Assembly: GCF_036013525.1 (NCBI RefSeq)
Contig: NZ_CP107853.1
Span: 6,944,001 to 7,008,000 of the forward strand
Reading direction: 5' to 3'
Origin: Nonomuraea sp. NBC_00507
Lineage (GTDB): Bacteria > Actinomycetota > Actinomycetes > Streptosporangiales > Streptosporangiaceae
DNA length: 64,000 nucleotides
The position numbers and the translations under genes are program-made. The notes under the pieces were generated by a model that saw nothing but the letters and a program-made list of their open reading frames with translations, had not been told where the DNA came from and searched no databases. Shown here piece after piece: positions 1 to 64,000 of the stretch. Within the stretch, counting starts at the first letter, position 1. The number at the start of each line of letters is the position of its first letter.

Positions 1-644
1 TAGTCGATTCCCGCGGCGCGGGCCGCCGCCGCGAACTCCTCGCCGGCCCGAATCGCGGGGCCGTAGCCGTCGGCGTACAGGTCGGCCGAGAGGTTGAAGA
101 AGGCCAGCGTGCGATGCCCCAGCCCGGCCACGTGCGCCACCGCGTCGCGGGCCGTGGCCGCGAAGTCGATGTCGGCGTAGTCGATCGAGCCCGGCTCCCG
201 GGTGCGCCCTATCATGCTGAACGGCACCCCGGCCGCCGACAGGAACGCGGTCCGCTCGTCGTCCAGCCGCACCTCCATCAGCAGCACGCCGTCCACCAGC
301 CCGAGGCCGGTGAGGTGGCGCAGCTCGTCGATCGGGTCGGCGCTCTCCGGCGACAGCAGCAGGTGATAGCCCAGCTCGCTGGCCGCCTCGGCGGCACCGG
401 TCGCGAACTGCATCTCGGTGAGGCCGAAACCGCTGCGCGGGGCGGGGAACAGCAGCGCCAGGATCCGGGTCCGCTTGCTCTGCAACCCGCGCGCCAGCAG
501 GTTGGGGCGATAGCCGAGCTCCGCGGCGGCCTGCTCGATGCGCAGCTTGGTCGCCGCGGCCACCGGGCGGGTGCCGTTGAGCGCCGCCGAGACGGTGCTG
601 ACCGCCACCTGAGCCCGCTCGGCCACGTCACGGAGCGAAGACAT
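1..644 (-). CDS. LacI/GalR-family transcriptional repressor (C-terminus cut by window edge)
   Basis: The reading frame is open from an ATG at 644 down to base 1, giving 214 codons of a protein that should be about 330-340 residues, so the C-terminal third lies outside the window. The N-terminus is a LacI helix-turn-helix (SSLRDVAERAQVAVSTVSAA, then the hinge-type GYRPNLLARGL), followed by the start of a periplasmic-binding-protein-like sensor domain. A GGGAGGAGC ribosome-binding site sits just before the ATG. The gene diverges from a beta-galactosidase and a perfect 12-bp palindrome lies 23 bp upstream of its start, so it probably represses itself and the beta-galactosidase in response to a galactoside. 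The ligand is inferred from context only. Confidence 0.93.
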   Translation of the reverse strand, partial: MSSLRDVAERAQVAVSTVSAALNGTRPVAAATKLRIEQAAAELGYRPNLLARGLQSKRTRILALLFPAPRSGFGLTEMQFATGAAEAASELGYHLLLSPESADPIDELRHLTGLGLVDGVLLMEVRLDDERTAFLSAAGVPFSMIGRTREPGSIDYADIDFAATARDAVAHVAGLGHRTLAFFNLSADLYADGYGPAIRAGEEFAAAARAAGID

Positions 645-666
645 GCTCCTCCCGCGATACCGTTGT

Positions 667-678
667 CGAAACGTTTCG
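667..678. promoter_or_regulatory. LacI-type operator palindrome
   Basis: CGAAACGTTTCG is a perfect 12-bp palindrome in the divergent gap between the LacI-type gene and the beta-galactosidase gene. LacI-family regulators of actinomycetes commonly bind short palindromes with a central CG or C and flanking GAAA/TTTC, so this is the likely site for the adjacent repressor. Binding itself is inferred. Confidence 0.7.
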
Positions 679-755
679 CATACCGTAGGGTCGGTTTAGC
701 GGAGATGTCAATGGCGTTAAATCGGATGGCCGGAAACCCCGCTACGATCAGCCGG

Positions 756-3266
756 GTGCTGAGAGTCTCCGTCCCAGGACCACCAGAGCCGCCGATCATC
801 GGCCATCTCGCCATGGGGGAGGAGCCCGGCCGGCCGGACGCGATCACCGTCGACTCGCGCACCCTGCGGCGCGGCGGGCGCCCCTGGTTCCCGGTCATGG
901 GCGAGTTCCACTTCGCCCGCTACCCGGCCGCCGAGTGGCGGGAAGAGCTGCTCAAGGTGCGGGCCGGCGGGGTGACGGCCGTGGCCGCCTACGTCTTCTG
1001 GAATCTGCACGAGGAGCGTCGCGGCCACTACGACTGGCGGGGCGACCGTGACCTGCGCCGCTGGGTGACGACCTGCGCGGAGGCCGGGCTCGACGTGGTG
1101 GTGCGGGTCGGGCCGTGGGGGCATGGCGAGTCCCGCAACGGCGGCTTCCCCGACTGGCTGCTGGCCGAGGACTGCACGCCGCGCACCGACGACCCGCGCT
1201 ACCTGGCCCTGGTGCGGCCGTTCTTCGCGCAGATCGGCCTGCAGGTGCGCGGGCTGACCAGGCGCGACGGCGGGCCCATCGTCGGCGTCCAGTTGGAGAA
1301 CGAGCTGTACGACCAGCCCGGCCACCTGCTCACGCTCAAGCGCCTGGCCCAGGAGGCGGGCATCGACGCGCCGCTGTGGACGGCGACCGGCTGGGGGCAC
1401 GCCCAGCTGCCGCCCGGCGAGGTGATCCCGCTGTTCGGCGGGTACGCCGAGGCCGCCTGGGACACCCCGCACGACGGGTGGCCGCGGCAGAGCCGGGCGC
1501 ACTACTTCTTCGGGCCCGGCAGGGACGACGACTCGATCGGCGCCGACCTGCGCGGCGACGGCCCGTCCGGCACGGACGAGAGCCACCTCGCGCGCTACCC
1601 GTTCGCCACCTGCGAGCTGGGCGGCGGCATGTACACCTCCTACCACCGGCGGCCGATCGTCGCCGCCGCGGACGTGGCCGCGTTGTCGCTGGTGAAGCTG
1701 GGCAGCGGGTCCGTCTGGCAGGGCTACTACATGTTCCACGGCGGCTCGCAGAAGATCGGCGAGCTCAGCACCCTCCAGGAGTCGCACGCCACCGGCTACC
1801 CCAACGACTGCCCGATGATCAACTATGACTTCCAGGCGCCTCTGGGGGAGTACGGCCAGTTCCGCGAGTCCTACGTCCGCCTGCGGCTCCAGCACCTCTG
1901 GCTGGCCTCGGACGGCGCCGACCTCGCACCCATGACGCTCACCATGCCGCCGGACGCGCCCGCCGACACCGCCGACCGCGATTCCCTGCGCTGGTGCGTG
2001 CGCTCCGACGGCCGCTCCGGCTTCCTGTTCGTCAACAACCATCAGCCGGTTGAGACGCTGCCGGCGCACGAGAACGTGCAGTTCGCGGTCTGTCTGGGCG
2101 GCAGAGACCTGGTGGTGCCGCGCCGTCCCGTCACGGTGCCGCCGGGCGCGTACTTCGTCTGGCCACTCGCCCGCCCGGTCGGCGCGGCCACCCTCCTGAC
2201 CGCCTCCGCCCAGCCCGTCTGCACGCTCGACGGCCCCGTCCTGGTGCTCGCGCAGGTCGCGGGCATCCCGGTCGAGCTGGCCTTCGACGCCTCCACCGTC
2301 GCCGCGATCGACGGCCCCGGGCTCGACCACCGCGGCGGCGCGCGGGCGACGGTGACGCGAGACGGCCCCGACGTGGTGGTGAGCGGCCTGCGCCCCGGCC
2401 CTGGCTGCCTGCTGCGGGTCACCGCCGCCGACGGGTCCGTGGCGCACGTGCTGGTCCTGGACGAGGAGAGCGCGCTCACCGCCACCCGCGCCCAGGCCTG
2501 GGGCGCCGACCGGCTGCTCCTCAGCCGCCGTCCCGCCGTCATCGACTATCAGCGGCTGGTGTTGTACGGCGGCGAAGGCACGAGTCCGGCGCCGCGCGAC
2601 GGCGGGCACGGATCGGACGGCGGGCGTCCTTTGGACGGCGGACGCGCATCGGGCGGGGGGCACGGATCGGGCGGCAGGCACGGATCGCTGGGCGGTCGCG
2701 AGAGCGGCCGTCACGCCGGTGACCGGCTGCGTGTCTTCCCCGCCTTGACGGCGGCCGACGACTCGCCCCATGTGGCGACCGACGGCGTCTTCAGCGTCAT
2801 CGAAGCGCTCGCCACGGATGCGGAGCCGATTGCGGCCGTCGCCGAGCAGGTGGCGGCGGCCGGGCCGCCCAGGCGGACGGTCATCGACGCCAAGTCCGGC
2901 CGGGCCTCCGCACCGGCCGACGCGGACTTCGACGCCGCCGCCGTCTACCGCGTCACCGTGCCCGCTGTCCTCCTCGACGGCGACGACGAGGTGCTGCTCC
3001 GGCTCGACTGGTCCGGCGACGTGGGCCGCGCCTCCATCGGCGGCCGCCTGGTGGCCGACCAGTTCTGGCACGGCGCGCCCTGGGAGATCGGCCTGCGCCG
3101 CTTCCGCCGCGAGCTCCTCGAACACGGGGACGTCGAGCTGCGCCTGCTGCCCTTCCCCGAGGACGCGCCGGTCTACGTCTCCCCGCAGGTCCGCTCCGCG
3201 AAGGGAACCCTGGAGCTGCGCTCGGCGACGTTCGTCCCGGTGCCGCGCACCACGCTCACGATCTAG
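756..3266 (+). CDS. GH35-type beta-galactosidase, probably cytoplasmic
   Basis: Predicted to hydrolyse terminal beta-galactose from oligosaccharides. The N-terminal TIM barrel carries family 35 signatures: GEFHFARYP, an AYVFWNLHE strand, GPWGHGESRNGGFPDWLL, the acid/base motif VQLENEL (about E183) and a probable nucleophile in CELGGG (about E287). C-terminal beta-sandwich domains follow. No signal peptide is seen. Residues about 605-658 form a Gly/Arg/Ser/His-rich low-complexity linker between two beta domains. The start is uncertain: the GTG at 756 lies 7 bases after a TACGAT -10-like box (743-748), which suits a leaderless transcript, while ATGs at 705, 711, 726 and 813 are also in frame. 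It is divergent from the LacI-type repressor. Confidence 0.9.
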   Translation: MLRVSVPGPPEPPIIGHLAMGEEPGRPDAITVDSRTLRRGGRPWFPVMGEFHFARYPAAEWREELLKVRAGGVTAVAAYVFWNLHEERRGHYDWRGDRDLRRWVTTCAEAGLDVVVRVGPWGHGESRNGGFPDWLLAEDCTPRTDDPRYLALVRPFFAQIGLQVRGLTRRDGGPIVGVQLENELYDQPGHLLTLKRLAQEAGIDAPLWTATGWGHAQLPPGEVIPLFGGYAEAAWDTPHDGWPRQSRAHYFFGPGRDDDSIGADLRGDGPSGTDESHLARYPFATCELGGGMYTSYHRRPIVAAADVAALSLVKLGSGSVWQGYYMFHGGSQKIGELSTLQESHATGYPNDCPMINYDFQAPLGEYGQFRESYVRLRLQHLWLASDGADLAPMTLTMPPDAPADTADRDSLRWCVRSDGRSGFLFVNNHQPVETLPAHENVQFAVCLGGRDLVVPRRPVTVPPGAYFVWPLARPVGAATLLTASAQPVCTLDGPVLVLAQVAGIPVELAFDASTVAAIDGPGLDHRGGARATVTRDGPDVVVSGLRPGPGCLLRVTAADGSVAHVLVLDEESALTATRAQAWGADRLLLSRRPAVIDYQRLVLYGGEGTSPAPRDGGHGSDGGRPLDGGRASGGGHGSGGRHGSLGGRESGRHAGDRLRVFPALTAADDSPHVATDGVFSVIEALATDAEPIAAVAEQVAAAGPPRRTVIDAKSGRASAPADADFDAAAVYRVTVPAVLLDGDDEVLLRLDWSGDVGRASIGGRLVADQFWHGAPWEIGLRRFRRELLEHGDVELRLLPFPEDAPVYVSPQVRSAKGTLELRSATFVPVPRTTLTI

Positions 3267-3267
3267 A

Positions 3268-3299
3268 AGCCGCCGGCGCACCGCGATGCGCCGGCGGCT
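3268..3299. terminator. Bidirectional hairpin terminator
   Basis: A perfect 13-bp stem (AGCCGCCGGCGCA and its complement) with a 6-base loop CCGCGA begins two bases after the beta-galactosidase stop and lies between convergent genes. There is no strong T-run, which is usual for actinomycete terminators. Confidence 0.8.
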
Positions 3300-3320
3300 C
3301 CTTCCCCGAGTAGTGACTTC

Positions 3321-4754
3321 TCAGCAGGTGGAGTTGGTCTGCGTGAGCAGCGCCAGCCTCCATGGCAACGAGTTGTAGTCGCCGCTCGCGTTCGGGTCCA
3401 TGCCCTGGTAGAGGTAGCGCATCTGGCACGGGCTGATCGTCAGCGTCTGGTCGTTGCTGTCGCGGATCATCTCGCCGTGGCTGATGTCCCTGGTCCAGGC
3501 GGTGCCGTCGAAGGTGACGTTGTTCGCGCGGGCGAACGGGTTGCTCTCGGTGTCGGCCAGCGGCGTCCACGTGCCGCCGATGCTCGTGGAGGTCCAGGAG
3601 CGGAAGTACCGCCTGCCGTCGGAGCCGATGGCCTCCACCAGCAGCAGATACTGGTCCGTGCCCTTGACCTTGTAGATGTTGCTGGCCTCCCACAGCCGGT
3701 ACTTGTTGGAGTCCTGCAGCACGATCTGCGTGTTGGTGAAGCCGTTGGGGAAGTTCGCCACCGTCGTCTCCGAGCGGTAGAGGTGGCCGTTGTCATCGGA
3801 GGAGAACAGGTAGCACTTCGCGGTGTCGCAGATGACCCACATGTCGACCCAGTAGCCGCTGCCGATGTTCTGCCGGATGATGTCCGGCATGCTCGAGTAG
3901 AAGTGCTGCGGCGCGCTCCAGGACCGCGGGTTGGAGATGTCGGTCGTGGTCGAGTACGAGGCGTTGCCGGTCTGGTAGACCAGGTACCACTTGTTCTGCG
4001 GCGCGAAGTAGAACACCTGCGGCGCGGCCCGGTAACCGGTGCCGATCGCGCTCTGGTCCAGGTAGTGGTGCTGCGCGGCGCCGGCCTGGGCCCAGTCGGT
4101 GAAGTTCGTGTAGACCAGGTTGTAGCCGGCGCTGCTGGCGGTGCTGGCGAAGACGTGCCAGCGGCCGTTGTGGTAGACGACCGACGGGTCCTTGACCGCC
4201 GCGATGTTGCTGTGGGCGGCGTCGGGCTTGGGAGCGATCAGCGCGCCGGTGGAGCGCCAGCGGAAGCTGCTCGGCAGCGTGCCGGTGCCGCCCGTGGGCG
4301 TGACCGTCGGCGTGACCGTCGGCGTTGCGGTCGGCGTGCTGCCGCCGGTGCAGGGGGTGCCGTTGAGCGCGAAGTCCGACGGCACCGGGTTGGCGGAGCC
4401 GTTCCACGAGCCGTTGAAGCCGAACGACGTGCTCGCCCCGGTGGCGAGCGAGCCGTTGTAGGCGGCGTTGGAGACGGTGACCTGGGCGCCGGACTGCGCG
4501 ACGGCGCCGTTCCACAGCTGCGTGATCGTCTGCCCGGCGGTGAACGACCAGGTCAGACGCCAGCTGGTGAGCGGATCACCCAGGTTGATAACGCTAACAT
4601 TCACGCCGAAACCATTCGACCATTGGTTGGTCACCGTGTACTCCACACGGCAGCCGGGCGCGGCCTGCGCGGTCGGTGCGGCGATCAGGGCCAGGATGAC
4701 CATCGTGGCGGCGGCCGCCGCGGCGATCCAGGACCGGGGGCGGTTGAGATGCAC
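3321..4754 (-). CDS. Secreted CBM2-GH62 alpha-L-arabinofuranosidase
   Basis: Predicted to remove arabinose side chains from arabinoxylan outside the cell. The 477-residue protein has a signal peptide (about 1-32, ending in APTAQA), a family 2 carbohydrate-binding module bounded by cysteines (about 35-135), a Thr/Pro linker of repeated TPTV units, and a GH62 five-bladed propeller to the C-terminus. GH62 catalytic positions are visible as the Asp of KDPSVVYHNG, the Asp before MWVICDTAKCY, and the Glu of LWEASNIY. The GTG at 4754 is chosen because GGAGGA lies six bases upstream and the signal peptide starts there. It is divergent from a secreted esterase and shares an intergenic region with three operator-like boxes. 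Confidence 0.95.
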   Translation of the reverse strand: MHLNRPRSWIAAAAAATMVILALIAAPTAQAAPGCRVEYTVTNQWSNGFGVNVSVINLGDPLTSWRLTWSFTAGQTITQLWNGAVAQSGAQVTVSNAAYNGSLATGASTSFGFNGSWNGSANPVPSDFALNGTPCTGGSTPTATPTVTPTVTPTGGTGTLPSSFRWRSTGALIAPKPDAAHSNIAAVKDPSVVYHNGRWHVFASTASSAGYNLVYTNFTDWAQAGAAQHHYLDQSAIGTGYRAAPQVFYFAPQNKWYLVYQTGNASYSTTTDISNPRSWSAPQHFYSSMPDIIRQNIGSGYWVDMWVICDTAKCYLFSSDDNGHLYRSETTVANFPNGFTNTQIVLQDSNKYRLWEASNIYKVKGTDQYLLLVEAIGSDGRRYFRSWTSTSIGGTWTPLADTESNPFARANNVTFDGTAWTRDISHGEMIRDSNDQTLTISPCQMRYLYQGMDPNASGDYNSLPWRLALLTQTNSTC

Positions 4755-4819
4755 TGCGTCCTCCGTGTCGTAGCCGGTGGTCGACGAGCGTCTCAGGGAT
4801 ATTTCCGGCCAATCAATCA

Positions 4820-4960
4820 GAAACTTTCGGCCCCAGTCACTCCCGCCGCCTGCCTGGGACATCGTGGCAGGCGCGCGGCCGGCGAGGTGAAACTTTCAAT
4901 GCCCGGTATGATCCCTTGCCGTCCGCGTGGAAATTGTTCGACACTCGGCGGAAATGTTTC
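4820..4960. promoter_or_regulatory. Cluster of three GAAA-N(1-2)-TTTC operator-like boxes
   Basis: GAAACTTTC occurs at 4820-4828 and again at 4889-4897, and GAAATGTTTC at 4951-4960. All lie in the shared 224-bp gap between the divergent arabinofuranosidase and esterase genes. They resemble LacI-family operators of actinomycete hemicellulase genes and the palindrome at 667-678. I infer common repression of both secreted enzymes. Confidence 0.6.
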
Positions 4961-4978
4961 GAGGAGCGAGGCCGGGCC

Positions 4979-6238
4979 ATGGGCAGAGGGTTGAAGCTGA
5001 TGATCGTCGCGGCTCTCGGCGCAGGGGTGCTGACGACCTCGCCCGCCATCGGCGACGGCAACGCGCCGAACGGGCACTGGGTGGACACCTGGACCGCGAT
5101 GCCGCAGCTCACCGAGCCCCACAACCTGCCGCCCGCGCCGTACACGGCAGGCAACCTGGTCCTGGCAGACAGCACGCTGCGGCAGACCGTGCGGGTGTCG
5201 GCCGGCGGGCAGCGGATCCGGCTGCGCTTCTCCAACGCCTTCGGCGGCGCGCCCCTGCCCATCACCCGGGTCACCGTGGCATTCCCGGCCGGCGGCAGGG
5301 CGGGCGTCAGCGCGATCCAGCCGGGCACCACCCGGCCGGTGACGTTCCACGGCCGTCCGTCCACGACCGTCCCGGCCGGCGCCCTGGTGGTGTCCGACCC
5401 GCTGGACCTGCAGCTGCCCGCAGGCTCCGTGCTGGCCGTGACCGTCTACCTCGCCGAGGGACAGGCCTCCAGCGCCATCACCTCGCACCCGGGCTCGCGC
5501 ACCACCTCCTACCTGGCGAAGGGCAACCAGGCCGACGCCGAGGACCTCGCCGGGGCGACCCCCGTCGACCACTGGTACTTCCTCAGCTCCATCGAAGTGT
5601 GGTCCAAGCGCTCCACCGCGGCGCTCGTCCTGCTCGGCGACTCCCTGACCGACGGCAGGGGCTCCACCACCAACCTCAACAACCGCTGGCCCGACCAGCT
5701 CTTCGACCGGCTGGGCCGCTCCGGTCCTGCCATCGCCAACCAGGCGGCCGGCGGCAACCGGGTGCTGAACGACGGCCTCGGCCCGGCCGCCCTGGCCCGG
5801 CTGGACCGCGACGTGCTCGCCCGCAGCGGCGCCGCATGGCTGATCGTCTTCGAGGGCGTCAACGACATCGGCACCGCCCCGGCCACGCAGGACGCCCAGA
5901 AGAAGGTCGCCGACGAGCTGATCGCCGCCTACGACCAGATCATCGTCCGGGCCCAGGCACGGGGCTTGGCCGTCTACGGGGCGACGCTCACCCCCTTCGG
6001 CGGCAACTCCTACGACGACGCCCAAGGGCTCAGGGACGCGACCCGGCAGGCGGTCAACGACTGGATCCGCACGAGCGGCAGGTTCGACGCCGTGATCGAC
6101 TTCGACCGGGCGGTCCGCGATCCCGCCGACCCCCGGTGGCTGCTGACGTCGTACGACGTGGGCGACGGCCTGCATCTGAGCCCGGCCGGCTACCAGGCAC
6201 TCGCGCACGCCGTGCCCGCCCGGTTGTTCCACCGGTGA
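4979..6238 (+). CDS. Secreted SGNH/GDSL-family hydrolase (esterase)
   Basis: A 419-residue exported hydrolase, predicted to be a carbohydrate or lipid esterase. The signal peptide covers about residues 1-26. The SGNH blocks are all present: GDSLTDG (nucleophile about Ser222), GGNRVLNDG, GVNDIG and the terminal DGLHLSPAGY holding the Asp-His pair. The first 200 residues form an additional beta-rich domain typical of actinomycete members of this group. The ATG at 4979 has GAGGAG/GCGAGG upstream. Placement opposite an arabinofuranosidase with shared operator boxes suggests deacylation of plant hemicellulose, which is inference. Confidence 0.9.
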   Translation: MGRGLKLMIVAALGAGVLTTSPAIGDGNAPNGHWVDTWTAMPQLTEPHNLPPAPYTAGNLVLADSTLRQTVRVSAGGQRIRLRFSNAFGGAPLPITRVTVAFPAGGRAGVSAIQPGTTRPVTFHGRPSTTVPAGALVVSDPLDLQLPAGSVLAVTVYLAEGQASSAITSHPGSRTTSYLAKGNQADAEDLAGATPVDHWYFLSSIEVWSKRSTAALVLLGDSLTDGRGSTTNLNNRWPDQLFDRLGRSGPAIANQAAGGNRVLNDGLGPAALARLDRDVLARSGAAWLIVFEGVNDIGTAPATQDAQKKVADELIAAYDQIIVRAQARGLAVYGATLTPFGGNSYDDAQGLRDATRQAVNDWIRTSGRFDAVIDFDRAVRDPADPRWLLTSYDVGDGLHLSPAGYQALAHAVPARLFHR

Positions 6239-6247
6239 CGGACGCGC

Positions 6248-7462
6248 TCACATGGTGAGCTGGCGCCGGCGCTCGCTGCGCCACTCGACCGTCAGCACGG
6301 TCGCGTCGTCCTGCAGGCGGCCGCTCTGGTGCCGCAGGATGGCCTGGATCAGCCGGCGCAGCGTCTCCGGCGCCGACACGCCGTCGGCCTCCTGGCGGAT
6401 GACGAAGTCGACGAAGCGCTCCAGCCCGAAGGTCTCCCCGTCCGGGCTCTGCGCCTCGATGATGCCGTCGGTGTAGAACAGCAGCCGGTCGCCGCGCTGC
6501 AGCTGGTAACGGAGTAGACCCGTGGAGATCCCCAGACCGAACCCCATCGGCGGGTCCGGGATGGGGGCGCTTTCCAGCGTGGTCACGCACTGGCCGCCGC
6601 GGATCACCAGCGGCGGATGGTGGCCGCGGTTGACCCAGCTCAGCTGCCCCGTACGCAGGTCCAGGCAGGCCAGAATGCCGGTGGCGAACCGGCCGGTGAA
6701 ATGTTCCTTGATCGCCGCGTCCACGGCCTCGCTGATCGCGGGCAGCTCCATCCCCAGGCGGCGGTTGTGGCGGCACGACCCCATGGCGACGCTGGCGGTC
6801 AGCCCGGCCGACGTGTCGTGCCCCATCGCGTCGAACAGCGCCAGATGCAGCAGGGAGCCGTCGACCGCGTAGTCGTAGGCGTCGCCGCCCATCTCGTAGG
6901 CGGGCTCGAGCGCGGCGCTGACCACCACGTCGTCGCTGGCGAACGTGCCCGGCGGCAGCAGGGTCCACATCACCTCGGCCGACAGGGTCATCGGCCGGGC
7001 GCGGACCAGCCGGGCGAAGGAGTCGCTGTACGGCCGCTTGCTGATCATCAGCACCGCCACCAGGGACGCCAGCTGCTTGACCCGCCATTCGACCAGCTCG
7101 TCGTAGGCGGACACGGTCGCCCCCAGCACCCCGACCCGCTCGGTCCCGTCCAGCAGCGGCACCCACAACCGCCGCCCATCACCCGCCGGCACGGTCTTGG
7201 CCTGGATGATCTCCACGACGCGGAACGCGCGGCCCGCCATCGTGCTGTCGATCCTCATGGGCTCGAGCGGCTCCCCGGACGGGCCCAGCTGCCCCGGCAG
7301 CGGCACCAGGAGGAGTTGCTGCAGATCGGTTGCGTAGATCACGGTGTCGGAGCAGCCGAGCAGCCGGGCATGGGCGGCCACCAGGGCCGGCAGGTCCTCC
7401 ATCGCGGCCAGGTGCGTGGCCTCGAGCAAACCGCCCAGCGTACGCTCACCGTCACTTTGCAA
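6248..7462 (-). CDS. PP2C/SpoIIE-type serine phosphatase with GAF-like sensor
   Basis: About 404 residues. The N-terminal half is a GAF-like sensor (RRLWVPLLDGTERVGVLGA). The C-terminal half is a SpoIIE/RsbU phosphatase domain with the metal-binding blocks GGDAYDYA, LFDAMGHDTSAG, NRGHHPPLV, FYTDGIIE and DDATVL. Such proteins dephosphorylate anti-sigma-factor antagonists in partner-switching networks. No cognate kinase or antagonist gene is seen nearby. The start is chosen as TTG at 7462, five bases after an AGGAGG-type site. A GTG at 7504 in the same frame is possible but less well supported. Confidence 0.9.
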   Translation of the reverse strand: MQSDGERTLGGLLEATHLAAMEDLPALVAAHARLLGCSDTVIYATDLQQLLLVPLPGQLGPSGEPLEPMRIDSTMAGRAFRVVEIIQAKTVPAGDGRRLWVPLLDGTERVGVLGATVSAYDELVEWRVKQLASLVAVLMISKRPYSDSFARLVRARPMTLSAEVMWTLLPPGTFASDDVVVSAALEPAYEMGGDAYDYAVDGSLLHLALFDAMGHDTSAGLTASVAMGSCRHNRRLGMELPAISEAVDAAIKEHFTGRFATGILACLDLRTGQLSWVNRGHHPPLVIRGGQCVTTLESAPIPDPPMGFGLGISTGLLRYQLQRGDRLLFYTDGIIEAQSPDGETFGLERFVDFVIRQEADGVSAPETLRRLIQAILRHQSGRLQDDATVLTVEWRSERRRQLTM

Positions 7463-7543
7463 CGGCTCCTCCTCCCCCGTGCATGTGACCCATACCCCGC
7501 CCACCGCCCGTCACCCAGCGCGACCAGGGCGGCAGCGGCGGGG

Positions 7544-9316
7544 TCAGCGCCAGCCGAGCTCGTCGTAGAAGGCGTCGCGCGCCCGCGCGAACGCCTCCCG
7601 GTCCAGCACGGCGCCCTTGTAAGGCCCTTCGGCGACCGGCTCGTCGTGCATCCGCGCGGGCAGCTCGTCGCGCCCGCCCATGCCTTCTCGGGCGGCGTAC
7701 GCCCGCATCTCGTCGAGCCGCCGCTGCCCGGCCGCCAGCAGGTCCTCCAGCGTGAAGTCCCGGCCGAGCACGGCGGTGACGAGCGCGGTCAGGCGATCGA
7801 TGGTCAGCGGCCTGGTGGGGGAGGAGGCGAACACGCACAGGTTGAGCGCGTCCAGCCCGCTCCACAACCGCAGCAGGCGGGCGCTGCGCCGCCCCCGCTC
7901 GGCGTCGAGCACGCCCGCGGGCGCCGGCCGGGCTCCGATCCTGGCGGCCTCGGGGAAGCTGTAGGCGAGCCCCGCCACGGGATCGAAGTCGAGATCGTGC
8001 TCCAAAGCGTCGTAACGTGGCCCGTTGGGGGCGAGGGCGTACCCGAGCCCGATCCCCGGCTGGATGCGCGGGTCGAAACAGGGCAACTCGGCGCCCTTGA
8101 CGGTCATCGCGTATGGCGCGGTCTGCGGCCCGAGCCGCGCGGCCGCCCGCGCCGCCCCCTCGGCCAGCAGGTCGCCGAGCTCGCCGGCGCGCCGCGCGAC
8201 GTCCCTGATCAGCCCGGGCAGCGCCGCGGCGTCGCCGAACGCGGGCCCGCCCGGCAGCAGCCCGCGCTCGGCACATTCCATCGCGAAGGCCAGCGTCCCG
8301 CCGAGGGAGACCTGGTCGAGCCCGAGATCGTTGCAGAGGGCGTTGGCGTCCAGCACGGTGTCGAGGTCGTCGATCCCGAGATTCCACCCCAGCGACAGGA
8401 ACGCCTCCTGCCCGAGCCCGCCCGACCGGCGCTCGTCCGCGGACGGAGAGGCGTACACCTTGAGGCAGTCGTTCGGGCACCCGGGACAGGCGCCCCTGAG
8501 CGCCACCGCCCGGCCGTCATAGTCCCGCACGCCGGGAACGCGCAATCCCCCTGGCAGTGTGAAGTTCCGGACGGAGGCGTACCCGGGGACCGGCGGCTCC
8601 CCGGCCCAGCCGGCGAACCCCGGCTCGCCGGCCTGGAGGGCGGCCAGCGGGTTGCCGGCGATCGCGTCACGGTAGTAGCGGTCGATCGCGGCGACCGCCG
8701 CCGGATCGGCGACCTCGGCCGGCGCGTCGCCCACGCACACGATCGCCTTGAGGTTCTTGGCGCCGAACACCGCGCCGATCCCATACCGCCCGGCGGCGTA
8801 GGCGTAGTCGGTGACGACGCTCGCGAACCGGACGAGGTTCTCCCCGGCCGGCCCGATCGCCGCGACGTGCGCGCCCTGCCCATGCCGCGCCCGGAGCGCG
8901 TAGGTGGTGGCGGCGGTGCCCAGCCCGCGCAACTCCCCGGCCTCGTGACACGAGACCTCGCCATCGCGGACCACCAGATAGGAAAGCCGCTCGGCGCGCC
9001 CCGTCACCGCCAGCGCCTTGACGCCGGCGCCCCGCAATCCCGCCGCGAACGGCCCCAGCGCATGCGCCTCCCCGGCCACCCCGGTCAACGGCGACTTGGC
9101 CAGGAAGACGCCCTTGGCCAGGCCGGGCGCGCGCGTCCCGCCGAGCACCCCCGCCGCCACGAACACCAACGCCCGAGGGTCGAAGGGGTCGAGCCCGGCG
9201 GGGGTGCGCTCGGCGATCAACCGCAGCCCGAGCATGGACCCGCCGTAGTGTCCCGGCTCGCCGAAGCGGTGCTCACGCTCGACGGTCCCGCTGGTCAGAT
9301 CGACGATCGACGGCAC
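7544..9316 (-). CDS. Aldehyde:ferredoxin oxidoreductase-family protein (tungsten/molybdopterin, 4Fe-4S)
   Basis: A 590-residue protein, matching the usual size of the AOR family, which oxidises aldehydes or reduces acids using a tungsto- or molybdo-bispterin and one 4Fe-4S cluster. Cluster ligands are visible as C-x2-C-x3-C in ACPGCPNDC, with a distal Cys in LNLCVFAS. The family block GQEAFLSLGWNLGIDDLD and the N-terminal GGSMLGLRL segment are present. GTG at 9316 has AGGGAGG seven bases upstream. It is divergent from a short-chain dehydrogenase with a palindrome in the gap. AOR homologues are best known from anaerobes, so a copy here is notable. Substrate unknown. moaA and mobA-like genes at 39-41 kb could supply the pterin. 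Confidence 0.9.
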   Translation of the reverse strand: MPSIVDLTSGTVEREHRFGEPGHYGGSMLGLRLIAERTPAGLDPFDPRALVFVAAGVLGGTRAPGLAKGVFLAKSPLTGVAGEAHALGPFAAGLRGAGVKALAVTGRAERLSYLVVRDGEVSCHEAGELRGLGTAATTYALRARHGQGAHVAAIGPAGENLVRFASVVTDYAYAAGRYGIGAVFGAKNLKAIVCVGDAPAEVADPAAVAAIDRYYRDAIAGNPLAALQAGEPGFAGWAGEPPVPGYASVRNFTLPGGLRVPGVRDYDGRAVALRGACPGCPNDCLKVYASPSADERRSGGLGQEAFLSLGWNLGIDDLDTVLDANALCNDLGLDQVSLGGTLAFAMECAERGLLPGGPAFGDAAALPGLIRDVARRAGELGDLLAEGAARAAARLGPQTAPYAMTVKGAELPCFDPRIQPGIGLGYALAPNGPRYDALEHDLDFDPVAGLAYSFPEAARIGARPAPAGVLDAERGRRSARLLRLWSGLDALNLCVFASSPTRPLTIDRLTALVTAVLGRDFTLEDLLAAGQRRLDEMRAYAAREGMGGRDELPARMHDEPVAEGPYKGAVLDREAFARARDAFYDELGWR

Positions 9317-9362
9317 GGCACGACCTCCCTTAGACGCTGCGGCGGCACACCATCACACAACA

Positions 9363-9377
9363 CTTGCGCGTCGCAAG
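9363..9377. promoter_or_regulatory. Palindrome in divergent AOR/SDR promoter region
   Basis: CTTGCG-CGT-CGCAAG is a perfect 6-bp inverted repeat with a 3-base centre, 46 bp upstream of the AOR start and 25 bp upstream of a small leader ORF. It is a plausible operator for divergent control. No regulator gene is adjacent, so the binding protein is unknown. Confidence 0.45.
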
Positions 9378-9401
9378 CCCAGCTGCGGGCAGGGGAGCCG
9401 G

Positions 9402-9497
9402 ATGAAACGCTTCTTCAAGGCCATGCTGCCGCACCGGTCGGCACGTTCGCCCCGCGACGGTGACCGCGGGGCGAACCAGGGAGGGACGTCCAGATGA
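9402..9497 (+). CDS. 31-residue leader peptide ORF coupled to the dehydrogenase
   Basis: An ATG at 9402, preceded by GGGGAG at ideal spacing, opens a 31-codon frame beginning MKRFFKAMLPHR, Arg-rich and basic, that ends at TGA 9495-9497. The TGA overlaps the downstream dehydrogenase ATG as ATGA. The second half encodes a strong hairpin (9445-9476). Both the ribosome-binding site and the stop/start overlap argue that it is translated. It could be a leader peptide that controls downstream translation, or a small functional protein. I recognise no family and it lacks a RiPP-like core. Confidence 0.45.
   Translation: MKRFFKAMLPHRSARSPRDGDRGANQGGTSR
9445..9476 (+). promoter_or_regulatory. Strong hairpin just upstream of the dehydrogenase ribosome-binding site
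   Basis: A perfect 12-bp stem (GTTCGCCCCGCG with its complement) and 8-base loop ends directly before CAGGGAGGGA, the ribosome-binding site of the next gene, and lies inside the small leader ORF. Translation of the leader would melt it. This arrangement could serve as attenuation, or the hairpin may only be a terminator or RNA-stabilising element. Confidence 0.5.
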
Positions 9498-10264
9498 CAG
9501 GAACCGTCGCCGTCGTGACCGGAGCCGCGCGTGGCGTGGGCCGCGGCATCGCGCTCGTCCTCGGCGAGACCGGGGCGACCGTCTACGTCACCGACCGCGA
9601 GAGCCGTGATCAGCGCCACTCCGATCTGCCGGGCACGGTCGAGGACACCGCCGAGCAGGTGGACGAGCGCGGCGGGCGCGGCGTTCCCGTCCACGTCGAC
9701 CACGCCGACGACCAGGCCGTCGAGGCGCTCTTCCAGCGGGTACGCGCCGCGCACGGCGGCCTCGACCTGCTGGTCGCGAACGCGTTCGACGGCAACGCCC
9801 TGCCGTTCCACGGCGGGCCGTTCTGGACGCTCCCGCTCGACCACTGGCACAACATGATGCACCTTGGGGTACGCAGCCACCTCGTGTCCGCGTGGCACGC
9901 CGCCCCGCTGCTGATCGAGAGGCGGGGCCTGGTCGTGCTCACCGGGTACGCCGACGCGTCCGCGGAGGTGATCGCCGGTCACGTCTTCTACGACCTGGCC
10001 ATGACGAGCGTCGCCCGCCTGGCCCGTACTCTCGCCCACGACCTGCGCCCGCACGGCGTCACCGCGCTCACCCTGTCACCCGGCCTCACCCGCACGGAGG
10101 CGATCGTCGCGGTGCTCGGCGACGACCTGCCGGGCAGCGACTCGGTGGAGTTCCCCGGTCGGGCCGTTCGCGCCCTGCTGGAGGACCCCGGCGTGGCCCG
10201 GCACTCGGGCCGCACGCTCACCGTCGCCGACCTCGCCAAGGAGTACGGCTTCACCGACGTCTGA
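9494..10264 (+). CDS. Short-chain dehydrogenase/reductase lacking the catalytic lysine
   Basis: A 256-residue classical-size SDR with the nucleotide-binding TGAARGVGRG motif near the N-terminus and an overall DHRS1-like layout. At the position of the usual Tyr-x3-Lys the sequence reads Y166-D-L-A-M170, so the lysine is replaced by methionine, and the usual catalytic Ser region is also unclear (VVLTGYADAS). Activity is therefore doubtful or altered. Start is ATG 9494 with GGAGGG upstream, overlapping the leader ORF stop. It is divergent from the AOR gene, with which it may share control. Confidence 0.85.
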   Translation: MTGTVAVVTGAARGVGRGIALVLGETGATVYVTDRESRDQRHSDLPGTVEDTAEQVDERGGRGVPVHVDHADDQAVEALFQRVRAAHGGLDLLVANAFDGNALPFHGGPFWTLPLDHWHNMMHLGVRSHLVSAWHAAPLLIERRGLVVLTGYADASAEVIAGHVFYDLAMTSVARLARTLAHDLRPHGVTALTLSPGLTRTEAIVAVLGDDLPGSDSVEFPGRAVRALLEDPGVARHSGRTLTVADLAKEYGFTDV

Positions 10265-10322
10265 CCGCGGATTTCCCGGACCTCCCTGGGCGATCCACAC
10301 GATAAGGCATGGGTTCGCTGCC

Positions 10323-10583
10323 TTACGAAAGCTTCTCGAAGAAGAACTCGTGCTTCAGGAACGACGTGTCGTATTCGCTGCCGGGATACGGCGGGTTGAG
10401 CTGCGAGGCCTGGAACAGCCGCCAGCCGTCCCGCAGGGCGTCCACCCCGGTCTCGTACGGCGGCTCGTCCCCGTCCCCCGTGGTCGGTTGGGTACGCCCG
10501 GTGCCGTCGTAGGAGGACCAGCCCACCACGGGCGCGTCCAGCGCGGAGGTGGCCAGGTAGAGAACGAGGACCTGCTGCTTCAT
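10323..10583 (-). CDS. Small protein coupled to PhyH dioxygenase, function unknown
   Basis: An 86-residue protein starting MKQQVLVLYLATSA and ending in an acidic/aromatic tail (KHEFFFEKLS). No transmembrane segment or known motif is recognised. The start ATG overlaps the stop of the upstream dioxygenase gene as ATGA and a GGGAGGG site precedes it, so the two are almost certainly translated together. A partner or accessory role to the dioxygenase is inferred only from coupling. Confidence 0.7.
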   Translation of the reverse strand: MKQQVLVLYLATSALDAPVVGWSSYDGTGRTQPTTGDGDEPPYETGVDALRDGWRLFQASQLNPPYPGSEYDTSFLKHEFFFEKLS

Positions 10584-11389
10584 GCGACGACCCTCCCGGG
10601 GCGGTTGTTCACGCGTGTCGTCCAGTAGTCGATGTCGAACGCCGGGTCGGCGGTCATCGCCCGCCACAGGCGCACCCGGTTGTGGATCTCCAGCCGCCCT
10701 GTCGCGTGCTCGTACCAGGGGAAACGCCGGTTCAGCTCGTCGGCCACGGCCGGGTCGGCCAGGTCGGAGGTGTCCCAGAGGCGCACCTGCGGCACGGTCG
10801 GGTTGAAACGGATCTTGAACATGTACCGGCGCTGGTCGCTGTCGTTGCGCCGGCCGCCGTGCCAGATGCCATGGTGCAGCAGCATCACGGTCCCGGGCGG
10901 GCAGGTCAGCCGGGTCTGCCCGCGCAGGTTCTGGTAGCGGCCGGTGTCGCTCTCGTTGATGCGGCGCAGGTGGCTGCCCGGGACCACCAGGGTGCCGCCC
11001 ATGTCCGCGCTCACCTCGCGCGGGTAGTACATGAGCTGCACGTCGAAGGCGTCCATGCGGGTGTCGATGATGGCGTCGGCGTGCAGCGGCTGGGCCTCTC
11101 CGCCACGCGGCTCGCGCACGTGCACGGCGTGGTGGTCGACGGTCGGGTCCGGGCCGACCAGGGAGCGCAGGGCTCCGGCGACCGCGGGCACCTCGACCAG
11201 CCTGCGGGCGAAGGACCCTTCAGGGAAGGCGACGTCGAGCGGGGTCCCGTACGGCACGTGGGGGATGCCCGCCTCCAGCGCGTCGATCGCCTGCTCGTTC
11301 AGCTCGTCCGGGACGACCCCGTCGAGCCGCAGGTAGCCGGCCGCCACGAACCCGGCCACCTGCGCCGAAGTCAGCAAAGTGGTTCGCAT
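10580..11389 (-). CDS. Phytanoyl-CoA dioxygenase (PhyH)-family Fe(II)/2-oxoglutarate oxygenase
   Basis: A 269-residue member of the PhyH superfamily, which hydroxylates small molecules using Fe(II) and 2-oxoglutarate. The metal-binding facial triad is suggested by LHADAIID (His-x-Asp) and the distal His in HHGIWHGGRRN, with a following Arg that would bind 2-oxoglutarate. The gene is divergent from an AraC-type regulator, which probably controls it, and overlaps a small downstream gene by 4 bases. The substrate cannot be read from sequence. In actinomycetes such genes often act in secondary or sugar metabolism. Confidence 0.88.
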   Translation of the reverse strand: MRTTLLTSAQVAGFVAAGYLRLDGVVPDELNEQAIDALEAGIPHVPYGTPLDVAFPEGSFARRLVEVPAVAGALRSLVGPDPTVDHHAVHVREPRGGEAQPLHADAIIDTRMDAFDVQLMYYPREVSADMGGTLVVPGSHLRRINESDTGRYQNLRGQTRLTCPPGTVMLLHHGIWHGGRRNDSDQRRYMFKIRFNPTVPQVRLWDTSDLADPAVADELNRRFPWYEHATGRLEIHNRVRLWRAMTADPAFDIDYWTTRVNNRPGRVVA

Positions 11390-11418
11390 GCCACGAACCT
11401 ACGATCACGCATACGTCA

Positions 11419-11434
11419 TGTAATGGGTTGTAAT
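11419..11434. promoter_or_regulatory. TGTAAT direct repeat, candidate AraC-family site
   Basis: TGTAAT at 11419-11424 is repeated at 11429-11434, exactly 10 bp apart, i.e. one helical turn, in the 85-bp gap between the PhyH and AraC-type genes. AraC-family activators commonly bind direct repeats on one DNA face. Also in this gap, TATATA around 11460-11467 lies just before the AraC-type start and looks like a -10 box for a leaderless transcript. Confidence 0.5.
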
Positions 11435-11474
11435 CATCGACTCGTGGTCGGTTTTCACCTATATATATGTGTCT

Positions 11475-12251
11475 ATGCGCAGAGTCGCCCTCGCCCTGTC
11501 CGACCCTCCGGTCGTGGCCGGGGCGGGCGTGGGCGTGCACGGCGTCGTCAGCTCGCACGACGTGTTCAAACTGCCCGACCTGTGGCAACTCCACCTGTAC
11601 GGCTACACCGCCGAGCTGGTGCTCGAAGGCACCACCCACCCGATCAGGCCCGGCCACGTCAGCCTCGTCCCGCCCGGCGCCGAGGTGCACTACCACTACC
11701 GGGGCAGGTCGGAGCACCTGTACGCGCACTTCCGCCTGCCCGGTGCCGGCGAGCGGCGCGACGTGGCCGTCATGCGCGACGCCGGGGACCAGGCGCCCCT
11801 CATCGCGGCCTCGCTGCGGCAGGCCATCGCCGCCGTGCCCGACACCCGGGCGCGGGCGTCGGCCGAGGTGTGGACGGTGCTCTGGCGGGTGGCCGGGCTG
11901 CCCGTGGCCGGCAGCGCGGACGCGGTCGTGGCGGCCGCCATCGAGCACATCGAGGCGGACCTGGCGGCACCGCTGAGCGTGCCCGGCATCGCCCGTGCCG
12001 CCGGGGTCTCCCACAACCACCTCACCCGCCTGTTCCGCGCGCACACCGGGCACACCGTCGTCGGCTACATCCGCCGCCGGCGCTTGGCGCGGGCGCTGCA
12101 CCTGCTGCGCGAGTCGACGCTGGCGATCCCCGCGATCGCCGCCGCCGTGGGCATCCCGGACCTGCAGGCGTTCAACAAGGCCTGCCGCCGCGAACTGGGC
12201 GCCTCGCCCCGGGCCTTACGGGCCCAGGGCGGCCCCGCCGGCGGCCGGTGA
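11475..12251 (+). CDS. AraC-family transcriptional regulator
   Basis: A 258-residue regulator with an N-terminal cupin-like ligand domain (LVPPGAEVHYHYRG) and a C-terminal pair of helix-turn-helix motifs (SVPGIARAAGVSHNHLTRLF, then IPAIAAAVGIPDLQAFNKAC and the usual LGASPRALR end). No ribosome-binding site is visible. The start lies just after an AT-rich TATATA stretch, so leaderless translation from ATG 11475 or GTG 11469 is likely. It is divergent from and presumably controls the PhyH operon. Confidence 0.9.
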   Translation: MRRVALALSDPPVVAGAGVGVHGVVSSHDVFKLPDLWQLHLYGYTAELVLEGTTHPIRPGHVSLVPPGAEVHYHYRGRSEHLYAHFRLPGAGERRDVAVMRDAGDQAPLIAASLRQAIAAVPDTRARASAEVWTVLWRVAGLPVAGSADAVVAAAIEHIEADLAAPLSVPGIARAAGVSHNHLTRLFRAHTGHTVVGYIRRRRLARALHLLRESTLAIPAIAAAVGIPDLQAFNKACRRELGASPRALRAQGGPAGGR

Positions 12252-12260
12252 GCCCGCGCG

Positions 12261-14117
12261 TCACTCGTACGGCGTCAGGAAGTCCTTCGGCCGCAGCGCC
12301 CGCGCCACGATCCGCACGTCACCGATCCAGCCGTAGTACCCCTGCCCGTACTTCAGCGCGAACTGGGTGCCCCCGATCGCGAACGGCCTGCCCAGTGTGG
12401 AGATGCCCTTCGACGGCTGGGCAGGGTTCCGGGCGATCTTCGATCCGTCCACGTACATCACGGTCCGCCGCGCGTCGTTGACGACCGCGACGTGCGTCCA
12501 GCGCCCGACCGGCAGGGAGTGGCTCCACGACGTGGGGTCGGCGTCCCGGTCGGTCGGATACACGACATACTGCAGGAACCGCTCGGGCGACAGGTTGAGG
12601 CTGCACGTCGGCTCCTCGGGCGACCAGCCACTGGTCTTGCCCGCGTCGCCGCTGCGGCCCTCCCAGCACAGGATGCCCATCCACGCGTGGTCGCCGGCGA
12701 ACGGGTCCGGCAGCTTGATGAACGCCTCGATCGTGTACCCGGTCTCGAACGTCATGCTGTTGATCGGGGCGGCGGCCGACGACCTGAGCACGGCGCCCCG
12801 GTCGGGGCCCTTGCCGCCGTCGAAGCGCAGGCTGGCGTGGGCCGGCTGGCCCTCGTGGTGCTCGGCCGACCACTTCAGCACCCCGGGGCCGCTGGCGTGC
12901 AGCAACTCCATGGTCAGGTCGTTGCCGCCGTCGGTGAGGTCACGCACGACCGCGCCCGCGGGGACGACCGCGCCGTCCGCCCCCGCGCCGCCGAACCCCT
13001 CGGCGTCGAACCGCCAGTACGCCACCGTCCCCCTCGGCATCACGGCCTTCGCCGGCCGGGCCGGAGGCAGGGTGCGCGGGGCGAACCCGGCGAACCGCTC
13101 GTCGAAGTCGATGTGGATGCTGAAGCGGTCCACGGGCCCGGTCAGCTCGAGGTTCTCCGCCTCCAGGAGCGTGCGGTCCTCCGGGTCGCGATCGAGCAGC
13201 CACGGCGACAGGGTTTCCACGTCGATCACGTTCCGCACCAGGTCGAAGGCGTAGAGCCGGACCATGCCCGCGCCGCCGTAGTAGCGGTCCTGGTAGTTGG
13301 CGATGTGCACGTGCACGTCGTGTCCCGCGTCGTTCTTGAGCACCGTCCGGCCGGGCGGCCAGTAGTGACCGTTGAGCGTCAGGAAGATCTGGTCGTTGCG
13401 CCGGATCAGCGTGTCCCACAGCCGCTGGCCGTACTGCGACAGCGCCGCCTTCCCGGATGCGTCGGCCCAGGCCAGGTCGTGCGTGGTGAGGATGGCGGGC
13501 AGCGTGCGGTTGGCGTCGAGGACGCCCTGCGCCCACTGCAGGCCCTTGTCCGAGATGCGCCAGTCCAGCGCCAGCACCAGCCATCGCCTCCCGCTCCCGC
13601 CGGCCTCCAGCACGTGGTAAGTGTTGTAGCCGTCGGGCGAGGCGCCGCGGAACGTCGGCATCCTGGCATACCTGGCCGGGCCGAACGCCCGCAGGTACGC
13701 GCTGTCGCCGCGCTGGTCGTCGGTCGAGGACCGGACATCGTGGTTGCCGGCGAGCACGCTGTAGGACAGCTTGCCGTCGATGGCCTTGAACGCGTCGCCG
13801 GCCAGGCCGATCTCGTCCTCGGTGCCGTGCTCGGTCACGTCACCCAGGTGCGTCATGAACGCGATGTTCCTGCTCTCGCGCTCCTCTCCGGTGAGGAAGC
13901 GGAACGTCTGGCGTACGGGGGCGGGGTCGGAGCGGTCCTCGTCGAAGAGGTACTGCGTGTCGGGCAGCACGCCGATGGTGAAGCGGGGGTTGTCCCGGTC
14001 GTACCTGCCGCCGGTCGCGGCTTGGGCAGGGGTGGCGCTCATGCTCAACAGGGCTCCGGCGGGCGCGGCGACGGCCGCCTGGAGTAACGTGCGGCGGCCG
14101 AGCGAGGGGTGGGTCAT
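12261..14117 (-). CDS. Tat-exported calcineurin-type metallophosphoesterase with C-terminal LamG-like domain
   Basis: A 618-residue exported enzyme. A twin-arginine signal (GRRTLLQAAVAAPAG) opens the protein. The metallophosphoesterase metal motifs follow in order: LPDTQYLFD, THLGDVTEHG, LAGNHDVRS, TTHDLAW and LNGHYWPPGR. The last 200 residues form a concanavalin/LamG-like sandwich (AYWRFDAEGFG, VNDARRTVMYVDGSK, YYGWIGDVRIVARAL) that probably binds carbohydrate. ATG 14117 has GGAG seven bases upstream. The phosphoester substrate is unknown; secretion plus a sugar-binding domain suggests an extracellular polymer or nucleotide. Confidence 0.9.
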   Translation of the reverse strand: MTHPSLGRRTLLQAAVAAPAGALLSMSATPAQAATGGRYDRDNPRFTIGVLPDTQYLFDEDRSDPAPVRQTFRFLTGEERESRNIAFMTHLGDVTEHGTEDEIGLAGDAFKAIDGKLSYSVLAGNHDVRSSTDDQRGDSAYLRAFGPARYARMPTFRGASPDGYNTYHVLEAGGSGRRWLVLALDWRISDKGLQWAQGVLDANRTLPAILTTHDLAWADASGKAALSQYGQRLWDTLIRRNDQIFLTLNGHYWPPGRTVLKNDAGHDVHVHIANYQDRYYGGAGMVRLYAFDLVRNVIDVETLSPWLLDRDPEDRTLLEAENLELTGPVDRFSIHIDFDERFAGFAPRTLPPARPAKAVMPRGTVAYWRFDAEGFGGAGADGAVVPAGAVVRDLTDGGNDLTMELLHASGPGVLKWSAEHHEGQPAHASLRFDGGKGPDRGAVLRSSAAAPINSMTFETGYTIEAFIKLPDPFAGDHAWMGILCWEGRSGDAGKTSGWSPEEPTCSLNLSPERFLQYVVYPTDRDADPTSWSHSLPVGRWTHVAVVNDARRTVMYVDGSKIARNPAQPSKGISTLGRPFAIGGTQFALKYGQGYYGWIGDVRIVARALRPKDFLTPYE

Positions 14118-14182
14118 GGGGTTCTCCGTTTCAGGATGCCGCGCAGCACCATGAGCCGCGCACTCCGGTAGGTTGGCCGACC

Positions 14183-15133
14183 ATGGAGGAACGCCAACGC
14201 CTGAACCGTCCACGACGCCCCGCCCGCGCCGTAGCCGCGGCCGTGGCCCTCGCCTGCCTCGCCTCCTGCGGCCATGCGGCCCCCGCGGGGGACGCCGGCG
14301 CGTCCGGGAGCAGCCGATACGCGGCGTCGTCGCCGGCGACCCCCTCTCCCAGCACGACGGCGAGCCCGTCCGCGGCCGGCGACCTCCCCGCCCCCGGCGC
14401 GGCCGTCCCCAAGGACGCCGCCCGGCTGGCCGCCGCCCTGCGCAAGACCACCACCGCGCTGCACGCCGCCATCGACCGCTGGTCCAAGAAGGGCGAGCCG
14501 CCCCAGGACATCCAGCTCCTCGCCCTCTACCAGCAGCGCATCTACCGCCACGCCGCCCGCAACCCCGCGGTCGCCTCCCAGGCCTTCGCCCGCCTGCCCG
14601 CCGCGCTCGCCGCCCAGGCCAAGGACAACACGACCGCGATCCGCGGGCTGCTCGCCCTGGCCCACCCCGTCAAGCCGTCCGCCACGTTCAAGGTCGCCGC
14701 CCCTCGCCCGGCGGCCGAGCTGCTCGGCTACTTCAAGAAGGCCGAGCGCCGATTCGGGGTGGAGTGGGAGGTGCTGGCGGCGGTGATGTTCGCCGAGACC
14801 AAGTTCGGGCGGGTGAGGTCCGCCAGCCACACCGGCGCCCAGGGGCCCATGCAGTTCATGCCCGGGACGTGGCGGGCGTACGGAATGGGCGGCGACGTCC
14901 ACGATCACCAGGACGCCGTCATGGCGGCGGCCAACTACCTGCGCGCCAGCGGCGCCCCGGGCAACTACCGGCGGGCCCTGTACGCCTACAACCATTCGCA
15001 GGCGTACGTGGACGCCATCCTCCGGCACGCCCGCCAGATCAAGCGGGACGCGAGGAACTACTACGTCTACTACAACTGGCAGGTGTTCGTCCTCACCACG
15101 GCCGGCGAGCGCCGCCTGACCGGTCCGCGCTGA
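14183..15133 (+). CDS. Lytic transglycosylase-like lipoprotein
   Basis: A 316-residue protein with a lipoprotein signal (lipobox LASCG, lipidated Cys about residue 34), a Ser/Pro-rich spacer, a helical region and a C-terminal soluble-lytic-transglycosylase fold. The catalytic Glu is in FAETKFG, followed by GAQGPMQFMPGTW and the later ALYAYNHSQAYVD helix. It is predicted to cleave peptidoglycan glycan strands at the membrane face. The gene is divergent from the metallophosphoesterase with only 65 bp between, so the promoters must be compact. Confidence 0.88.
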   Translation: MEERQRLNRPRRPARAVAAAVALACLASCGHAAPAGDAGASGSSRYAASSPATPSPSTTASPSAAGDLPAPGAAVPKDAARLAAALRKTTTALHAAIDRWSKKGEPPQDIQLLALYQQRIYRHAARNPAVASQAFARLPAALAAQAKDNTTAIRGLLALAHPVKPSATFKVAAPRPAAELLGYFKKAERRFGVEWEVLAAVMFAETKFGRVRSASHTGAQGPMQFMPGTWRAYGMGGDVHDHQDAVMAAANYLRASGAPGNYRRALYAYNHSQAYVDAILRHARQIKRDARNYYVYYNWQVFVLTTAGERRLTGPR

Positions 15134-15150
15134 CCCAGGCCGGGCGGGTC

Positions 15151-15212
15151 GGCATCAACCACCGCATGCGGTGGGCCCGAAACCGGCTTGATCGGCTTTG
15201 CGGGTTGATGCC
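15151..15212. repeat. 62-bp nested inverted repeat between genes
   Basis: GGCATCAACC at 15151-15160 pairs perfectly with GGTTGATGCC at 15203-15212, and the enclosed ACCGCATGCGGT (15161-15172) is itself a perfect 12-bp palindrome. It lies between the transglycosylase gene and the next gene, ending 11 bp before that gene's start. It could be a terminator for the first, an operator or structured leader for the second, or a dispersed repeat element. Confidence 0.6.
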
Positions 15213-15223
15213 ACCATCCTCAG

Positions 15224-15664
15224 ATGCACGAACAGGAACTGCAGCAGATCGAGGCGAACGTCAGCCTCGCGATCGACCAGCTCGGACCTCTCAGTGACGT
15301 GAGCTTCGGTCTCAACCCGGAGTCCGTCGAGTGGGTCGAGGGCTTCATCGAGCGGCAGCGTTCCCGGCCGGACTTCGACCTGGAGCGGATCGGCGGCCTG
15401 GTCGGTGTGCTCGGCTCGTTCCTGGGCGCATGCGTCATCGCTGCCACGGGCGGCAGCTGGCACAAATCTGACGATGACGCATGGGGCGTGCTCCTTCCTG
15501 AAGGCACCATGGCCTTCCCGTTCGCGAAAATACGCAAGCAGTTTCGTGACGGGGTGGAAGCCGGCGAATCGATTGTCAGCTTCTACCGGATCGTGGTGGA
15601 CTTCATCGCCACGGGGAAGATGCGGGAGGCACGTGAGGGCGGTGCCGGCCCGCACGCAACCTGA
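15224..15664 (+). CDS. Conserved-looking cytosolic protein of unknown function
   Basis: A 146-residue acidic/amphipathic protein with no signal or membrane helix. It contains a segment VEWVEGFIERQR followed by a Gly-rich stretch GGLVGVLGSFLGACVIAATG and GGSWHKSDDDAWGVLLPEG, which loosely recalls small DUF3806-like or immunity-type folds, but I cannot assign a family. Start ATG 15224 directly follows a structured inverted repeat. It is not obviously operonic with either neighbour. Confidence 0.65.
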   Translation: MHEQELQQIEANVSLAIDQLGPLSDVSFGLNPESVEWVEGFIERQRSRPDFDLERIGGLVGVLGSFLGACVIAATGGSWHKSDDDAWGVLLPEGTMAFPFAKIRKQFRDGVEAGESIVSFYRIVVDFIATGKMREAREGGAGPHAT

Positions 15665-15730
15665 TCCCTTCCCCGTGGCTGCGGCCCGGCTCGAGGCCTC
15701 GCTGCGCACCCGGACCATCCACGCCGCGAC

Positions 15731-16342
15731 CTACGCGTGGTCGGCGCAGCAGGGTGTCGGGTTGGGCACCTCGGCCGGCGCGATGCGGCCGCCGGCGGCG
15801 GGCATCGCCTGCAGCGTCATCAGTCCGTCCCGCCACACCGGCCTGACATGGTCGGCCGTCGCGACCAGCACGTCATCGCCGGGCGGATCGGGGGAGGCGA
15901 GCACCACCACCCGTTCGATGGCGGACCTGCCCAGCAACTCGCCCACGCGCACAGTGCCCGTGAGCAGGTCACGGCCGGGATAGGCGACCACCCGCCCGCC
16001 CCGCCGCGCCTCGTGCTCCGCCGCCGCCAGCGCCGCCCCGTCCGCCAGCGGCCCGGCACGGTGCTCGCCGAGCACCCACGACACGTCCGCGGGAACGCCC
16101 GCGACCGACTCCGAGCCGGACGCCGCTACCGACGCCGCTACCGACTCCGCTACCGACTCCGCGGCTGATTGCGGCACGGCCAGCGAGCACGCCACGTGCG
16201 GGTCGCCGCCTGCCGCGTCCGCCGGGACGAAATGGGTGCATCCGATGGCGTCGCCCGGCAGGCCGAGCGCCTGCGCCACGGTGTGGAGCAGGTGCTCGGC
16301 CTGCTGAAGGGTTCGCGACCCCGCGTTGAAACCGAGGATCAT
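15731..16342 (-). CDS. Protein of unknown function coupled to the PHP-type phosphoesterase
   Basis: A 203-residue protein starting MILGFNAGSRT. Its ATG overlaps the stop of the upstream PHP gene as ATGA, so they are coupled. A central Ser/Ala/Val/Glu-rich stretch (about residues 60-80) is encoded by a 12-bp tandem repeat. The flanks contain well-ordered beta/alpha-like sequence (VRVGELLGRSAIERVVVLAS) that could be a small nucleotide- or sugar-binding fold, but I recognise no family. The C-terminus is Cys-rich (PTPCCADHA). Confidence 0.6.
   Translation of the reverse strand: MILGFNAGSRTLQQAEHLLHTVAQALGLPGDAIGCTHFVPADAAGGDPHVACSLAVPQSAAESVAESVAASVAASGSESVAGVPADVSWVLGEHRAGPLADGAALAAAEHEARRGGRVVAYPGRDLLTGTVRVGELLGRSAIERVVVLASPDPPGDDVLVATADHVRPVWRDGLMTLQAMPAAGGRIAPAEVPNPTPCCADHA
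16122..16157. repeat. Three 12-bp tandem repeats inside a gene
   Basis: GCCGCTACCGAC is repeated three times with one base change per copy. In the minus-strand gene it encodes the low-complexity Ser-Val-Ala run. Being a multiple of three, copy-number change would keep the frame. Confidence 0.75.
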
Positions 16343-18051
16343 CGGCGCGGAAGCACCCAGATTGGGTTGCTGTAGAACCAGAGGTCGTTCCACGGGTTGG
16401 CGTTGCCGTACACGTCGATCGCCGGCCCGTGCGGGTCCACGGCCGCGCCCAGCAGGCCCGGCGCGCTGCGCTTGCCGTCGGTGCCGCGCAGCCGCACGTA
16501 CACCGGCCGGTCGATCACGCCCAGCTGGTACGTGAACGTCACGGTCCCGCTGTTCTTGTTCACCTCGTACGACTGCACGACCTTCGTGTTCGGCGTGGTG
16601 AAGGCGTCTTTGTCGGCGGCCGGGCCGGTGACGTCACCCTGGATGACGTCCACCCGGGCCAGCGTCGGCACGACCTGCGCCCAGTTCGGCCGCCCGGCGA
16701 GAGTGATCTCGATGGCCAGCTCGGCCCGCGCCCCCTGCCGCACGTGCAGGGTGTCGCCGAGGGTGACCCCGCGCTGCCCGGTCCCGGCCGCCCGCGCCCG
16801 CACCACCAGCCCGCTGATCAGCCCGCCGTGGTCGACCCAGATCCGCCCGGCGCGCAGACCCTCCATGACGGCCCGGTAGTCGAAGCCCTGGCTGCCGACG
16901 TGCGTCCGGCTGTAGTAGCCGGGCCAGAAGTCGCCGGAGCCGAAGTTGGCCACACCCTTGTAGATAGGGTCCTCGTACTTGCCGTTGGCGTTGAAATCGC
17001 TGCCCGGGCCGCGGTCGCTGGTGTCGCCGTGCACCCAGTGCGCGTCGGAGTTCGCGGTGATCCACCACGGCTTGCCCTCCGCCAGGAGGCTGTCCCACAG
17101 CCCGCCCACAGTGGAGGTCATCCAGTCGAACCCGCCGAAGGTCTTGTAGCTCTCGGCCGGGTACGCGCGGAAGGAGTCCGCGCCCGGGTTGCTGTCGTAG
17201 TAGCCGCGGCCGCCGCCCGGGCCGTTCGGCTTGGCGATGCCCGCCGCCTGGTGGCCGGGAGCGCCCTCCATGCCGACCGCGATCGACGGCTGGGCGTCCC
17301 GCCACCCGCGGATCTCGTGCGGCGAGTCCAGGCCCTTCCTGGACGGGTGGTTGGCGAGGAACAACGCGTCAGGAACCCGGCGCCGCCTGACGGCCTCGGC
17401 CAGGAAGTTCAGCCCGGCGATCGCCAGGGCCTCGTTCTGCGGCGTGCTCGCCCCGGCGCCCTTGATCGAGCCGTCGAAGGAGCTCTCGAACTCCTTCAGC
17501 GTCGCCACCTCGTTGCTGCCCGGGGCGACGAACACCGTGCCGTGCTCGGCGGCCGGGATGTTCCACTCCAGTCCCTGGAAGACCAGCGTGTCCTTGATCG
17601 CCTCGCGGGCGGCCACGATGTCCGGGTTGACCTTGTCCACGCCGATCTTCGCGTGCGTCGCGCCGCCGTGGTCGGTGATGACCATCCAGCCCAGCCCGTA
17701 CGCGTTGCCGTGCCGTACCTGGTCGATGACCCGGTAGATGCCGTCCGAGCTGTACTGGGTGTGGATGTGGTGGTCGCCGGCCAGCCACAGGTAGCCGTCC
17801 TTCGGCTCCCGCCCGCGCCCCGCGATCTGCTGCTCGCCGTCCGCCGCCGCGACGCCCGGCGTCCCCAGCACGCCGGCGGCCGCGAGCCCCGCCCCGAGCA
17901 GGCCCGCCCGCCGGAACATCCGCCGCCGGGACAACTGCCCCGGAGACAGCTCGCCGTCCGGAATCGAAAGATCTCGCGCCGCCGCGCCGTCCCCTTCGTG
18001 CGGCTGCTCGTGCTTGTGGTCGTGCTCGTGGTGATGGTGCCCGTGGCCCAT
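16339..18051 (-). CDS. Tat-exported PHP-domain metal-dependent phosphoesterase with His-rich N-terminus
   Basis: A 570-residue protein. The first 20 residues are a His/Glu-rich metal-binding stretch (GHGHHHHEHDHKHEQPHEGD), unusually placed before a twin-arginine signal (SRRRMFRRAGLLGAGLAAAG). The mature domain carries PHP metal motifs: GDHHIHTQYSSDG, VITDHGG, FQGLEWN, FLANHPSRKG and ITANSDAHW. It is predicted to be an exported phosphodiesterase or phosphatase. ATG 18051 is the most likely start (GGAG eleven bases upstream); a GTG at 18090 is also in frame. It overlaps a downstream gene of unknown function (ATGA). Confidence 0.87.
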   Translation of the reverse strand: MGHGHHHHEHDHKHEQPHEGDGAAARDLSIPDGELSPGQLSRRRMFRRAGLLGAGLAAAGVLGTPGVAAADGEQQIAGRGREPKDGYLWLAGDHHIHTQYSSDGIYRVIDQVRHGNAYGLGWMVITDHGGATHAKIGVDKVNPDIVAAREAIKDTLVFQGLEWNIPAAEHGTVFVAPGSNEVATLKEFESSFDGSIKGAGASTPQNEALAIAGLNFLAEAVRRRRVPDALFLANHPSRKGLDSPHEIRGWRDAQPSIAVGMEGAPGHQAAGIAKPNGPGGGRGYYDSNPGADSFRAYPAESYKTFGGFDWMTSTVGGLWDSLLAEGKPWWITANSDAHWVHGDTSDRGPGSDFNANGKYEDPIYKGVANFGSGDFWPGYYSRTHVGSQGFDYRAVMEGLRAGRIWVDHGGLISGLVVRARAAGTGQRGVTLGDTLHVRQGARAELAIEITLAGRPNWAQVVPTLARVDVIQGDVTGPAADKDAFTTPNTKVVQSYEVNKNSGTVTFTYQLGVIDRPVYVRLRGTDGKRSAPGLLGAAVDPHGPAIDVYGNANPWNDLWFYSNPIWVLPRR

Positions 18052-18197
18052 GACTTCGCGTTCTCCGTCCCGCCGGAAATGAGGGTGCACCGGCTACGGC
18101 GGGAGCGTGGCGGAACGGGATGAAGCGGACATGAACACCAAGAGATCAACGTCTGCCTGTGAGCTGTGAAAACAGGGGGCGTCGGCACGCGGGGAGG

Positions 18198-18226
18198 CCT
18201 GGAGGCGGACGCTTGGCCTCCAGGCG
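18198..18226. terminator. Hairpin at the decayed end of a relic gene
   Basis: GCCTGGAGGC (18198-18207) pairs perfectly with GCCTCCAGGC (18217-18226) across a 9-base loop. It sits between the relic gene and the PHP gene, both read leftwards, and may act as terminator for the relic gene. Confidence 0.45.
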
Positions 18227-18232
18227 GTCGGC

Positions 18233-18787
18233 CTCGCCGCGTGGCGAGGATCTCGCGCCCCCGCTCCGGCGTGATCAGGGCCGCGACCTCGGGGTGGGCC
18301 AGCAGTGCGATCGGCTCGATGTGATCTTCGCCCATCGGTCGCCACACCGCCAGGGCTTCGCGCAGCATCGGCCACGGGTCGGCCCCTGGAGCGGCGCGGG
18401 CGGCGCGCACCGCGGCGTCGAACTCCGCGTTGCCGAACCGGACGCGGAACCCGGGCTCGGCCGCCCGCTCGGGGAAGCCGGAGACCAGCCGCCTCACCGT
18501 GTCGGACCCGAGCTGGGCCAGGGTGTCCCGAACGGAGAGATTGGAGAAGCGCCCGGCCAGCTCGTGCGCGGACAGCACCTCGGCCGTCAGGAGATCCTCA
18601 TCCGGCCGCGCGGCGGCCTCGTCGCCGTGCCGCAACACCGACAGGATCGTCTGGCCCGCCGCATGATCGCCTCTTCTCGTCCCACTCGCGCTGAGTCTGG
18701 CACTGCGAGCGGTCCAGGGCGTGGAATCCGGCGTACAGGTCGTACATCAGTTCGTAGAAGGAGCCGTGCCGCTGCGGCCGAGGTCAC
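18233..18787 (-). pseudogene. Frameshifted relic of an unknown actinobacterial gene
   Basis: Protein-like sequence continues across different frames on the minus strand. A GTG at 18787 with GGAGG upstream begins MTSAAAA. From about 18768 to 18673 a second frame reads HGSFYELMYDLYAGFHALDR and on to REWDEK. From about 18662 a third frame reads AAGQTILSVLRHGDEAAA and continues through LSAHELAGRFSNLSV to LITPERGREILA, then runs on without a natural stop into the PHP gene. At least two small indels are needed to restore one protein. The original function is unknown to me. Confidence 0.65.
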
Positions 18788-19001
18788 GCCTCAGCCTCCG
18801 CTACCTGTGCGGCCGAGGCGGGGGCGTACCCGAGCCACTCGCGCTCATCTCAGCAGACGCCCCCGACATCGCGGGCGCGCAATCCCGGTCTCCTCGTGGA
18901 ACCCAGCCGCGACGACACCTGCTTCGGAGGATTCGGGCTGCAACGGAGTCCCTCTGTGAACCGATGACTCTGTGGAGCGACCTGGCGACGGGGGGAGACG
19001 C

Positions 19002-19286
19002 GTGGGGCTGCACGGTGAAGCGGTCGAGCTGCTGCGAGACGCGCTGACGTGGTGGACGCTGCCGGCGGCGGCCTGGGTGGACGTGGAAGTGGTGGTCGGC
19101 AGGCTGGAGTCCTCGGGCGACGTGGCGGTCGAACTCGGCCACTTGGAGCTGGCCGGACCGATGCGGATCAGCACCTGGTACGGCGACCAGCCCGTGGTGC
19201 CGATGCCTGAGGAACTGCGAGAGCGGGTCAACGAGCTGATCCACACCCTGACCCTCGACACTGAGGACGCCGATGGAGCCTGCTGA
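19002..19286 (+). CDS. CATRA system-associated small protein
   Basis: A 94-residue protein with an amphipathic helix-rich N-terminus (HGEAVELLRDALTWW), a short beta segment HLELAGPMRIS and a C-terminal helix PMPEELRERVNELIHTL. It matches my memory of the small partner found before CHAT-protease/TPR genes in actinobacteria and named CATRA-associated. The GTG start at 19002 is chosen for the GGGGGAG six bases upstream. It overlaps the next gene by 14 bases, and the three genes 19002-24164 form one translationally coupled operon. The biochemical role is unknown; it may be a regulator or adaptor. Confidence 0.8.
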   Translation: MGLHGEAVELLRDALTWWTLPAAAWVDVEVVVGRLESSGDVAVELGHLELAGPMRISTWYGDQPVVPMPEELRERVNELIHTLTLDTEDADGAC

Positions 19287-20454
19287 CTTGGCCAACCCCG
19301 CTCTGATCGTCCACGTGTTCGCCGGCGCCGACGGCCCGCAGGCCCGGGAGCACGAACGGCGGCTGCGCGAGATCTGGGACGCGCTCGGTGACCGGCTCGG
19401 CATGCCCGTGACGCATGCCGGGCCGATCGAGGTGCGCACCGCGGACGGGGACTCGGGACGGCAGGCGCTGCTGCGCCGGGAACGCGACATGCGCTGCCTG
19501 AGCGTGGCGTTGACGGGCGGGACCTGGCGGGAGCTGAACGAGCTGTGGCGCGAGTGCGCGGGTGACGCCGGCGCGTGGGCCATGGGCGAGTGCCGGCTGT
19601 TCGTCGCCTATCCGCGCACCGCGCCGACCGCGCGGCGGACGAACGCGGTCCTGCGGGCGCTGCCCGAGCCGTACTCGCGGGGCCGGATGGCGACGGTCAG
19701 AGGCGTGGCGGTGTGGGAGGTCGGCTTCGACGATGACGAGCGCAGCCGGCGGACGTTCGCGATGCTGGCGCCGCCCGAGCTGGAGGCCAAGCTCGACGCG
19801 TGGGCCTGGACGCGTGGAGATGACCGGATGCCGCCGCTGGTGCGGCACCTCATGCACGCCGCCAAGCTCCGCTACGAGCTGCGCGTCTATCGCCAGGGCA
19901 AGGGCTTCCGCGCCGCCCGCCACCGGGTGGACGAACAGGTGGAGACCCTGCTGAAGACGCTCGGCGGCGACGACCTGCCGGCCGCTCGGCGTGAGCTGGC
20001 GGTCCGGCAGACCGCCGAGGCCGGCCTGATCTGGACCCTGACCAGGCTGCGGGAGATGCAGACGACCGTGGGGATCGCCCGGCACAACATGCGGGAGCAG
20101 TCCCTGGGCGACGACCTGGACCTGGCCGACTGGCTCCGCATGCGCCTGGACGACGATCTCGCCTACGCCGAGGCGACGCGGGAACGCGCCCGCGAGATCG
20201 GCGCCATCGCCGATCAGGTGATGGCGGAGCGGTTGCAGCGTAGGGCGGAGGAGACCGAGCGCCGCTGGGAGCGGTTCCGCGTGCTGGAGACGGCCGTGGT
20301 CGGGATGCTGCTCATGGTGCTGGCCGCGATTCAGGCACTGGGTTACCGCGTGCCCGTTCCCGAGAGCGTCAAGCCGGTCATCGTGGGAGGGCTGGGCCTG
20401 ACGGCTTTCGCGCTGACCGCGTTCGGCTTCTTCAGATGGCGGAGGAGACCATGA
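19273..20454 (+). CDS. CATRA conflict-system membrane protein (caspase/TPR-associated)
   Basis: A 393-residue protein: a globular N-terminal domain opening with LIVHVFAGADGPQ, a long helical, probably coiled-coil region (about 200-335, rich in Arg/Glu), then two transmembrane helices near the C-terminus (about 338-355 GMLLMVLAAIQALGY and about 368-386 VIVGGLGLTAFALTAFGFF) with a basic tail. The hairpin of two helices suggests membrane insertion with the bulk in the cytosol. It overlaps both neighbours (14 and 4 bases). Within the module it is a candidate membrane effector or an anchor for the protease. That role is inference. Confidence 0.82.
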   Translation: MEPADLANPALIVHVFAGADGPQAREHERRLREIWDALGDRLGMPVTHAGPIEVRTADGDSGRQALLRRERDMRCLSVALTGGTWRELNELWRECAGDAGAWAMGECRLFVAYPRTAPTARRTNAVLRALPEPYSRGRMATVRGVAVWEVGFDDDERSRRTFAMLAPPELEAKLDAWAWTRGDDRMPPLVRHLMHAAKLRYELRVYRQGKGFRAARHRVDEQVETLLKTLGGDDLPAARRELAVRQTAEAGLIWTLTRLREMQTTVGIARHNMREQSLGDDLDLADWLRMRLDDDLAYAEATRERAREIGAIADQVMAERLQRRAEETERRWERFRVLETAVVGMLLMVLAAIQALGYRVPVPESVKPVIVGGLGLTAFALTAFGFFRWRRRP

Positions 20455-23400
20455 ACCCCGAGGTTCACATCGCCAGGTTCCTGCAGACCCGTGATCTGCG
20501 GGAGCTGGAGTCCGGCATCGCCGCCTACCACAGGGAGATCGCCCGCGACCCTGATCCGCTGCTGCTGACCGGCCTCGGCAACGCGATGAGCATGCGCTTC
20601 GACGCGCTCGGGCAGGAGCCGGACCTGACCGAGGCGATCACGCTGCACCGCCGCGCGGTGGCGGCCCTGGCGGGAAAGCCCGGATTGGCCGAGGCCCAGG
20701 CCGGTCTTGCGACCGTGCTGGGGAATCACCGGCACATCGCCGGCCATCACCTGGACGAGGTGCTGCAGCTGTATGCGTCGGCGCTGCGCGGTGACCTGGT
20801 GGACAGGCCGCTGGTGCTGGCCAACCACGGCATGGCGCTGGTGCTCGGCTACCAGATCACGGGCGACAGGCGGCACCTGCTCGACGGCATCGACGCGTTA
20901 CGCGTGTCCGTGCGGGCCACGGACCCGGCGCACGCCGCCTACCTGTGGCGGCTGGCCAAACTGGCCAGCACCCTGGTGATGGCCAACGACGATCCGGACC
21001 GCGCCGCGGAGCTGAAGGAAGCCCTCCATGTCATCCGGGAGCGGTACGCGCAGGCCCCCGAGCCCGTCAAGCAGGAGATCCAACTGCTCGTCGGGGCGCT
21101 CCTGCACGCGGATGAGATTCCCGTCCTCCCGCCCGAGCAGTGGGAGCAGATCCGCCGCTCCATGGCCGGCCACCTGCCCTCCGGCCCGCAAGCCCGTCCC
21201 CAATTCCTGGCTGGTCTGGGCGGCATGCTGATCGAGGACGTGCGCCGATCAGGCCGGCTCGAACGTGCCGATCAGGCGGCCGAGCTGCTGCGCCAGGCCG
21301 TGGCTCAGACACCGCCCGGCTACCCCCAGCTGGCCGAGTTGTACATTGGGCTCGGCGCCGTCCTCGGCCTGCGCATGGAGTTCAGCGGCACGTACGAGGA
21401 CCTCGACGAGATGATCGACGCCCTGCGACGCGGGGTCGCGGCGGCCAGGCCCGGCGACGACAACGCCGGAATGTACCACTCGGACCTGGGCAACGGGCTG
21501 ATGCTGAAGTTCCGGCTCGGCGGCGGCCTGACCGTGCTCAACGAGGCCATCGCCTGTTACCGGCGGGCCCTGGCCGTCTCGCCGGACCATCCGGAACGGG
21601 CCATGGCGTACACCAGCCTCGGCTCGGCGCTGTTCTTCAGATACGACCTGACCGGAAAAGCGCCCGATCTCGACGAGGCGATCGACAGCCACCGCACGGC
21701 CACGTCGCTGACCGCTCCTGAGCACGCCAACTACGCGCTGTATCTGGCCAACCTGGGCGGCGCGTTGGAGCAGCGCTACAAGGTGACCCGCCGGGGCGAG
21801 GACTCCGAAGAGGCGGCGAAGGTGTTGCGCGAGGCGGTGGCCGCCACGCCGGAGACCAGCCCGTACCGCCCCGGCCATCTCGCGAACCTCGCCGAGATGC
21901 TGCTCGAGCGCTACAGGTTCACCGGGCAGAGCGCGGCGCGGGAGGAGGCCGACGAGCTGTTGCGCGAGGCCATGGGAACGATTCAGCCGGGAAACATCCA
22001 AGGGCCCTTGGTCCTCAACAGCCTCGGCACCGTGCTCATGGAGGGAGAGGAGGACATCGACGGGGCGATCGGCGTGTTCCGCCGCGCCCGCGATGCCGCC
22101 CCGGCCCGCACCTGGACGCGGACCCTCGCGACCGTCAACCTGGCCAATGCGCTGCTGTTGCGGTCCACGTCGAAGGAGACACCCAGGGCTCAGCTGGCGG
22201 CGATCACACGGCTGCTGGACCCGGCCGCCGAGAAGGGCATGTGGAGAAAACTGCTGCGGGGGGACCGCCGGGTGGAGGAGACGCCGGACCTGGACGAGGC
22301 GGTCGCGCTCTTCACCGAGGCGATCAAGGCCGACCCGCCCGGTGGTCCCGTCGCCTATAACGGGCTGGGCCTGGCGCTCAGCACGCGTTACGGACTCACC
22401 GGCAAGCCCAGGACACTCCTGCAGGCCGTCCGCGCCGCCCGCACCGCGGTCGAGACGTCGGCCCCCGGCGACTCGACCCGATCGATCGCGCTGTACTACC
22501 TGGCAGAAGTCCTTGTCGAGCAGTGGGAGCTGACCCGGGCGGAGGCCGACCGTGACGAGGCGCTGGCCCGTTTCCGCGAGGCCACCCAGGTGGAGACCGC
22601 CTCGGCCGGCTGGCGGGCGAGCGTGGGCAAACGCTGGGGCGAGGTCGCCATGGAGGCGGGCCTGGCCGTCGAGGCCGTCGAGGGGTTCGCCGTCGCGGTG
22701 GCCGCCCTGGACGAGGCGGCCTGGCGCGGGCTGGGCCGCGCCGACCAGGAGCGAATCCTGGGCGAATACGAGAGCCTGGCCCGCGACGCCGCCGCGGCGG
22801 CGATCAGGACCGGCGACGCCGGCCGGACGCTCGAACTGCTCGAACAGGGCAGAGGCGTCATGTTCGCCCAGGTCATCGGGGACCGCGCCGCCTACGACCG
22901 GCTGCGCGCGGCGGCGCCGGAACTGGCCGACCGATTCGGCGAGGTGCAGGATGAGCTGGACGCGGCCGAGCGTATGGACCTGAACGAAGACCTGGCCCTG
23001 TCCGGTGGCAGCGGCGGACCCGGAGCCCTGGGGATGGCAGGCGGCCCGAGTGCCGATCGCCGCCGGCTTCTGGATCACCGGCACACGCTGGCGCGCCGCC
23101 GCCGCGAGATCCTCGAGGCGATCAGGAAGCTGCCGGGCTTGACCGACTTCCTGCGCCCGCCGCACGCCGACGGCTTGCTGGCCGCCGCCGAGGACGGCCC
23201 CGTCGCGGTGGTGAACGTCAGCCGCCACGGCTGCGACGCGCTGCTCGTGACCTCCGAGGGCGTGCGGGTCGTTCCACTCGACTTCACCGCCTCCGCGGCC
23301 CAGGACCAGGCCGACCGGTTCGTCGCGGCCCTGCGCGGCAAGGCCGTCGACGAGGTGACCTCGTGCCTGGACTGGCTGTGGGCGCACGTCACCGGCCCGG

Positions 23401-24164
23401 TGCTGGAGGCACTCGGCCCGCTGCGCCGGATCTGGTGGTGCCCGACCGGCCCGCTGACCCTGCTGCCGCTGCACGCCGCCGGATCGGCACTCGATCTGGT
23501 CGTCTCCAGCTACACGCCCACGTTGCGGGCGCTCATGCACGCCCGCGGGCAGTCCGGGCCGCGGGCCGAGCGGCGTGTCCTGCTGGTCGGCGTCCCTGAG
23601 GTTCCCGGCGACGCCGCGCTGAAAGGCGTGGTCCGCGAGCTGGAGGCGGCCAGGCGCTGGCTTCCCGGCGCGCGGGAGCTGACAGCGGACGACGCGACTT
23701 GCGAGCAGGTGCTCAGCGCGCTGGATGACACCGCATGGGTGCACTTCGCCTGCCACGCCGCCCAGCGGCTGCACGACCCCTCCCACGCCAGGCTGATCCT
23801 GCACGACCGGCCGCTGACCGTGCGTGAGCTGGCCGCCCGCCGCCTCGGGCAGGCCGAGCTGGCGTTCCTGAGCGGGTGCGAGACCTCGCGCGGCGGGACC
23901 GTGCTGACCGACGAGGCGGTGAGCATCGCCTCCGCCATCCAGCTCGCCGGGTTCCCGCACGTGATCGGCACGCTCTGGCCGATCGCCGACGTGCACGCCC
24001 CGGCCGTGGTCGACGCGGTGTACGCGATGCTCACGGCCGGCGGCACCCGCGAGCCGCATCCGCACGGAGCGGCCGCCGCCCTGCACGCCGCCGTCCGCTC
24101 CCTGCGCGACCGCCGCCCCGGCTTCCCGATCTTCTGGGCCCCGTACGTGCACATCGGACCCTGA
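20451..24164 (+). CDS. TPR-repeat CHAT-domain caspase-like protease, CATRA module
   Basis: A 1237-residue protein. Residues about 1-800 are an array of helical tetratricopeptide-like repeats (for example the unit around LDEAIDSHRTATSLT). After a Gly-rich linker (about 845-865) comes a CHAT domain from about 900. Its catalytic dyad is visible: His1102 in HFACHAAQ and Cys1143 in FLSGCETSRGG, 41 residues apart, as in caspase-like CHAT proteases. ATG 20451 is chosen because it overlaps the previous stop as ATGA and GGAGGAG lies just upstream; ATG 20436 is also in frame. The TPR array is the likely sensor, and the protease the switch of a conflict or cell-suicide system. Confidence 0.92.
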   Translation: MNPEVHIARFLQTRDLRELESGIAAYHREIARDPDPLLLTGLGNAMSMRFDALGQEPDLTEAITLHRRAVAALAGKPGLAEAQAGLATVLGNHRHIAGHHLDEVLQLYASALRGDLVDRPLVLANHGMALVLGYQITGDRRHLLDGIDALRVSVRATDPAHAAYLWRLAKLASTLVMANDDPDRAAELKEALHVIRERYAQAPEPVKQEIQLLVGALLHADEIPVLPPEQWEQIRRSMAGHLPSGPQARPQFLAGLGGMLIEDVRRSGRLERADQAAELLRQAVAQTPPGYPQLAELYIGLGAVLGLRMEFSGTYEDLDEMIDALRRGVAAARPGDDNAGMYHSDLGNGLMLKFRLGGGLTVLNEAIACYRRALAVSPDHPERAMAYTSLGSALFFRYDLTGKAPDLDEAIDSHRTATSLTAPEHANYALYLANLGGALEQRYKVTRRGEDSEEAAKVLREAVAATPETSPYRPGHLANLAEMLLERYRFTGQSAAREEADELLREAMGTIQPGNIQGPLVLNSLGTVLMEGEEDIDGAIGVFRRARDAAPARTWTRTLATVNLANALLLRSTSKETPRAQLAAITRLLDPAAEKGMWRKLLRGDRRVEETPDLDEAVALFTEAIKADPPGGPVAYNGLGLALSTRYGLTGKPRTLLQAVRAARTAVETSAPGDSTRSIALYYLAEVLVEQWELTRAEADRDEALARFREATQVETASAGWRASVGKRWGEVAMEAGLAVEAVEGFAVAVAALDEAAWRGLGRADQERILGEYESLARDAAAAAIRTGDAGRTLELLEQGRGVMFAQVIGDRAAYDRLRAAAPELADRFGEVQDELDAAERMDLNEDLALSGGSGGPGALGMAGGPSADRRRLLDHRHTLARRRREILEAIRKLPGLTDFLRPPHADGLLAAAEDGPVAVVNVSRHGCDALLVTSEGVRVVPLDFTASAAQDQADRFVAALRGKAVDEVTSCLDWLWAHVTGPVLEALGPLRRIWWCPTGPLTLLPLHAAGSALDLVVSSYTPTLRALMHARGQSGPRAERRVLLVGVPEVPGDAALKGVVRELEAARRWLPGARELTADDATCEQVLSALDDTAWVHFACHAAQRLHDPSHARLILHDRPLTVRELAARRLGQAELAFLSGCETSRGGTVLTDEAVSIASAIQLAGFPHVIGTLWPIADVHAPAVVDAVYAMLTAGGTREPHPHGAAAALHAAVRSLRDRRPGFPIFWAPYVHIGP

Positions 24165-24279
24165 CCGAAGATGATCTCGGGTCGGGGGATGGGCGAATAC
24201 TGCAGGCAGCTCTCGCCGTCACATCGCCACAGCGCCCGGCGAATGCGCGGGGCCCGCAAACGGGGCCCGGCCACCTCAC

Positions 24280-25995
24280 TTAGAATCTACCTCTGGGGAA
24301 TTTCGGCCCGGGGCCGTATTTGACTCCGGTTCCCCCGCGTGCGTCTCCAATTTTCTCGAGTATTTGCCGCTCCCTCAGGCTGTTGAGCAGGTCGCGGGCG
24401 GCGTATACATGAATATCGAAGAGCCGACGAATCGTCTGGTTGGTGACGAAGCCGTACTCTCTCACATGGTCGACGACCTTCTGATCGGTGTCATCGACGG
24501 CGCGGCGCCGATACGAGACCGATCGTGACATTGCCGCGAGCACGTCAGACCGTAGCCGGTACGTTGGGAACGGCTTCTTGGCCGTTCTCTTGGTCGGCTC
24601 GACCAAGTCGTACTCCTCTGCCATGGCGAGCAAGACTTCTTGCGCCTCGACCGGAGTCCTCTGGATTATCCCAGCAAGTTTGCACGCTTCGATTCCGCTG
24701 TTGTGGCGGAGGTGCGCCATAGCGAGCAGCACATTCAGGTCTCGGCCCGCTTTGGGAGGCAGGTCATTGATGAAGCGCACGAATGCGTCATTTCCTATGC
24801 CACCCGCCAGCGTGGCGCGAACGAGTGTCCCGCTGTCCTCGAACAGGGGCGGCTCCTTGCCGACCCGCAGCATTTCCCGGTAGACCCGGTCCACTCCCTG
24901 TCCCGTGCGCTCCGCCAGTTGCAGAATGGAGACCGTTTCTGTGAGCAGTCGGTTTCTGGGCGTCGAAGGATATGTGAGGATGTTGGCGGGCGTCACCCCG
25001 GATACCAGGCCGCCGGGGCTGGTGATCACCAGGCGTTCGGGGGAGTGCTCGACGTCGACTGTGCCGCCCGTCTCGTACGATCGGTGAATAAGGGCGTTCA
25101 CCACCAACTCTCGCACCGCTACGCTCGGATAATCGGTGAGTTGAAGCTGGATCCCGCCCGCCAGGTTGAGCGGATAGATTTCCCTGCGACTCTCTATGGC
25201 ATCGGTCAGAGTCTGGATGGCCGCGATGAGTGGTCGGTTGCCCCGCATCCTTCCGGTGGCTTCACTTCCGGATGTGGGCCGGAATTGGTATGAGTATCCG
25301 TAGCCGGGCACGATCTCTGTGATCAGTGGTTCGCTGGCGAGTAGCAGTACGCCCGCGTTGGTGACGCTTCCGTTAGGTGCGATCAGCCGGAGAGACTCGA
25401 GAAGTGCCTGGTCTGACAAATGGGCGAGATGGTCACGACCAGCAGCTTCCAGAAGGCGGCGAAGTCTTTCGATTTCGACCCCACTGAGCCGGTCGATGCC
25501 GATGCTGGAGGCATCCGCCGACCAATCCACTTGGCCGCGTGCAATCATGACCTCCCGCTGTTGATGGGGAGGGAAGGGGAGACACTCTTTTCCAAGACGG
25601 CGCGTGGCCAATCCAGCCGCATTGCTGTGTGGCATGACACCCTGGGGAACGGTGACAAGCACGATGCGGACGCCGTCAATATATCTTTCGCTGACGAACG
25701 CCGTGATCGGCGGGCTCGTGCGGTCGAATATCCCTTTGCGTATAAGGTCGACCGTATAATTCGGCGGAACTCCGCGAAGCGCACGCTCGCGGTCGGTCGC
25801 CTTGTCGTCGATGCCAAGGATTACGGTGCCACCGCGAGCGTTTACGAAGCAGACAAGGGCGTCGGCGAGCATGTTGAGGCTCGCTTTGGGGGAGTTGGCG
25901 ACAAGCTTGAAGTCCAGCGTGTCCGTCTCCAGGGAGTCCGCAGTGACTCCTTGCCCGAGCATGGCGAGTGCTGCGTCCGCTTCGGCGTGGTTCAC
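24280..25995 (-). CDS. Schlafen/AlbA_2-type putative DNA-binding, ATP-binding protein (COG2865-like)
   Basis: A 571-residue protein. The N-terminal AlbA_2/Schlafen-like domain contains LDFKLVAN and NARGGTVILGID. The middle has a GHKL-type ATPase signature (AVRELVVNALIHRSYE, LVITSPGGL, and RNRLLTETVSILQLAERTGQG). The C-terminus carries winged-helix segments (YGFVTNQTIRRLFDIHVYAA). Its base composition is visibly less GC-rich than its neighbours, suggesting transfer. GTG 25995 is the start and has only a weak GAGAC upstream; a 10-bp inverted repeat lies 13 bp upstream of it. It converges with the CATRA operon. Members are annotated as regulators and recur near defence genes. Confidence 0.88.
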   Translation of the reverse strand: MNHAEADAALAMLGQGVTADSLETDTLDFKLVANSPKASLNMLADALVCFVNARGGTVILGIDDKATDRERALRGVPPNYTVDLIRKGIFDRTSPPITAFVSERYIDGVRIVLVTVPQGVMPHSNAAGLATRRLGKECLPFPPHQQREVMIARGQVDWSADASSIGIDRLSGVEIERLRRLLEAAGRDHLAHLSDQALLESLRLIAPNGSVTNAGVLLLASEPLITEIVPGYGYSYQFRPTSGSEATGRMRGNRPLIAAIQTLTDAIESRREIYPLNLAGGIQLQLTDYPSVAVRELVVNALIHRSYETGGTVDVEHSPERLVITSPGGLVSGVTPANILTYPSTPRNRLLTETVSILQLAERTGQGVDRVYREMLRVGKEPPLFEDSGTLVRATLAGGIGNDAFVRFINDLPPKAGRDLNVLLAMAHLRHNSGIEACKLAGIIQRTPVEAQEVLLAMAEEYDLVEPTKRTAKKPFPTYRLRSDVLAAMSRSVSYRRRAVDDTDQKVVDHVREYGFVTNQTIRRLFDIHVYAARDLLNSLRERQILEKIGDARGGTGVKYGPGPKFPRGRF

Positions 25996-26007
25996 GTCTC
26001 TGAGGCT

Positions 26008-26043
26008 AACTGAGAAGTGTAGTAATCACAACGCTTCTCAGTT
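26008..26043. promoter_or_regulatory. 10-bp inverted repeat upstream of the Schlafen-like gene
   Basis: AACTGAGAAG (26008-26017) and CTTCTCAGTT (26034-26043) are perfect inverted copies separated by 16 AT-richer bases. The left arm is 13 bp from the GTG start of the Schlafen-like gene, so an autoregulatory operator is plausible. The rest of the gap to 26212 shows no gene and no transposase. Confidence 0.5.
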
Positions 26044-26212
26044 GGTCCTCAATGAAAGGATGGCGGCGCGTCGTGTCGCCAGGCCTGTCGACCTGACCAG
26101 CCACGGGAGCCTTCGCGTCACCCGGACGGCCCCTTGCCCACTAGACGTCCTGGTTCCGGACTCGGCTCACGTCGCCTGCTGAGGTCGTCGATTCGCTTGT
26201 CATCATGGGTGG

Positions 26213-27187
26213 ATGGTCGTTTGGGATGAGTCCGATTCCGTGGTGACGAGTCTGGAGTCGTTGCGGGGTCCGTTGACCGGATACTGCTATCGCCTCCTTG
26301 GCGCCTCGAGCGAGGTCGACGACGCCGTGCAGGAGACGATGCTCCGGGCGTTCCGGGCGATCGAGAGTTATGACCCGGATCGAGCGGGGCTCTCGACGTG
26401 GGTGCACAGGATTGCCACGAATGTCTGTCTGGACATGCTGCGGAGCGCAGAGCGACGGGCGTTGCCGTGGGACATGGGCCCGGCATCGAGTGGCACCGAC
26501 ATCGGTGTCCCTCTCTCGGCCGCGCGGTGGGTGGAGCCGTTGGCGGACTCTCGCTTGACGGGAACGGCCGACCCGGCGCACCTCGCCATGCGACATGAGA
26601 CGCTGCGCCTGGCCTTCATCACCGCTCTGCAGTGGTTGCCGCCGCGTCAGCGTGTCGTGCTGGTGTTGCGGGATGTCCTCGGGTTCACCGCCACCGAGGC
26701 TGCCGCGATCATGGAGACGTCGGTGGCGGCGGCGAACAGCGCGTTGCAGCGGGCGCGGGCCACCCTGGAGAAGCACCGGCCGCGTCCAGCTGACGCGCCC
26801 GAGCCGGACGACGTGGCTCAGCGCGATCTTCTGCGGCGCTACGTGGACGCCTTCCAGACGCACGACGTCCACACGCTGGTCGGTGTGCTGGCCGACGATG
26901 TCCGGTCAGGGATGCCGCCCTTCCTGTGGTGGCTGGACGGGCCGGCGCATGTCGCCGCGGCGATGTCGAGTACGGATGCCTGTGCCGATGACCGTCTTGT
27001 CCGCGGCGGGCCGGCCAACGGGTGCTGGACGCTCGGTCAGTACCGGCCGGACGAGAGCGGGGTCCTGGTGCCGTTCGCCCTCTTGGTGCTCGAGCTCCGG
27101 AGTGGGCGCATCAGCGAGATCGTCACGTTCCTGGGCTATGGTGACCGCTTCGGCGCGTTCGGTCTGCCGGAATTCCTCGAAAACTGA
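26213..27187 (+). CDS. ECF RNA polymerase sigma factor with SnoaL-like C-terminal domain (SigG/SigJ type)
   Basis: A 324-residue sigma-70-family protein. Region 2 is seen in YCYRLLGASSEVDDAVQETM and STWVHRIATNVCLDMLR. Region 4 is seen in LPPRQRVVLVLRDVLGFTAT and IMETSVAAANSALQRAR. Residues about 205-324 form a SnoaL/NTF2-like domain (LLRRYVDAFQTHDVHTLVGV and RPDESGVLVPFALLVLE), typical of the SigG/SigJ-like group, where the domain modulates activity without an anti-sigma factor. It is probably a stress-type regulator. It is followed by a mycothiol-dependent-type enzyme gene 78 bp downstream on the same strand. Confidence 0.9.
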   Translation: MVVWDESDSVVTSLESLRGPLTGYCYRLLGASSEVDDAVQETMLRAFRAIESYDPDRAGLSTWVHRIATNVCLDMLRSAERRALPWDMGPASSGTDIGVPLSAARWVEPLADSRLTGTADPAHLAMRHETLRLAFITALQWLPPRQRVVLVLRDVLGFTATEAAAIMETSVAAANSALQRARATLEKHRPRPADAPEPDDVAQRDLLRRYVDAFQTHDVHTLVGVLADDVRSGMPPFLWWLDGPAHVAAAMSSTDACADDRLVRGGPANGCWTLGQYRPDESGVLVPFALLVLELRSGRISEIVTFLGYGDRFGAFGLPEFLEN

Positions 27188-27265
27188 TCTAGGGCAACCG
27201 ATGAGTCCAGCCGCCTTCCGTCGTACAAGGGATGACACGTCCACTACGACCCGAAGGTCACCTTC

Positions 27266-27883
27266 ATGTCATCGACCGACGCAGACCTGAAGCAGCACAT
27301 CCACGCCGAGAGAGAGCGTCTGGCGAGTCTGCTCGCCGGACTCCACGACAAGGACTGGGACCGTCCGTCCCTGTGCTCGGGATGGCGGGTGCGTGAAGTC
27401 GTCGCTCACATCACCGCACCCTTCCGCACGACCCTGCCCCGGCTGGTGGTGGGACTGGCCGCGGCACGGTTCTCCTTCGACCGGTACGCCGATCGGGCCG
27501 CCCGCATGGACACCACCCGCATGTCCGATGCCGAACTCCTCACTTCCCTGCGCGCCAACATCACCAACGCATGGCAGCCACCAGGCGGAGGGCCTGCCGG
27601 AGCACTGGCTCACGACACCATCCACGGCCTCGACATCACCGAGCCGTTGGGTCTGCCGTCGTCTCCGGTCGAGCGCATCGCCCTCGTGCTGGCTGGCACG
27701 AACGCCCGGAGCTTGTCGTACTTCGGGGTCGATCTCGCGGGCATCCAGTTGCGCGGCATGGACGCCGACGTACGCCTGGGCGAGGGCGAGCCCGTCGACA
27801 TGCCGGTCAAGGACATCCTGCTGACCATCACCGGACGCCGGCCCCTACCGCAGGGCCGGGCCGCCTCGCACAGGGGAGAGTGA
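27266..27883 (+). CDS. Mycothiol-dependent maleylpyruvate isomerase-family protein
   Basis: A 205-residue member of the DinB/MDMPI metal-binding fold. It has the N-terminal family signature (RERLASLLAGLHDKDWDRPS, then LCSGWRVREVVAHI, whose His is a metal ligand) and a second His in ALAHDTIHGLDI. Such enzymes use mycothiol for isomerisation or conjugation, and mycothiol synthesis is present in this genome (mshC at 52.2 kb). The actual substrate is unknown. It probably shares a transcript with the sigma factor gene upstream. Confidence 0.85.
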   Translation: MSSTDADLKQHIHAERERLASLLAGLHDKDWDRPSLCSGWRVREVVAHITAPFRTTLPRLVVGLAAARFSFDRYADRAARMDTTRMSDAELLTSLRANITNAWQPPGGGPAGALAHDTIHGLDITEPLGLPSSPVERIALVLAGTNARSLSYFGVDLAGIQLRGMDADVRLGEGEPVDMPVKDILLTITGRRPLPQGRAASHRGE

Positions 27884-27886
27884 TCG

Positions 27887-28075
27887 ATGAGCACCGTAGA
27901 CGAACTGCGCAGCCTGGTGCTCAGCCTGCCGGACGAAGCAGCCGCCTTGCGGTCTCCGGGGTCCATTGAGGTGATGGAGCGGAAGCCGATCGGTGTCCGA
28001 GCCGACATCGCCCGATGTGACGCCGGCCTTCTCGCCGACCTCGTCCACATCTGCTGGTCGCACGTCAAGGGTTAA
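27887..28075 (+). pseudogene. Possible internally deleted MmcQ/YjbR-like remnant
   Basis: A 62-residue frame starting 3 bases after the previous stop, with GGGGAG upstream. The N-terminus STVDELRSLVLSLPDEAA resembles the start of MmcQ/YjbR-type proteins and the C-terminus LLADLVHICWSHV resembles their end. Those proteins are about 110-130 residues, so the middle seems deleted. It may still be translated as a short protein. Its TAA and the stop of the convergent gene share the palindromic bases TTAA. Confidence 0.45.
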
Positions 28076-28482
28076 GAGGCTCGGCGGAAAAGGCAGAAAG
28101 GGTGCCCATCGGGATCCAGGAGCACGCGGACATCCTCCTGCGGCTGGAACTCGGCCGGCACCGCACCGCACCCCACGGCCCACTCCACTGCCGCGTCCAG
28201 ATCGTCGACCTCGATGTCGAGATGCTGGGAGGCGGTCTGCTTGCCGGAGACACTCGGCCACACCGGCCTTGCGTAACACCGCTCGTACTCGAAGTTGAGG
28301 GTGGGGGCGACCGTGTGCTCCGGCGGGCGGATCTGCGCCCAGCCGCCCTCCTCAGGTTCGTCTGGTGCCGGGCCTTCTTCGGTGGTGACGGGCAGGCCCA
28401 GCAAGTGGGAATAGAACCGCGCGAGCTCGCGCGGTTGTGATGTTCCGATCGTCACGGAGGTTACTTGCAGACGCGGCCGCAT
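28072..28482 (-). CDS. VOC/glyoxalase-family protein
   Basis: A 136-residue vicinal-oxygen-chelate protein with the double beta-alpha-beta-beta-beta layout: VTSVTIGTSQPRELARFYSH at the start, a central SQHLDIEVDDLDAAVEWAV with a metal-ligand-type His, and the terminal LLDPDGHPFCLF. It could be a glyoxalase, dioxygenase or bleomycin-resistance-type binding protein; substrate unknown. GGGAG precedes ATG 28482. Confidence 0.88.
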   Translation of the reverse strand: MRPRLQVTSVTIGTSQPRELARFYSHLLGLPVTTEEGPAPDEPEEGGWAQIRPPEHTVAPTLNFEYERCYARPVWPSVSGKQTASQHLDIEVDDLDAAVEWAVGCGAVPAEFQPQEDVRVLLDPDGHPFCLFRRAS

Positions 28483-28530
28483 GGCCCGAGGCTCCCTTCG
28501 AAGGTCGCGTGGAGAAGAGCGATGACGCCG

Positions 28531-30285
28531 CTATGACAGAGCCCGGGCGGCGTGGATCAGCGGGACGTGGCTGAAGGCCTGGGGGAAGTTGCCCACGAGG
28601 CGGCCGTAGCGCGGGTCGTACTCCTCCGCCAGCAACCCCACATCGTTCCGCAGCCCGAGCAGCCGCTCGAACAGGTCCTTCGCCTCCTCCTTCCGCCCCT
28701 GCATCGCCATGACCTCCACCAGCCAGAAGCTGCACGCCAGGAACGCGCCCTCCCCGCCCGGCAGCCCGTCCACGTCGTTGTCCGCGGCGATCGGATAACG
28801 CAGCACGAACCCGTCCGACATGAGCTCCTTCTCGATCGCCGCCACCGTGCCCACGATCCGGGGATCGTCGACGGGCAGGAATCCAACGACGGGCATCATC
28901 AGCAAAGCGGCGTCCAGCTCCGACGATCCGTACGACTGCGTGAAGGTGTTCCGGCTCGGGTCGTACCCCTTGTCACAGATCTCCGCGTGGACGACGTCCC
29001 GCAACGTCCGCCACTTCTCCACGGGGCCGGTGCGGCCGAACCGCTCCACGTATTTGACCGCCCGGTCGAGCGCGGCCCAGCACATCACCTTGGAGTGCAC
29101 GAAGTGCCGTCGCGGGCCCCGCACCTCCCACAGTCCCTCGTCCGGCTCGTCCCAGTGGTCCTCCACGTAGTCGAGCAGCTGCCGCTGGATCGTCCAGGCC
29201 CGGTCGTCGGCCGACAACCCTCGGCTGCGCGAGACGTAGAGGCAGTTCATGACCTCCCCGTACACGTCCAGTTGCAGCTGCTTGACGGCCTCGTTCCCGA
29301 TCCGCACCGGGCGCGAGTCCTCGTAGCCGTCGAGCCAGTCCAGCCGCAGCTCCGGCAGGCGGCGTTCGCCGGCGACGCCGTACATGATCTGCAGGTCCTG
29401 CGGGCGGCCGGCGATCGCCCGCAGCAGCCACGAGCGCCAGTCCGCCGCCTCCTCCAGGTAGCCGGAGGAGATGAGCGCGTCGAGCGTCATCGTCGCATCG
29501 CGCAGCCAGCAGAAGCGGTAGTCCCAGTTGCGCACCCCGCCCAGGTCCTCGGGGAGCGAGGTGGTGGGCGCGGCCACGATGCCGCCGGTGGGCGCGTACG
29601 TGAGCGCCTTCAGCGTGATCAGCGACCGCATCACGGCGTCCCGGTACGGCCCGTCATAGGTGCATCGGGAGACCCAGTCCGCCCAGAAGGCCTCGGTCTC
29701 GTCGAGCTGGTCGTCGCAGTCGATCTGCGGCGGCATCGGCTCGTGCGAAGGATGCCAGGTGAAGATGAACGCCAGCCGGTCGCCCTCCTTGACGGTGAAC
29801 GTGGCCCGGTGCGCGTAGTCGCCGCCCTTCAGCGGCACGGGGGAGTGCAGCCACGCCGAGTCGGGCCCGCCGATCGCCTGCAGGTGCCCGTTGGTGCGCC
29901 GCACCCACGGCACGATCCTGCCGTAGTCGAAGCGCACCCTGAGCACCGTGGACATCTCAACGGTCCCGGAGACGCCCTCGACGATCCGCACCACGTCGGG
30001 GTTGCGGTCGCGGGGCGGCATGAAGTCGACCACGCGGACCGTGCCGGTCGTGGTGTCCCACTCGCTCTCCAGAATGAGAGTGTCGGGCCGGTATCGCCGC
30101 CGGTCGGCGTGCCTGCGGCCGGTCGGGCCGAGCCACCAGTGACCGTTGCGTTCGCCGCCGAGCAGCGCCGCGAAACACGAGGGGGAGTCGAACCTGGGCA
30201 GGCAGAGCCAGTCGATGGAACCGTCCCTGGCCACGAGCGCGGCCGACTGCATGTCTCCGATCAGGGCGTAATCCTCGATCCGCAT
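28531..30285 (-). CDS. Glycoside hydrolase family 15 protein (glucoamylase/trehalase type)
   Basis: A 584-residue cytoplasmic enzyme starting MRIEDYALIGDMQSAALV, characteristic of the actinobacterial GH15 group. An N-terminal beta-sandwich domain (DWLCLPRFDSPSCFAALL) precedes the (alpha/alpha)6 barrel with RNWDYRFCWLRDA, the acid motif DEGLWEVRG and FVHSKVMCWAALDRAVKY. In mycobacteria relatives act as trehalase; here glucoamylase and trehalase activity cannot be separated. ATG 30285 is chosen because the family sequence begins there. It is followed, leftwards, by the separate VOC gene. Confidence 0.92.
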   Translation of the reverse strand: MRIEDYALIGDMQSAALVARDGSIDWLCLPRFDSPSCFAALLGGERNGHWWLGPTGRRHADRRRYRPDTLILESEWDTTTGTVRVVDFMPPRDRNPDVVRIVEGVSGTVEMSTVLRVRFDYGRIVPWVRRTNGHLQAIGGPDSAWLHSPVPLKGGDYAHRATFTVKEGDRLAFIFTWHPSHEPMPPQIDCDDQLDETEAFWADWVSRCTYDGPYRDAVMRSLITLKALTYAPTGGIVAAPTTSLPEDLGGVRNWDYRFCWLRDATMTLDALISSGYLEEAADWRSWLLRAIAGRPQDLQIMYGVAGERRLPELRLDWLDGYEDSRPVRIGNEAVKQLQLDVYGEVMNCLYVSRSRGLSADDRAWTIQRQLLDYVEDHWDEPDEGLWEVRGPRRHFVHSKVMCWAALDRAVKYVERFGRTGPVEKWRTLRDVVHAEICDKGYDPSRNTFTQSYGSSELDAALLMMPVVGFLPVDDPRIVGTVAAIEKELMSDGFVLRYPIAADNDVDGLPGGEGAFLACSFWLVEVMAMQGRKEEAKDLFERLLGLRNDVGLLAEEYDPRYGRLVGNFPQAFSHVPLIHAARALS

Positions 30286-30372
30286 GCCTACAGACGCTAC
30301 TCGCAAATGGGGTGATCCCGCGGCCGAGTCCGATCATGTCGCGTCATGTCCGGACCGGCCGCGGAGCTCACG

Positions 30373-30981
30373 TCAGCGGGAATCGAGCGGGAACCAGCGG
30401 GTGAACAGCTGCGTCAGCGGCCCGATGGCCAGCGCGAACGCCAGTGTCCCTATCCCGACGGTGCCGCCGAGCAGCCAGCCCGCCGCCAGTACGGTGATCT
30501 CGATGAGGAACCGGCCCAGGCGCACCGACAGCCCGAGCCGGACCAGGCCCGTCATGATGCCGTCCCGCGGTCCCGGGCCCAGGCCGGCGCCGATGTACAG
30601 CACGGTCGCCAGGGCGATCGCGACGACGCCCAGCGCCACGTACAGACTCTGCAACGCCAGATGCGCCGGCGTGGGCAGCAGGAAGATCGCGGCGTCGGCG
30701 AACAACCCCAGGAACACCACGTTGCTGATCGTCCCGAAGCCGGGCTTCTGCTTGAGCGGGATCCACAGCAGCATCACCAGCGCGCCCACGCCGATGATCA
30801 CCGTGCCGATCGACACCCCGGCCCTGATCGCCACTCCCTGGTGGAACACGTCCCACGGGTCGTTGCCCAGTCCGGACTCCACCTGCAGGCCGATGCCCAG
30901 GCCGTAGAGGGCCAGCCCGCCGTACAGCCGGGCCAGGCGGGCGGGAAAGGAACTCACTCGGGGGACGGTCGTCTCGCTCAT
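30373..30981 (-). CDS. YczE/YyaS/YitT-family integral membrane protein
   Basis: A 202-residue protein with about five transmembrane helices (for example LYGGLALYGLGIGLQV, GTVIIGVGALVMLLWIPL, VALGVVAIALATVLYIGAG) and family signatures GLGNDPWDVFHQG and GLGPGPRDGIMTG. The function is not established; it is a predicted transporter. It is divergent from a MocR-type regulator, a pairing known as yczE/yczR in several bacteria. Confidence 0.88.
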   Translation of the reverse strand: MSETTVPRVSSFPARLARLYGGLALYGLGIGLQVESGLGNDPWDVFHQGVAIRAGVSIGTVIIGVGALVMLLWIPLKQKPGFGTISNVVFLGLFADAAIFLLPTPAHLALQSLYVALGVVAIALATVLYIGAGLGPGPRDGIMTGLVRLGLSVRLGRFLIEITVLAAGWLLGGTVGIGTLAFALAIGPLTQLFTRWFPLDSR

Positions 30982-30992
30982 AATGGCCCCAG

Positions 30993-31042
30993 AGTGGCAG
31001 GCCACTGGCTTGCTAAAACAGGGCCAATCATGAAAAGTGGCC
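30993..31042. promoter_or_regulatory. AGTGGC repeats in divergent yczE/MocR promoter
   Basis: AGTGGC-AG-GCCACT (30993-31006) is an inverted repeat and the half-site recurs as AGTGGCC at 31036-31042. MocR-type proteins often bind repeated half-sites in the shared promoter of their target, so these are likely operators. The right copy overlaps the region of the MocR start codon. Confidence 0.55.
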
Positions 31043-32475
31043 TTATGAGGCATCTCTCGGCGGCTCAGGTGGCCCGGCTGGTCAACGTCGACCCGGGCGC
31101 CCGCCCGTACTACCGGGCGCTCGCCGACGGCGTCCGCAACCTGATCATGGACGGTCAGATCCCGGTACGCGTCCGCATGCCCGCAGAACGCCACCTCGCA
31201 GAGATCCTCAAGGTCAGCCGCACCACGGTGACGTCGGCGTACGACCTGCTGCGCGAACGCGGCTACCTGGACAGCCGCCAGGGCTCGGGCAGCTGGACGG
31301 CCCTGCCCGACCCGGCCACCACGTCGGACAACCCCTGGCTCAGCACCGGCGGCGACGGCCTGATCCAGCTCCACTGCGCCGCCCCGCCCGCGCCCTCCGC
31401 CTTGCGGAGCGCGATGCTGGAGGCGGTCGAGGACCTGCCGAGATACGGCATGGGCAACGGCTACGACCCCATCGGCCTGCCGGCGCTCAGGGAACGCATC
31501 GCCGCCCGCTACACCGCCAGAGGGCTGGCCACCAGGCCGGAGCAGATCGTCGTCACCACCGGCTCCCAGCACGCCATCCAGCTCGTGCTCGGCCTGCTCG
31601 TCGGCTCCGGGGACCCGGTGCTGGTGGAGTCGCCGACGTACCCGCACGCCATCGACGTGGCCCGGCAGCGCTCCGCCCGGATCGTCCCGGTCGGCATCTC
31701 GCACGAGGGCTGGCAGGCCGACCTGCTGATCGGGGCCATGCGCCAGTCCGGCGCCCGCCTGGCCTACCTCATGCCCGACTTCCAGAACCCGACCGGCGCG
31801 CTCATGGACGACGCCACCCGCGCCGCCGTCGTCGGCGCGGCCCGGCGTACCGACACGCTGGTGCTGGTGGACGAGACCTGGCTGGAGCTGGCCTTGGACG
31901 AGGTGCCGCACACCTCTCCCATGGGCTCGTTCGACACCGACAGCCGAGTGATCAGCATCGGGTCGGCGTCGAAGTTGTGGTGGGGCGGGCTGCGCATCGG
32001 CTGGATCCGCACCACGGCGGCGCTGGCCCGCCGCCTGGCCGTGCACCGCTCGGCCGTGGACATCGCCAGCCCGGTGCTGGAGCAACTGGTGGTGGCGGGG
32101 CTGTTCGACCGGCTGGAGGAGACCCGCGCCGAGCGCCGCCGCACCCTGCGGGCCTCACGGGAGGCGCTGGTGCCGGCGCTGCGCGAGCAGGTGCCCGAGT
32201 GGACGTTCACGGTGCCGCGCGGCGGCGGCACGCTCTGGGTCCGGCTCAACGGCGACGCCGCCACTCCGCTGGCCGAGGCGGCCGCCGCCCATGGTGTGCG
32301 CCTGGCGCCCGGCCCGTGGTTCGGGTTGGAGGGCACGCTCGAGGGCTACCTGCGGCTGCCGTACACGTTGCCGCCCCAGGTCCTGTCGGAAGCGGTCACC
32401 CGCCTGCGCGCCGCCCGCGACCACGGCCCCCTCGGCGCCTCCCGCCCGCCGGACCCGCTCATCGCCATGGTGTGA
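31030..32475 (+). CDS. MocR-type GntR/aminotransferase transcriptional regulator (YczR-like)
   Basis: About 481 residues. The N-terminal winged helix is GntR-type (YYRALADGVRNLIMDGQIPV, MPAERHLAEILKVSRTTVTS, DSRQGSGSW). The rest is a fold-type I aminotransferase domain with GSQHAIQLVLGLLVG, MPDFQNPTGALMD, LVDETWLEL and the pyridoxal-phosphate lysine in GSASKLWWGGLRIGW. Such regulators sense pyridoxal phosphate or an amino compound. Start is ATG 31030 or 31045; neither has a clear ribosome-binding site. It faces a YczE-type gene, the expected target of the YczR group. Confidence 0.92.
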   Translation: MKSGLMRHLSAAQVARLVNVDPGARPYYRALADGVRNLIMDGQIPVRVRMPAERHLAEILKVSRTTVTSAYDLLRERGYLDSRQGSGSWTALPDPATTSDNPWLSTGGDGLIQLHCAAPPAPSALRSAMLEAVEDLPRYGMGNGYDPIGLPALRERIAARYTARGLATRPEQIVVTTGSQHAIQLVLGLLVGSGDPVLVESPTYPHAIDVARQRSARIVPVGISHEGWQADLLIGAMRQSGARLAYLMPDFQNPTGALMDDATRAAVVGAARRTDTLVLVDETWLELALDEVPHTSPMGSFDTDSRVISIGSASKLWWGGLRIGWIRTTAALARRLAVHRSAVDIASPVLEQLVVAGLFDRLEETRAERRRTLRASREALVPALREQVPEWTFTVPRGGGTLWVRLNGDAATPLAEAAAAHGVRLAPGPWFGLEGTLEGYLRLPYTLPPQVLSEAVTRLRAARDHGPLGASRPPDPLIAMV

Positions 32476-32531
32476 GCGGACGCACCTCGGCCGTCGCCTG
32501 GTGACCGCACGCCCCCGCGACGACGATCACG

Positions 32532-33140
32532 CTATTCGCTGACCCCCCTGGCCAGCGGCGCGCGCCACTTCCGGCGCATCGCCGCGATCCGCAGCCCGAA
32601 CGCCAGCACCGCCGCCCCCAGCGTCGCCGCCCACCCGTGCAACCCGTACGACCACTCCGCCGCCATCACCCCCGACCCCAGCATCGCCGGAACGGCGTAC
32701 AGCTGGCGGTCGTACAGCAGCGTCGGGATCTCCCCGGCCAGCACGTCACGCAACATCCCGCCGCCCACCCCCGTCACCACCCCCAGCAGGGCCGCGTGCA
32801 GCGGGCTCAGCCCGTACTCCAGCGCCTTCTCCGTCCCCACCGCGCAGAAGAGCCCCAGCCCCGCCGCGTCCAGCACCAGGATGGCCGGCATCAGCCGGGC
32901 CACGTGCGGGTGCCAGAAGAACACGATCACCGTCGCCGCCACCGGCACGAGCACGTAGCCGACGCTCTGGAAAGCGGCCGGCCGCACGTTGAGGATGAGG
33001 TCGCGCACCACGCCGCCGCCCAGGGCGGTCATTCCGGCCAGCACCATCATCCCGACCACGTCCAGCCGTTTGCGCACTCCCATGAGCGCACCGGACAACG
33101 CGAAGACGAAGATGCCGACGAAATCGAGAAGCTGAGACAC
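32532..33140 (-). CDS. TRIC-type trimeric cation channel (UPF0126 family)
   Basis: A 202-residue membrane protein with about seven helices formed by an internal duplication. The GGG-x2-RD motif occurs in both halves (TALGGGVVRDLIL and GVGGGMLRDVLAG), which is diagnostic. Prokaryotic TRIC proteins conduct monovalent cations. GTG 33140 is the start. It lies 10 bp downstream of a decayed transporter gene on the same strand. Confidence 0.93.
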   Translation of the reverse strand: MSQLLDFVGIFVFALSGALMGVRKRLDVVGMMVLAGMTALGGGVVRDLILNVRPAAFQSVGYVLVPVAATVIVFFWHPHVARLMPAILVLDAAGLGLFCAVGTEKALEYGLSPLHAALLGVVTGVGGGMLRDVLAGEIPTLLYDRQLYAVPAMLGSGVMAAEWSYGLHGWAATLGAAVLAFGLRIAAMRRKWRAPLARGVSE

Positions 33141-33150
33141 GGCATCCTGT

Positions 33151-34223
33151 CTACAGGATGGCCTCGGCGTGGTAGTGCTCCGCCATCAGCACCCGCAGCC
33201 GCCGCGTGAACATGAACAGCGCCACCCCGGCCACGATCGCCAGCGCGGCCAGCACCAGGTAGTACGCGGGATCCGACAACACCCGGCCCAGCCGCCCGGT
33301 CTGCCCGCCGACCGCGTCGCCCACCGACACCGCGATGAACCACACCCCGAGCATCTGCGCCTTGAACGCTTCCGGCGCCAGCTTCGTCGTCACCGACAAC
33401 CCGACCGGGCTGAGCGACAACTCGCCGAACACCTGGATCACGTAGACCAGCACCAGCCACCACACCGACACCCGCCCGGCTCCCGCCAGCCCGGCCGCGA
33501 TCGCCATGGCCACGAAGCTCAGCCCCACCATGACCAGCGCGAACCCGAACTTCTGCGGCGTGCTCACCCGCGTGCCCAGCCGCACCCACAGCGCCGCGAA
33601 CACCGGCACGAAGATCATGATGAACAGCGGGTTGAACGACTGCGTCGTGGCCTGGTGGGTCCGCACTCCGAACAACGACAGGTCGGTATGGTGCTGGGCG
33701 AAGTACGCGACCGGCACCGCCAGGATGATCACCGTGATCACGATCGTGAGCCGGTCGATGGTCAGCGTGCCGGTCGCCGCCCACAAACCCAGCGCGACCA
33801 CCGCCACGCCCGTCCCGAGGCCCGCCAGCCGGCCGAAGCGGCGCCGCTCGCCGGGGGACAGGCGCAGCCCCGGCCGCTCGCCGACGCCGCGCAGGGACCG
33901 GCCGCCCCACACGTACTGGATCAGGCCGAGCGCCATGCCGACCGTCGTAGAGCCGGCCCACCATGACCGAGGCGTTGGGCTTGAGCAGGCCCGTGCCGGA
34001 GATGATGAGCAGCAGGCCCAGCCACACGAACAACGGCGTCGTCACCGGGATCGCCATGCTGATGTGGCCCGACCCGGCCCAGTCCGCCCTGCGCCGGGTA
34101 CGCCGCCAGGAACGTGGCCAGGATGGCGCGCATCCCGTACCAGCTGAACCGCTCCCACATCTCGGTGCCGAACAGCGTCGCCAGTCCCCACGGGTGCCCG
34201 AAGAACGTCCTGCCGACGGCCAT
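33151..34223 (-). pseudogene. Decayed POT/PTR-family oligopeptide transporter with two internal deletions
   Basis: Three pieces of one transporter lie in order but in different frames. The first is an N-terminus from ATG 34223 ([35 protein letters not shown]), with GGGGGG upstream. The second is a middle helix from about 34057 ([27 protein letters not shown]). The third is an intact C-terminal half from about 33936 ([12 protein letters not shown] to the end), including GELSLSPVGLSVTTKL. About 60 residues appear missing at each of two junctions, near 34085 and near 33945. The product cannot be a working 12-14-helix transporter. Confidence 0.85.
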
Positions 34224-34355
34224 GGATGAACCCCCCCCGAATCGCATCCGTTCGATCACTCTATGTGAACGCCGTCTGCGAGGTCTTGTCGCTACCCGGC
34301 ACGTGTGGTGCGATGCATGCCACTCGTGCAAGTGAATACTGACGGGAGGCGCGCC

Positions 34356-36200
34356 ATGGCCGAAGTCCTCGAGGTCCGAGCCGAGATCGAGCAGCAGATA
34401 GCCGGCCGTACCGTATGCCTGCAGCTCCAGCAGGTGGCCGAGCGGCATCCCGACGCACCCGCCTATTCCGACCCTGAGGGCGACGGCTGGCGCACGCTGA
34501 CGTACGCGCAGGCGCGGCAGCGGGTCCTGGAGATCGCGGCCGCCTTCGCCACGCTCGGGCTCGAGCCCGGCGACTCCGTGGCGCTGATGATGGTGAACCG
34601 CAGCGAGCACGTGCTCGCCGACCTCGGCGCGGTGCACGCGGGCGGCGTCGGCTGCACCGTCTACTCCACGTTCGCCCCCGAGCAGATCGCGTTCGTGGCC
34701 GAGAACGTGGGCGCCAAGTACGCCGTCCTCGGCGGCCCCGCCGAGCTGGCCCGCTGGCAGCCCGTGCTCGACCGCCTCACCGGCCTGCGCAGGATCATCA
34801 TGCTGGACGGGGCGCCGTCCGGCGACGACCGATTCATGACGTGGGCCGACTTCCTGGAGCTCGGCCGCGCCCGCCTCGCCGACGACCCCGCCCAGGTGGA
34901 GGACCGCTGGCGCGCTGTGACCCCCGGCGACGTCGTCACCGTCCTCTACACCTCCGGCACCACCGGCATGCCGAAGGGCGTCCCGCTCACCCACGGCAAC
35001 GTCTTCTACGAGGTCGCCGCCACCGACCGGCTCACCTCGCTGCCGACGCTGGGCACGCAGATCTCCTACCTGACCTACGCGCACATCGCCGAGCGCATCC
35101 TCAGCCTCTACCTGCCGCTGCTCAAGGTCTCCCACGTGCACTTCTGCACCGACCTGGCCAACCTGGGCGCCACGTTAGGACAGGTCAGGCCGATGATGTT
35201 CTTCGGCGTGCCACGCGTGTGGGAGAAGATGATGGCCCGCCTGCTCGCCGTGCTCGCCACCCAGCCGGAGGAGCAGCAGGCCGCCGTGCGCGCGGCCATG
35301 GCGGCCGGCCAGGCGTACGTCGAGGCCGGCCAGTACGGCCACACCATCACGCAAGAGATCCGGGAGGCCTACGAGAAGGCCGACGCCTCCCTCCTGTCGA
35401 TCATCCGCGGCATGATCGGGTTCGACCGCGCCGAGTGGACCGCCACCGGCGCCGCCCCCCTCGCCCCCGAGGTGCAGAACTTCTACGCCGGCCTCGGACT
35501 CAAGGTCATCGACGTGTACGGCATGACCGAGACCACCGGGGCGTTCACCGGCAACAGCCCCGCCTGCTACCGCCTGGGCACCGTCGGCAGGGCCGAGCCC
35601 GGCGTCGAGATCCGCATCGCCGAGGACGGCGAGATCCTCACCCGCAGCCCGCTCAACACCCGCGGCTACCTCAACCGCACCGAGGCCACCGCCGAGCTGA
35701 TCGACGCCGGCGGCTGGCTGCACACCGGCGACATCGGCACGGTCGACGAGGACGGCTTCTACCGGGTGGTGGACCGCAAGAAGGAGCTCATCATCACCGC
35801 CGGCGGCGAGAACATCTCCCCGGCCGAGATCGAGAACCATCTCAAGCAGCACCCGCTGATCGGCCAGGCCCTCGCGTACGGCGACCGGCGGCCGCACCCG
35901 GTGGCCGTGCTGACGCTCGACGGCGAGGTCGCGCCCGGCTGGGCGCAGGCCCGGGGCATCACCTTCGCCTCGCTCGCCGAGCTGGCCGAGCACCCCGAGG
36001 TGCTCAAGGAGGTGGGGGCCGCCGTCGAGGCCGCGAACGCCAAGCTGGCCCAGGTGCAGCAGATCAAGAAGTGGGCGCTGCTGGGCACCGAGTGGACCGC
36101 CGAGACCGAGGAGCTCACCCCGAGCCTCAAGCTCAAGAGGCGGATCATCCACGCGAAGTACGCCGACGTCATCGAAGGGCTCTACGGCGAGCCGCGATAG
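34356..36200 (+). CDS. Long-chain fatty-acyl-CoA ligase (AMP-forming)
   Basis: A 614-residue adenylate-forming enzyme that activates fatty acids to acyl-CoA through acyl-AMP. Signature motifs are complete: [20 protein letters not shown] (P-loop-like), [30 protein letters not shown] and the downstream [12 protein letters not shown]; the C-terminal catalytic lysine is in the [12 protein letters not shown] segment. ATG 34356 is chosen for GGGAGG seven bases upstream over an ATG at 34317. It is monocistronic, divergent from the decayed transporter. Confidence 0.95.
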
Positions 36201-36273
36201 CGGCACCGGTTTTGCCATTCGGGGCGTGTGTTGTGGTCCTCGCCATGACCGGGCGGTTCCTACCGTCTCGATC

Positions 36274-37458
36274 ATGACCAGAGGACTGCTTCTCGTCTCG
36301 CTCACGGCGGGGGCGCTCACGGCGCTCCCCGCGCCCGCGCCCGCCGCCGTGACCCCAGCCGTGACCGAACTCGCCATCCGAGCCATCACCGTACGTCCCG
36401 CCGAGCCTGTGGTCGGGGCTCAAGGCTCCGTCCGCCTGGTGGTCGACGTGGTCGCCAGGGGTGCGCGGCCCAAGAACGGCGTCACCGTCAAGGTCGATCC
36501 GGGCGCCCCGCCCGGGCCGTTGCTGGTGTCCAAACCGCCCATCACGGACCCGACGGTCCCGGCACCGTCGCCATCGGACCCGGCCGGTTCGGTCCCGTCA
36601 CCGCCGGCCGCCCAACCGGGCTCGCTCCACCCGATCGACCCGCTCCCCGCATACGACCCGTCCCAGTCCGGTCAGCCGCCGCAGAGCGCGGGACCGATCC
36701 AGCGCAGGGAGCCCTTCCAAGGAACAGAGCCGGTCCAAGGAACAGAGCCGCTCCAAGGCGCAAAGCCGGTCCAAGGCGCAAAGCCGGTCCAGGACGCAGA
36801 GCCGGTCCAGGGCGCAGAGCCGCTCCAAGGCGCAAAGCCGGTTCAGGGCGCAGAGCCGGTTCAGGGCGCGCCGGCCCCAGGGCCGCTCCAGGGCGGGGCG
36901 CCCGCGGTCCAGGACGGGAGCCTTGAGCGCGGTACGCGACCCGTCGCCGCCCCCGCCCTCCCGCCGCGGCTCGTGTGGCGCCTGGCGGCGAGCCCGCCCG
37001 CCCGGATGTCCAACGGCTGGCAGACCTGGCGTTTCCTGCCCGACAAGCGCCTGAGCCGCTTTTACCCGACCGGCACCTGGACCGTCACCGCCATCGCGCG
37101 GGGCCAGGACGGGGCGACGGTGACCGAGTACGCGTCGTTCCAGCTCCGGCGCGAGACCAAGCTCTCGGAGGTGCAGGCCGAGCGCGCCAGGGGCGCGGTA
37201 CGCCTGCGCGGCTCGCTCACGAGGGTGGACCCGCGCGGCCTCACCGACTTCGGCCCGTTCGCCAAGCAGCGGCTGGAGATCCTGTGGCGCCAGGACGACG
37301 CCGCCGGCTGGGAACGGGTCGGCGAGGCGGTGACGGACGCCTCGGGGGCGTTCGACGGCACGATCCTGGGCCGGGCGGGTGGCCAGTTCCGCGTCCGCTA
37401 CGCAGGAACGGCGCACTACGCCCCAGATGTCTCCAAATCCCAGCAAATAGCCCAATAG
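36274..37458 (+). CDS. Secreted repeat protein with C-terminal beta-sandwich domain
   Basis: A 394-residue exported protein of unknown function: signal peptide about 1-26 (LLLVSLTAGALTALPAPAPA), a short beta domain, a Pro/Ser-rich stretch, nine tandem six-residue repeats of the type EPVQGA (about residues 146-199), then an Ig-like beta region (GTWTVTAIARGQDG) and a C-terminal segment LEILWRQDDAAGWERVG with GQFRVRYAGTAHY. That last part resembles the neighbouring secreted protein at 37.6 kb, so the two may be related. It looks like a cell-surface or extracellular structural protein. Confidence 0.75.
   Translation: MTRGLLLVSLTAGALTALPAPAPAAVTPAVTELAIRAITVRPAEPVVGAQGSVRLVVDVVARGARPKNGVTVKVDPGAPPGPLLVSKPPITDPTVPAPSPSDPAGSVPSPPAAQPGSLHPIDPLPAYDPSQSGQPPQSAGPIQRREPFQGTEPVQGTEPLQGAKPVQGAKPVQDAEPVQGAEPLQGAKPVQGAEPVQGAPAPGPLQGGAPAVQDGSLERGTRPVAAPALPPRLVWRLAASPPARMSNGWQTWRFLPDKRLSRFYPTGTWTVTAIARGQDGATVTEYASFQLRRETKLSEVQAERARGAVRLRGSLTRVDPRGLTDFGPFAKQRLEILWRQDDAAGWERVGEAVTDASGAFDGTILGRAGGQFRVRYAGTAHYAPDVSKSQQIAQ
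36709..36870 (+). repeat. Nine 18-bp tandem repeats in a secreted-protein gene
   Basis: Nine in-frame 18-bp units, of the form GAGCCGGTCCAAGGAACA with small changes, encode (E/K)P(V/L/F)Q(G/D)(A/T). The units are near identical at DNA level, so repeat number probably varies between strains. Confidence 0.95.
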
Positions 37459-37525
37459 TCGGCCCGGCATCGCGCGGGCGTTGCGGAATCGTGATCAACT
37501 TTACTTCAACTTTTCCTTACCCTTA

Positions 37526-37547
37526 CGCGTCATTGGCAGATGACGCG
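37526..37547. promoter_or_regulatory. 8-bp inverted repeat upstream of secreted protein gene
   Basis: CGCGTCAT (37526-37533) and ATGACGCG (37540-37547) flank a 6-base centre. A second small palindrome GCCCCA-CT-TGGGGC follows at 37547-37560. Both lie in the 5' region of the secreted protein gene at 37588, after an AT-richer stretch that may hold the promoter. Operator or leader structure; the regulator is unknown. Confidence 0.45.
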
Positions 37548-37587
37548 CCCCACTTGGGGCTCGTTTGACACGGGGAAGGAAAGTCAC

Positions 37588-38082
37588 GTGAAGATGCGAC
37601 GTCTCGCTGCCGGCCTGGCGGCCGCCGCACTGGGCGCCACCGTGGTGGCCACCGCGGCTTCGCCCGCGTTCGCGGACGAGGTCGACCCTGACTTCGCAGG
37701 CGGCAACACGAGCCTGGCGTTCGACGCGAACCCGGAGCCCGCCTGGCGCGGCAAGCCCATCGACCTCGAGGGCAAGCTCTCCGTGGAGTGCGAGGAGGAC
37801 TACATCAGCGGGTTCGTGTCGGTGCACCACGCCGACACCTGCAAGAAGCAGGAGCGCTGGCACCGTCTCGGCTGGAAGCGGATCGTGATCCTCTTCCAGC
37901 CGGACGGCAGCGGCAAGTGGGAGTACGTCGAGACGGTCAGGACCGGCCGCAACGGCTACTTCCACACCACGGTGCCGGCCCGCACGTCGGGCACCTGGCG
38001 CGCGGTCTTCGAGGGCGCCAAGTGGCTGGAGCCCTCGGAGGGCACGGACTGGGTCAAGGTCATCGGCCGCCACCACCACTAG
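37588..38082 (+). CDS. Small secreted beta-sandwich protein, function unknown
   Basis: A 164-residue exported protein. The signal peptide (about 1-30, LAAGLAAAALGATVVATAAS, then AFADEVD) is followed by a compact domain with two cysteines (VECEEDY and HHADTCKKQ, probably a disulfide), WKRIVILFQPDGSGKWEYV, and a His-rich tail GRHHH. Its layout resembles the C-terminal domain of the repeat protein just upstream. GTG 37588 has GGAAGGAAA upstream; ATG 37594 is an alternative. A strong terminator follows. Confidence 0.8.
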   Translation: MKMRRLAAGLAAAALGATVVATAASPAFADEVDPDFAGGNTSLAFDANPEPAWRGKPIDLEGKLSVECEEDYISGFVSVHHADTCKKQERWHRLGWKRIVILFQPDGSGKWEYVETVRTGRNGYFHTTVPARTSGTWRAVFEGAKWLEPSEGTDWVKVIGRHHH

Positions 38083-38091
38083 CGTCACCTG

Positions 38092-38121
38092 GGACGCCCG
38101 GCCGGTTCCGGCCGGGCGTCC
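38092..38121 (+). terminator. Hairpin terminator
   Basis: A perfect 12-bp stem GGACGCCCGGCC with its complement and 6-base loop GGTTCC starts 9 bp after the secreted-protein stop, between convergent genes. Confidence 0.82.
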
Positions 38122-38153
38122 GCCATGTCCGGGCGCCCAGTAGTCAGCACGCG

Positions 38154-38801
38154 TCAGTAGGACACGGCGACGTGCACGCGGTGATGCCGGCCGTCGCCGG
38201 CCTCGTCCACCACCGCCACCGCCAGGTCGGCGAACGAGAACACCGGCCCGCCCGCCGTCGCGTCCGGCACCCGCCCGTCGCTGATCCGGTACCGGCCGGT
38301 CCGGTCCGCCTCCTCGTCGAGGAACACCGGTGGCGGCGCGAGCACCACCCAGTCCAGGCCGGACTCCTCGTAGACGGGCAGCTCCGCCGCGTGCCCCAGC
38401 GAGAACGCCCGGGCGTCGCCGGGGAAGCCGGGCGTGTCCGCCAGCCGGACCCCCGGCGCCACCTCCAGCAGGCTGCCGACGCCGACCGCCACCAGGCGGC
38501 GCACCCCCGCCCGTGCCAGTCCTTCGACCAGAGCGCGGGCCGCCGCCGCGTAGAACTCCTCCGCCGGCACGTCCATCCGGGCGGCCGCCTGGACCGCCGC
38601 GTCCTGCCCGGCCGCGACGGCCGCCACGCTCGAGGCGTCGGTGACGTCCCCGGCGACCACCCGGACCCCCTCGCGCGCCAGGCCCTCGTGCCTGCCGGGA
38701 TCGCGTACCACCGCCGTCACCTCGTGCCCGCGCCCGGCCGCCTCCGCGACCACCCGGCGCCCGGCCCGTCCGCCCGCGCCGAAAACCACGATCCTGCCCA
38801 T
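38154..38801 (-). CDS. NAD(P)-binding atypical SDR (NmrA/YwnB-like)
   Basis: A 215-residue Rossmann-fold protein with GRIVVFGAGGRAGRRVVAEA at the N-terminus, HEVTAVVRDP after strand 2, and GDVTDASSVAAVAAGQDAAV. It lacks the classical Tyr-x3-Lys, as is usual for this atypical group, whose members are reductases or redox-sensing proteins. GAGAGGAG precedes ATG 38801. It is divergent from an HxlR-type regulator, which likely controls it in response to redox or electrophile stress. Confidence 0.87.
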   Translation of the reverse strand: MGRIVVFGAGGRAGRRVVAEAAGRGHEVTAVVRDPGRHEGLAREGVRVVAGDVTDASSVAAVAAGQDAAVQAAARMDVPAEEFYAAAARALVEGLARAGVRRLVAVGVGSLLEVAPGVRLADTPGFPGDARAFSLGHAAELPVYEESGLDWVVLAPPPVFLDEEADRTGRYRISDGRVPDATAGGPVFSFADLAVAVVDEAGDGRHHRVHVAVSY

Positions 38802-38887
38802 GCCGGCACTCCTCTCCCCGGCCGGGCTTCCCGGCCGCTGCGCCGACGGTAGAGGGCGACCTGTCGCTTTCCGCAACGATAGTTACC

Positions 38888-38893
38888 TACGAT
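38888..38893 (+). promoter_or_regulatory. -10 box of a leaderless HxlR-type promoter
   Basis: TACGAT ends 6 bases before the ATG at 38900, and no ribosome-binding site is present, so transcription probably starts at the start codon itself. The AGTTACCTA just upstream (38881-38889) resembles half of an HxlR-type operator and overlaps the -10, fitting autorepression. Confidence 0.55.
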
Positions 38894-38899
38894 GACGTC

Positions 38900-39271
38900 A
38901 TGGTGCCGCTCGATCCCGACATGTTCACCGGCTGCCCGCCGGTCGCCGCGCCCATCCGCATCGGCGACAAGTGGACCGCGAAGATCATCCGCTGCCTGGA
39001 GTCGGGGCCGCGGCGCTTCACCGAGCTCCAGACGCCGCTGCGCGGCATCACCCCGAAGGTCCTCACCGAGTCCCTGCGCGCCATGGAACGTGACGGCCTG
39101 CTCACCCGCACCCCGTACGACGAGATCCCGCCACGGGTCGAGTATGCGCTCACCGACCTCGGCCGCACCCTCCTCGAACCCATGAACGCCGGCTGCGAAT
39201 GGTCCAGGAGGCACCTGGCCGAGCTGATGCGCGCCCGCGAGAGCTGGGAGTCGGCCAGGCTGGGGGCATGA
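38900..39271 (+). CDS. HxlR-family winged-helix regulator
   Basis: A 123-residue winged-helix protein with the HxlR pattern: an N-terminal Cys in FTGCPPVAAP, IGDKWTAKIIRCLESGPRRF, ELQTPLRGITPKVLTESLRA, DGLLTRTPYDEIPPRVEYAL and LTDLGRTLLEPM. The Cys near residue 12 is the usual redox- or electrophile-sensing position. It probably represses the divergent oxidoreductase and itself. Confidence 0.93.
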   Translation: MVPLDPDMFTGCPPVAAPIRIGDKWTAKIIRCLESGPRRFTELQTPLRGITPKVLTESLRAMERDGLLTRTPYDEIPPRVEYALTDLGRTLLEPMNAGCEWSRRHLAELMRARESWESARLGA

Positions 39272-39409
39272 GAGCCCCGACGCCACCGAGGGACAGCGGA
39301 ATCGATCTAGGCGCGGATGCGTTGTCGTGCGCAGAAGGGGCGATGGTGAGTGGCCGCCGACAGGCGTCGTAGGCTGGCCCTCTGGCGAACGAATAGGAGG
39401 TGACGCCCC

Positions 39410-40399
39410 GTGTTGCGAGACTCGTTCGGACGGGTGGCGACAGATCTTCGGGTGTCCCTCACGGACAAGTGCAACCTGCGCTGTACGTACTGCATGCCAC
39501 CCGAGGGCCTCGACTGGCTGCCCAACGCCAAGCTCCTCACCGCCGACGAGATCGTCCGCCTGGTGCGGATCGGGGTCGAACGTCTCGGCGTCACCGAGGT
39601 CCGCTACACCGGCGGCGAGCCGCTGCTGCGGCGCGAGCTGGTCGACATCGTGGCCCGCACCACCGAGCTCCAGCCGCGGCCGCAGGTCTCGCTGACGAGC
39701 AACGGCATCGGGCTGGCCCGCCTGGCCGGGCCGCTGGCCGCCGCCGGGCTCGACCGGGTCAACGTCTCGCTCGACACGCTCGACCCCGAGACGTTCAAGC
39801 GGCTCGCGCACCGCGACCGGCACGCCGACGTGATCGCCGGGCTCGCCGCGGCGGACCGGGCCGGGCTGCGTCCGGTCAAGGTCAACGCCGTGCTCATGCG
39901 CGGCCTCAACGAGCACGAGGCGGTCCCGCTGCTGCGCTGGTGCCTCGAGCAGGGCTACGAGCTGCGTTTCATCGAGCAGATGCCGCTGGACGCCCAGCAC
40001 GGCTGGAGCCGCGCGGACATGGTCACCGCCGACGAGATCCTGGGCCTGCTGGCCGACGGGTTCGACCTCGTGGCCGACGACCTGGAGGAGCGGGGCAGCG
40101 CGCCGGCCGAGCGGTTCCTCGTCGACGGCGGGCCGGCCAGGGTCGGCGTGATCGGGTCGGTGACGCGGCCATTCTGCGGCGCGTGCGACCGGGTCAGGCT
40201 CACCGCCGACGGTCAGGTCCGCAACTGCCTGTTCGCCACCGAGGAGTCGGACCTGAAGACCGCCATGCGGGCGGGCGCGTCCGACGAGGAGCTGGCCGAG
40301 CGGTGGATCGCGGCGGTGGCCCGCAAACGCGCCGGGCACGGCATCGACGACCCTTCCTTCCTCCAGCCCTCCCGCCCGATGTCCGCCATCGGCGGCTAG
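39410..40399 (+). CDS. moaA: GTP 3',8-cyclase, first step of molybdenum/tungsten cofactor synthesis
   Basis: A 329-residue radical-SAM enzyme that converts GTP to 3',8-cyclo-7,8-dihydro-GTP. The N-terminal cluster motif is CNLRCTYC within LRVSLTDKCNLRCTYCMPPE. The second 4Fe-4S site is in PFCGACDRVRLTADG plus RNCLFA, and the C-terminus ends in the conserved Gly-Gly (AIGG) that reaches into the active site. The GTG start follows an excellent AGGAGG. It is followed 28 bp downstream by a mobA-like gene, so both probably form a cofactor operon. The AOR gene at 7.5 kb is a possible user. Confidence 0.97.
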   Translation: MLRDSFGRVATDLRVSLTDKCNLRCTYCMPPEGLDWLPNAKLLTADEIVRLVRIGVERLGVTEVRYTGGEPLLRRELVDIVARTTELQPRPQVSLTSNGIGLARLAGPLAAAGLDRVNVSLDTLDPETFKRLAHRDRHADVIAGLAAADRAGLRPVKVNAVLMRGLNEHEAVPLLRWCLEQGYELRFIEQMPLDAQHGWSRADMVTADEILGLLADGFDLVADDLEERGSAPAERFLVDGGPARVGVIGSVTRPFCGACDRVRLTADGQVRNCLFATEESDLKTAMRAGASDEELAERWIAAVARKRAGHGIDDPSFLQPSRPMSAIGG

Positions 40400-40427
40400 G
40401 CCCCGCGGCGATGGGGCGGAGCACACG

Positions 40428-41318
40428 ATGACCCCCACCCACGCCTTCGGAACCGGCGGCGCGCCGTCGCCTTCCGCGCGGCCGGCAGCGGCCACCGGCG
40501 ACGGCGGCCGTGGAGGGCCCGCGGAGCGGGCCTACGACGCGGTGATCCTGGCCGGGGGACAGGCGCGGCGGCTGGGCGGGCGGGACAAGCCCGCTCTCAC
40601 CGTGGGCGCCAGATCCCTGGTCGAGAACGTCGTCGCCGCGGCCTCGGGTGCCCGCCGCACGATCGTCGTCGGCCCGGAGCGCCCTCTTCCGGGTGTCCTG
40701 TTCGCCCGTGAGGATCCGCCCGGCAGCGGCCCCATACCCGCCCTGACCGCCGGTCTGGCACACGTCACGGCCCCGTGGGTGGCGCTGCTCGCCGGCGACC
40801 TGCCGTTCCTGACCACGGCGCACGTACGGGCCCTGCTCGACGCCGCCGGCCCCGGCGCCGGCGCGGTGATGGTGGACGACGGCGGGCGCGAGCAGTGGCT
40901 CGCCGGCGCCTGGCCGGCCGCGGAGCTGAAGCAGGCCCTAGCCGCCTACGGCGGACGCTCGCTCAAGGGCCTGCTGGCTCCCCTTGCCGGCACGCGCCTG
41001 GCGCTGCCCGGGCGGCCGTGGTTCGACTGCGACACAATGGACGACCTGGAGGAGGCTCGTATGAACGTGCTCAACGAATGGACCGCGCTGGCCTGCAAGG
41101 AGCTGGGCATCGACCCGGCGACCGTGGACCGCGACCAGATTCTCGACCTGACCAAGGACGTCGCCCACGGTGTGGCCCGCCCGGCCGCGCCGCTGACGGC
41201 CTACCTGCTCGGGCTGGCTCAAGGGGCGGGCACCGCTCCTGAGGACGCTGTGGCGAAACTGACCACATTGGCGAAGAACTGGAGCCGCGCCACCACCGAG
41301 ACGCTGACAGACGACTGA
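40428..41318 (+). CDS. MobA-like molybdenum cofactor guanylyltransferase fused to a DUF6457-type domain
   Basis: A 296-residue protein. Residues about 36-210 form a MobA nucleotidyltransferase with the GTP-binding VILAGGQARRLGGRDKPAL, a GPIPALTAGLAHV segment and LLAGDLPFL. The last 85 residues are a separate helical domain (LNEWTALACKELGIDPATV to the end) known as DUF6457 in actinobacteria. The two parts are joined in frame. It attaches GMP to the pterin cofactor for DMSO-reductase-type enzymes. The first 35 residues are a disordered Ala/Gly/Pro tail, so the true start could be internal. Confidence 0.9.
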   Translation: MTPTHAFGTGGAPSPSARPAAATGDGGRGGPAERAYDAVILAGGQARRLGGRDKPALTVGARSLVENVVAAASGARRTIVVGPERPLPGVLFAREDPPGSGPIPALTAGLAHVTAPWVALLAGDLPFLTTAHVRALLDAAGPGAGAVMVDDGGREQWLAGAWPAAELKQALAAYGGRSLKGLLAPLAGTRLALPGRPWFDCDTMDDLEEARMNVLNEWTALACKELGIDPATVDRDQILDLTKDVAHGVARPAAPLTAYLLGLAQGAGTAPEDAVAKLTTLAKNWSRATTETLTDD

Positions 41319-41475
41319 CACTCGAACGAACTCTTGAAGTCAAGCCCGCGCCTGCCTGAAAGTTTCCTGTGAATTTTGGGGCGGGAGCGGGTGTAAACGA
41401 TTTCGGGAAAGCGGCCCTACCCGATCTGTCTGGTGGGCGCCGCACTAGATCGTCCGGCCGGCAAAGGTTCGCCAG

Positions 41476-41590
41476 AAAAGGGCGACGCCGGGTGGTTACG
41501 GGGGCAAACCACCCGGCGTCGCTTCATCGGCGTTCCGACGGGGGCCCGGAACGCCGGCACCAGCACTCCGACGGGGGACCGGAGCGCTTG
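41476..41590 (-). ncRNA. Candidate small RNA: three hairpins with shared C-rich loops (6C-RNA-like)
   Basis: Read leftwards: hairpin 1 (41563-41587, 8-bp stem), hairpin 2 (41528-41556, perfect 10-bp stem) and a terminator hairpin (41482-41522, perfect 16-bp stem) followed by CCTTTTCT. Their 9-base loops on this strand are GTCCCCCGT, GGCCCCCGT and TGCCCCCGT. A TTGACG -35 box at 41622-41627 and a TGTACG-type -10 (about 41598-41603) precede the first hairpin. Actinobacterial 6C RNAs are defined by two hairpins with runs of C in the loops; here each loop has five C and a third hairpin shares the loop. No protein frame fits. Confidence 0.7.
41482..41522. terminator. 16-bp-stem terminator hairpin of the small RNA
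   Basis: GCGACGCCGGGTGGTT and its exact complement enclose a 9-base loop. On the minus strand it is followed by CCTTTT, a good intrinsic terminator for the small RNA. On the plus strand it may also stop reading from the mobA-like gene. The stretch 41319-41475 upstream of it shows no gene or clear structure. Confidence 0.85.
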
Positions 41591-41634
41591 GCTAAAGCGT
41601 ACACCTACAACCCATGGGATGCGTCAAGACTTAG

Positions 41635-41958
41635 TCACGACCCGATCTCGCGTCGATGCAGCGGTATCTCGGTTTGGTTAGCTTCAGGGCTCTGAAAGGT
41701 AGGAGGCGGGGCAGCCTTCCCCCTCTCATTGGCCCCGATTACCGCTATGTATGGCAAAAAGACCGCTGCCGCGATGAACAGCAGCCGGTACGGCCACGGC
41801 ACCGGCACCACGACAGCCAGGATCAGGCAGATCGTGCGAAGCCCCATCTTGATGAGGTAGCTGATCTCACGCTTGCGGATGTCCGCCGACAGCGACGGCC
41901 TGGCGTCGGTGACCTGGTGGACATCTGGTTTCCTGCGCCACCCCTTCATAGCTTCCAC
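41635..41958 (-). CDS. DUF3099-family membrane protein
   Basis: A 107-residue protein typical of actinobacteria: a conserved N-terminal HQVTDARPSLSADIRKREISY segment (the family hallmark), two transmembrane helices (GLRTICLILAVVVPVPW and YRLLFIAAAVFLPYIAVIG), and a polar tail. Function unknown. GTG 41958 is preferred because GAGG lies six bases upstream; ATG 41949 is in frame. Its 3' end lies just upstream of the promoter of the small RNA on the same strand. Confidence 0.88.
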   Translation of the reverse strand: MEAMKGWRRKPDVHQVTDARPSLSADIRKREISYLIKMGLRTICLILAVVVPVPWPYRLLFIAAAVFLPYIAVIGANERGKAAPPPTFQSPEANQTEIPLHRREIGS

Positions 41959-42048
41959 GGTAGACCTCGCAGGAGCCGGGTGCGACGGCGCACCCGGGTG
42001 GTGACGGGGGTCATGCGATCATGGCCTTCGGGTAAGGAGGAGAGGGCG

Positions 42049-42261
42049 ATGACGGATCGAACGTACCGGGTCACCGAGATCGTCGGAACGTCGACGGAGA
42101 GCGTCGACCAGGCCATCCGCAACGGCATCCGGCGGGCCGCGCAGACCCTGCGCCACCTCGATTGGTTCGAGGTGACCGAGATCCGCGGCTACATCGACGC
42201 GGGTGAGGTCGCGCACTTCCAGGTGGGGTTGAAGGTGGGCTTCCGGCTGGAGGACGCCTGA
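42049..42261 (+). CDS. Dodecin-family flavin-binding protein
   Basis: A 70-residue dodecin: VTEIVGTSTESVDQAIRNGI, RHLDWFEVTEIRGYID (with the flavin-stacking Trp) and VAHFQVGLKVGFRLED. Dodecins form hollow dodecamers that store or buffer flavins or CoA. The AAGGAGG ribosome-binding site is strong and well spaced, fitting high expression. Confidence 0.95.
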   Translation: MTDRTYRVTEIVGTSTESVDQAIRNGIRRAAQTLRHLDWFEVTEIRGYIDAGEVAHFQVGLKVGFRLEDA

Positions 42262-42362
42262 GCGTCGTCCTGAGGGCCTTCCCGGGGGTGGCAGGGCGCG
42301 GGGCGGCCGGGCCGGCGCCATCCGCCGCTCGTGATCCGATCTGAGCGGTTAGATTGGCCGAT

Positions 42363-42920
42363 GTGAGTGCCGAATTCCGACTTCTCCTGGTCTGTACGGC
42401 CAACATCTGCCGTTCCGCCATGGCAGAAGTGATCGCCGGGGCGATGCTCCAGTCAGCGCCCTTGCCCATGGCGACGGCCAGCGCGGGGGTGCGCGCCATG
42501 GTCGGCCACCCCATGGCGCCGCACGCGGTCGCCGCGCTGGCCAAGCTCGGCCTCGACGGGCGGGCGCACCGGGCCCGGATGCTGGACCGGGACCTGGTCC
42601 GCTCGGCGGACCTGCTGCTGACGATGGAGGCCGCGCACGTGCCCGTCGCTGTGGGCCTCGACCCGGAGGCCGCGCCCAAGACGTTCACGCTGCCGGAGTT
42701 CGCCGCTCTCGCCGCCGGGGCCGGGGGCCGGCGCTACCGCTCCGACACGGTGGAGCGGGCGCGCGCCATCGTCCAGTCGGCCGCCGCCCGCCGCGACCGC
42801 AGGCGCGTCCTGGACGTCTACGACCCGTACGGCGGCCCGCCCGAAGGCTACGACGCCTGCGCCAAGACCGTCGGCGAATCCCTCAGCCACGCCCTCGGCG
42901 CCCTCCTCGGCCCCCGCTGA
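42363..42920 (+). CDS. Low-molecular-weight protein-tyrosine (or arginine) phosphatase
   Basis: A 185-residue enzyme with the catalytic loop CTANICRSA (C-x5-R-S) near the N-terminus and the general-acid Asp in DVYDPYGGPP. It dephosphorylates protein tyrosine, arginine or low-molecular phosphates, often in surface-polysaccharide control. The GTG at 42363 is chosen as the first codon fitting the family start. It converges with tldE. Confidence 0.92.
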   Translation: MSAEFRLLLVCTANICRSAMAEVIAGAMLQSAPLPMATASAGVRAMVGHPMAPHAVAALAKLGLDGRAHRARMLDRDLVRSADLLLTMEAAHVPVAVGLDPEAAPKTFTLPEFAALAAGAGGRRYRSDTVERARAIVQSAAARRDRRRVLDVYDPYGGPPEGYDACAKTVGESLSHALGALLGPR

Positions 42921-42944
42921 CCTGCGCGACCGGCGGCCGGGTCG

Positions 42945-44315
42945 TCAGCTCGCCTGGCTGACCGTGGACATGTTGAAGTCCGGCACCCGCACCGGCGGCA
43001 TGATCGTCCGCTGGAAGTAGTCGTTCCACTCCCGCGGCAACGTCCGCTCGCTCGCCCCCACCTCCGTCAGCCGCCCCAGCAGGTCCACCGGGCTCTCGTT
43101 GAAGCGGAAGTTGTTCACCTCGCCCACGACCTCGCCGTGTTCCACCAGGTAGACCCCGTCCCGGGTCAGCCCGGTCACGAGCAGCGTCTGCGGGTCGACC
43201 TCCCGGATGTACCACAGGCAGGTGACGAGCAGCCCGTGCTGGGTGGAGGCGATCATCTCCTCCAGTGACCGCCCGCCCCCGGCTCCCGTCATGATCAGGT
43301 TGTCGATGCCCGGCGTCACCGCCAGCCCGCTCAGCTCCGCCGAGTAACGCGTCTGCAGCAGCGCCTCCAGCCGCCCGTCCTTGATCCATTCGGTCGGCCC
43401 CAGCGGCAGCCCGTTGTCGAAGACCGAGCTCTGCCGGCTGGAGGCGTGCGCCGTCACGAACGGCGCGCACGCGATGCCCGAAGCGGCCGGATCGCTCGAC
43501 AACGTCACCGGGAGCGTGCCCAGTTGCTCGCCCACCCGGGTGCCCCCGCCCGGCTTCGAGAAGACCGAACGCCCGTCCAGCGCGTCCCTGGCCCCCGACG
43601 ACCAGAACAGGTAGATCATCAGGTCGGCGACCGCGCTGGGCGGCAGCAGCGTCTCATAGCGCCCGGCCGGCAGGTCCACCCGGGTCTTGGCCCACTCCAG
43701 CCGCTGCGCCAGCGAGGAGTCGAGCGCGGCCACGTCCACGTCGGTGAAGTCCTGCGTGGACACGCCCGTCCACGCCGAGCGCTTCAGGTCGGCGGACTTG
43801 GCGTTGAGCTCCATCCGCCCCGTCGGCTGGTCGTGGCGCAGCCGCACGCCCGTGGACGTGCCGAGGAAGGTCGTAGTGAACGAATGCTCGGCGAAGCCGT
43901 AGAGCTTCCTGCCGCCCGCCTCGGCGGCGGCGAAGGCCTCGCCGAGCGCCGGCGCGAACCCCTCGAACACCCCGATGTCGGTCGGACGCACGTCAGCGTC
44001 CCATTGCGACGACGCAGGCACGCCCTCGACGAGCGAGCGGGCGTCCTCGGCCGGCTGCGCGTCCCGCGCCGCCGCGTCCGCCGCCGCCACGACGTCGGCG
44101 AGCTGCTCGTCGCGTACGGAGGCCCGCGACACCACCCCCACGCCCTCGCCCGCGATCGAGATCACGGTCAGCCGCGAGGAGCGGGCGACGCCGTTCGTGG
44201 TGAGCGTGTTGCCCGCGAAGCGCAGATTGGCCGTGGACCCCTCGTCCACGAGCACCACGCAGCCGTCGTTCCGGGAGAGCTCCAGCGCCCTCTCCACCAT
44301 CTCTTGAGGCGTCAC
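42945..44315 (-). CDS. tldE: TldE/PmbA-like subunit of metalloprotease
   Basis: A 456-residue PmbA/TldE-type partner of TldD. It has the family fold (LYGFAEHSFTTTFLGTSTGV, and AGGGRSLEEM toward the end) but not the metal-binding HExxxH, as expected for the non-catalytic subunit. The TldD/TldE heterodimer degrades unfolded peptides and in some species matures peptide products. The GTG at 44315 overlaps the tldD stop as GTGA, with GGAGGG upstream, so the subunits are made together. Confidence 0.93.
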   Translation of the reverse strand: MTPQEMVERALELSRNDGCVVLVDEGSTANLRFAGNTLTTNGVARSSRLTVISIAGEGVGVVSRASVRDEQLADVVAAADAAARDAQPAEDARSLVEGVPASSQWDADVRPTDIGVFEGFAPALGEAFAAAEAGGRKLYGFAEHSFTTTFLGTSTGVRLRHDQPTGRMELNAKSADLKRSAWTGVSTQDFTDVDVAALDSSLAQRLEWAKTRVDLPAGRYETLLPPSAVADLMIYLFWSSGARDALDGRSVFSKPGGGTRVGEQLGTLPVTLSSDPAASGIACAPFVTAHASSRQSSVFDNGLPLGPTEWIKDGRLEALLQTRYSAELSGLAVTPGIDNLIMTGAGGGRSLEEMIASTQHGLLVTCLWYIREVDPQTLLVTGLTRDGVYLVEHGEVVGEVNNFRFNESPVDLLGRLTEVGASERTLPREWNDYFQRTIMPPVRVPDFNMSTVSQAS

Positions 44316-45805
44316 TTCCCACCCTCCTGCACGGTGTTGAGGATCCGCACGCCCTTGAACAGCGCCGACGGACATCCATGACTCACGGGGGCGACCTGCC
44401 CCGGCTGTCCCTTGCCGCAGTTGAACGCCCCGCCCAGCACGTACGTGTCAGGCCCGCCGACCGCCTCCATCGACCACCAGAAGTCCGTCGTCGTCGCCTG
44501 GTAGGCGAAGTCCCTGATCTGCCCGGCCAGCTTGCCGTGCGAGATCCGGTACGCCCGCTGCCCGGTGAACTGGAAGTTGTAGCGCTGCATGTCGATCGAC
44601 CAGCTCTTGTCGCCGACGATGTAGACGCCCCGCTCGACCCCGGCGATCAGCTCGTCGGTCGAGGGCCCGTCGGGCGCCGGCACCAGCGACACGTTCGCCA
44701 TGCGCTGGATGGGCATGTGCCCGGGCGAGTCGGCGAACGCGCATCCGTTGGACCGCCCGAGCCCCTTCATCAGCGCCATCCGCCGGTCCAGCTGGTAGCC
44801 GACCAGGATGCCGTCCCTGACGATGTCGAAGCTCTGCCCCTGCACGCCCTCGTCGTCGTAGCCGATCGTGGCCAGGCCGTGCGTGACGGTCCTGTCGCCG
44901 GTCACGTTCATCAGCGGCGAGCCGTAGACCAGCTCACCCAGCTGGTCGAACGTGGCGAAGCTGGTGCCCGCGTACGCCGCCTCGTAGCCCAGCGCCCGGT
45001 CCAGCTCGGTGGCGTGGCCGATCGACTCGTGGATCGTCAGCCACAGGTTGGACGGGTCGATCACCAGGTCGTAGTCGCCCGCCTCGACCGACGGCGCCGC
45101 CAGCTTCTCCGCCAGCAGCTCCGGCAGCTGGTCCAGCTCGGCCGGCCAGTCCCAGCCGGTGCCCGTCAGGTATTCATAACCGCGCCCGACCGGCGGCGCG
45201 ATCGTCGACATGTCGTCGAAGCCGGTCTCGTGCGCCTTCATCACGTTGAGCTTGGGATGCACCCGCACCCGCTGCTGCGTGGTCACCGTGCCGGCCGTGT
45301 CGGCGTAGAACTTCTGCTCCTTGACCTGCAGCAGCCGCGCCGACACGTGGTCGGCGCCCTTCATCAGCCCGGCCGACCACGCCGCCAGCAGGCCCACCTT
45401 GTCGGCCTGCGGCACCTCGAACGGGTCCACGTCGTAGGACGACACCCACACGGCCTCGGCGTGCACCGGCTCCGGCGCCAGCTCGATCGGCTCTCTGTTG
45501 ATGGGCGCGCTCACCTCCGCCACCCGCACCGCCTGCTCGGCCACCACCGCGGCGGCCTCGGGCGTCAGGTGGATGCCGGCGGCGAACCCCCACGTGCCGC
45601 CCTTGACGACCCGGACGGCGTAGCCCAGGTCGTCGGCGTCCATGGCGCCCTCGAGCCGGGTGTCGTAGAGGCTGAGCGTCTCGGCTCTGACGCGTTCGAG
45701 CCGGAAGTCGGCGTGTTCGGCACCGAGGTCGCGAGCGCGTTGCAAGGCGGCGTCCGCCAGCTGCCGCAGCGGCAGCTCCAGGAAATCGGGATCGATCTGG
45801 CGCAT
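44312..45805 (-). CDS. tldD: TldD metalloprotease catalytic subunit
   Basis: A 497-residue zinc metalloprotease subunit with the catalytic HESIGH (H-E-x3-H) in LTIHESIGHATELDRALG and the downstream metal-ligand Cys region GGAFNCGKGQPGQ. It acts in the cytosol as a heterodimer with TldE, encoded next. No small peptide-precursor gene is seen nearby, so general peptide turnover is likelier than microcin-type maturation. ATG 45805 is chosen (AGGA about nine bases upstream); GTG 45811 is possible. Confidence 0.95.
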   Translation of the reverse strand: MRQIDPDFLELPLRQLADAALQRARDLGAEHADFRLERVRAETLSLYDTRLEGAMDADDLGYAVRVVKGGTWGFAAGIHLTPEAAAVVAEQAVRVAEVSAPINREPIELAPEPVHAEAVWVSSYDVDPFEVPQADKVGLLAAWSAGLMKGADHVSARLLQVKEQKFYADTAGTVTTQQRVRVHPKLNVMKAHETGFDDMSTIAPPVGRGYEYLTGTGWDWPAELDQLPELLAEKLAAPSVEAGDYDLVIDPSNLWLTIHESIGHATELDRALGYEAAYAGTSFATFDQLGELVYGSPLMNVTGDRTVTHGLATIGYDDEGVQGQSFDIVRDGILVGYQLDRRMALMKGLGRSNGCAFADSPGHMPIQRMANVSLVPAPDGPSTDELIAGVERGVYIVGDKSWSIDMQRYNFQFTGQRAYRISHGKLAGQIRDFAYQATTTDFWWSMEAVGGPDTYVLGGAFNCGKGQPGQVAPVSHGCPSALFKGVRILNTVQEGGK

Positions 45806-45864
45806 GTCCACGATCCTAACCCCGTGATCTTGTGCCACCCGGACAAGCCGATACCGGCGGGTAG

Positions 45865-46578
<714 letters not shown>

Positions 46579-46579
46579 C

Positions 46580-47344
46580 GTGGGCATTCTCCAAGGCAAG
46601 CGGATCCTGGTGACCGGCGTGCTCACCGACGCCTCGATCGCGTTCTCGGTGGCCAAGCTGGCACAGGAGGAGGGCGCCACGGTCGTCCTCACCGGGTTCG
46701 GCCGGCTGAGCCTGGTCGAGCGCATCGCCAAGCGGCTGCCGTCCCCGGCGCCGGTGCTGGAGCTCGACGTACAGAACACCGAGCACCTCGACACGCTGGC
46801 CGCGCGGGTCGGCGAGCACGTCGATGGCCTCGACGGGGTCGTCCACTCGATCGGCTTCGCCCCGCAGAGCGCGCTCGGTGGCAACTTCCTCAACACCTCG
46901 TGGGAGGACGTCGCCACCGCGCTGCAGGTGTCGACGTACTCGTACAAGTCGCTGGCCGTGGCCTGCCTGCCGCTGATGAAGGAGGGCGGCGCGGTCGTCG
47001 GCCTCGACTTCGACGCCTCCAAGGCGTGGCCCGTCTACGACTGGATGGGCGTGGCCAAGGCCGGCCTGGAGTCCTGCAACCGCTACCTGGCCCGTGACCT
47101 CGGCAAGCAGAACATCCGCGTCAACCTGGTCGCGGCCGGGCCGCTGCGGACGATGGCGGCCAAGTCGATCCCCGGCTTCAAGGAGTTCGAGGACAGCTGG
47201 CCGGAGAAGGCGCCGCTGGGCTGGGACCTGGGTGACACGGTCCCGGCGGCGAAGGCGTGCGTGGCCCTGATGTCCGACTGGTTCCCGGCCACGACCGGCG
47301 AGATCGTCCACGTGGACGGCGGCGTCCACGCCATCGGCGCCTGA
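46580..47344 (+). CDS. fabI: Enoyl-[acyl-carrier-protein] reductase, InhA/FabI type
   Basis: A 254-residue NADH-dependent enoyl-ACP reductase catalysing the last step of each elongation cycle. Seen: LVTGVLTDASIAFSVAKLAQ, HSIGFAP, and the Tyr-x6-Lys site in YDWMGVAKAGLESCNRYLAR, with GPLRTMAAKSIPGF and VHVDGGVHAIGA at the end. Members of this InhA-type branch are targets of isoniazid and triclosan. GTG 46580 begins one base after the fabG stop, so translation is probably coupled. Confidence 0.95.
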   Translation: MGILQGKRILVTGVLTDASIAFSVAKLAQEEGATVVLTGFGRLSLVERIAKRLPSPAPVLELDVQNTEHLDTLAARVGEHVDGLDGVVHSIGFAPQSALGGNFLNTSWEDVATALQVSTYSYKSLAVACLPLMKEGGAVVGLDFDASKAWPVYDWMGVAKAGLESCNRYLARDLGKQNIRVNLVAAGPLRTMAAKSIPGFKEFEDSWPEKAPLGWDLGDTVPAAKACVALMSDWFPATTGEIVHVDGGVHAIGA

Positions 47345-47428
47345 CCTGATCCCTCGGGCAACGTCTGCGCCCGCGCCGAGACGGGCTCCCGGCCGCACCT
47401 GACCGTGTGACCGGGGGCGTTCCCCGGC

Positions 47429-48247
47429 CTATGCCAGGCGGTGGCGGCCACTGCCGACGCGGGCCGGCTCGAACGGGATCGACTCCACCTGCTCCGTACG
47501 CTGCCGCCGCTGCTGCACGATCCGCGCGGCCAGCACCGCCGACCCCAGCAAGGCGATCGTCAGCGCCGTCCCCAGCACGTCGGAGGCCGGCGGCGTGGGC
47601 CGGACCACCTGCCGGTCCTGCATCGGCACCGTCAGCTCGTGCGCGAACGGGTTGGGCCACAGCAGGTCGACCCGGGGCTCGTCCGTGTCGGCGGTCGGCC
47701 GCTCGGTCACCGGCCGCTCGTTGTCCATCTGCTGCGGCCGGCTCTCCGGTGGTGTGGGCGCGCCGGTCGGCACGGCAGTGGAGTCCTTCTCGCGCGAGCC
47801 GGTGCGGTCGGGGGAGGGCGTGGGGGACGACGCCTTGTCCTGCACGCTCTTGTCCTCGCAGGCCAGCACGGGCAGGCACACGTCGCCGAGCCCTTCGGGC
47901 ACCAGCCCGGTCTTGGTCGGCGTGGCCGACGGCTCCGATGGCGTGGACGGGGTGGACGTGCCGGTAGGGACCGCCTCGCCGACCCGGCCGAGCACGTCGT
48001 CGGTGGTCTTGTCCACCCCGCTCGTCACCGGGTCGGTCGTGCCGCCGGTCAGCGAGTCGACGGTGTCGGTGACGGTGGTGACGACGTCGCACAGGGTGTT
48101 GGTCACCCCTGACAGCAGGCCTCCGCCCTTTGCGCAGTCCTGGCCCGTGGCGGACGTGGTGGCCGCCGCCGCGGCCGGGGCGGCAACCGGGACGGCCGAC
48201 AGCGCCACCGCGAGAACTCCGGCCGAGATCGCGGTCCTGCTCCCCAT
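47429..48247 (-). CDS. Membrane-anchored secreted protein, function unknown
   Basis: A 272-residue protein: signal peptide (about 1-30, AGVLAVALSAVPVAAPAAAA), a short domain with Cys pair (DCAKGGGLL and NTLCDVV), a long Thr/Ser/Pro linker with another Cys pair (VCLPVLAC), and a single C-terminal transmembrane helix (LGTALTIALLGSAVLAARIV) with a basic tail. No sortase motif. It is an extracellular domain tethered to the membrane. GGAGGGGACGG precedes ATG 48247. Confidence 0.8.
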   Translation of the reverse strand: MGSRTAISAGVLAVALSAVPVAAPAAAAATTSATGQDCAKGGGLLSGVTNTLCDVVTTVTDTVDSLTGGTTDPVTSGVDKTTDDVLGRVGEAVPTGTSTPSTPSEPSATPTKTGLVPEGLGDVCLPVLACEDKSVQDKASSPTPSPDRTGSREKDSTAVPTGAPTPPESRPQQMDNERPVTERPTADTDEPRVDLLWPNPFAHELTVPMQDRQVVRPTPPASDVLGTALTIALLGSAVLAARIVQQRRQRTEQVESIPFEPARVGSGRHRLA

Positions 48248-48334
48248 CCGTCCCCTCCTGCCTCGCCTCCGAAGGAAATCTTTATGGATATCGCTCGTCA
48301 GACGCAGGCTTTTCGCGGGTAAAGTTGCGATTCG

Positions 48335-48351
48335 GTATCGACTAGTGATAC
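48335..48351. promoter_or_regulatory. GTATC-GACTAGT-GATAC dyad upstream of a secreted protein gene
   Basis: A 5-bp inverted repeat around ACTAGT lies 88 bp upstream of the secreted-protein start in an AT-richer gap. It is a possible operator or promoter element, with no regulator assigned. Confidence 0.35.
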
Positions 48352-48374
48352 GTGAGTGATGCTCTCGTTCGTGA

Positions 48375-49322
48375 TCAGTCAAGTGACGACACGTCATCGA
48401 GGGCCTCTCGGATCTCTATGGGCAGCACCACGTCCTCGGCCGGCAAGGCCCCGGTGAGCTGCGCGTGCGTACGGGCGCCGACGATGGCCGAGGCCACGCC
48501 CGGCTGGTCGCGCACCCATGACAGGGCCACGGCCAGCGGCGACACCCCCAGCCCGTCGGCCGCCGTCATGACGGACTCGACCACCCGGCGGCTCCTCTCG
48601 TCGAGGTAGGGGCGTACGAAATCGGCGAAGTGCGGGGCCGCGGCCCGGGAGTCGGCCGGGATGCCGGTGCGGTATTTCCCGGTCAGCACCCCCCGGCCCA
48701 GCGGAGACCAGGCCAGCACCCCGACGCCGAGATGGGCCGCGGCGGGCAGCAGCTCGCGTTCGGGCTCGCGGGCCAGCAACGAGTATTCCACCTGAGCCGA
48801 GGTGATCGGGATGCGTCCGGGGATCATTTTCTGGGTGACTGCCGCGGCGGCCAGCTGCCAGCCGCTGTAGTCGCACACGCCCGCGTAGACGGCCCGGCCG
48901 GAGGCGACGATGGCGTCGAGCGCGGCGAGCGTCTCCTCCAGCGGCACTTCCTCGTCGTAGGTGTGCAGCTGCCACAGGTCGACGTAGTCGAGCCCGAGGC
49001 GGTTGAGCGAGTCGTCGACCGCGGCGATCAGGTGGCGCCTGGAGGCGTCGCGCGGCCGCCGGCCCGCCGGCGTCACCACGGCCTTGGTGGAGATCACCAG
49101 CTCCGCGCGCGGCACGGAGTCGCGCAGCAGCCGGCCGAGGAGCCGCTCGGCGTCGCCGCCGGTGTAGACGTCGGCCGTGTCGACGAGGGTGCCGCCCGCG
49201 TCCACGAACGTGCGGAGCTGGGCGGCCGCCTCGTCCGCGTCGGTGTCACGGCCCCAGGTCATCGTGCCGAGCCCCAGCCGGGACACCGACAGGCCGCTGT
49301 GGCCGACATAGCGCTGCTCCAT
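48375..49322 (-). CDS. Aldo/keto reductase
   Basis: A 315-residue NADPH-dependent aldo/keto reductase. The catalytic tetrad is in place: Asp and Tyr in DTADVYTGG, Lys in LVISTKAVVT and His in DLWQLHTYDEE. The LGLGTMTWG start and the TSAQVEYSLLAREPE segment match the YhdN/YajO-like group. The substrate is unknown, probably small aldehydes or sugars. Confidence 0.92.
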   Translation of the reverse strand: MEQRYVGHSGLSVSRLGLGTMTWGRDTDADEAAAQLRTFVDAGGTLVDTADVYTGGDAERLLGRLLRDSVPRAELVISTKAVVTPAGRRPRDASRRHLIAAVDDSLNRLGLDYVDLWQLHTYDEEVPLEETLAALDAIVASGRAVYAGVCDYSGWQLAAAAVTQKMIPGRIPITSAQVEYSLLAREPERELLPAAAHLGVGVLAWSPLGRGVLTGKYRTGIPADSRAAAPHFADFVRPYLDERSRRVVESVMTAADGLGVSPLAVALSWVRDQPGVASAIVGARTHAQLTGALPAEDVVLPIEIREALDDVSSLD

Positions 49323-49436
49323 GATCCCGCCAGGTTACCGCTCGGGCGGCCTCGACGTCGTGCCTCGGCGGCCCGCGCCACCCACGCCCGTCCGCCCGGC
49401 TTCGACACGGTGATCGACGCCTGCGACACTTGCGGG

Positions 49437-50123
49437 GTGACCACGCTGCTACTGGCCCGGCACGGGCTGACCCACCTCACCGGGCCGGTGCTGGCCGGCC
49501 GCACTCCGGGGGTGCGGCTGAGCGAGGCGGGCCGGGCGCAGGCCGCCGCGCTCGCCGAGCGCATCGCGGGCGTCAGGCTGGACGCCATCGTCTCCAGTCC
49601 GCTCGAACGCTGCAGGGAAACGGCCGAAGCGGTGGCCGAGGGCCGGGAGCTCGGCGTGGAGCTCGACGAGCGGTTCATCGAGTGCGGCTACGGCGGCTGG
49701 ACCGGGCGGCCGCTGAAGGAGCTCGCCCGCGAGCCGCTGTGGCAGGTGGTGCAGGCGCACCCGAGCGCGGCGACATTTCCGGATGGGGAGTCGCTGGCCG
49801 GAATGCAACATAGGGCCGTCTCGGCGGTCCGGGAGTGGAATCAACGCCTGGGGGAGAAGGCTGTCTACCTGGTTTGCAGCCACGGCGACGTGATCAAGTC
49901 GATCGTCGCCGACGCTCTGGGGCTCCACCTGGATCAGTTTCAGCGGATAACGGCTGATCCGGCGGCTCTCACCGTCATTCGCTATGCCCCCTTGCGTCCC
50001 TTTGTTCTCAGACTCAACGATATGGGGGAATTGCGGCTTCCCGAGGATTCGGAGGAGAAAGACGGGGGAGAAAACATCACCGGGAGCGATGCCGCCGTCG
50101 GTGGCGGGTCCGGAACCACGTAA
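49437..50123 (+). CDS. Histidine phosphatase-family protein (phosphoglycerate-mutase fold, mshC neighbourhood)
   Basis: A 228-residue histidine phosphatase: LLLARHGLTHLTG (phospho-His), SSPLERCRETAEA, and the second catalytic His in LVCSHGDVIKSIV. This branch is the one found before DUF3090 and SCO1664-like genes near mshC in actinobacteria, as here. GTG 49437 is the family-consistent start and no clear ribosome-binding site is seen. First gene of a run continuing to mshC. Confidence 0.92.
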   Translation: MTTLLLARHGLTHLTGPVLAGRTPGVRLSEAGRAQAAALAERIAGVRLDAIVSSPLERCRETAEAVAEGRELGVELDERFIECGYGGWTGRPLKELAREPLWQVVQAHPSAATFPDGESLAGMQHRAVSAVREWNQRLGEKAVYLVCSHGDVIKSIVADALGLHLDQFQRITADPAALTVIRYAPLRPFVLRLNDMGELRLPEDSEEKDGGENITGSDAAVGGGSGTT

Positions 50124-50132
50124 GGTCAGGCT

Positions 50133-50681
50133 ATGCCGGTCTTCGACTACGACCCACCAGAGAGGTTCGTCGCCGGTGCCCTCGGGCAGCCGGGTGCGCG
50201 GGTTTTCTTTCTGCAGGCCAGGGCCGAGGGCAGACTGACCACGGTGGCGCTGGAGAAGCTCCAGGTGGCCGCGCTCGCGGGCAGGCTGGACGAGTTGCTC
50301 GACGAGGTGCTGCGGCTCAGCGGGGGCACCGCGCACGTGCCCGCACTGGCGCCGGCCGACCTGGCCGACGACGCGCCGCTCGACGTGCCGGTCGCGGAGG
50401 ACTTCCGGGTGGGCACCATGGCACTGGCGTGGGACGCGGAGAGATCCCAGGTGGTGATCGAGGCGCAGGAGGTCATCGAGGAGGAAGATCTCGAGAGCCC
50501 GGACCCCGCGGTGCTGCGCGTGCGGATCAGCGCGGGCGCCGCGCGCGCCTTCACCCAGCGGGCCCTGCAGATCGTCGCGGCGGGCCGGCCGCCGTGTCCG
50601 CTGTGCGGGCAGCCTCTCGACGCCGCCGGGCACGTCTGCGTGCGCCTCAACGGATACCGCGGGGGTGAGGCGGCTACGTGA
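50133..50681 (+). CDS. DUF3090-family protein
   Basis: A 182-residue protein, highly conserved in actinobacteria: FFLQARAEGRLTTVALEKLQ, a helical middle, and a C-terminal zinc-ribbon-like segment PCPLCGQPLDAAGHVC. Function unknown. It starts 10 bases after the histidine phosphatase stop and precedes a SCO1664-like gene. Confidence 0.9.
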   Translation: MPVFDYDPPERFVAGALGQPGARVFFLQARAEGRLTTVALEKLQVAALAGRLDELLDEVLRLSGGTAHVPALAPADLADDAPLDVPVAEDFRVGTMALAWDAERSQVVIEAQEVIEEEDLESPDPAVLRVRISAGAARAFTQRALQIVAAGRPPCPLCGQPLDAAGHVCVRLNGYRGGEAAT

Positions 50682-50745
50682 GCGAGCGAAGCGAGGGAAC
50701 AATCAGACGCAGCACCTTGGTCGCGAGGCCGACGAAGGAGGCCTT

Positions 50746-51510
50746 GTGACCGCTTCGGAGAGCGAACCGGCCGTCAAACCGTCCAACCCGCCGGGCATGC
50801 ATGACGAGGACGCCCTCACGCTGCTCCGCGACGGCCGCCTGGAGGTGGCCGGACGCCTCGTCGAGGCCACCAACATGACGCTCTACTGCTCGGTCAAGCT
50901 GGGCGAGAGCTCGGCCGCCTGCGTCTACAAGCCGGTGCGCGGCGAGCGCCCGCTGTGGGACTTCCCCGACGGCACCCTGGCCGCCCGCGAGGTGGCCGCC
51001 TACGAGGTGTCGCAGGCGACCGGCTGGCGCATCGTGCCCCCGACGGTCTACCGCGAGGGCCCCTTCGGCCCCGGCATGGTGCAGCTGTGGATCGACACCG
51101 AGCGCGAGATCGACCTCATGCGGCTGGTCAAGAGCCGCAACCCGGTGGTGCGCCGGATGGCGGTGTTCGACGCGGTGGTCAACAACGCCGACCGCAAGGG
51201 CGGTCACCTGCTGCCGCTGCCGACGGGGCACGTCTACGGGGTGGACCACGGGGTGTGCTTCTCCGTCGAGGACAAACTGCGCACGGTGCTGTGGCAGTGG
51301 CGCGGCAAGCCGCTGGCCAGGGAGGCGGTGGCCGTGCTGGCCAAGCTGGAGCGCGACCTGGAGTCCGGGGCGCTCGGGCGCAGGCTGCGCGAGCTGCTGA
51401 CGCTGGCGGAGGTCGAGGCCACCTGGCAGCGGGTCAGGCGGTTGCTGGACACCGGCGTGCACCCCTACCCGTCGGAGGGCTGGCCCGCCATTCCCTGGCC
51501 CCCCATCTGA
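50746..51510 (+). CDS. SCO1664-family protein (PI3/PI4-kinase-like fold)
   Basis: A 254-residue protein with kinase-like blocks: CVYKPVRGERPLWDFPDGTL (nucleotide-binding Lys), AVFDAVVNNADRKGGHLL (catalytic NAD-x-K-x-x-H type) and VYGVDHGVCFS (metal-binding Asp). It belongs to an actinobacterial family of unknown substrate that always sits near mshC. GTG 50746 is chosen for AAGGAGG four bases upstream. Confidence 0.9.
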   Translation: MTASESEPAVKPSNPPGMHDEDALTLLRDGRLEVAGRLVEATNMTLYCSVKLGESSAACVYKPVRGERPLWDFPDGTLAAREVAAYEVSQATGWRIVPPTVYREGPFGPGMVQLWIDTEREIDLMRLVKSRNPVVRRMAVFDAVVNNADRKGGHLLPLPTGHVYGVDHGVCFSVEDKLRTVLWQWRGKPLAREAVAVLAKLERDLESGALGRRLRELLTLAEVEATWQRVRRLLDTGVHPYPSEGWPAIPWPPI

Positions 51511-51540
51511 TCGCCTGAGCCGGTTTAATACCCTTTGCCC

Positions 51541-52200
51541 ATGTGCACGCTGATCGTGAGAACCGGGCAGCAACTGACCCTCATGGGCGTGAGAGACGAG
51601 TTCGCCGACCGTCCGTGGGAGGGGCCGGGGGAGCACTGGCCGGACTACCCGGGCGTGATCGGCGGGCGTGACCTGAAGGCCGGGGGCACCTGGCTGGCTC
51701 TCCACCCGGCGGCCCGCCGCGCCGCCGCTCTCCTCAACGCCTCCGGCATCCCCGCGCCCGAGACGACGAAGATCTCGCGGGGCGACCTGGCGTTGCGGGC
51801 GGCGTACACGGGCGAGCTGCCCGACGCGGACCTGACCCGCTACGACCCCTTTCACCTCGTGCTCGCCGACCTGCCGGCCGATGGGGCGCGGGTGCGGCTG
51901 TTCAGCTGGGACGGCGAGCGCAGCACCGTCTCCGGCCTGCCCGAGGGCACCAGCATGATCGTCAACTCGGGCCTGGACCCGGCCAGCGAGCGGGTCGTCG
52001 CCTACCTGCCCAGGTTCGAGACCGAGGTCTGGCGGGAGCTGATCACGGCGGCGCCGTCCGCCGACCCGGGCGCGCTCATCGTCCGCCACGAGCTGCCCGA
52101 CGGCCGGATCTTCGCCTCCCTGTCGGTGATGGAGGTCGCGCTCGCGCCGGACGGCGTGACGTACGACTTCACCGACCTGACCGCAGAACGGGACGGATAG
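51541..52200 (+). CDS. NRDE (TANGO2-like) family protein
   Basis: A 219-residue protein beginning MCTLIV, where Cys2 would become the N-terminal nucleophile after Met removal, followed by the NRDE-type segment [16 protein letters not shown]2-like proteins have been linked to heme or lipid handling, but the bacterial role is unknown. It lies between the SCO1664-like gene and mshC, an insertion in the more usual order. Confidence 0.85.
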
Positions 52201-52210
52201 GCTCAGGGAC

Positions 52211-53434
52211 ATGAGATCGTGGTCTGCCCAGAACGTTCCAAAGCTCCCTGGTGAGAGCATTCCGCTGCGTCTCTACGACACCTCCGCCAAGCAGGTGCGG
52301 CAGACCGATCCCGGGCCGACCGCCAGGATGTACGTCTGCGGCATCACCCCCTACGACGCCACGCACCTCGGCCACGCCAACACCTACCACGCCTTCGACC
52401 TGGTCGGCCGGCTGTGGCGGGACGCGGGCCACGAGGTCCACTACACGCAGAACGCCACCGACGTGGACGACCCGCTGCTGGAGCGCGCCGCCCAGACCGG
52501 CGTCGGCTGGCAGGACCTGGCCGAGCGGGAGATCGAGCTGTTCCGCGGCGACATGGAGGCGCTGCGGATCCTGCCGCCCCGCGAATACGTCGGCGTCACC
52601 GAGGTCGTCGGCGGGGTGGCGGAGCTGATCGCCAAGCTGTCGGCCAAGGGCGTCACGTACGCCCTCGACGGCGACGTCTACTTCAGCGTGGCCGACGCCC
52701 CCAAGTTCGGCCAGGTGTCCGGCTACGACGAGACCGAGATGCTGGCCCTGTTCGCCGAGCGCGGCGGCGACCCGGACCGGGCCGGCAAGCGCCACCCGCT
52801 GGACTGGCTGCTATGGCGGGCCGAGCGGCCGGGCGAGCCGTCGTGGGAGTCACGGCTGGGCAAGGGCCGCCCCGGCTGGCACATCGAGTGCACCGCGATC
52901 GCCCTGGACAACCTCGGCGCCGGCTACGACGTGGCGGGCGGCGGCTCCGACCTGATCTTCCCGCATCACGAGTGCGGCGCCTCCGAGGGGCACGCGGCCA
53001 CAGGGGAGTGGCCGTTCGCCAAGTTCTACACGCACGCCGGCATGGTGGGCCTCGACGGTGAGAAGATGTCGAAGTCCAAGGGCAACCTGGTCTTCGTCTC
53101 CAAGGTGCGCCGGGAGCACGACCCGATGGCGGTCAGGCTCGTACTGCTGGCCCACCACTACCGCGCCGACTGGACCTACGTCCCCGCCCTGATCGCCGAC
53201 GCCGAGCGCAGGCTGGCCCGCTGGCGCTCGGCCGTCCGCCTGGCCTCCGGCCCGGACGCCGGCGAGGTGCTGGCGCGGGTGCGTGAGCGCCTGGCCGACG
53301 ACCTCGACTCGCCGGCCGCGCTGGCCGCGATCGACGCCTGGGCCGACGCAGCCCTCGCCGGCGGCGGCTCGGATCCCGACGCCCCCGACCTGGTCAAGGA
53401 CCTGTCCGACGCCCTGCTCGGCGTCGCGCTCTAA
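52211..53434 (+). CDS. mshC: Mycothiol ligase: cysteine--1-D-myo-inosityl 2-amino-2-deoxy-alpha-D-glucopyranoside ligase
   Basis: A 407-residue class I cysteinyl-tRNA-synthetase homologue that joins cysteine to GlcN-Ins in the fourth step of mycothiol synthesis. Visible are the zinc- and Cys-binding [20 protein letters not shown], the mshC-specific [14 protein letters not shown], and [13 protein letters not shown] (KMSKS). It lacks the C-terminal anticodon-binding extension of true CysRS, as expected. Its presence identifies the host as a mycothiol-making actinobacterium. Confidence 0.96.
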
Positions 53435-53441
53435 CCCTCGC

Positions 53442-53467
53442 GAAAACCCGCGCCACGCCGGGTTTTC
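53442..53467. terminator. Bidirectional rho-independent terminator
   Basis: GAAAACCCG and CGGGTTTTC form a perfect 9-bp stem with an 8-base loop 8 bases after mshC stops. The A-run and T-run on either side allow termination in both directions, between mshC and the convergent glycan operon. Confidence 0.88.
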
Positions 53468-53542
53468 CCATGGGCATAGCCGCCGGCCCCGCGCCCGCCT
53501 CAGGGCGCGGGGCGAGCCGCGCTCGCGGCGCCCGTCCCCCGC

Positions 53543-54505
53543 TCAGGCCCGCACCCGCTCGAGCCGCTCGATCGCGGCCAGCTCGGCCGAGAACCACGCG
53601 ATCGTGCGGCGCAGCCCCTCCCGGGCGGGCACCTGGGCCCGCCAGCCCAGCCGCTCGGCCGCCAGCGTCGTGTCCGGCCTCCTGACCTTGGGATCGTCGG
53701 CGGGCCGGTCGACGAACACGATCGGCGACGACGATGCGGCCAGCTCCCTGATCGTCGTGGCCAGCTCCAGCATGGTCAGCTCGTCCGGGTTGCCGATGTT
53801 GACCGGCCCGGCGAAGTCGCTGCGGGCCATGGCCAGGATGCCCGACACGGTGTCGTCCACGTAGCAGATCGAGCGGGTCTGCGCGCCGTCGCCGGTGATG
53901 GTGATCGGCTCGCCGGTCAGCGCCTGCCTGATGAACGTCGGGATCGCCCGCCCGTCGAACGGGCGCATGCGCGGGCCGTACGTGTTGAAGATCCGCACGA
54001 TGCCGGTGTCGGTGCCGCGTGAGTGGCGGTAGGCCGTGGTCAGCGACTCGGCGAAGCGCTTGGCCTCGTCGTACACGCTGCGCGGGCCGACCGGGTTCAC
54101 ATTCCCCCAGTACGTCTCCTTCTGCGGGTGTTCGAGGGGGTCGCCGTACACCTCGCTGGTCGAGGCGAGCACGAACCTGGCGCCCTTCCCCCTGGCCAGC
54201 CCCAGCGCGTGCAGCGTGCCCACGCTGCCCACCCGCAGCGTCTCGATCGGATAGCGCAGGTAGTCGGCCGGCGAGGCGGCCGAGGCGAAGTGCAGGACGA
54301 GGTCCAGCCGGTCGGGCACGTGCACGAACCCGGTCAGGTCGCACTCGATGAGCCGGAACTCCGGCCGGTCCATCAGATGCTCGACATTGCGCGGCCCGCC
54401 GGTCAGGAAGCTGTCCATGCAGACGACCTCCGCTCCGTCCTCCAGCAGCCGTTCGCACAGGTAAGAGCCGAGGAATCCGGCGCCCCCGGTGACCAGAGCC
54501 CTCAT
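53543..54505 (-). CDS. Extended SDR nucleotide-sugar epimerase/dehydratase (UDP-xylose-synthase-like)
   Basis: A 320-residue extended SDR acting on a nucleotide sugar. NAD binding: ALVTGGAGFLGSYLCERLL; active site Ser/Thr in LASTSEVYG and Tyr-x3-Lys in SVYDEAKRFAE; substrate segment RIFNTYGPRMRPFDGRAIP. The sequence is closest in pattern to UDP-glucuronate decarboxylases and dTDP-glucose dehydratases. As no other HldD candidate is certain, an ADP-heptose epimerase role cannot be excluded. It is the last gene of the operon, with its ATG overlapping the preceding stop (ATGA). Confidence 0.88.
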   Translation of the reverse strand: MRALVTGGAGFLGSYLCERLLEDGAEVVCMDSFLTGGPRNVEHLMDRPEFRLIECDLTGFVHVPDRLDLVLHFASAASPADYLRYPIETLRVGSVGTLHALGLARGKGARFVLASTSEVYGDPLEHPQKETYWGNVNPVGPRSVYDEAKRFAESLTTAYRHSRGTDTGIVRIFNTYGPRMRPFDGRAIPTFIRQALTGEPITITGDGAQTRSICYVDDTVSGILAMARSDFAGPVNIGNPDELTMLELATTIRELAASSSPIVFVDRPADDPKVRRPDTTLAAERLGWRAQVPAREGLRRTIAWFSAELAAIERLERVRA

Positions 54506-55389
54506 GACGTGACCTCCAACGCAGCGTCGACGACTTCGGAAACCTCGATCTTCAGCAGGCCGGGATCGACCCGCTGGCCGTGCGGATCCCCGTTGCGGCC
54601 GGCCCACAGCGCCACGTGGCGCCAGCCGGGCGGCGGGCCCCACAACGCCGGTGAGACCGGCCCGAACAACACCACCGACGGCACGCAGAACGCCGTCGCC
54701 AGGTGCGCGACGCCGGTGTCGCCGCAGACCACGAGTTTGGCCCTGCTGACCAGGTCGATCAGGTCGGCCAGGCAGGTCTGGCCGGCCAGCATGCGCTCGG
54801 GCGGCAGCCCGGCCAGCTCGGCGACCTTCCTGGCGATGGGCACCTCCTCGGCGGTGCCGGTGACGACGACGTCGTCCAGCGTGGCCGCGACCTGCGCGAA
54901 CCGATCGGGCGGCCAGCGCCGCGCCGGGAAGGCGGCCCCCGGGTGCACGATCGCCGGCCCCGTACGGTCGGAGATGCCGAGCGTCAGGTCGCCCGGATCG
55001 GCCGGGATGCCGTGCCACTCCAGCAGCCCGCACCAGCGCCGCACCTCGTGCACGCCGTCCTGCCACGGCGGTCCCGTGCCGAAGCTGATCAGCCGCGCCG
55101 GCTCGGTGCGCCGCAGCGCGTCGATGCTCTGCGGCCCCTTTCCGTGCAGGTTGACCGCGATGTCCGGCCGCTCGAACGGCACCCTGTCCATCGGCACGGG
55201 GCCCGGCCCCGACACATCCACGTGGCCGTCCACCGCGCCGGTCAGCGGCAGCAGGGCCTCCAGTGTCCGCGGTGCGGCAAGGGTGATCCTGTGCCGCGGG
55301 AACGCCTGGCGCAGGGCCCGCAGCGCGGGCACGGCCGTGAGCAGATCGCCGAGACCGAGCCCGCGCAGCACCAAGAGCTCTAGGGCCAT
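54502..55389 (-). CDS. Glycosyltransferase family 9 (heptosyltransferase-like), first copy
   Basis: A 295-residue GT9 protein. It starts LLVLRGLGLGDLLTAVPALR and contains the nucleotide-binding VVCGDTGVAHLATAFCVPSV and LFGPVSPALWG, the hallmark of ADP-heptose-using transferases. The N-terminus overlaps the SDR gene by 10 bases. It is predicted to transfer a heptose made by GmhA/HldE/GmhB to a growing glycan or aglycone on the inner membrane face. Confidence 0.9.
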   Translation of the reverse strand: MALELLVLRGLGLGDLLTAVPALRALRQAFPRHRITLAAPRTLEALLPLTGAVDGHVDVSGPGPVPMDRVPFERPDIAVNLHGKGPQSIDALRRTEPARLISFGTGPPWQDGVHEVRRWCGLLEWHGIPADPGDLTLGISDRTGPAIVHPGAAFPARRWPPDRFAQVAATLDDVVVTGTAEEVPIARKVAELAGLPPERMLAGQTCLADLIDLVSRAKLVVCGDTGVAHLATAFCVPSVVLFGPVSPALWGPPPGWRHVALWAGRNGDPHGQRVDPGLLKIEVSEVVDAALEVTS

Positions 55390-56054
55390 GACGTCTCCGT
55401 CGAGGGGCACACGACGAGCTCTCTCACCTCGCATCCGGCCGGCTGCCGCAGCGCGAACACCACGGTCTGCGCGACGTCGGCCGGATCGTTCAGCCCGGCC
55501 TCGGGACCCGGTTTGTACTGTTCCGGCCGCCCGTCGAAGAAGCTCGTCCGCATGCCGCCCGGAATGAGCAGGGTCACCCCCACTTCGCCGCGCAGCTCCA
55601 CCGCCAGCGCCCGGGTGAGGCCGACGACGCCGAACTTCGACGCCGAGTACGCCGACGCGTCGCTCAGCGGCCGCAGCCCCAGCGTGGAGGCGCAGGTGAC
55701 GACCCTGCCGCGGGTGTGCTTCAGGTACGGCAGCGCGGCACGCACGACGGACGCGGTGCCGAGCAGGTTCACCTTGATGACCCGCTCCCAGTCGTCGGCC
55801 GGCACGTCCTCCAGACGCCCGCACGCGTCGATGCCCGCGGCCGTCACCACGCCGTCGAGGCCGCCGGCCCGCTCGGCCAGCTCGCGTACCGCCCGCTCGG
55901 CCTCGCCGCGGTCGGCCAGGTCGGCGGTGACGTGATCGAAGCGCTGGTCCGGCTCTCGGACGTCGACGACCAGCGCCCGCCAGCCCTCCTTCTCCACGGC
56001 CTCGGCGGTGGCCAGACCGAGCCCGGAGGCTCCCCCGGTAATCAAGATGTTCAC
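55380..56054 (-). CDS. Short-chain dehydrogenase/reductase in glycan operon
   Basis: A 224-residue classical SDR with ILITGGASGLGLATAEAVEK, a Ser-containing strand CASTLGLRPLSD and an intact YSASKFGVVGL catalytic Tyr-x3-Lys. It is likely to reduce or oxidise a sugar or sugar-derived carbonyl in the pathway. GTG 56054 overlaps the hldE stop (GTGA), with GGGAGATCC upstream. Its exact step is unknown. Confidence 0.87.
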   Translation of the reverse strand: MNILITGGASGLGLATAEAVEKEGWRALVVDVREPDQRFDHVTADLADRGEAERAVRELAERAGGLDGVVTAAGIDACGRLEDVPADDWERVIKVNLLGTASVVRAALPYLKHTRGRVVTCASTLGLRPLSDASAYSASKFGVVGLTRALAVELRGEVGVTLLIPGGMRTSFFDGRPEQYKPGPEAGLNDPADVAQTVVFALRQPAGCEVRELVVCPSTETSWP

Positions 56055-57382
56055 TGGATCTCCCTGATCAGATTCGTTGTCGATCGTCCCGGCAGGGTGC
56101 TCAGCACGACGATCTGCGCGCCGAGCCTGGCCAGGACCTCGGATTCGGGCAGGACCTCCCCCTCGTAGTCGCCGCCCTTCACCCACACGTCGGGGCGCAG
56201 CAGCTCGATGGCGCGGGCCGGGGTGTCCTCCTCGAACACCAGCACGGCGTCCACGCAGCCGAGCGCCCTGAGCACCTCCACCCGGTCACGCACGTCCACG
56301 ATGGGCCGCGCGGGGCCCTTCAGCCGGCGTACCGAGGCGTCGGAGTTGACGCAGACGACGAGCGCGTCGCCCAGCGCCCTGGCCCGCCGCAACAGGCTCA
56401 CGTGGCCCGCGTGCAGCAGGTCGAAGCAGCCGCCCGTGGCGATCAGCCGGCCGCCGTTGGCGCGGGTGAGCCCGGCCACCTCCAGCGCCGTGCGGGGCCG
56501 GTCGCCGAGCCGCTGCTCCTGGATCTTGATGGAGGCGGCGCCGCCGCGCTCCACGAAACGTGACGCCTCGCCGACGCCGATCGCCACCGCGTCCGCGGCG
56601 CCGTGGCCGTCGCGCAGCGCCAGGGCCGCGGCGGCGGCCAGCCGGTCGCCCGCGCCGCACGCGTCGTGGGCGCCGGCCCGCACGGGCGGCGGCACCCGGA
56701 TGAGCGGCCCGCCCTCGACGGCCAGCGCGGCCCCGCACGCGCCCGTCGTGACGGCCACCGCCCTGGCCCGCAGCTCCCGCACCAGCCGGCGGGCGGCCTG
56801 GTCGGGGCTGCGGTAGGTGGACGGGCACAACACCCGCGCCTCGGCCTCGCTCGGCGTCAGCAGCGCGCAGCCCGGCATGGGGCGCTCGCCTCTCGGGTGC
56901 GGGTCCCACACCACCGGCACGGCGCTGTCGCGCAGCAGCTCGCCGGCCATCTTGGCCACGCCTCTGCCGTAGTCGGACACCAGCACCGCGCTGGCCCCGG
57001 TGATCGCCTCGGCGGCCGCCTGGCTGGGGGCGTACCTGGCCGTGCCGTCCCCGGTGTCCAGCCTGACCAGCGTCTGGTCTCTGGCCCTGACCCTGGTCTT
57101 GCGTACGGTGCCGCCGCGCAGCGGCAGCCGCACCAGGTCGAGCTCTCCCGACAGCAGCCCGCACAGGCGGTGCCCGTCCGGGTCGTCGCCGATCGCGGTG
57201 ATCAGCACGACGTCGGCGCCGTCGCGGGCGGCCAGCAGCGCGGCCAGGCCGGCCCCGCCGGGGCGCGCCTGCTCGGCGGTGACGTCCACCACCGGGACGG
57301 GCGCGTCCGGGCACAGCCGCTCCGCCTCGCCCTCGACGTCCACATCGAGCAACGTGTCCCCGAGCACCACGAGCGGACCCAT
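56051..57382 (-). CDS. hldE: Bifunctional heptose 7-phosphate kinase / heptose 1-phosphate adenylyltransferase
   Basis: A 443-residue two-domain enzyme, the same layout as HldE (RfaE). Residues about 1-300 are a PfkB-type kinase (GGAGLAALLAARDGADVVLI and the catalytic DACGAGDRLAAAAAL). Residues about 310-443 are a nucleotidyltransferase (IATGGCFDLLHAGHVSLLRR, NSDASVRRLKGPARPI, KGGDYEGEVLPE). It makes ADP-heptose from heptose 7-phosphate with GmhB between its two reactions. The ATG shares one base with the gmhA stop. Confidence 0.95.
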   Translation of the reverse strand: MGPLVVLGDTLLDVDVEGEAERLCPDAPVPVVDVTAEQARPGGAGLAALLAARDGADVVLITAIGDDPDGHRLCGLLSGELDLVRLPLRGGTVRKTRVRARDQTLVRLDTGDGTARYAPSQAAAEAITGASAVLVSDYGRGVAKMAGELLRDSAVPVVWDPHPRGERPMPGCALLTPSEAEARVLCPSTYRSPDQAARRLVRELRARAVAVTTGACGAALAVEGGPLIRVPPPVRAGAHDACGAGDRLAAAAALALRDGHGAADAVAIGVGEASRFVERGGAASIKIQEQRLGDRPRTALEVAGLTRANGGRLIATGGCFDLLHAGHVSLLRRARALGDALVVCVNSDASVRRLKGPARPIVDVRDRVEVLRALGCVDAVLVFEEDTPARAIELLRPDVWVKGGDYEGEVLPESEVLARLGAQIVVLSTLPGRSTTNLIREIQ

Positions 57383-57930
57383 CAGAGCGACTCCTCCACC
57401 GCATCGCACAGCAAGTGGATCAGCGCGAGGTGCACCTCCTGCACGGTCGCCGTCTCCTCGGCCGGTACGGCCACCGCGTCGTCGCACAGTCCGGCCAGCG
57501 GATTGGGCGCCGGCCCGGTCATGGCCCAGGCCAGAATCCCGCCCTCCTGCGCCGCCTTGGCCGCGGCCAGCACGTTCGGGCTGGTGCCACTGGTGGACAG
57601 GCACAGCAGCACGTCGCCGGGCCGGCCGTGCGCGCGCACCTGGCGGGCGTAGACCTCCTCGGCGCCGAAGTCGTTGGCGATCGCCGTCAGCGACGAGCCG
57701 TCGGCGTGCAGCGGGATCGCCGCGTACGGCGGCCGGTCGTCCCTGAACCGGCCCACCAGCTCGGCCGTCAGGTGCTGCGCCTCGGCCGCCGAGCCGCCGT
57801 TGCCGCAGACCAGCAGCCGGCCCCCGGAGCTCAGCACGCCGGCCAGCTTCGCGCCCCACGCGCGCACCCCGGCCGCCTGGCCGTCGACCTTCTCCAGCGT
57901 GGTCCAGAGCTTTTCCAGATGAACGTCCAC
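57382..57930 (-). CDS. gmhA: Sedoheptulose 7-phosphate isomerase
   Basis: A 182-residue SIS-domain protein with the GmhA pattern: LLVCGNGGSAAEAQHLTAEL, GRFRDDRPPYAAIPL, LCLSTSGTSPNVLAAAKAAQ and the C-terminal metal/active-site EVHLALIHLLCD. It converts sedoheptulose 7-phosphate to D-glycero-D-manno-heptose 7-phosphate. GTG 57930 follows GGGGGG and lies two bases after the GT4 stop, so it is probably coupled to it. Confidence 0.94.
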   Translation of the reverse strand: MDVHLEKLWTTLEKVDGQAAGVRAWGAKLAGVLSSGGRLLVCGNGGSAAEAQHLTAELVGRFRDDRPPYAAIPLHADGSSLTAIANDFGAEEVYARQVRAHGRPGDVLLCLSTSGTSPNVLAAAKAAQEGGILAWAMTGPAPNPLAGLCDDAVAVPAEETATVQEVHLALIHLLCDAVEESL

Positions 57931-57932
57931 GA

Positions 57933-59123
57933 TCAACCCCCCAGAGCCGCCAGACCGCACAGCTTGCCGTCGATGACCTGCGTGTACACGGCCTCGGTCC
58001 GCTCGGCCACGTGCGGCCAGCCGTACCTCTCACGGGCCCGCCTGGCCCCCGCCGCCGCGAGTTCGGCCCGTTTGCCCGGGTCGCCGAGCACGTCCTTCAG
58101 CGCCCTGGCCAGCGCGCGCGGGCGGCGGGGCGGCACGAGCACGCCGCAGCCGGCGACCGTGTCCAGGTGCCCGCCGACCGCGGAGGCCACGACGGGGACG
58201 CCGCACGCCATCGCCTCGACCGGGACCATGCCGAACGGCTCGTACCACGGCACCGTCACCACGACGTCGGCCGCGCGCATGAGCGCCGGCACCTGCGCGC
58301 GCGGCACGCTGCCGATCACGTGCACCCGCTCGTCGAGGCCGTACGCGGCGGCCAGCTCGCGCAGCCTGACGGCCTCCTCGTCGTCCGGGCTGCCGCCGGC
58401 GATCACCAGGTCGGCACCGGGCAGCCGGTGCAGCGCCGCGATGACGGTGTCCACGCCCTTGCGCGGCACCATCCGGCCGATGCACAGGATCATCTGTCCC
58501 CTCGGGCGCGGCGCCACCGGCCCGTCCGGGCAGAACGCCGTCAGGTCCACCCCGCACGGCACGACCATGATCCGCCGCTCCGGCACGCCCATCGCGCACA
58601 GCTCGCCCACCTCGTCGCTGCAGGTGGCGAGCACCGCGTCGGCCCGCTTGCCGATCTCGCGCTCGGTGTCGAGGCGGTGCGCCGGGCTGGTGTCCGCCTC
58701 GCCCTGCCAGCGCCGCTTGACCGTGCCCAGGGCGTGGAACGTCTGCACCACGGGGATGCCGTCGGCCGCCGCCTGCAGCGCCGCCTGCCCGCTCATCCAG
58801 AAGTGGGCGTGCGCGATGTCCGGCGGATCGATCGCCCAGTGGTCGGCGAGGCGGTCGGTGAACTCCGGCATGTACGGCGGCAGCTCGTCCTTCGGTATCG
58901 GCACCGGGGGACCGGCCGGCACGTACTCGACCGTGATGCCGGGCGCCAGGGGCACCGACGCCGGCTGCGACGTCGACGTGCGCCGGGTGTGGACCGTGAT
59001 CGTGTGCCCGCGCTCGGCCAGCGCGACGGCCAGCGCGGCGACGTGCACGTTCTGGCCGCCCGCGTCGACGCCGCCGACCGCGGCCAGCGGGTCCGCGTGC
59101 TCGGAGATGAGATCGACCTTCAC
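57933..59123 (-). CDS. Glycosyltransferase family 4
   Basis: A 396-residue GT-B glycosyltransferase beginning with the D-inositol/sucrose-type DLISEHADPLAAVGGVDAGG. The C-terminal donor site has LCIGRMVPRKGVDTVIAAL and the E-x7-E motif in YEPFGMVPVEAMACGVPVVA. The donor is unknown. Its ATG overlaps the preceding GT9 stop (ATGA). Confidence 0.92.
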   Translation of the reverse strand: MKVDLISEHADPLAAVGGVDAGGQNVHVAALAVALAERGHTITVHTRRTSTSQPASVPLAPGITVEYVPAGPPVPIPKDELPPYMPEFTDRLADHWAIDPPDIAHAHFWMSGQAALQAAADGIPVVQTFHALGTVKRRWQGEADTSPAHRLDTEREIGKRADAVLATCSDEVGELCAMGVPERRIMVVPCGVDLTAFCPDGPVAPRPRGQMILCIGRMVPRKGVDTVIAALHRLPGADLVIAGGSPDDEEAVRLRELAAAYGLDERVHVIGSVPRAQVPALMRAADVVVTVPWYEPFGMVPVEAMACGVPVVASAVGGHLDTVAGCGVLVPPRRPRALARALKDVLGDPGKRAELAAAGARRARERYGWPHVAERTEAVYTQVIDGKLCGLAALGG

Positions 59124-60298
59124 TGAGTCAGCTCCCTCACTGCCTTGACCACCTGCTCACTTGTCACCTGGGACAGACATGGGTGTCCGGGGATCGGGCA
59201 CGTGCGCGCCCTGCTGTCCTTGCAGGGCGCCTGCTGATCGCCGAGCAGCACCGCGGGGACCCCGTACGGGGCCCAGCGCGCCGCCGGGACGACGGGGGCG
59301 AACAGGCTCACGACCGGCGTGCCGACCGCCGCGGCCAGGTGCGCGGGGCCGGTGTTGCCGGCCACGAGCACGCTGGCGTGTTCCAGCACGGCGGCCAGTT
59401 CGCCGAGAGTGGTCGCGCCGCCGAGGTCGGCCGCGTCGTCACCGGCCACGTAGGCCGTGAGATCACGTTCCGTGCCGGTCACGACGACGCGATGCCCGTC
59501 TTGCGCCAGCTCGTGTACGGCCTGCCGATGCTTTTCGGCCGGCCATGTCCTCGCGGGCGCCGACGTCCCCGGGTGCACCACGACATACGTGCTTTTGCCG
59601 GCATCGGCGCCGACGCTGGGCAAATGCCCCGTAAATTTGTCTATATCCGGCAATGGCCGCTGAACAGCGAGTTTGCCGTCATCGCCCGGTGGCAGCTCGA
59701 ACCCCGCCGCCCGCGCCACGGCCAGCATCCGCTCGGCCTCGGGCACATCGAGGCTCTCGTCCACGACGTGGCGCACGTCCAGCAGCGAGCCGGGGTAGTC
59801 GTTGCTGATCGCCGTGATCCTGCGGACGCCGGCCAGCCTGAGCAGCAGCGCCAGCGGGAGCGCCGACTGGTGGAACGAGGTGAGGACCACCGCCTCGTCG
59901 ATGCCGTGCAGCCGCCCGACCAGTCCGGCGACGTGCGCCTTGCTGACGGGCGGGGGAGTGTGGTCGATCCACGGGGCCTGCCACTCCACGACGTGGTCCA
60001 CGCCGGGCAGCAGTTCGGCGGCCGCCCTGCCGTTCGGGCCGGCCAGGAAGACGACCTCCTCGGCCAGCGTGCGCACGGCCCGGACGGCGGGGCCGGTCAG
60101 CAGTACGTCCCCGGCGTCGTCGAGCCGCGCCACCAGCACCCGCCCCCGGCCGCCGGCGCTCTTGGCGGCGGCCCGTTCGGTCTGCTCGGCGCTCGCCCTC
60201 GCGGGCGTGGCCTTCGCGGCGGAGCCGCATCGCGCGGCGCCCGCCGTCGTGCACGGGCCCACACCGTACAGCACCGCTCCCGGCACGCGAGCGCTCAT
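59120..60298 (-). CDS. Glycosyltransferase family 9 (heptosyltransferase-like), second copy
   Basis: A 392-residue GT9 protein. After an Ala/Arg/Gly-rich N-terminal extension of about 45 residues comes RVLVARLDDAGDVLLTGPAV. The donor site has VVHPGTSAPARTWPAEKHRQ and LVAGNTGPAHLAAAVGTPVV, and the C-terminus contains a Cys cluster (APCKDSRARTCPIPGHPC). Two GT9 genes alongside heptose activation genes imply at least two heptose residues or two acceptors. GGAGGG precedes ATG 60298, which overlaps the GT2 stop. Confidence 0.9.
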   Translation of the reverse strand: MSARVPGAVLYGVGPCTTAGAARCGSAAKATPARASAEQTERAAAKSAGGRGRVLVARLDDAGDVLLTGPAVRAVRTLAEEVVFLAGPNGRAAAELLPGVDHVVEWQAPWIDHTPPPVSKAHVAGLVGRLHGIDEAVVLTSFHQSALPLALLLRLAGVRRITAISNDYPGSLLDVRHVVDESLDVPEAERMLAVARAAGFELPPGDDGKLAVQRPLPDIDKFTGHLPSVGADAGKSTYVVVHPGTSAPARTWPAEKHRQAVHELAQDGHRVVVTGTERDLTAYVAGDDAADLGGATTLGELAAVLEHASVLVAGNTGPAHLAAAVGTPVVSLFAPVVPAARWAPYGVPAVLLGDQQAPCKDSRARTCPIPGHPCLSQVTSEQVVKAVRELTQ

Positions 60299-61314
60299 CG
60301 CCGCACCCTCCATTCCCCCCGCAGCCGGTGCGCGCATGCGACCGGCGGGATCACCACGCTGGTGACGACCATCCGCCACACCTCGTCGGGGGTACGCGGC
60401 CCCGGCGCGATCCGCCGCCACGCGAACTCCGCCGTCAAGGCGGCCCACACGGCCCCGGCGAGTCCGGCCAGGACCGCCGGTCCCCGCCCCAGGACCTCGC
60501 GGCGAGCCCCGACGATGCCCCGGGCGGCCAGGGTCAGCGCCGCCAGCCCGGCCACCGTGGTCACCGCGTGCGTTCGCAGCCGGCCGCGGCCACCGCCTAT
60601 GGCCGCCCGCCACCCGGGCCCGTGCACGTGCCGCATCAGCGCGTCGTCGGCGTTGCCCCGCTGGAAGCGCACGCTGGCCCAGAACCCGTCCGGCCGCACC
60701 GGATGCGCCGTCACCCGGTCGCCGCGCACGAGCCGGTGGCCCGCCCGCGCGACCCGCAGCGCGAGGTCGGCGTCCTCCCGGTAGGCCCGGGGGAAGCGTT
60801 CGTCGAATCCGCCGACCGCCTCCAGCACCGATCGCCGGTAGGCCATGTCGGCCGTCACCCACAGCGCCCGCGCCAGCCCGGCGGTGTTGCGCTCGGCGTC
60901 GGTCGGCCGCCGGTCGGCCGGCAGCGGCACCACGATGCGGCCCTGGCTGCCCGCCACGTCCCCGGGCAGGTCCACTAGGTCCTTCCAGACCGCCTCGGTC
61001 CACCCGGGCTCGGGGATCACGTCGTCGTCGAGGAACACCACCCAGGGCGTGTCCGCGGCCCGCCACCCGGCGTTGCGCGCCGCGGCGGGTCCCCGGCCGC
61101 CCGATCGGACGACTCGTAGGCCCTCATGAGAAAAAGACGGCAGCGTCACACCACGCTCCTTCGTGCGACTGCCACCGCCACGACGAAGAGTACCCGTTCG
61201 ATCGCGATTCGTAACCCGATCGTCCACCACGATCACCGGCACCCCGGAGCCCACGGCGGCGACCGTGTCGCCGAGCGTCGACCGTCCGATGGTGGGGATC
61301 ACGACGGTGATCAC
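60295..61314 (-). CDS. Glycosyltransferase family 2 with C-terminal membrane segment
   Basis: A 339-residue GT-A transferase: ITVVIPTIGRSTLGDTVAAV, the nucleotide/metal site in VVFLDDDVIPEPGW (DxD), and FDERFPRAYREDADLALRVA (catalytic-base region). Residues about 255-320 are hydrophobic and probably membrane-associated (TVAGLAALTLAARGIVGA, LAGLAGAVWAALTAEF). GTG 61314 overlaps the carbamoyltransferase stop (GTGA). Confidence 0.9.
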   Translation of the reverse strand: MITVVIPTIGRSTLGDTVAAVGSGVPVIVVDDRVTNRDRTGTLRRGGGSRTKERGVTLPSFSHEGLRVVRSGGRGPAAARNAGWRAADTPWVVFLDDDVIPEPGWTEAVWKDLVDLPGDVAGSQGRIVVPLPADRRPTDAERNTAGLARALWVTADMAYRRSVLEAVGGFDERFPRAYREDADLALRVARAGHRLVRGDRVTAHPVRPDGFWASVRFQRGNADDALMRHVHGPGWRAAIGGGRGRLRTHAVTTVAGLAALTLAARGIVGARREVLGRGPAVLAGLAGAVWAALTAEFAWRRIAPGPRTPDEVWRMVVTSVVIPPVACAHRLRGEWRVRR

Positions 61315-62954
61315 GAGGCGAACACCTCCCCGCGCCGCACCACGTACGGCCCGAGCACGAGCACGTCCACCGGCGCCGACCCGAAGCATTCGAGCGCGTC
61401 ACGCGGGTCGTCCACCATGGGCCGCCCCGCGGTGTTCAGGCTCGTGTTGACGATCACCGGCAGCCCCGTGCGGGCCTCGAACTCCGCCAGCACCCGCGCC
61501 ATCAGCGGCTCGGCGGCGGGGGAGACCGTCTGGATGCGGGCGGTGCCGTCCACGTGCACGACCGCCGGGATGCGCGCCGCCCAGTCCGGGTGCACGTCGT
61601 GCACGAACAGCATGTACGGCGACGGCACCGGCCCCCGTCCGAAGATCTGGGCCGCCCGCGACTCCAGCACCATCGGCGCGATCGGCCGGAACTGCTCACG
61701 GCCCTTGACGTCGTTGAGCCGCTCGGTGTTGCGCGCGTGCCCGGGATGGGCCAGCAGCGACCGGTGCCCGAGCGCCCGCGGCCCGTACTCGGCCCGCCCC
61801 TGGAACCAGGCCACGATCTTGTCGGCGGCCAGCTCGGCGGCCACCGCCGCGGCCAGGTCGGCGGGCCGGGTGTGCGGCACGCGGGCCACCTCCAGCCACG
61901 CCCCCAGCTCCTCGTCGGTGAAGCCGCGCCCCAGCGCCGCGGTCGGCATGGGGGCGGCCGGCTCGCCGTACGCCTGCGCCAGGTGCAGCGCACCGCCCAG
62001 CGCGGTCCCCGAGTCGCCGGCCGCGGGCTGCGCCCACACCTCGTCGAACGGCCCCTCGTCCAGCAGCCGGGTGTTGGCCACGCAGTTCAGCGCCACGCCG
62101 CCGGCCAGCGCGAGCCGCCGCTCGCCGGTGCGCCCGTGCAGCCAGCGCACGAGCTCCATGAGGACCTCCTCCAGCCTGGCCTGCACGCTGGCGGCCAGGT
62201 CGGCGTGATCGGAGGTCCAGGCGCCGCCCTTGGGCAGGGCCTTGGCGTAGAGGTTCCAGTCGACGGGTTCGACGCGGAAACCGCCGTCGCCGGTCGTGTA
62301 GATCGCCTCGCGCAGCGCCTCCAGGTGGCGGGGCGTGCCGTAGGAGGCCATCGCCATGACCTTGTACTCGTCGCTGGAGCGCAGGAAGCCGAGGTGCTCG
62401 GTGACGTCCTCGTACATGAGGCCGAGGGAGTGCGGCAGCTCCTGGGTGGCCAGGACGTCCAGCTCGCCGTCGCGGTAGCGGCCCGCCAGGTGGGAGACGT
62501 TCTCGCCACGGCCGTCGCACACCAGCACTGCGCAGTCGCGCCCCTCCGTCGACCACTGGCAGGCTAGCCCCGCCGAGGCGGCGTGCGCCACGTGATGCGG
62601 CACGTAGCGGACCTGTCCGGGGTCCAATCCCGGCAATGCCGTGGCAAGGAACAGCGGGGCGCGCACCGCGTACGTCGTGCGCAGGTCCTCCCAATCGCCG
62701 TCCGGGCGCTGCGTCACCAGCGCCGGGTCGTACGAATAGGCGACCGCGTCGATGTCCTCGGGGGCGAGACCCGCCTCACGCAGGCACCAGGCGGCGGCCT
62801 GCTCGGGCAGTTCCCACGCCGAGAACGCCACCGGCCGCTTGCCATGCTTGCGGCGGCTGAAGCGTTCCTCCTCCGCCGCGGCCACGATCCTCCCGTCGGC
62901 CACCAGTGCCGCCGCCGGGTCATGAAAGATCGCGTTAATGCCGAGAAATCGCAT
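61311..62954 (-). CDS. NodU/CmcH-family O-carbamoyltransferase
   Basis: A 547-residue carbamoyltransferase with the N-terminal ASKHA-like metal/adenylate domain (FLGINAIFHDPAAALVADGR, EEERFSRRKH, YVPHHVAHAASAGLA, LVCDGRGENVS) and a YrdC-like C-terminal part (VAWFQGRAEYGPRALGHRSL, IAPMVLESR, VNTSLNTAGRPMVDDP). It is predicted to transfer a carbamoyl group from carbamoyl phosphate to a sugar hydroxyl, as in nodulation factors and carbamoylated antibiotics. It is the promoter-proximal gene of the nine-gene operon; GAGGGGGG lies before ATG 62954. Confidence 0.94.
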   Translation of the reverse strand: MRFLGINAIFHDPAAALVADGRIVAAAEEERFSRRKHGKRPVAFSAWELPEQAAAWCLREAGLAPEDIDAVAYSYDPALVTQRPDGDWEDLRTTYAVRAPLFLATALPGLDPGQVRYVPHHVAHAASAGLACQWSTEGRDCAVLVCDGRGENVSHLAGRYRDGELDVLATQELPHSLGLMYEDVTEHLGFLRSSDEYKVMAMASYGTPRHLEALREAIYTTGDGGFRVEPVDWNLYAKALPKGGAWTSDHADLAASVQARLEEVLMELVRWLHGRTGERRLALAGGVALNCVANTRLLDEGPFDEVWAQPAAGDSGTALGGALHLAQAYGEPAAPMPTAALGRGFTDEELGAWLEVARVPHTRPADLAAAVAAELAADKIVAWFQGRAEYGPRALGHRSLLAHPGHARNTERLNDVKGREQFRPIAPMVLESRAAQIFGRGPVPSPYMLFVHDVHPDWAARIPAVVHVDGTARIQTVSPAAEPLMARVLAEFEARTGLPVIVNTSLNTAGRPMVDDPRDALECFGSAPVDVLVLGPYVVRRGEVFAS

Positions 62955-63124
62955 ATGTCCCCCCTCGGGATGTCGTGAACGGCTACCGAGAGAAGCGGTC
63001 CTCAAACCTGCCGCAGGCCCAGGAGATGGGGAAACAGGCGCGGCGCTCTGCGCTTTGTCACTGTAAGTAGTTGTTTGCCGGTTCGGTCCCCGGGTAGCTG
63101 CCCGGCATGCGACGGAGGTGAAAG
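62955..63124. promoter_or_regulatory. Divergent promoter region of the glycan cluster
   Basis: This 170-bp gap separates the leftward nine-gene operon from the rightward gmhB operon and must hold both promoters. An AT-richer stretch around 63050-63075 (TTTGTCACTGTAAGTAGTTG) is the likeliest rightward promoter. A small dyad CCGGG-TAGCTG-CCCGG lies at about 63090-63105. No clear operator is seen. Confidence 0.6.
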
Positions 63125-63724
63125 GTGTTCGAAAAGCGACGTCCCGGCGCCGTGCTCTTCGATCGGGACGGGACCTTGATCAGGGACGTGCCCTACAACG
63201 GCGACCCGAGGCGGGTCGAGCCGATGCCGGGCGCGCTGGAGGCGCTGGGCCGGCTGCGGCGCGCCGAGGTGCCGGTGGCCGTGGTGACCAACCAGTCGGG
63301 CGTGGCCAAGGGCCTGGTCTCCCCGGACGAGATGGATCAGGTGAACGCGAGGGTGGAGGAGCTGCTCGGCCCGTTCGACGCGTGGGCGATCTGCGTCCAC
63401 GACGACGCCGACGGCTGCACCTGCCGCAAACCCGCGCCCGGGCTCGTGATCAGGGCCGCCGCCGTGCTCGACGTCAGCCCCCGCGACTGCGTGGTGGTCG
63501 GCGACATCGGCAGGGACATGGAGGCCGCCAGGGCCGCCGGCGCCAGGGGCATCCTGGTCCCGACCGAGCAGACGCGGCCGGAGGAGATCGAGCAGGCCCC
63601 CGAGGTCGCCGACGACCTGACCGACGTCGTGGACCGTGTGCTCAGCGATGCCGAAGGCCCCGTGCCCGCCGGCGCCCGCGTCTCCGCGCCGTGGGCCCGC
63701 GCCATGGGCTGGAGCCGCTGGTGA
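63125..63724 (+). CDS. gmhB: HAD-IIIA heptose 1,7-bisphosphate phosphatase (GmhB-like)
   Basis: A 199-residue HAD phosphatase: the nucleophile motif LFDRDGTLIRDVPYN, VVTNQSGVAKG, the zinc-binding loop CVHDDADGCTCRKPAPG and the acidic VVGDIGRDMEAA motif. This matches GmhB, which removes the 7-phosphate between the two HldE reactions. GTG 63125 follows GGAGGTGAAAG. It is divergent from the main operon, and its stop overlaps a further glycosyltransferase gene. Confidence 0.9.
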   Translation: MFEKRRPGAVLFDRDGTLIRDVPYNGDPRRVEPMPGALEALGRLRRAEVPVAVVTNQSGVAKGLVSPDEMDQVNARVEELLGPFDAWAICVHDDADGCTCRKPAPGLVIRAAAVLDVSPRDCVVVGDIGRDMEAARAAGARGILVPTEQTRPEEIEQAPEVADDLTDVVDRVLSDAEGPVPAGARVSAPWARAMGWSRW

Positions 63725-64000
63725 GGATCCTCCTCTGGCACGTGCACGGCTCCTGGACGAGCGCCTTCATCCGCGGCAGGCACACGTACGTGCTGCCGCT
63801 CGTCCCCGATCGGGGTCCTGACGGACGGGGGCGGGCGGCCACCTACAACTGGCCGGACAGCGCCCGCGAGGTGCCGTGGGACCGGCTCCGCGACGAGCCT
63901 GTCGACGTGGCCGTCTACCAGCGGCCGCACGAGATCGACCTGGCCCGCGCATGGCTCGGCCGCGACGTGCCGGGAATCTACGTCGAGCACAACACGCCCA
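63721..64000 (+). CDS. Glycosyltransferase, N-terminal part (cut by window edge)
   Basis: An open frame from GTG 63721 (overlapping the gmhB stop as GTGA) to the window end, about 93 codons. It starts MRILLWHVHGSWTSAFIRGR and continues with VAVYQRPHEIDLARAWLG and PGIYVEHNTP, the pattern of a GT-B family 1/4 N-terminal acceptor domain. It is likely a further transferase of the heptose glycan cluster. Confidence 0.75.
   Translation, partial: MRILLWHVHGSWTSAFIRGRHTYVLPLVPDRGPDGRGRAATYNWPDSAREVPWDRLRDEPVDVAVYQRPHEIDLARAWLGRDVPGIYVEHNTP

Follow-up and report, generated by a model that had tools for sequence, protein, structure and literature searches.

A CATRA-type conflict module of Nonomuraea sp. 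NBC_00507 and the predicted CorA-like layout of its membrane protein

The founding paper on CATRA systems is said to be that of Burroughs and Aravind from 2020. In the accessible text of two papers (eLife 2021, PMC8195603; PMC12657218) these systems are named only as computational predictions, and the second, on Panoptes, lists them there as phyletically restricted. Among the matches listed in our literature search, only these two papers name the system and none is an experimental study of it; a search lacking most subscription papers found none that joins CATRA and CorA. A precedent for a CorA-type immune effector comes from CRISPR type III-B, for which the accessible text of PMC10600005 describes a CorA effector activated by SAM-AMP. 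There too a CorA-family membrane protein acts in immunity, but it is activated by a nucleotide messenger, and the CHAT protease and CATASP protein of the locus described here are absent.

We analyzed a stretch of 64,000 nucleotides (the window; positions 6944001-7008000 of the chromosome) from the soil bacterium Nonomuraea sp. NBC_00507. It contains three open reading frames with overlapping ends, encoding a CATASP, a CATRA, and a CHAT protein:

19002..19286, + strand: CATASP small protein, 94 aa (PF20271, E 1.3e-19), with GGGGGGAG immediately 5' of its GTG at 19002
19273..20454, + strand: CATRA protein, 393 aa, a core and a predicted two-helix membrane hairpin (PF20269, PF20270, NF038357, AlphaFold2 model)
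20451..24164, + strand: TPR-like/CHAT protease, 1237 aa (PF12770, E 3.4e-40), with ATGA overlap and GGAGGA

These coordinates bear out the three overlapping genes of 94, 393, and 1237 residues given by the sequence-only reading, and its assignment to a CATRA-type module was confirmed by searches with the family models. In the Pfam scan, CATASP (70.3 bits, cut-off 29), CATRA-N (147.9 bits, cut-off 27, E 4.4e-43), CATRA-C (108.5 bits, cut-off 24.6, E 5.5e-31), and CHAT (138.7 bits, cut-off 24) are all far over the curated cut-offs, and the NCBIfam model NF038357 (BN6_48550_fam) matches the CATRA protein with E 3.6e-81. Judged by its sequence, the trio is a complete CATRA-type conflict module and belongs to a family of probable defence systems that has already been catalogued. 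The two proteins closest to the window CATRA are 90% identical to it and both come from Nonomuraea. Relatives in GenBank carry the NCBI name of 'CATRA conflict system' proteins, and in UniRef one protein with 90% identity bears a name starting with 'CorA-like Mg2+ transporter'. The CATASP frame is open from a GTG at 18972, which would give 104 aa, and its stop (19284-19286) lies within the CATRA gene, which starts with the ATG at 19273 (overlap of 14 bp). At the next junction, the CATRA stop (20452-20454) overlaps the ATG of the CHAT gene (20451). Since this ATGA overlap is closely preceded by GGAGGA, the three genes are very probably translated together. Scans of positions 18000-24600 found no promoter or terminator.

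The protease is numbered here from the ATG at 20451 (1237 aa); the longer ORF has 1242 aa. Its main features are the following:

23364..24158, + strand: CHAT protease domain (residues 977-1241 of the 1242-aa ORF)
23754..23756, + strand: codon of the catalytic-type His1102 (His1107 if counted in the longer ORF), which aligns with the CHG motif in PDB TPR-CHAT/CHAT chains
23877..23879, + strand: codon of the catalytic-type Cys1143 (Cys1148 if counted in the longer ORF), which aligns with the CET motif in PDB TPR-CHAT/CHAT chains

The protein had been described as a TPR protein with a CHAT protease and an intact His1102/Cys1143 dyad. The protease part stands, given the match to PF12770 and the dyad, whose residues and numbering are correct and whose motifs align with the PDB chains. 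The TPR part is weak, as the Pfam TPR models match only below their cut-offs (best E 2.5e-5). Among 95 aligned CHAT ORFs, duplicates included, 86 have His/Cys, 4 have Tyr/Cys (two loci, each represented twice), and 5 are gapped at one or both sites. The CHAT proteins encoded beside two GT4-type CATRA genes (L033:1-1512 and L041:3284-6874) have Tyr for the catalytic His (HFACYGH) and keep the Cys. The His/Cys motifs of Craspase (Cas7-11 with TPR-CHAT/Csx29) align with those of the window protease. The sequence match to its TPR-CHAT is weak (E 0.005-0.07), and with 25 bits against a cut-off of 300 for the Csx29 model NF041237 the window protein is not a Csx29 by that cut-off.

The CATRA protein is predicted to be built as follows:

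19300..19818, + strand: CATRA-N, residues 10-182, predicted alpha/beta (Pfam, AlphaFold2)
19831..20190, + strand: CATRA-C, residues 187-306, predicted helical bundle and start of a 77-residue helix, 279-355 (Pfam, AlphaFold2)
20275..20331, + strand: predicted transmembrane helix 1 (TM1), residues 335-353, an unbroken extension of the stalk helix (hydropathy, model)
20332..20355, + strand: motif Q354-x3-Y358-x2-P361, at the end of TM1 and in the loop (membrane-class alignment)
20368..20424, + strand: predicted transmembrane helix 2 (TM2), residues 366-384, then the basic end RWRRRP (hydropathy, model)

The hydropathy profile shows two hydrophobic stretches, 335-353 and 366-384, in agreement with the two C-terminal membrane helices noticed earlier. 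The accompanying description of the body as coiled-coil-like is incomplete, the first ~180 residues being predicted alpha/beta. The AlphaFold2 model (pLDDT 88.4, with lower confidence at the termini and in the membrane part) shows a CorA-like layout: an alpha/beta domain, a helical bundle, a long stalk helix running into TM1, a short loop, TM2, and a basic end. This predicted domain order resembles that of the CorA/Mrs2/ZntB divalent cation channels. These carry a GMN motif, whereas the window CATRA has neither GMN nor sequence similarity to them and is partnered by CATASP and CHAT. In a Foldseek search with the model, 17 of the 18 chains at E<=0.001 were CorA, mostly one protein in many entries, and since these PDB lists hold the top-ranked folds, no conclusion can be drawn from families missing there. 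The best agreement with CorA reached E 1.4e-4, yet with low (rigid) TM-scores, and the soluble core alone gave weak CorA matches.

Sequence homology to CorA was rejected: 25 CorA rows (from 30 loci, less 2 with stops and 3 with odd translations) were compared by hhalign with 46 rows of the membrane class and with 55 rows of other cores, which gave E 0.67 and nothing above shuffled or reversed controls. The Pfam scan found no CorA domain (PF01544) in the CATRA protein at E<=1, and a search of solved structures by sequence gave no match to it at E<=1. Within the last 110 residues, a G-x-N of the GMN type occurs in 1 of the 46 membrane-class rows, with Q-x3-Y-x2-P there instead (Q in 46/46, Y in 45/46, P in 45/46); as a yardstick, G-M/V/I/Q-N is present in 19 of the 25 CorA rows. 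Conservation showed no significant helical periodicity in TM1 (p 0.17), the stalk (p 0.82), or TM2 (p 0.09). The new element, which we propose from the model with moderate confidence, is the CorA-like layout of the CATRA membrane class.

CATRA genes are patchily distributed. Of 393 genomes of the class, 25 have a CATRA-N match over the cut-off and 22 a CATASP match, all 22 being among these 25; CHAT is present in 25/25 of the CATRA-N genomes versus 211/393 overall. A phylum-wide sample of 296 genomes gave 3 with CATRA-N, of which two are from the same class as the window, and 2 of the 35 other genomes of the genus have CATRA. With 3 CHAT genes spread over the 12.9 Mb of the window's genome, chance adjacency is unlikely. 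We examined 99 loci including the window, of which 92 remained after merging 7 duplicates. CATASP lies <=300 bp from CATRA in 76/92 loci (membrane class 23/24) and CHAT within ~9 kb to either side, or a shorter stretch where the contig ends, in 63/92 (membrane class 21/24), counts that are lowered by loci reaching contig ends; ORFs were taken from the first start codon, and stated overlaps may be too large. This neighbourhood survey shows the conserved co-occurrence expected of the set proposed earlier, and other recurrent gene families each occur in <=12/92 loci. Pairwise distances among the CATRA proteins correlate with those among the CATASP proteins (Mantel, r 0.57, 44 loci) and less with those among the nearest CHAT proteins (r 0.29, 50 loci; 0.44 and 0.48 within the membrane class, 19 loci, and the TIR class, 16 loci), species kinship being retained in all these values. 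For the 13 loci that carry two CHAT genes, neither correlation was significant (0.12, -0.08).

A C14 caspase as a general stand-in for CHAT was rejected, since 23 of 29 CHAT-less loci lack this C14 family as well. A C14-type caspase adjoins CATRA in 5 EAD1 loci and lies 7 kb off in one TIR locus. In L052 (6946-7896), L053, L055, L056, and L057, the C14-type gene is <=125 bp from an EAD1-type CATRA without CHAT; the call was made by Pfam for L052 and by match to the L052 profile for the others. Two loci (L102:6837-8720, L105:5319-7184) have CATASP fused to BTAD and a Thoeris ThsA macro domain (PADLOC ThsA E 4.6e-55 in L102), and these fusions overlap the start of a TIR-type CATRA ORF. CATASP may thus link a nucleotide-signal sensor to CATRA. 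A gene for PycTM, a Pycsar effector, lies upstream of a TIR-type CATRA (L086:7693-8370) in a cluster of five TIR loci identified from the L086 scan, and a 1157-residue WD40 protein follows CATASP (L045:11422-14895) in a cluster of six loci (five EAD1, one unclassed) identified from the L045 scan.

The C-terminal part of CATRA varies between loci. Among the 92, we counted 31 TIR (CAP12/Pycsar type), 24 membrane, 17 EAD1, 6 PNPase, 5 GT4, and 1 SEFIR tails, with 8 unclassed or broken; these shares are no frequencies because 60 of the 99 loci were retrieved with patterns derived from a 7-row alignment that combined membrane-class and GT4 members with a decayed one, and the classes are clusters named from those members that were scanned. 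TIR, PNPase, and GT4-type domains act elsewhere on NAD, nucleosides, or glycans, and the tails other than the membrane module, all from families also known outside CATRA, serve elsewhere as effectors or effector adaptors. As TIR, PNPase, GT4, and SEFIR domains occupy the same position in other members, the hairpin is most simply read as the effector, one of the two roles (effector or substrate) suggested earlier for the membrane protein. A proline-rich linker, present in most other tails, is missing from the membrane class. Of the 24 members of this class, 16 show three or four hydrophobic segments; the window subfamily has a predicted two-helix hairpin and a charged juxtamembrane stretch that is conserved, ERLQxRAExxERRWxRF. 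In Herbidospora galbida, a close relative of the window CATRA (L060:7533-9641; duplicate L075) has no membrane tail; CHAT is absent from the 19 kb around this CATRA, with one ~20 kb off on the same contig, and the locus looks decayed.

CATRA might at root be a CorA-fold channel that was taken over for immunity, caspase-gated and GMN-less in the window form, with the other tails having replaced the hairpin at the stalk end. We consider this history tentative and somewhat doubtful. It would fit with the membrane module being found with CATRA in 37/37 matches of a search limited by length and shared words (in the 393 genomes, 3 strong matches, all CATRA loci, and 6 marginal ones with E 4e-5 to 9e-4), with the wider occurrence of the other tail families, and with the membrane class lying in several parts of the CATRA tree, where 2 changes are needed once unclassed rows are dropped. 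On the other hand, this tree (88 of the 92 loci) lacks an outgroup and is compatible with the membrane class forming one clade (p-AU 0.149), and the core taken by itself resembles CorA only weakly.

The module lies between two genes that are neighbours in some relatives:

16339-18090: CehA-type metallohydrolase gene, flank
18091..28530, no strand: segment absent from the same site in three relatives (flanking-gene matches ~200 bp apart in L173, L176, L177)
28531-30306: GH15 gene, flank

This 10.4-kb segment contains the CATRA module and Schlafen/AlbA, sigma, MDMPI, and glyoxalase genes. We compared 12 relatives, all without CATRA. The CehA and GH15 genes are ~200 bp apart in 3, are separated by a 1433-residue NACHT protein in L171 (L171:1881-6182) and by other genes in L172; no CehA gene was found in the compared stretch of the remaining 7. 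Defence genes often ride on exchangeable segments. Since the CehA/GH15 site is empty in three relatives and otherwise filled in L171 and L172, we infer that the module rides on one too, and the NACHT protein suggests that this is a place where conflict genes are exchanged. The GC content drops to 63-67% at 24-28 kb of the window. A Schlafen AlbA_2/HATPase_c_4 gene with low GC3 (24280-25995) adjoins the module, and L172 carries a 91% identical stretch at this site.

Taken as a whole, the locus is best explained as a protease-controlled, CorA-like membrane effector module on an exchangeable segment, an explanation to which we give about an even chance. CATRA and CATASP would form a resting complex, as these two co-vary most. 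The CHAT protein would be the trigger and would use its long TPR-like array to perceive or relay a cue of invasion or stress, whereupon the caspase-like protease would be freed to act on CATRA, CATASP, or a bound inhibitor. The CorA-like, probably oligomeric hairpin could then be switched leaky via the continuous stalk helix, and the leaky membrane would stop or kill the cell. The protease-to-membrane step is the least certain.

The main rival, which we judge unlikely, is a release as in gasdermins, with CHAT cutting the CATRA stalk and the freed hairpin forming pores. Bacterial gasdermins share the logic of a protease and a membrane effector, but they have a gasdermin domain, and none was matched by Pfam at E<=1 in the six window proteins scanned. 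The intact dyad would allow such a cut, the charged juxtamembrane stretch could be a recognition site, and the accessible text on Craspase, a CHAT protease, describes cleavage of its partner Csx30. Against this, the stalk is predicted as one helix, with low confidence confined to the membrane part and termini, the membrane class offers no loose linker as a place for cleavage, and no cleavage site common to the tail classes was seen in alignments inspected by eye. The missing shared site is not decisive, because Craspase orthologs are reported to cut a nonconserved site. The comparison with gasdermins made by the sequence-only reading thus fits less well than a CorA-type channel, given the predicted CorA-like layout and the linkerless membrane class.

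It is still less probable that the hairpin is an anchor that tethers a CATRA-CATASP-CHAT complex, the protease itself being the effector on other targets. Two short helices would suffice for this and TPR-like arrays can bind substrates, but the sibling tails at this position are effector-type domains and the near-invariant Q/Y/P motif exceeds what an anchor needs. A regulated ion transporter or stress-signalling module with no conflict role, as the CorA-like layout and the UniRef name might suggest, is very improbable in view of the absent GMN signature, the patchy distribution (2 of 35 other genomes of the genus), the TIR, PNPase, GT4, and SEFIR tails of the siblings, and a chromosomal site that is occupied by a NACHT gene in one relative and empty in three others.

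The preferred reading, a CorA-type effector under a caspase-like protease, is a concrete structural one and would make CATRA systems testable. A direct test is possible because the trio is compact and intact and the residues to address can be named (His1102, Cys1143, Gln354, Tyr358). If true, it would describe a protease-to-membrane death switch for multicellular bacteria.
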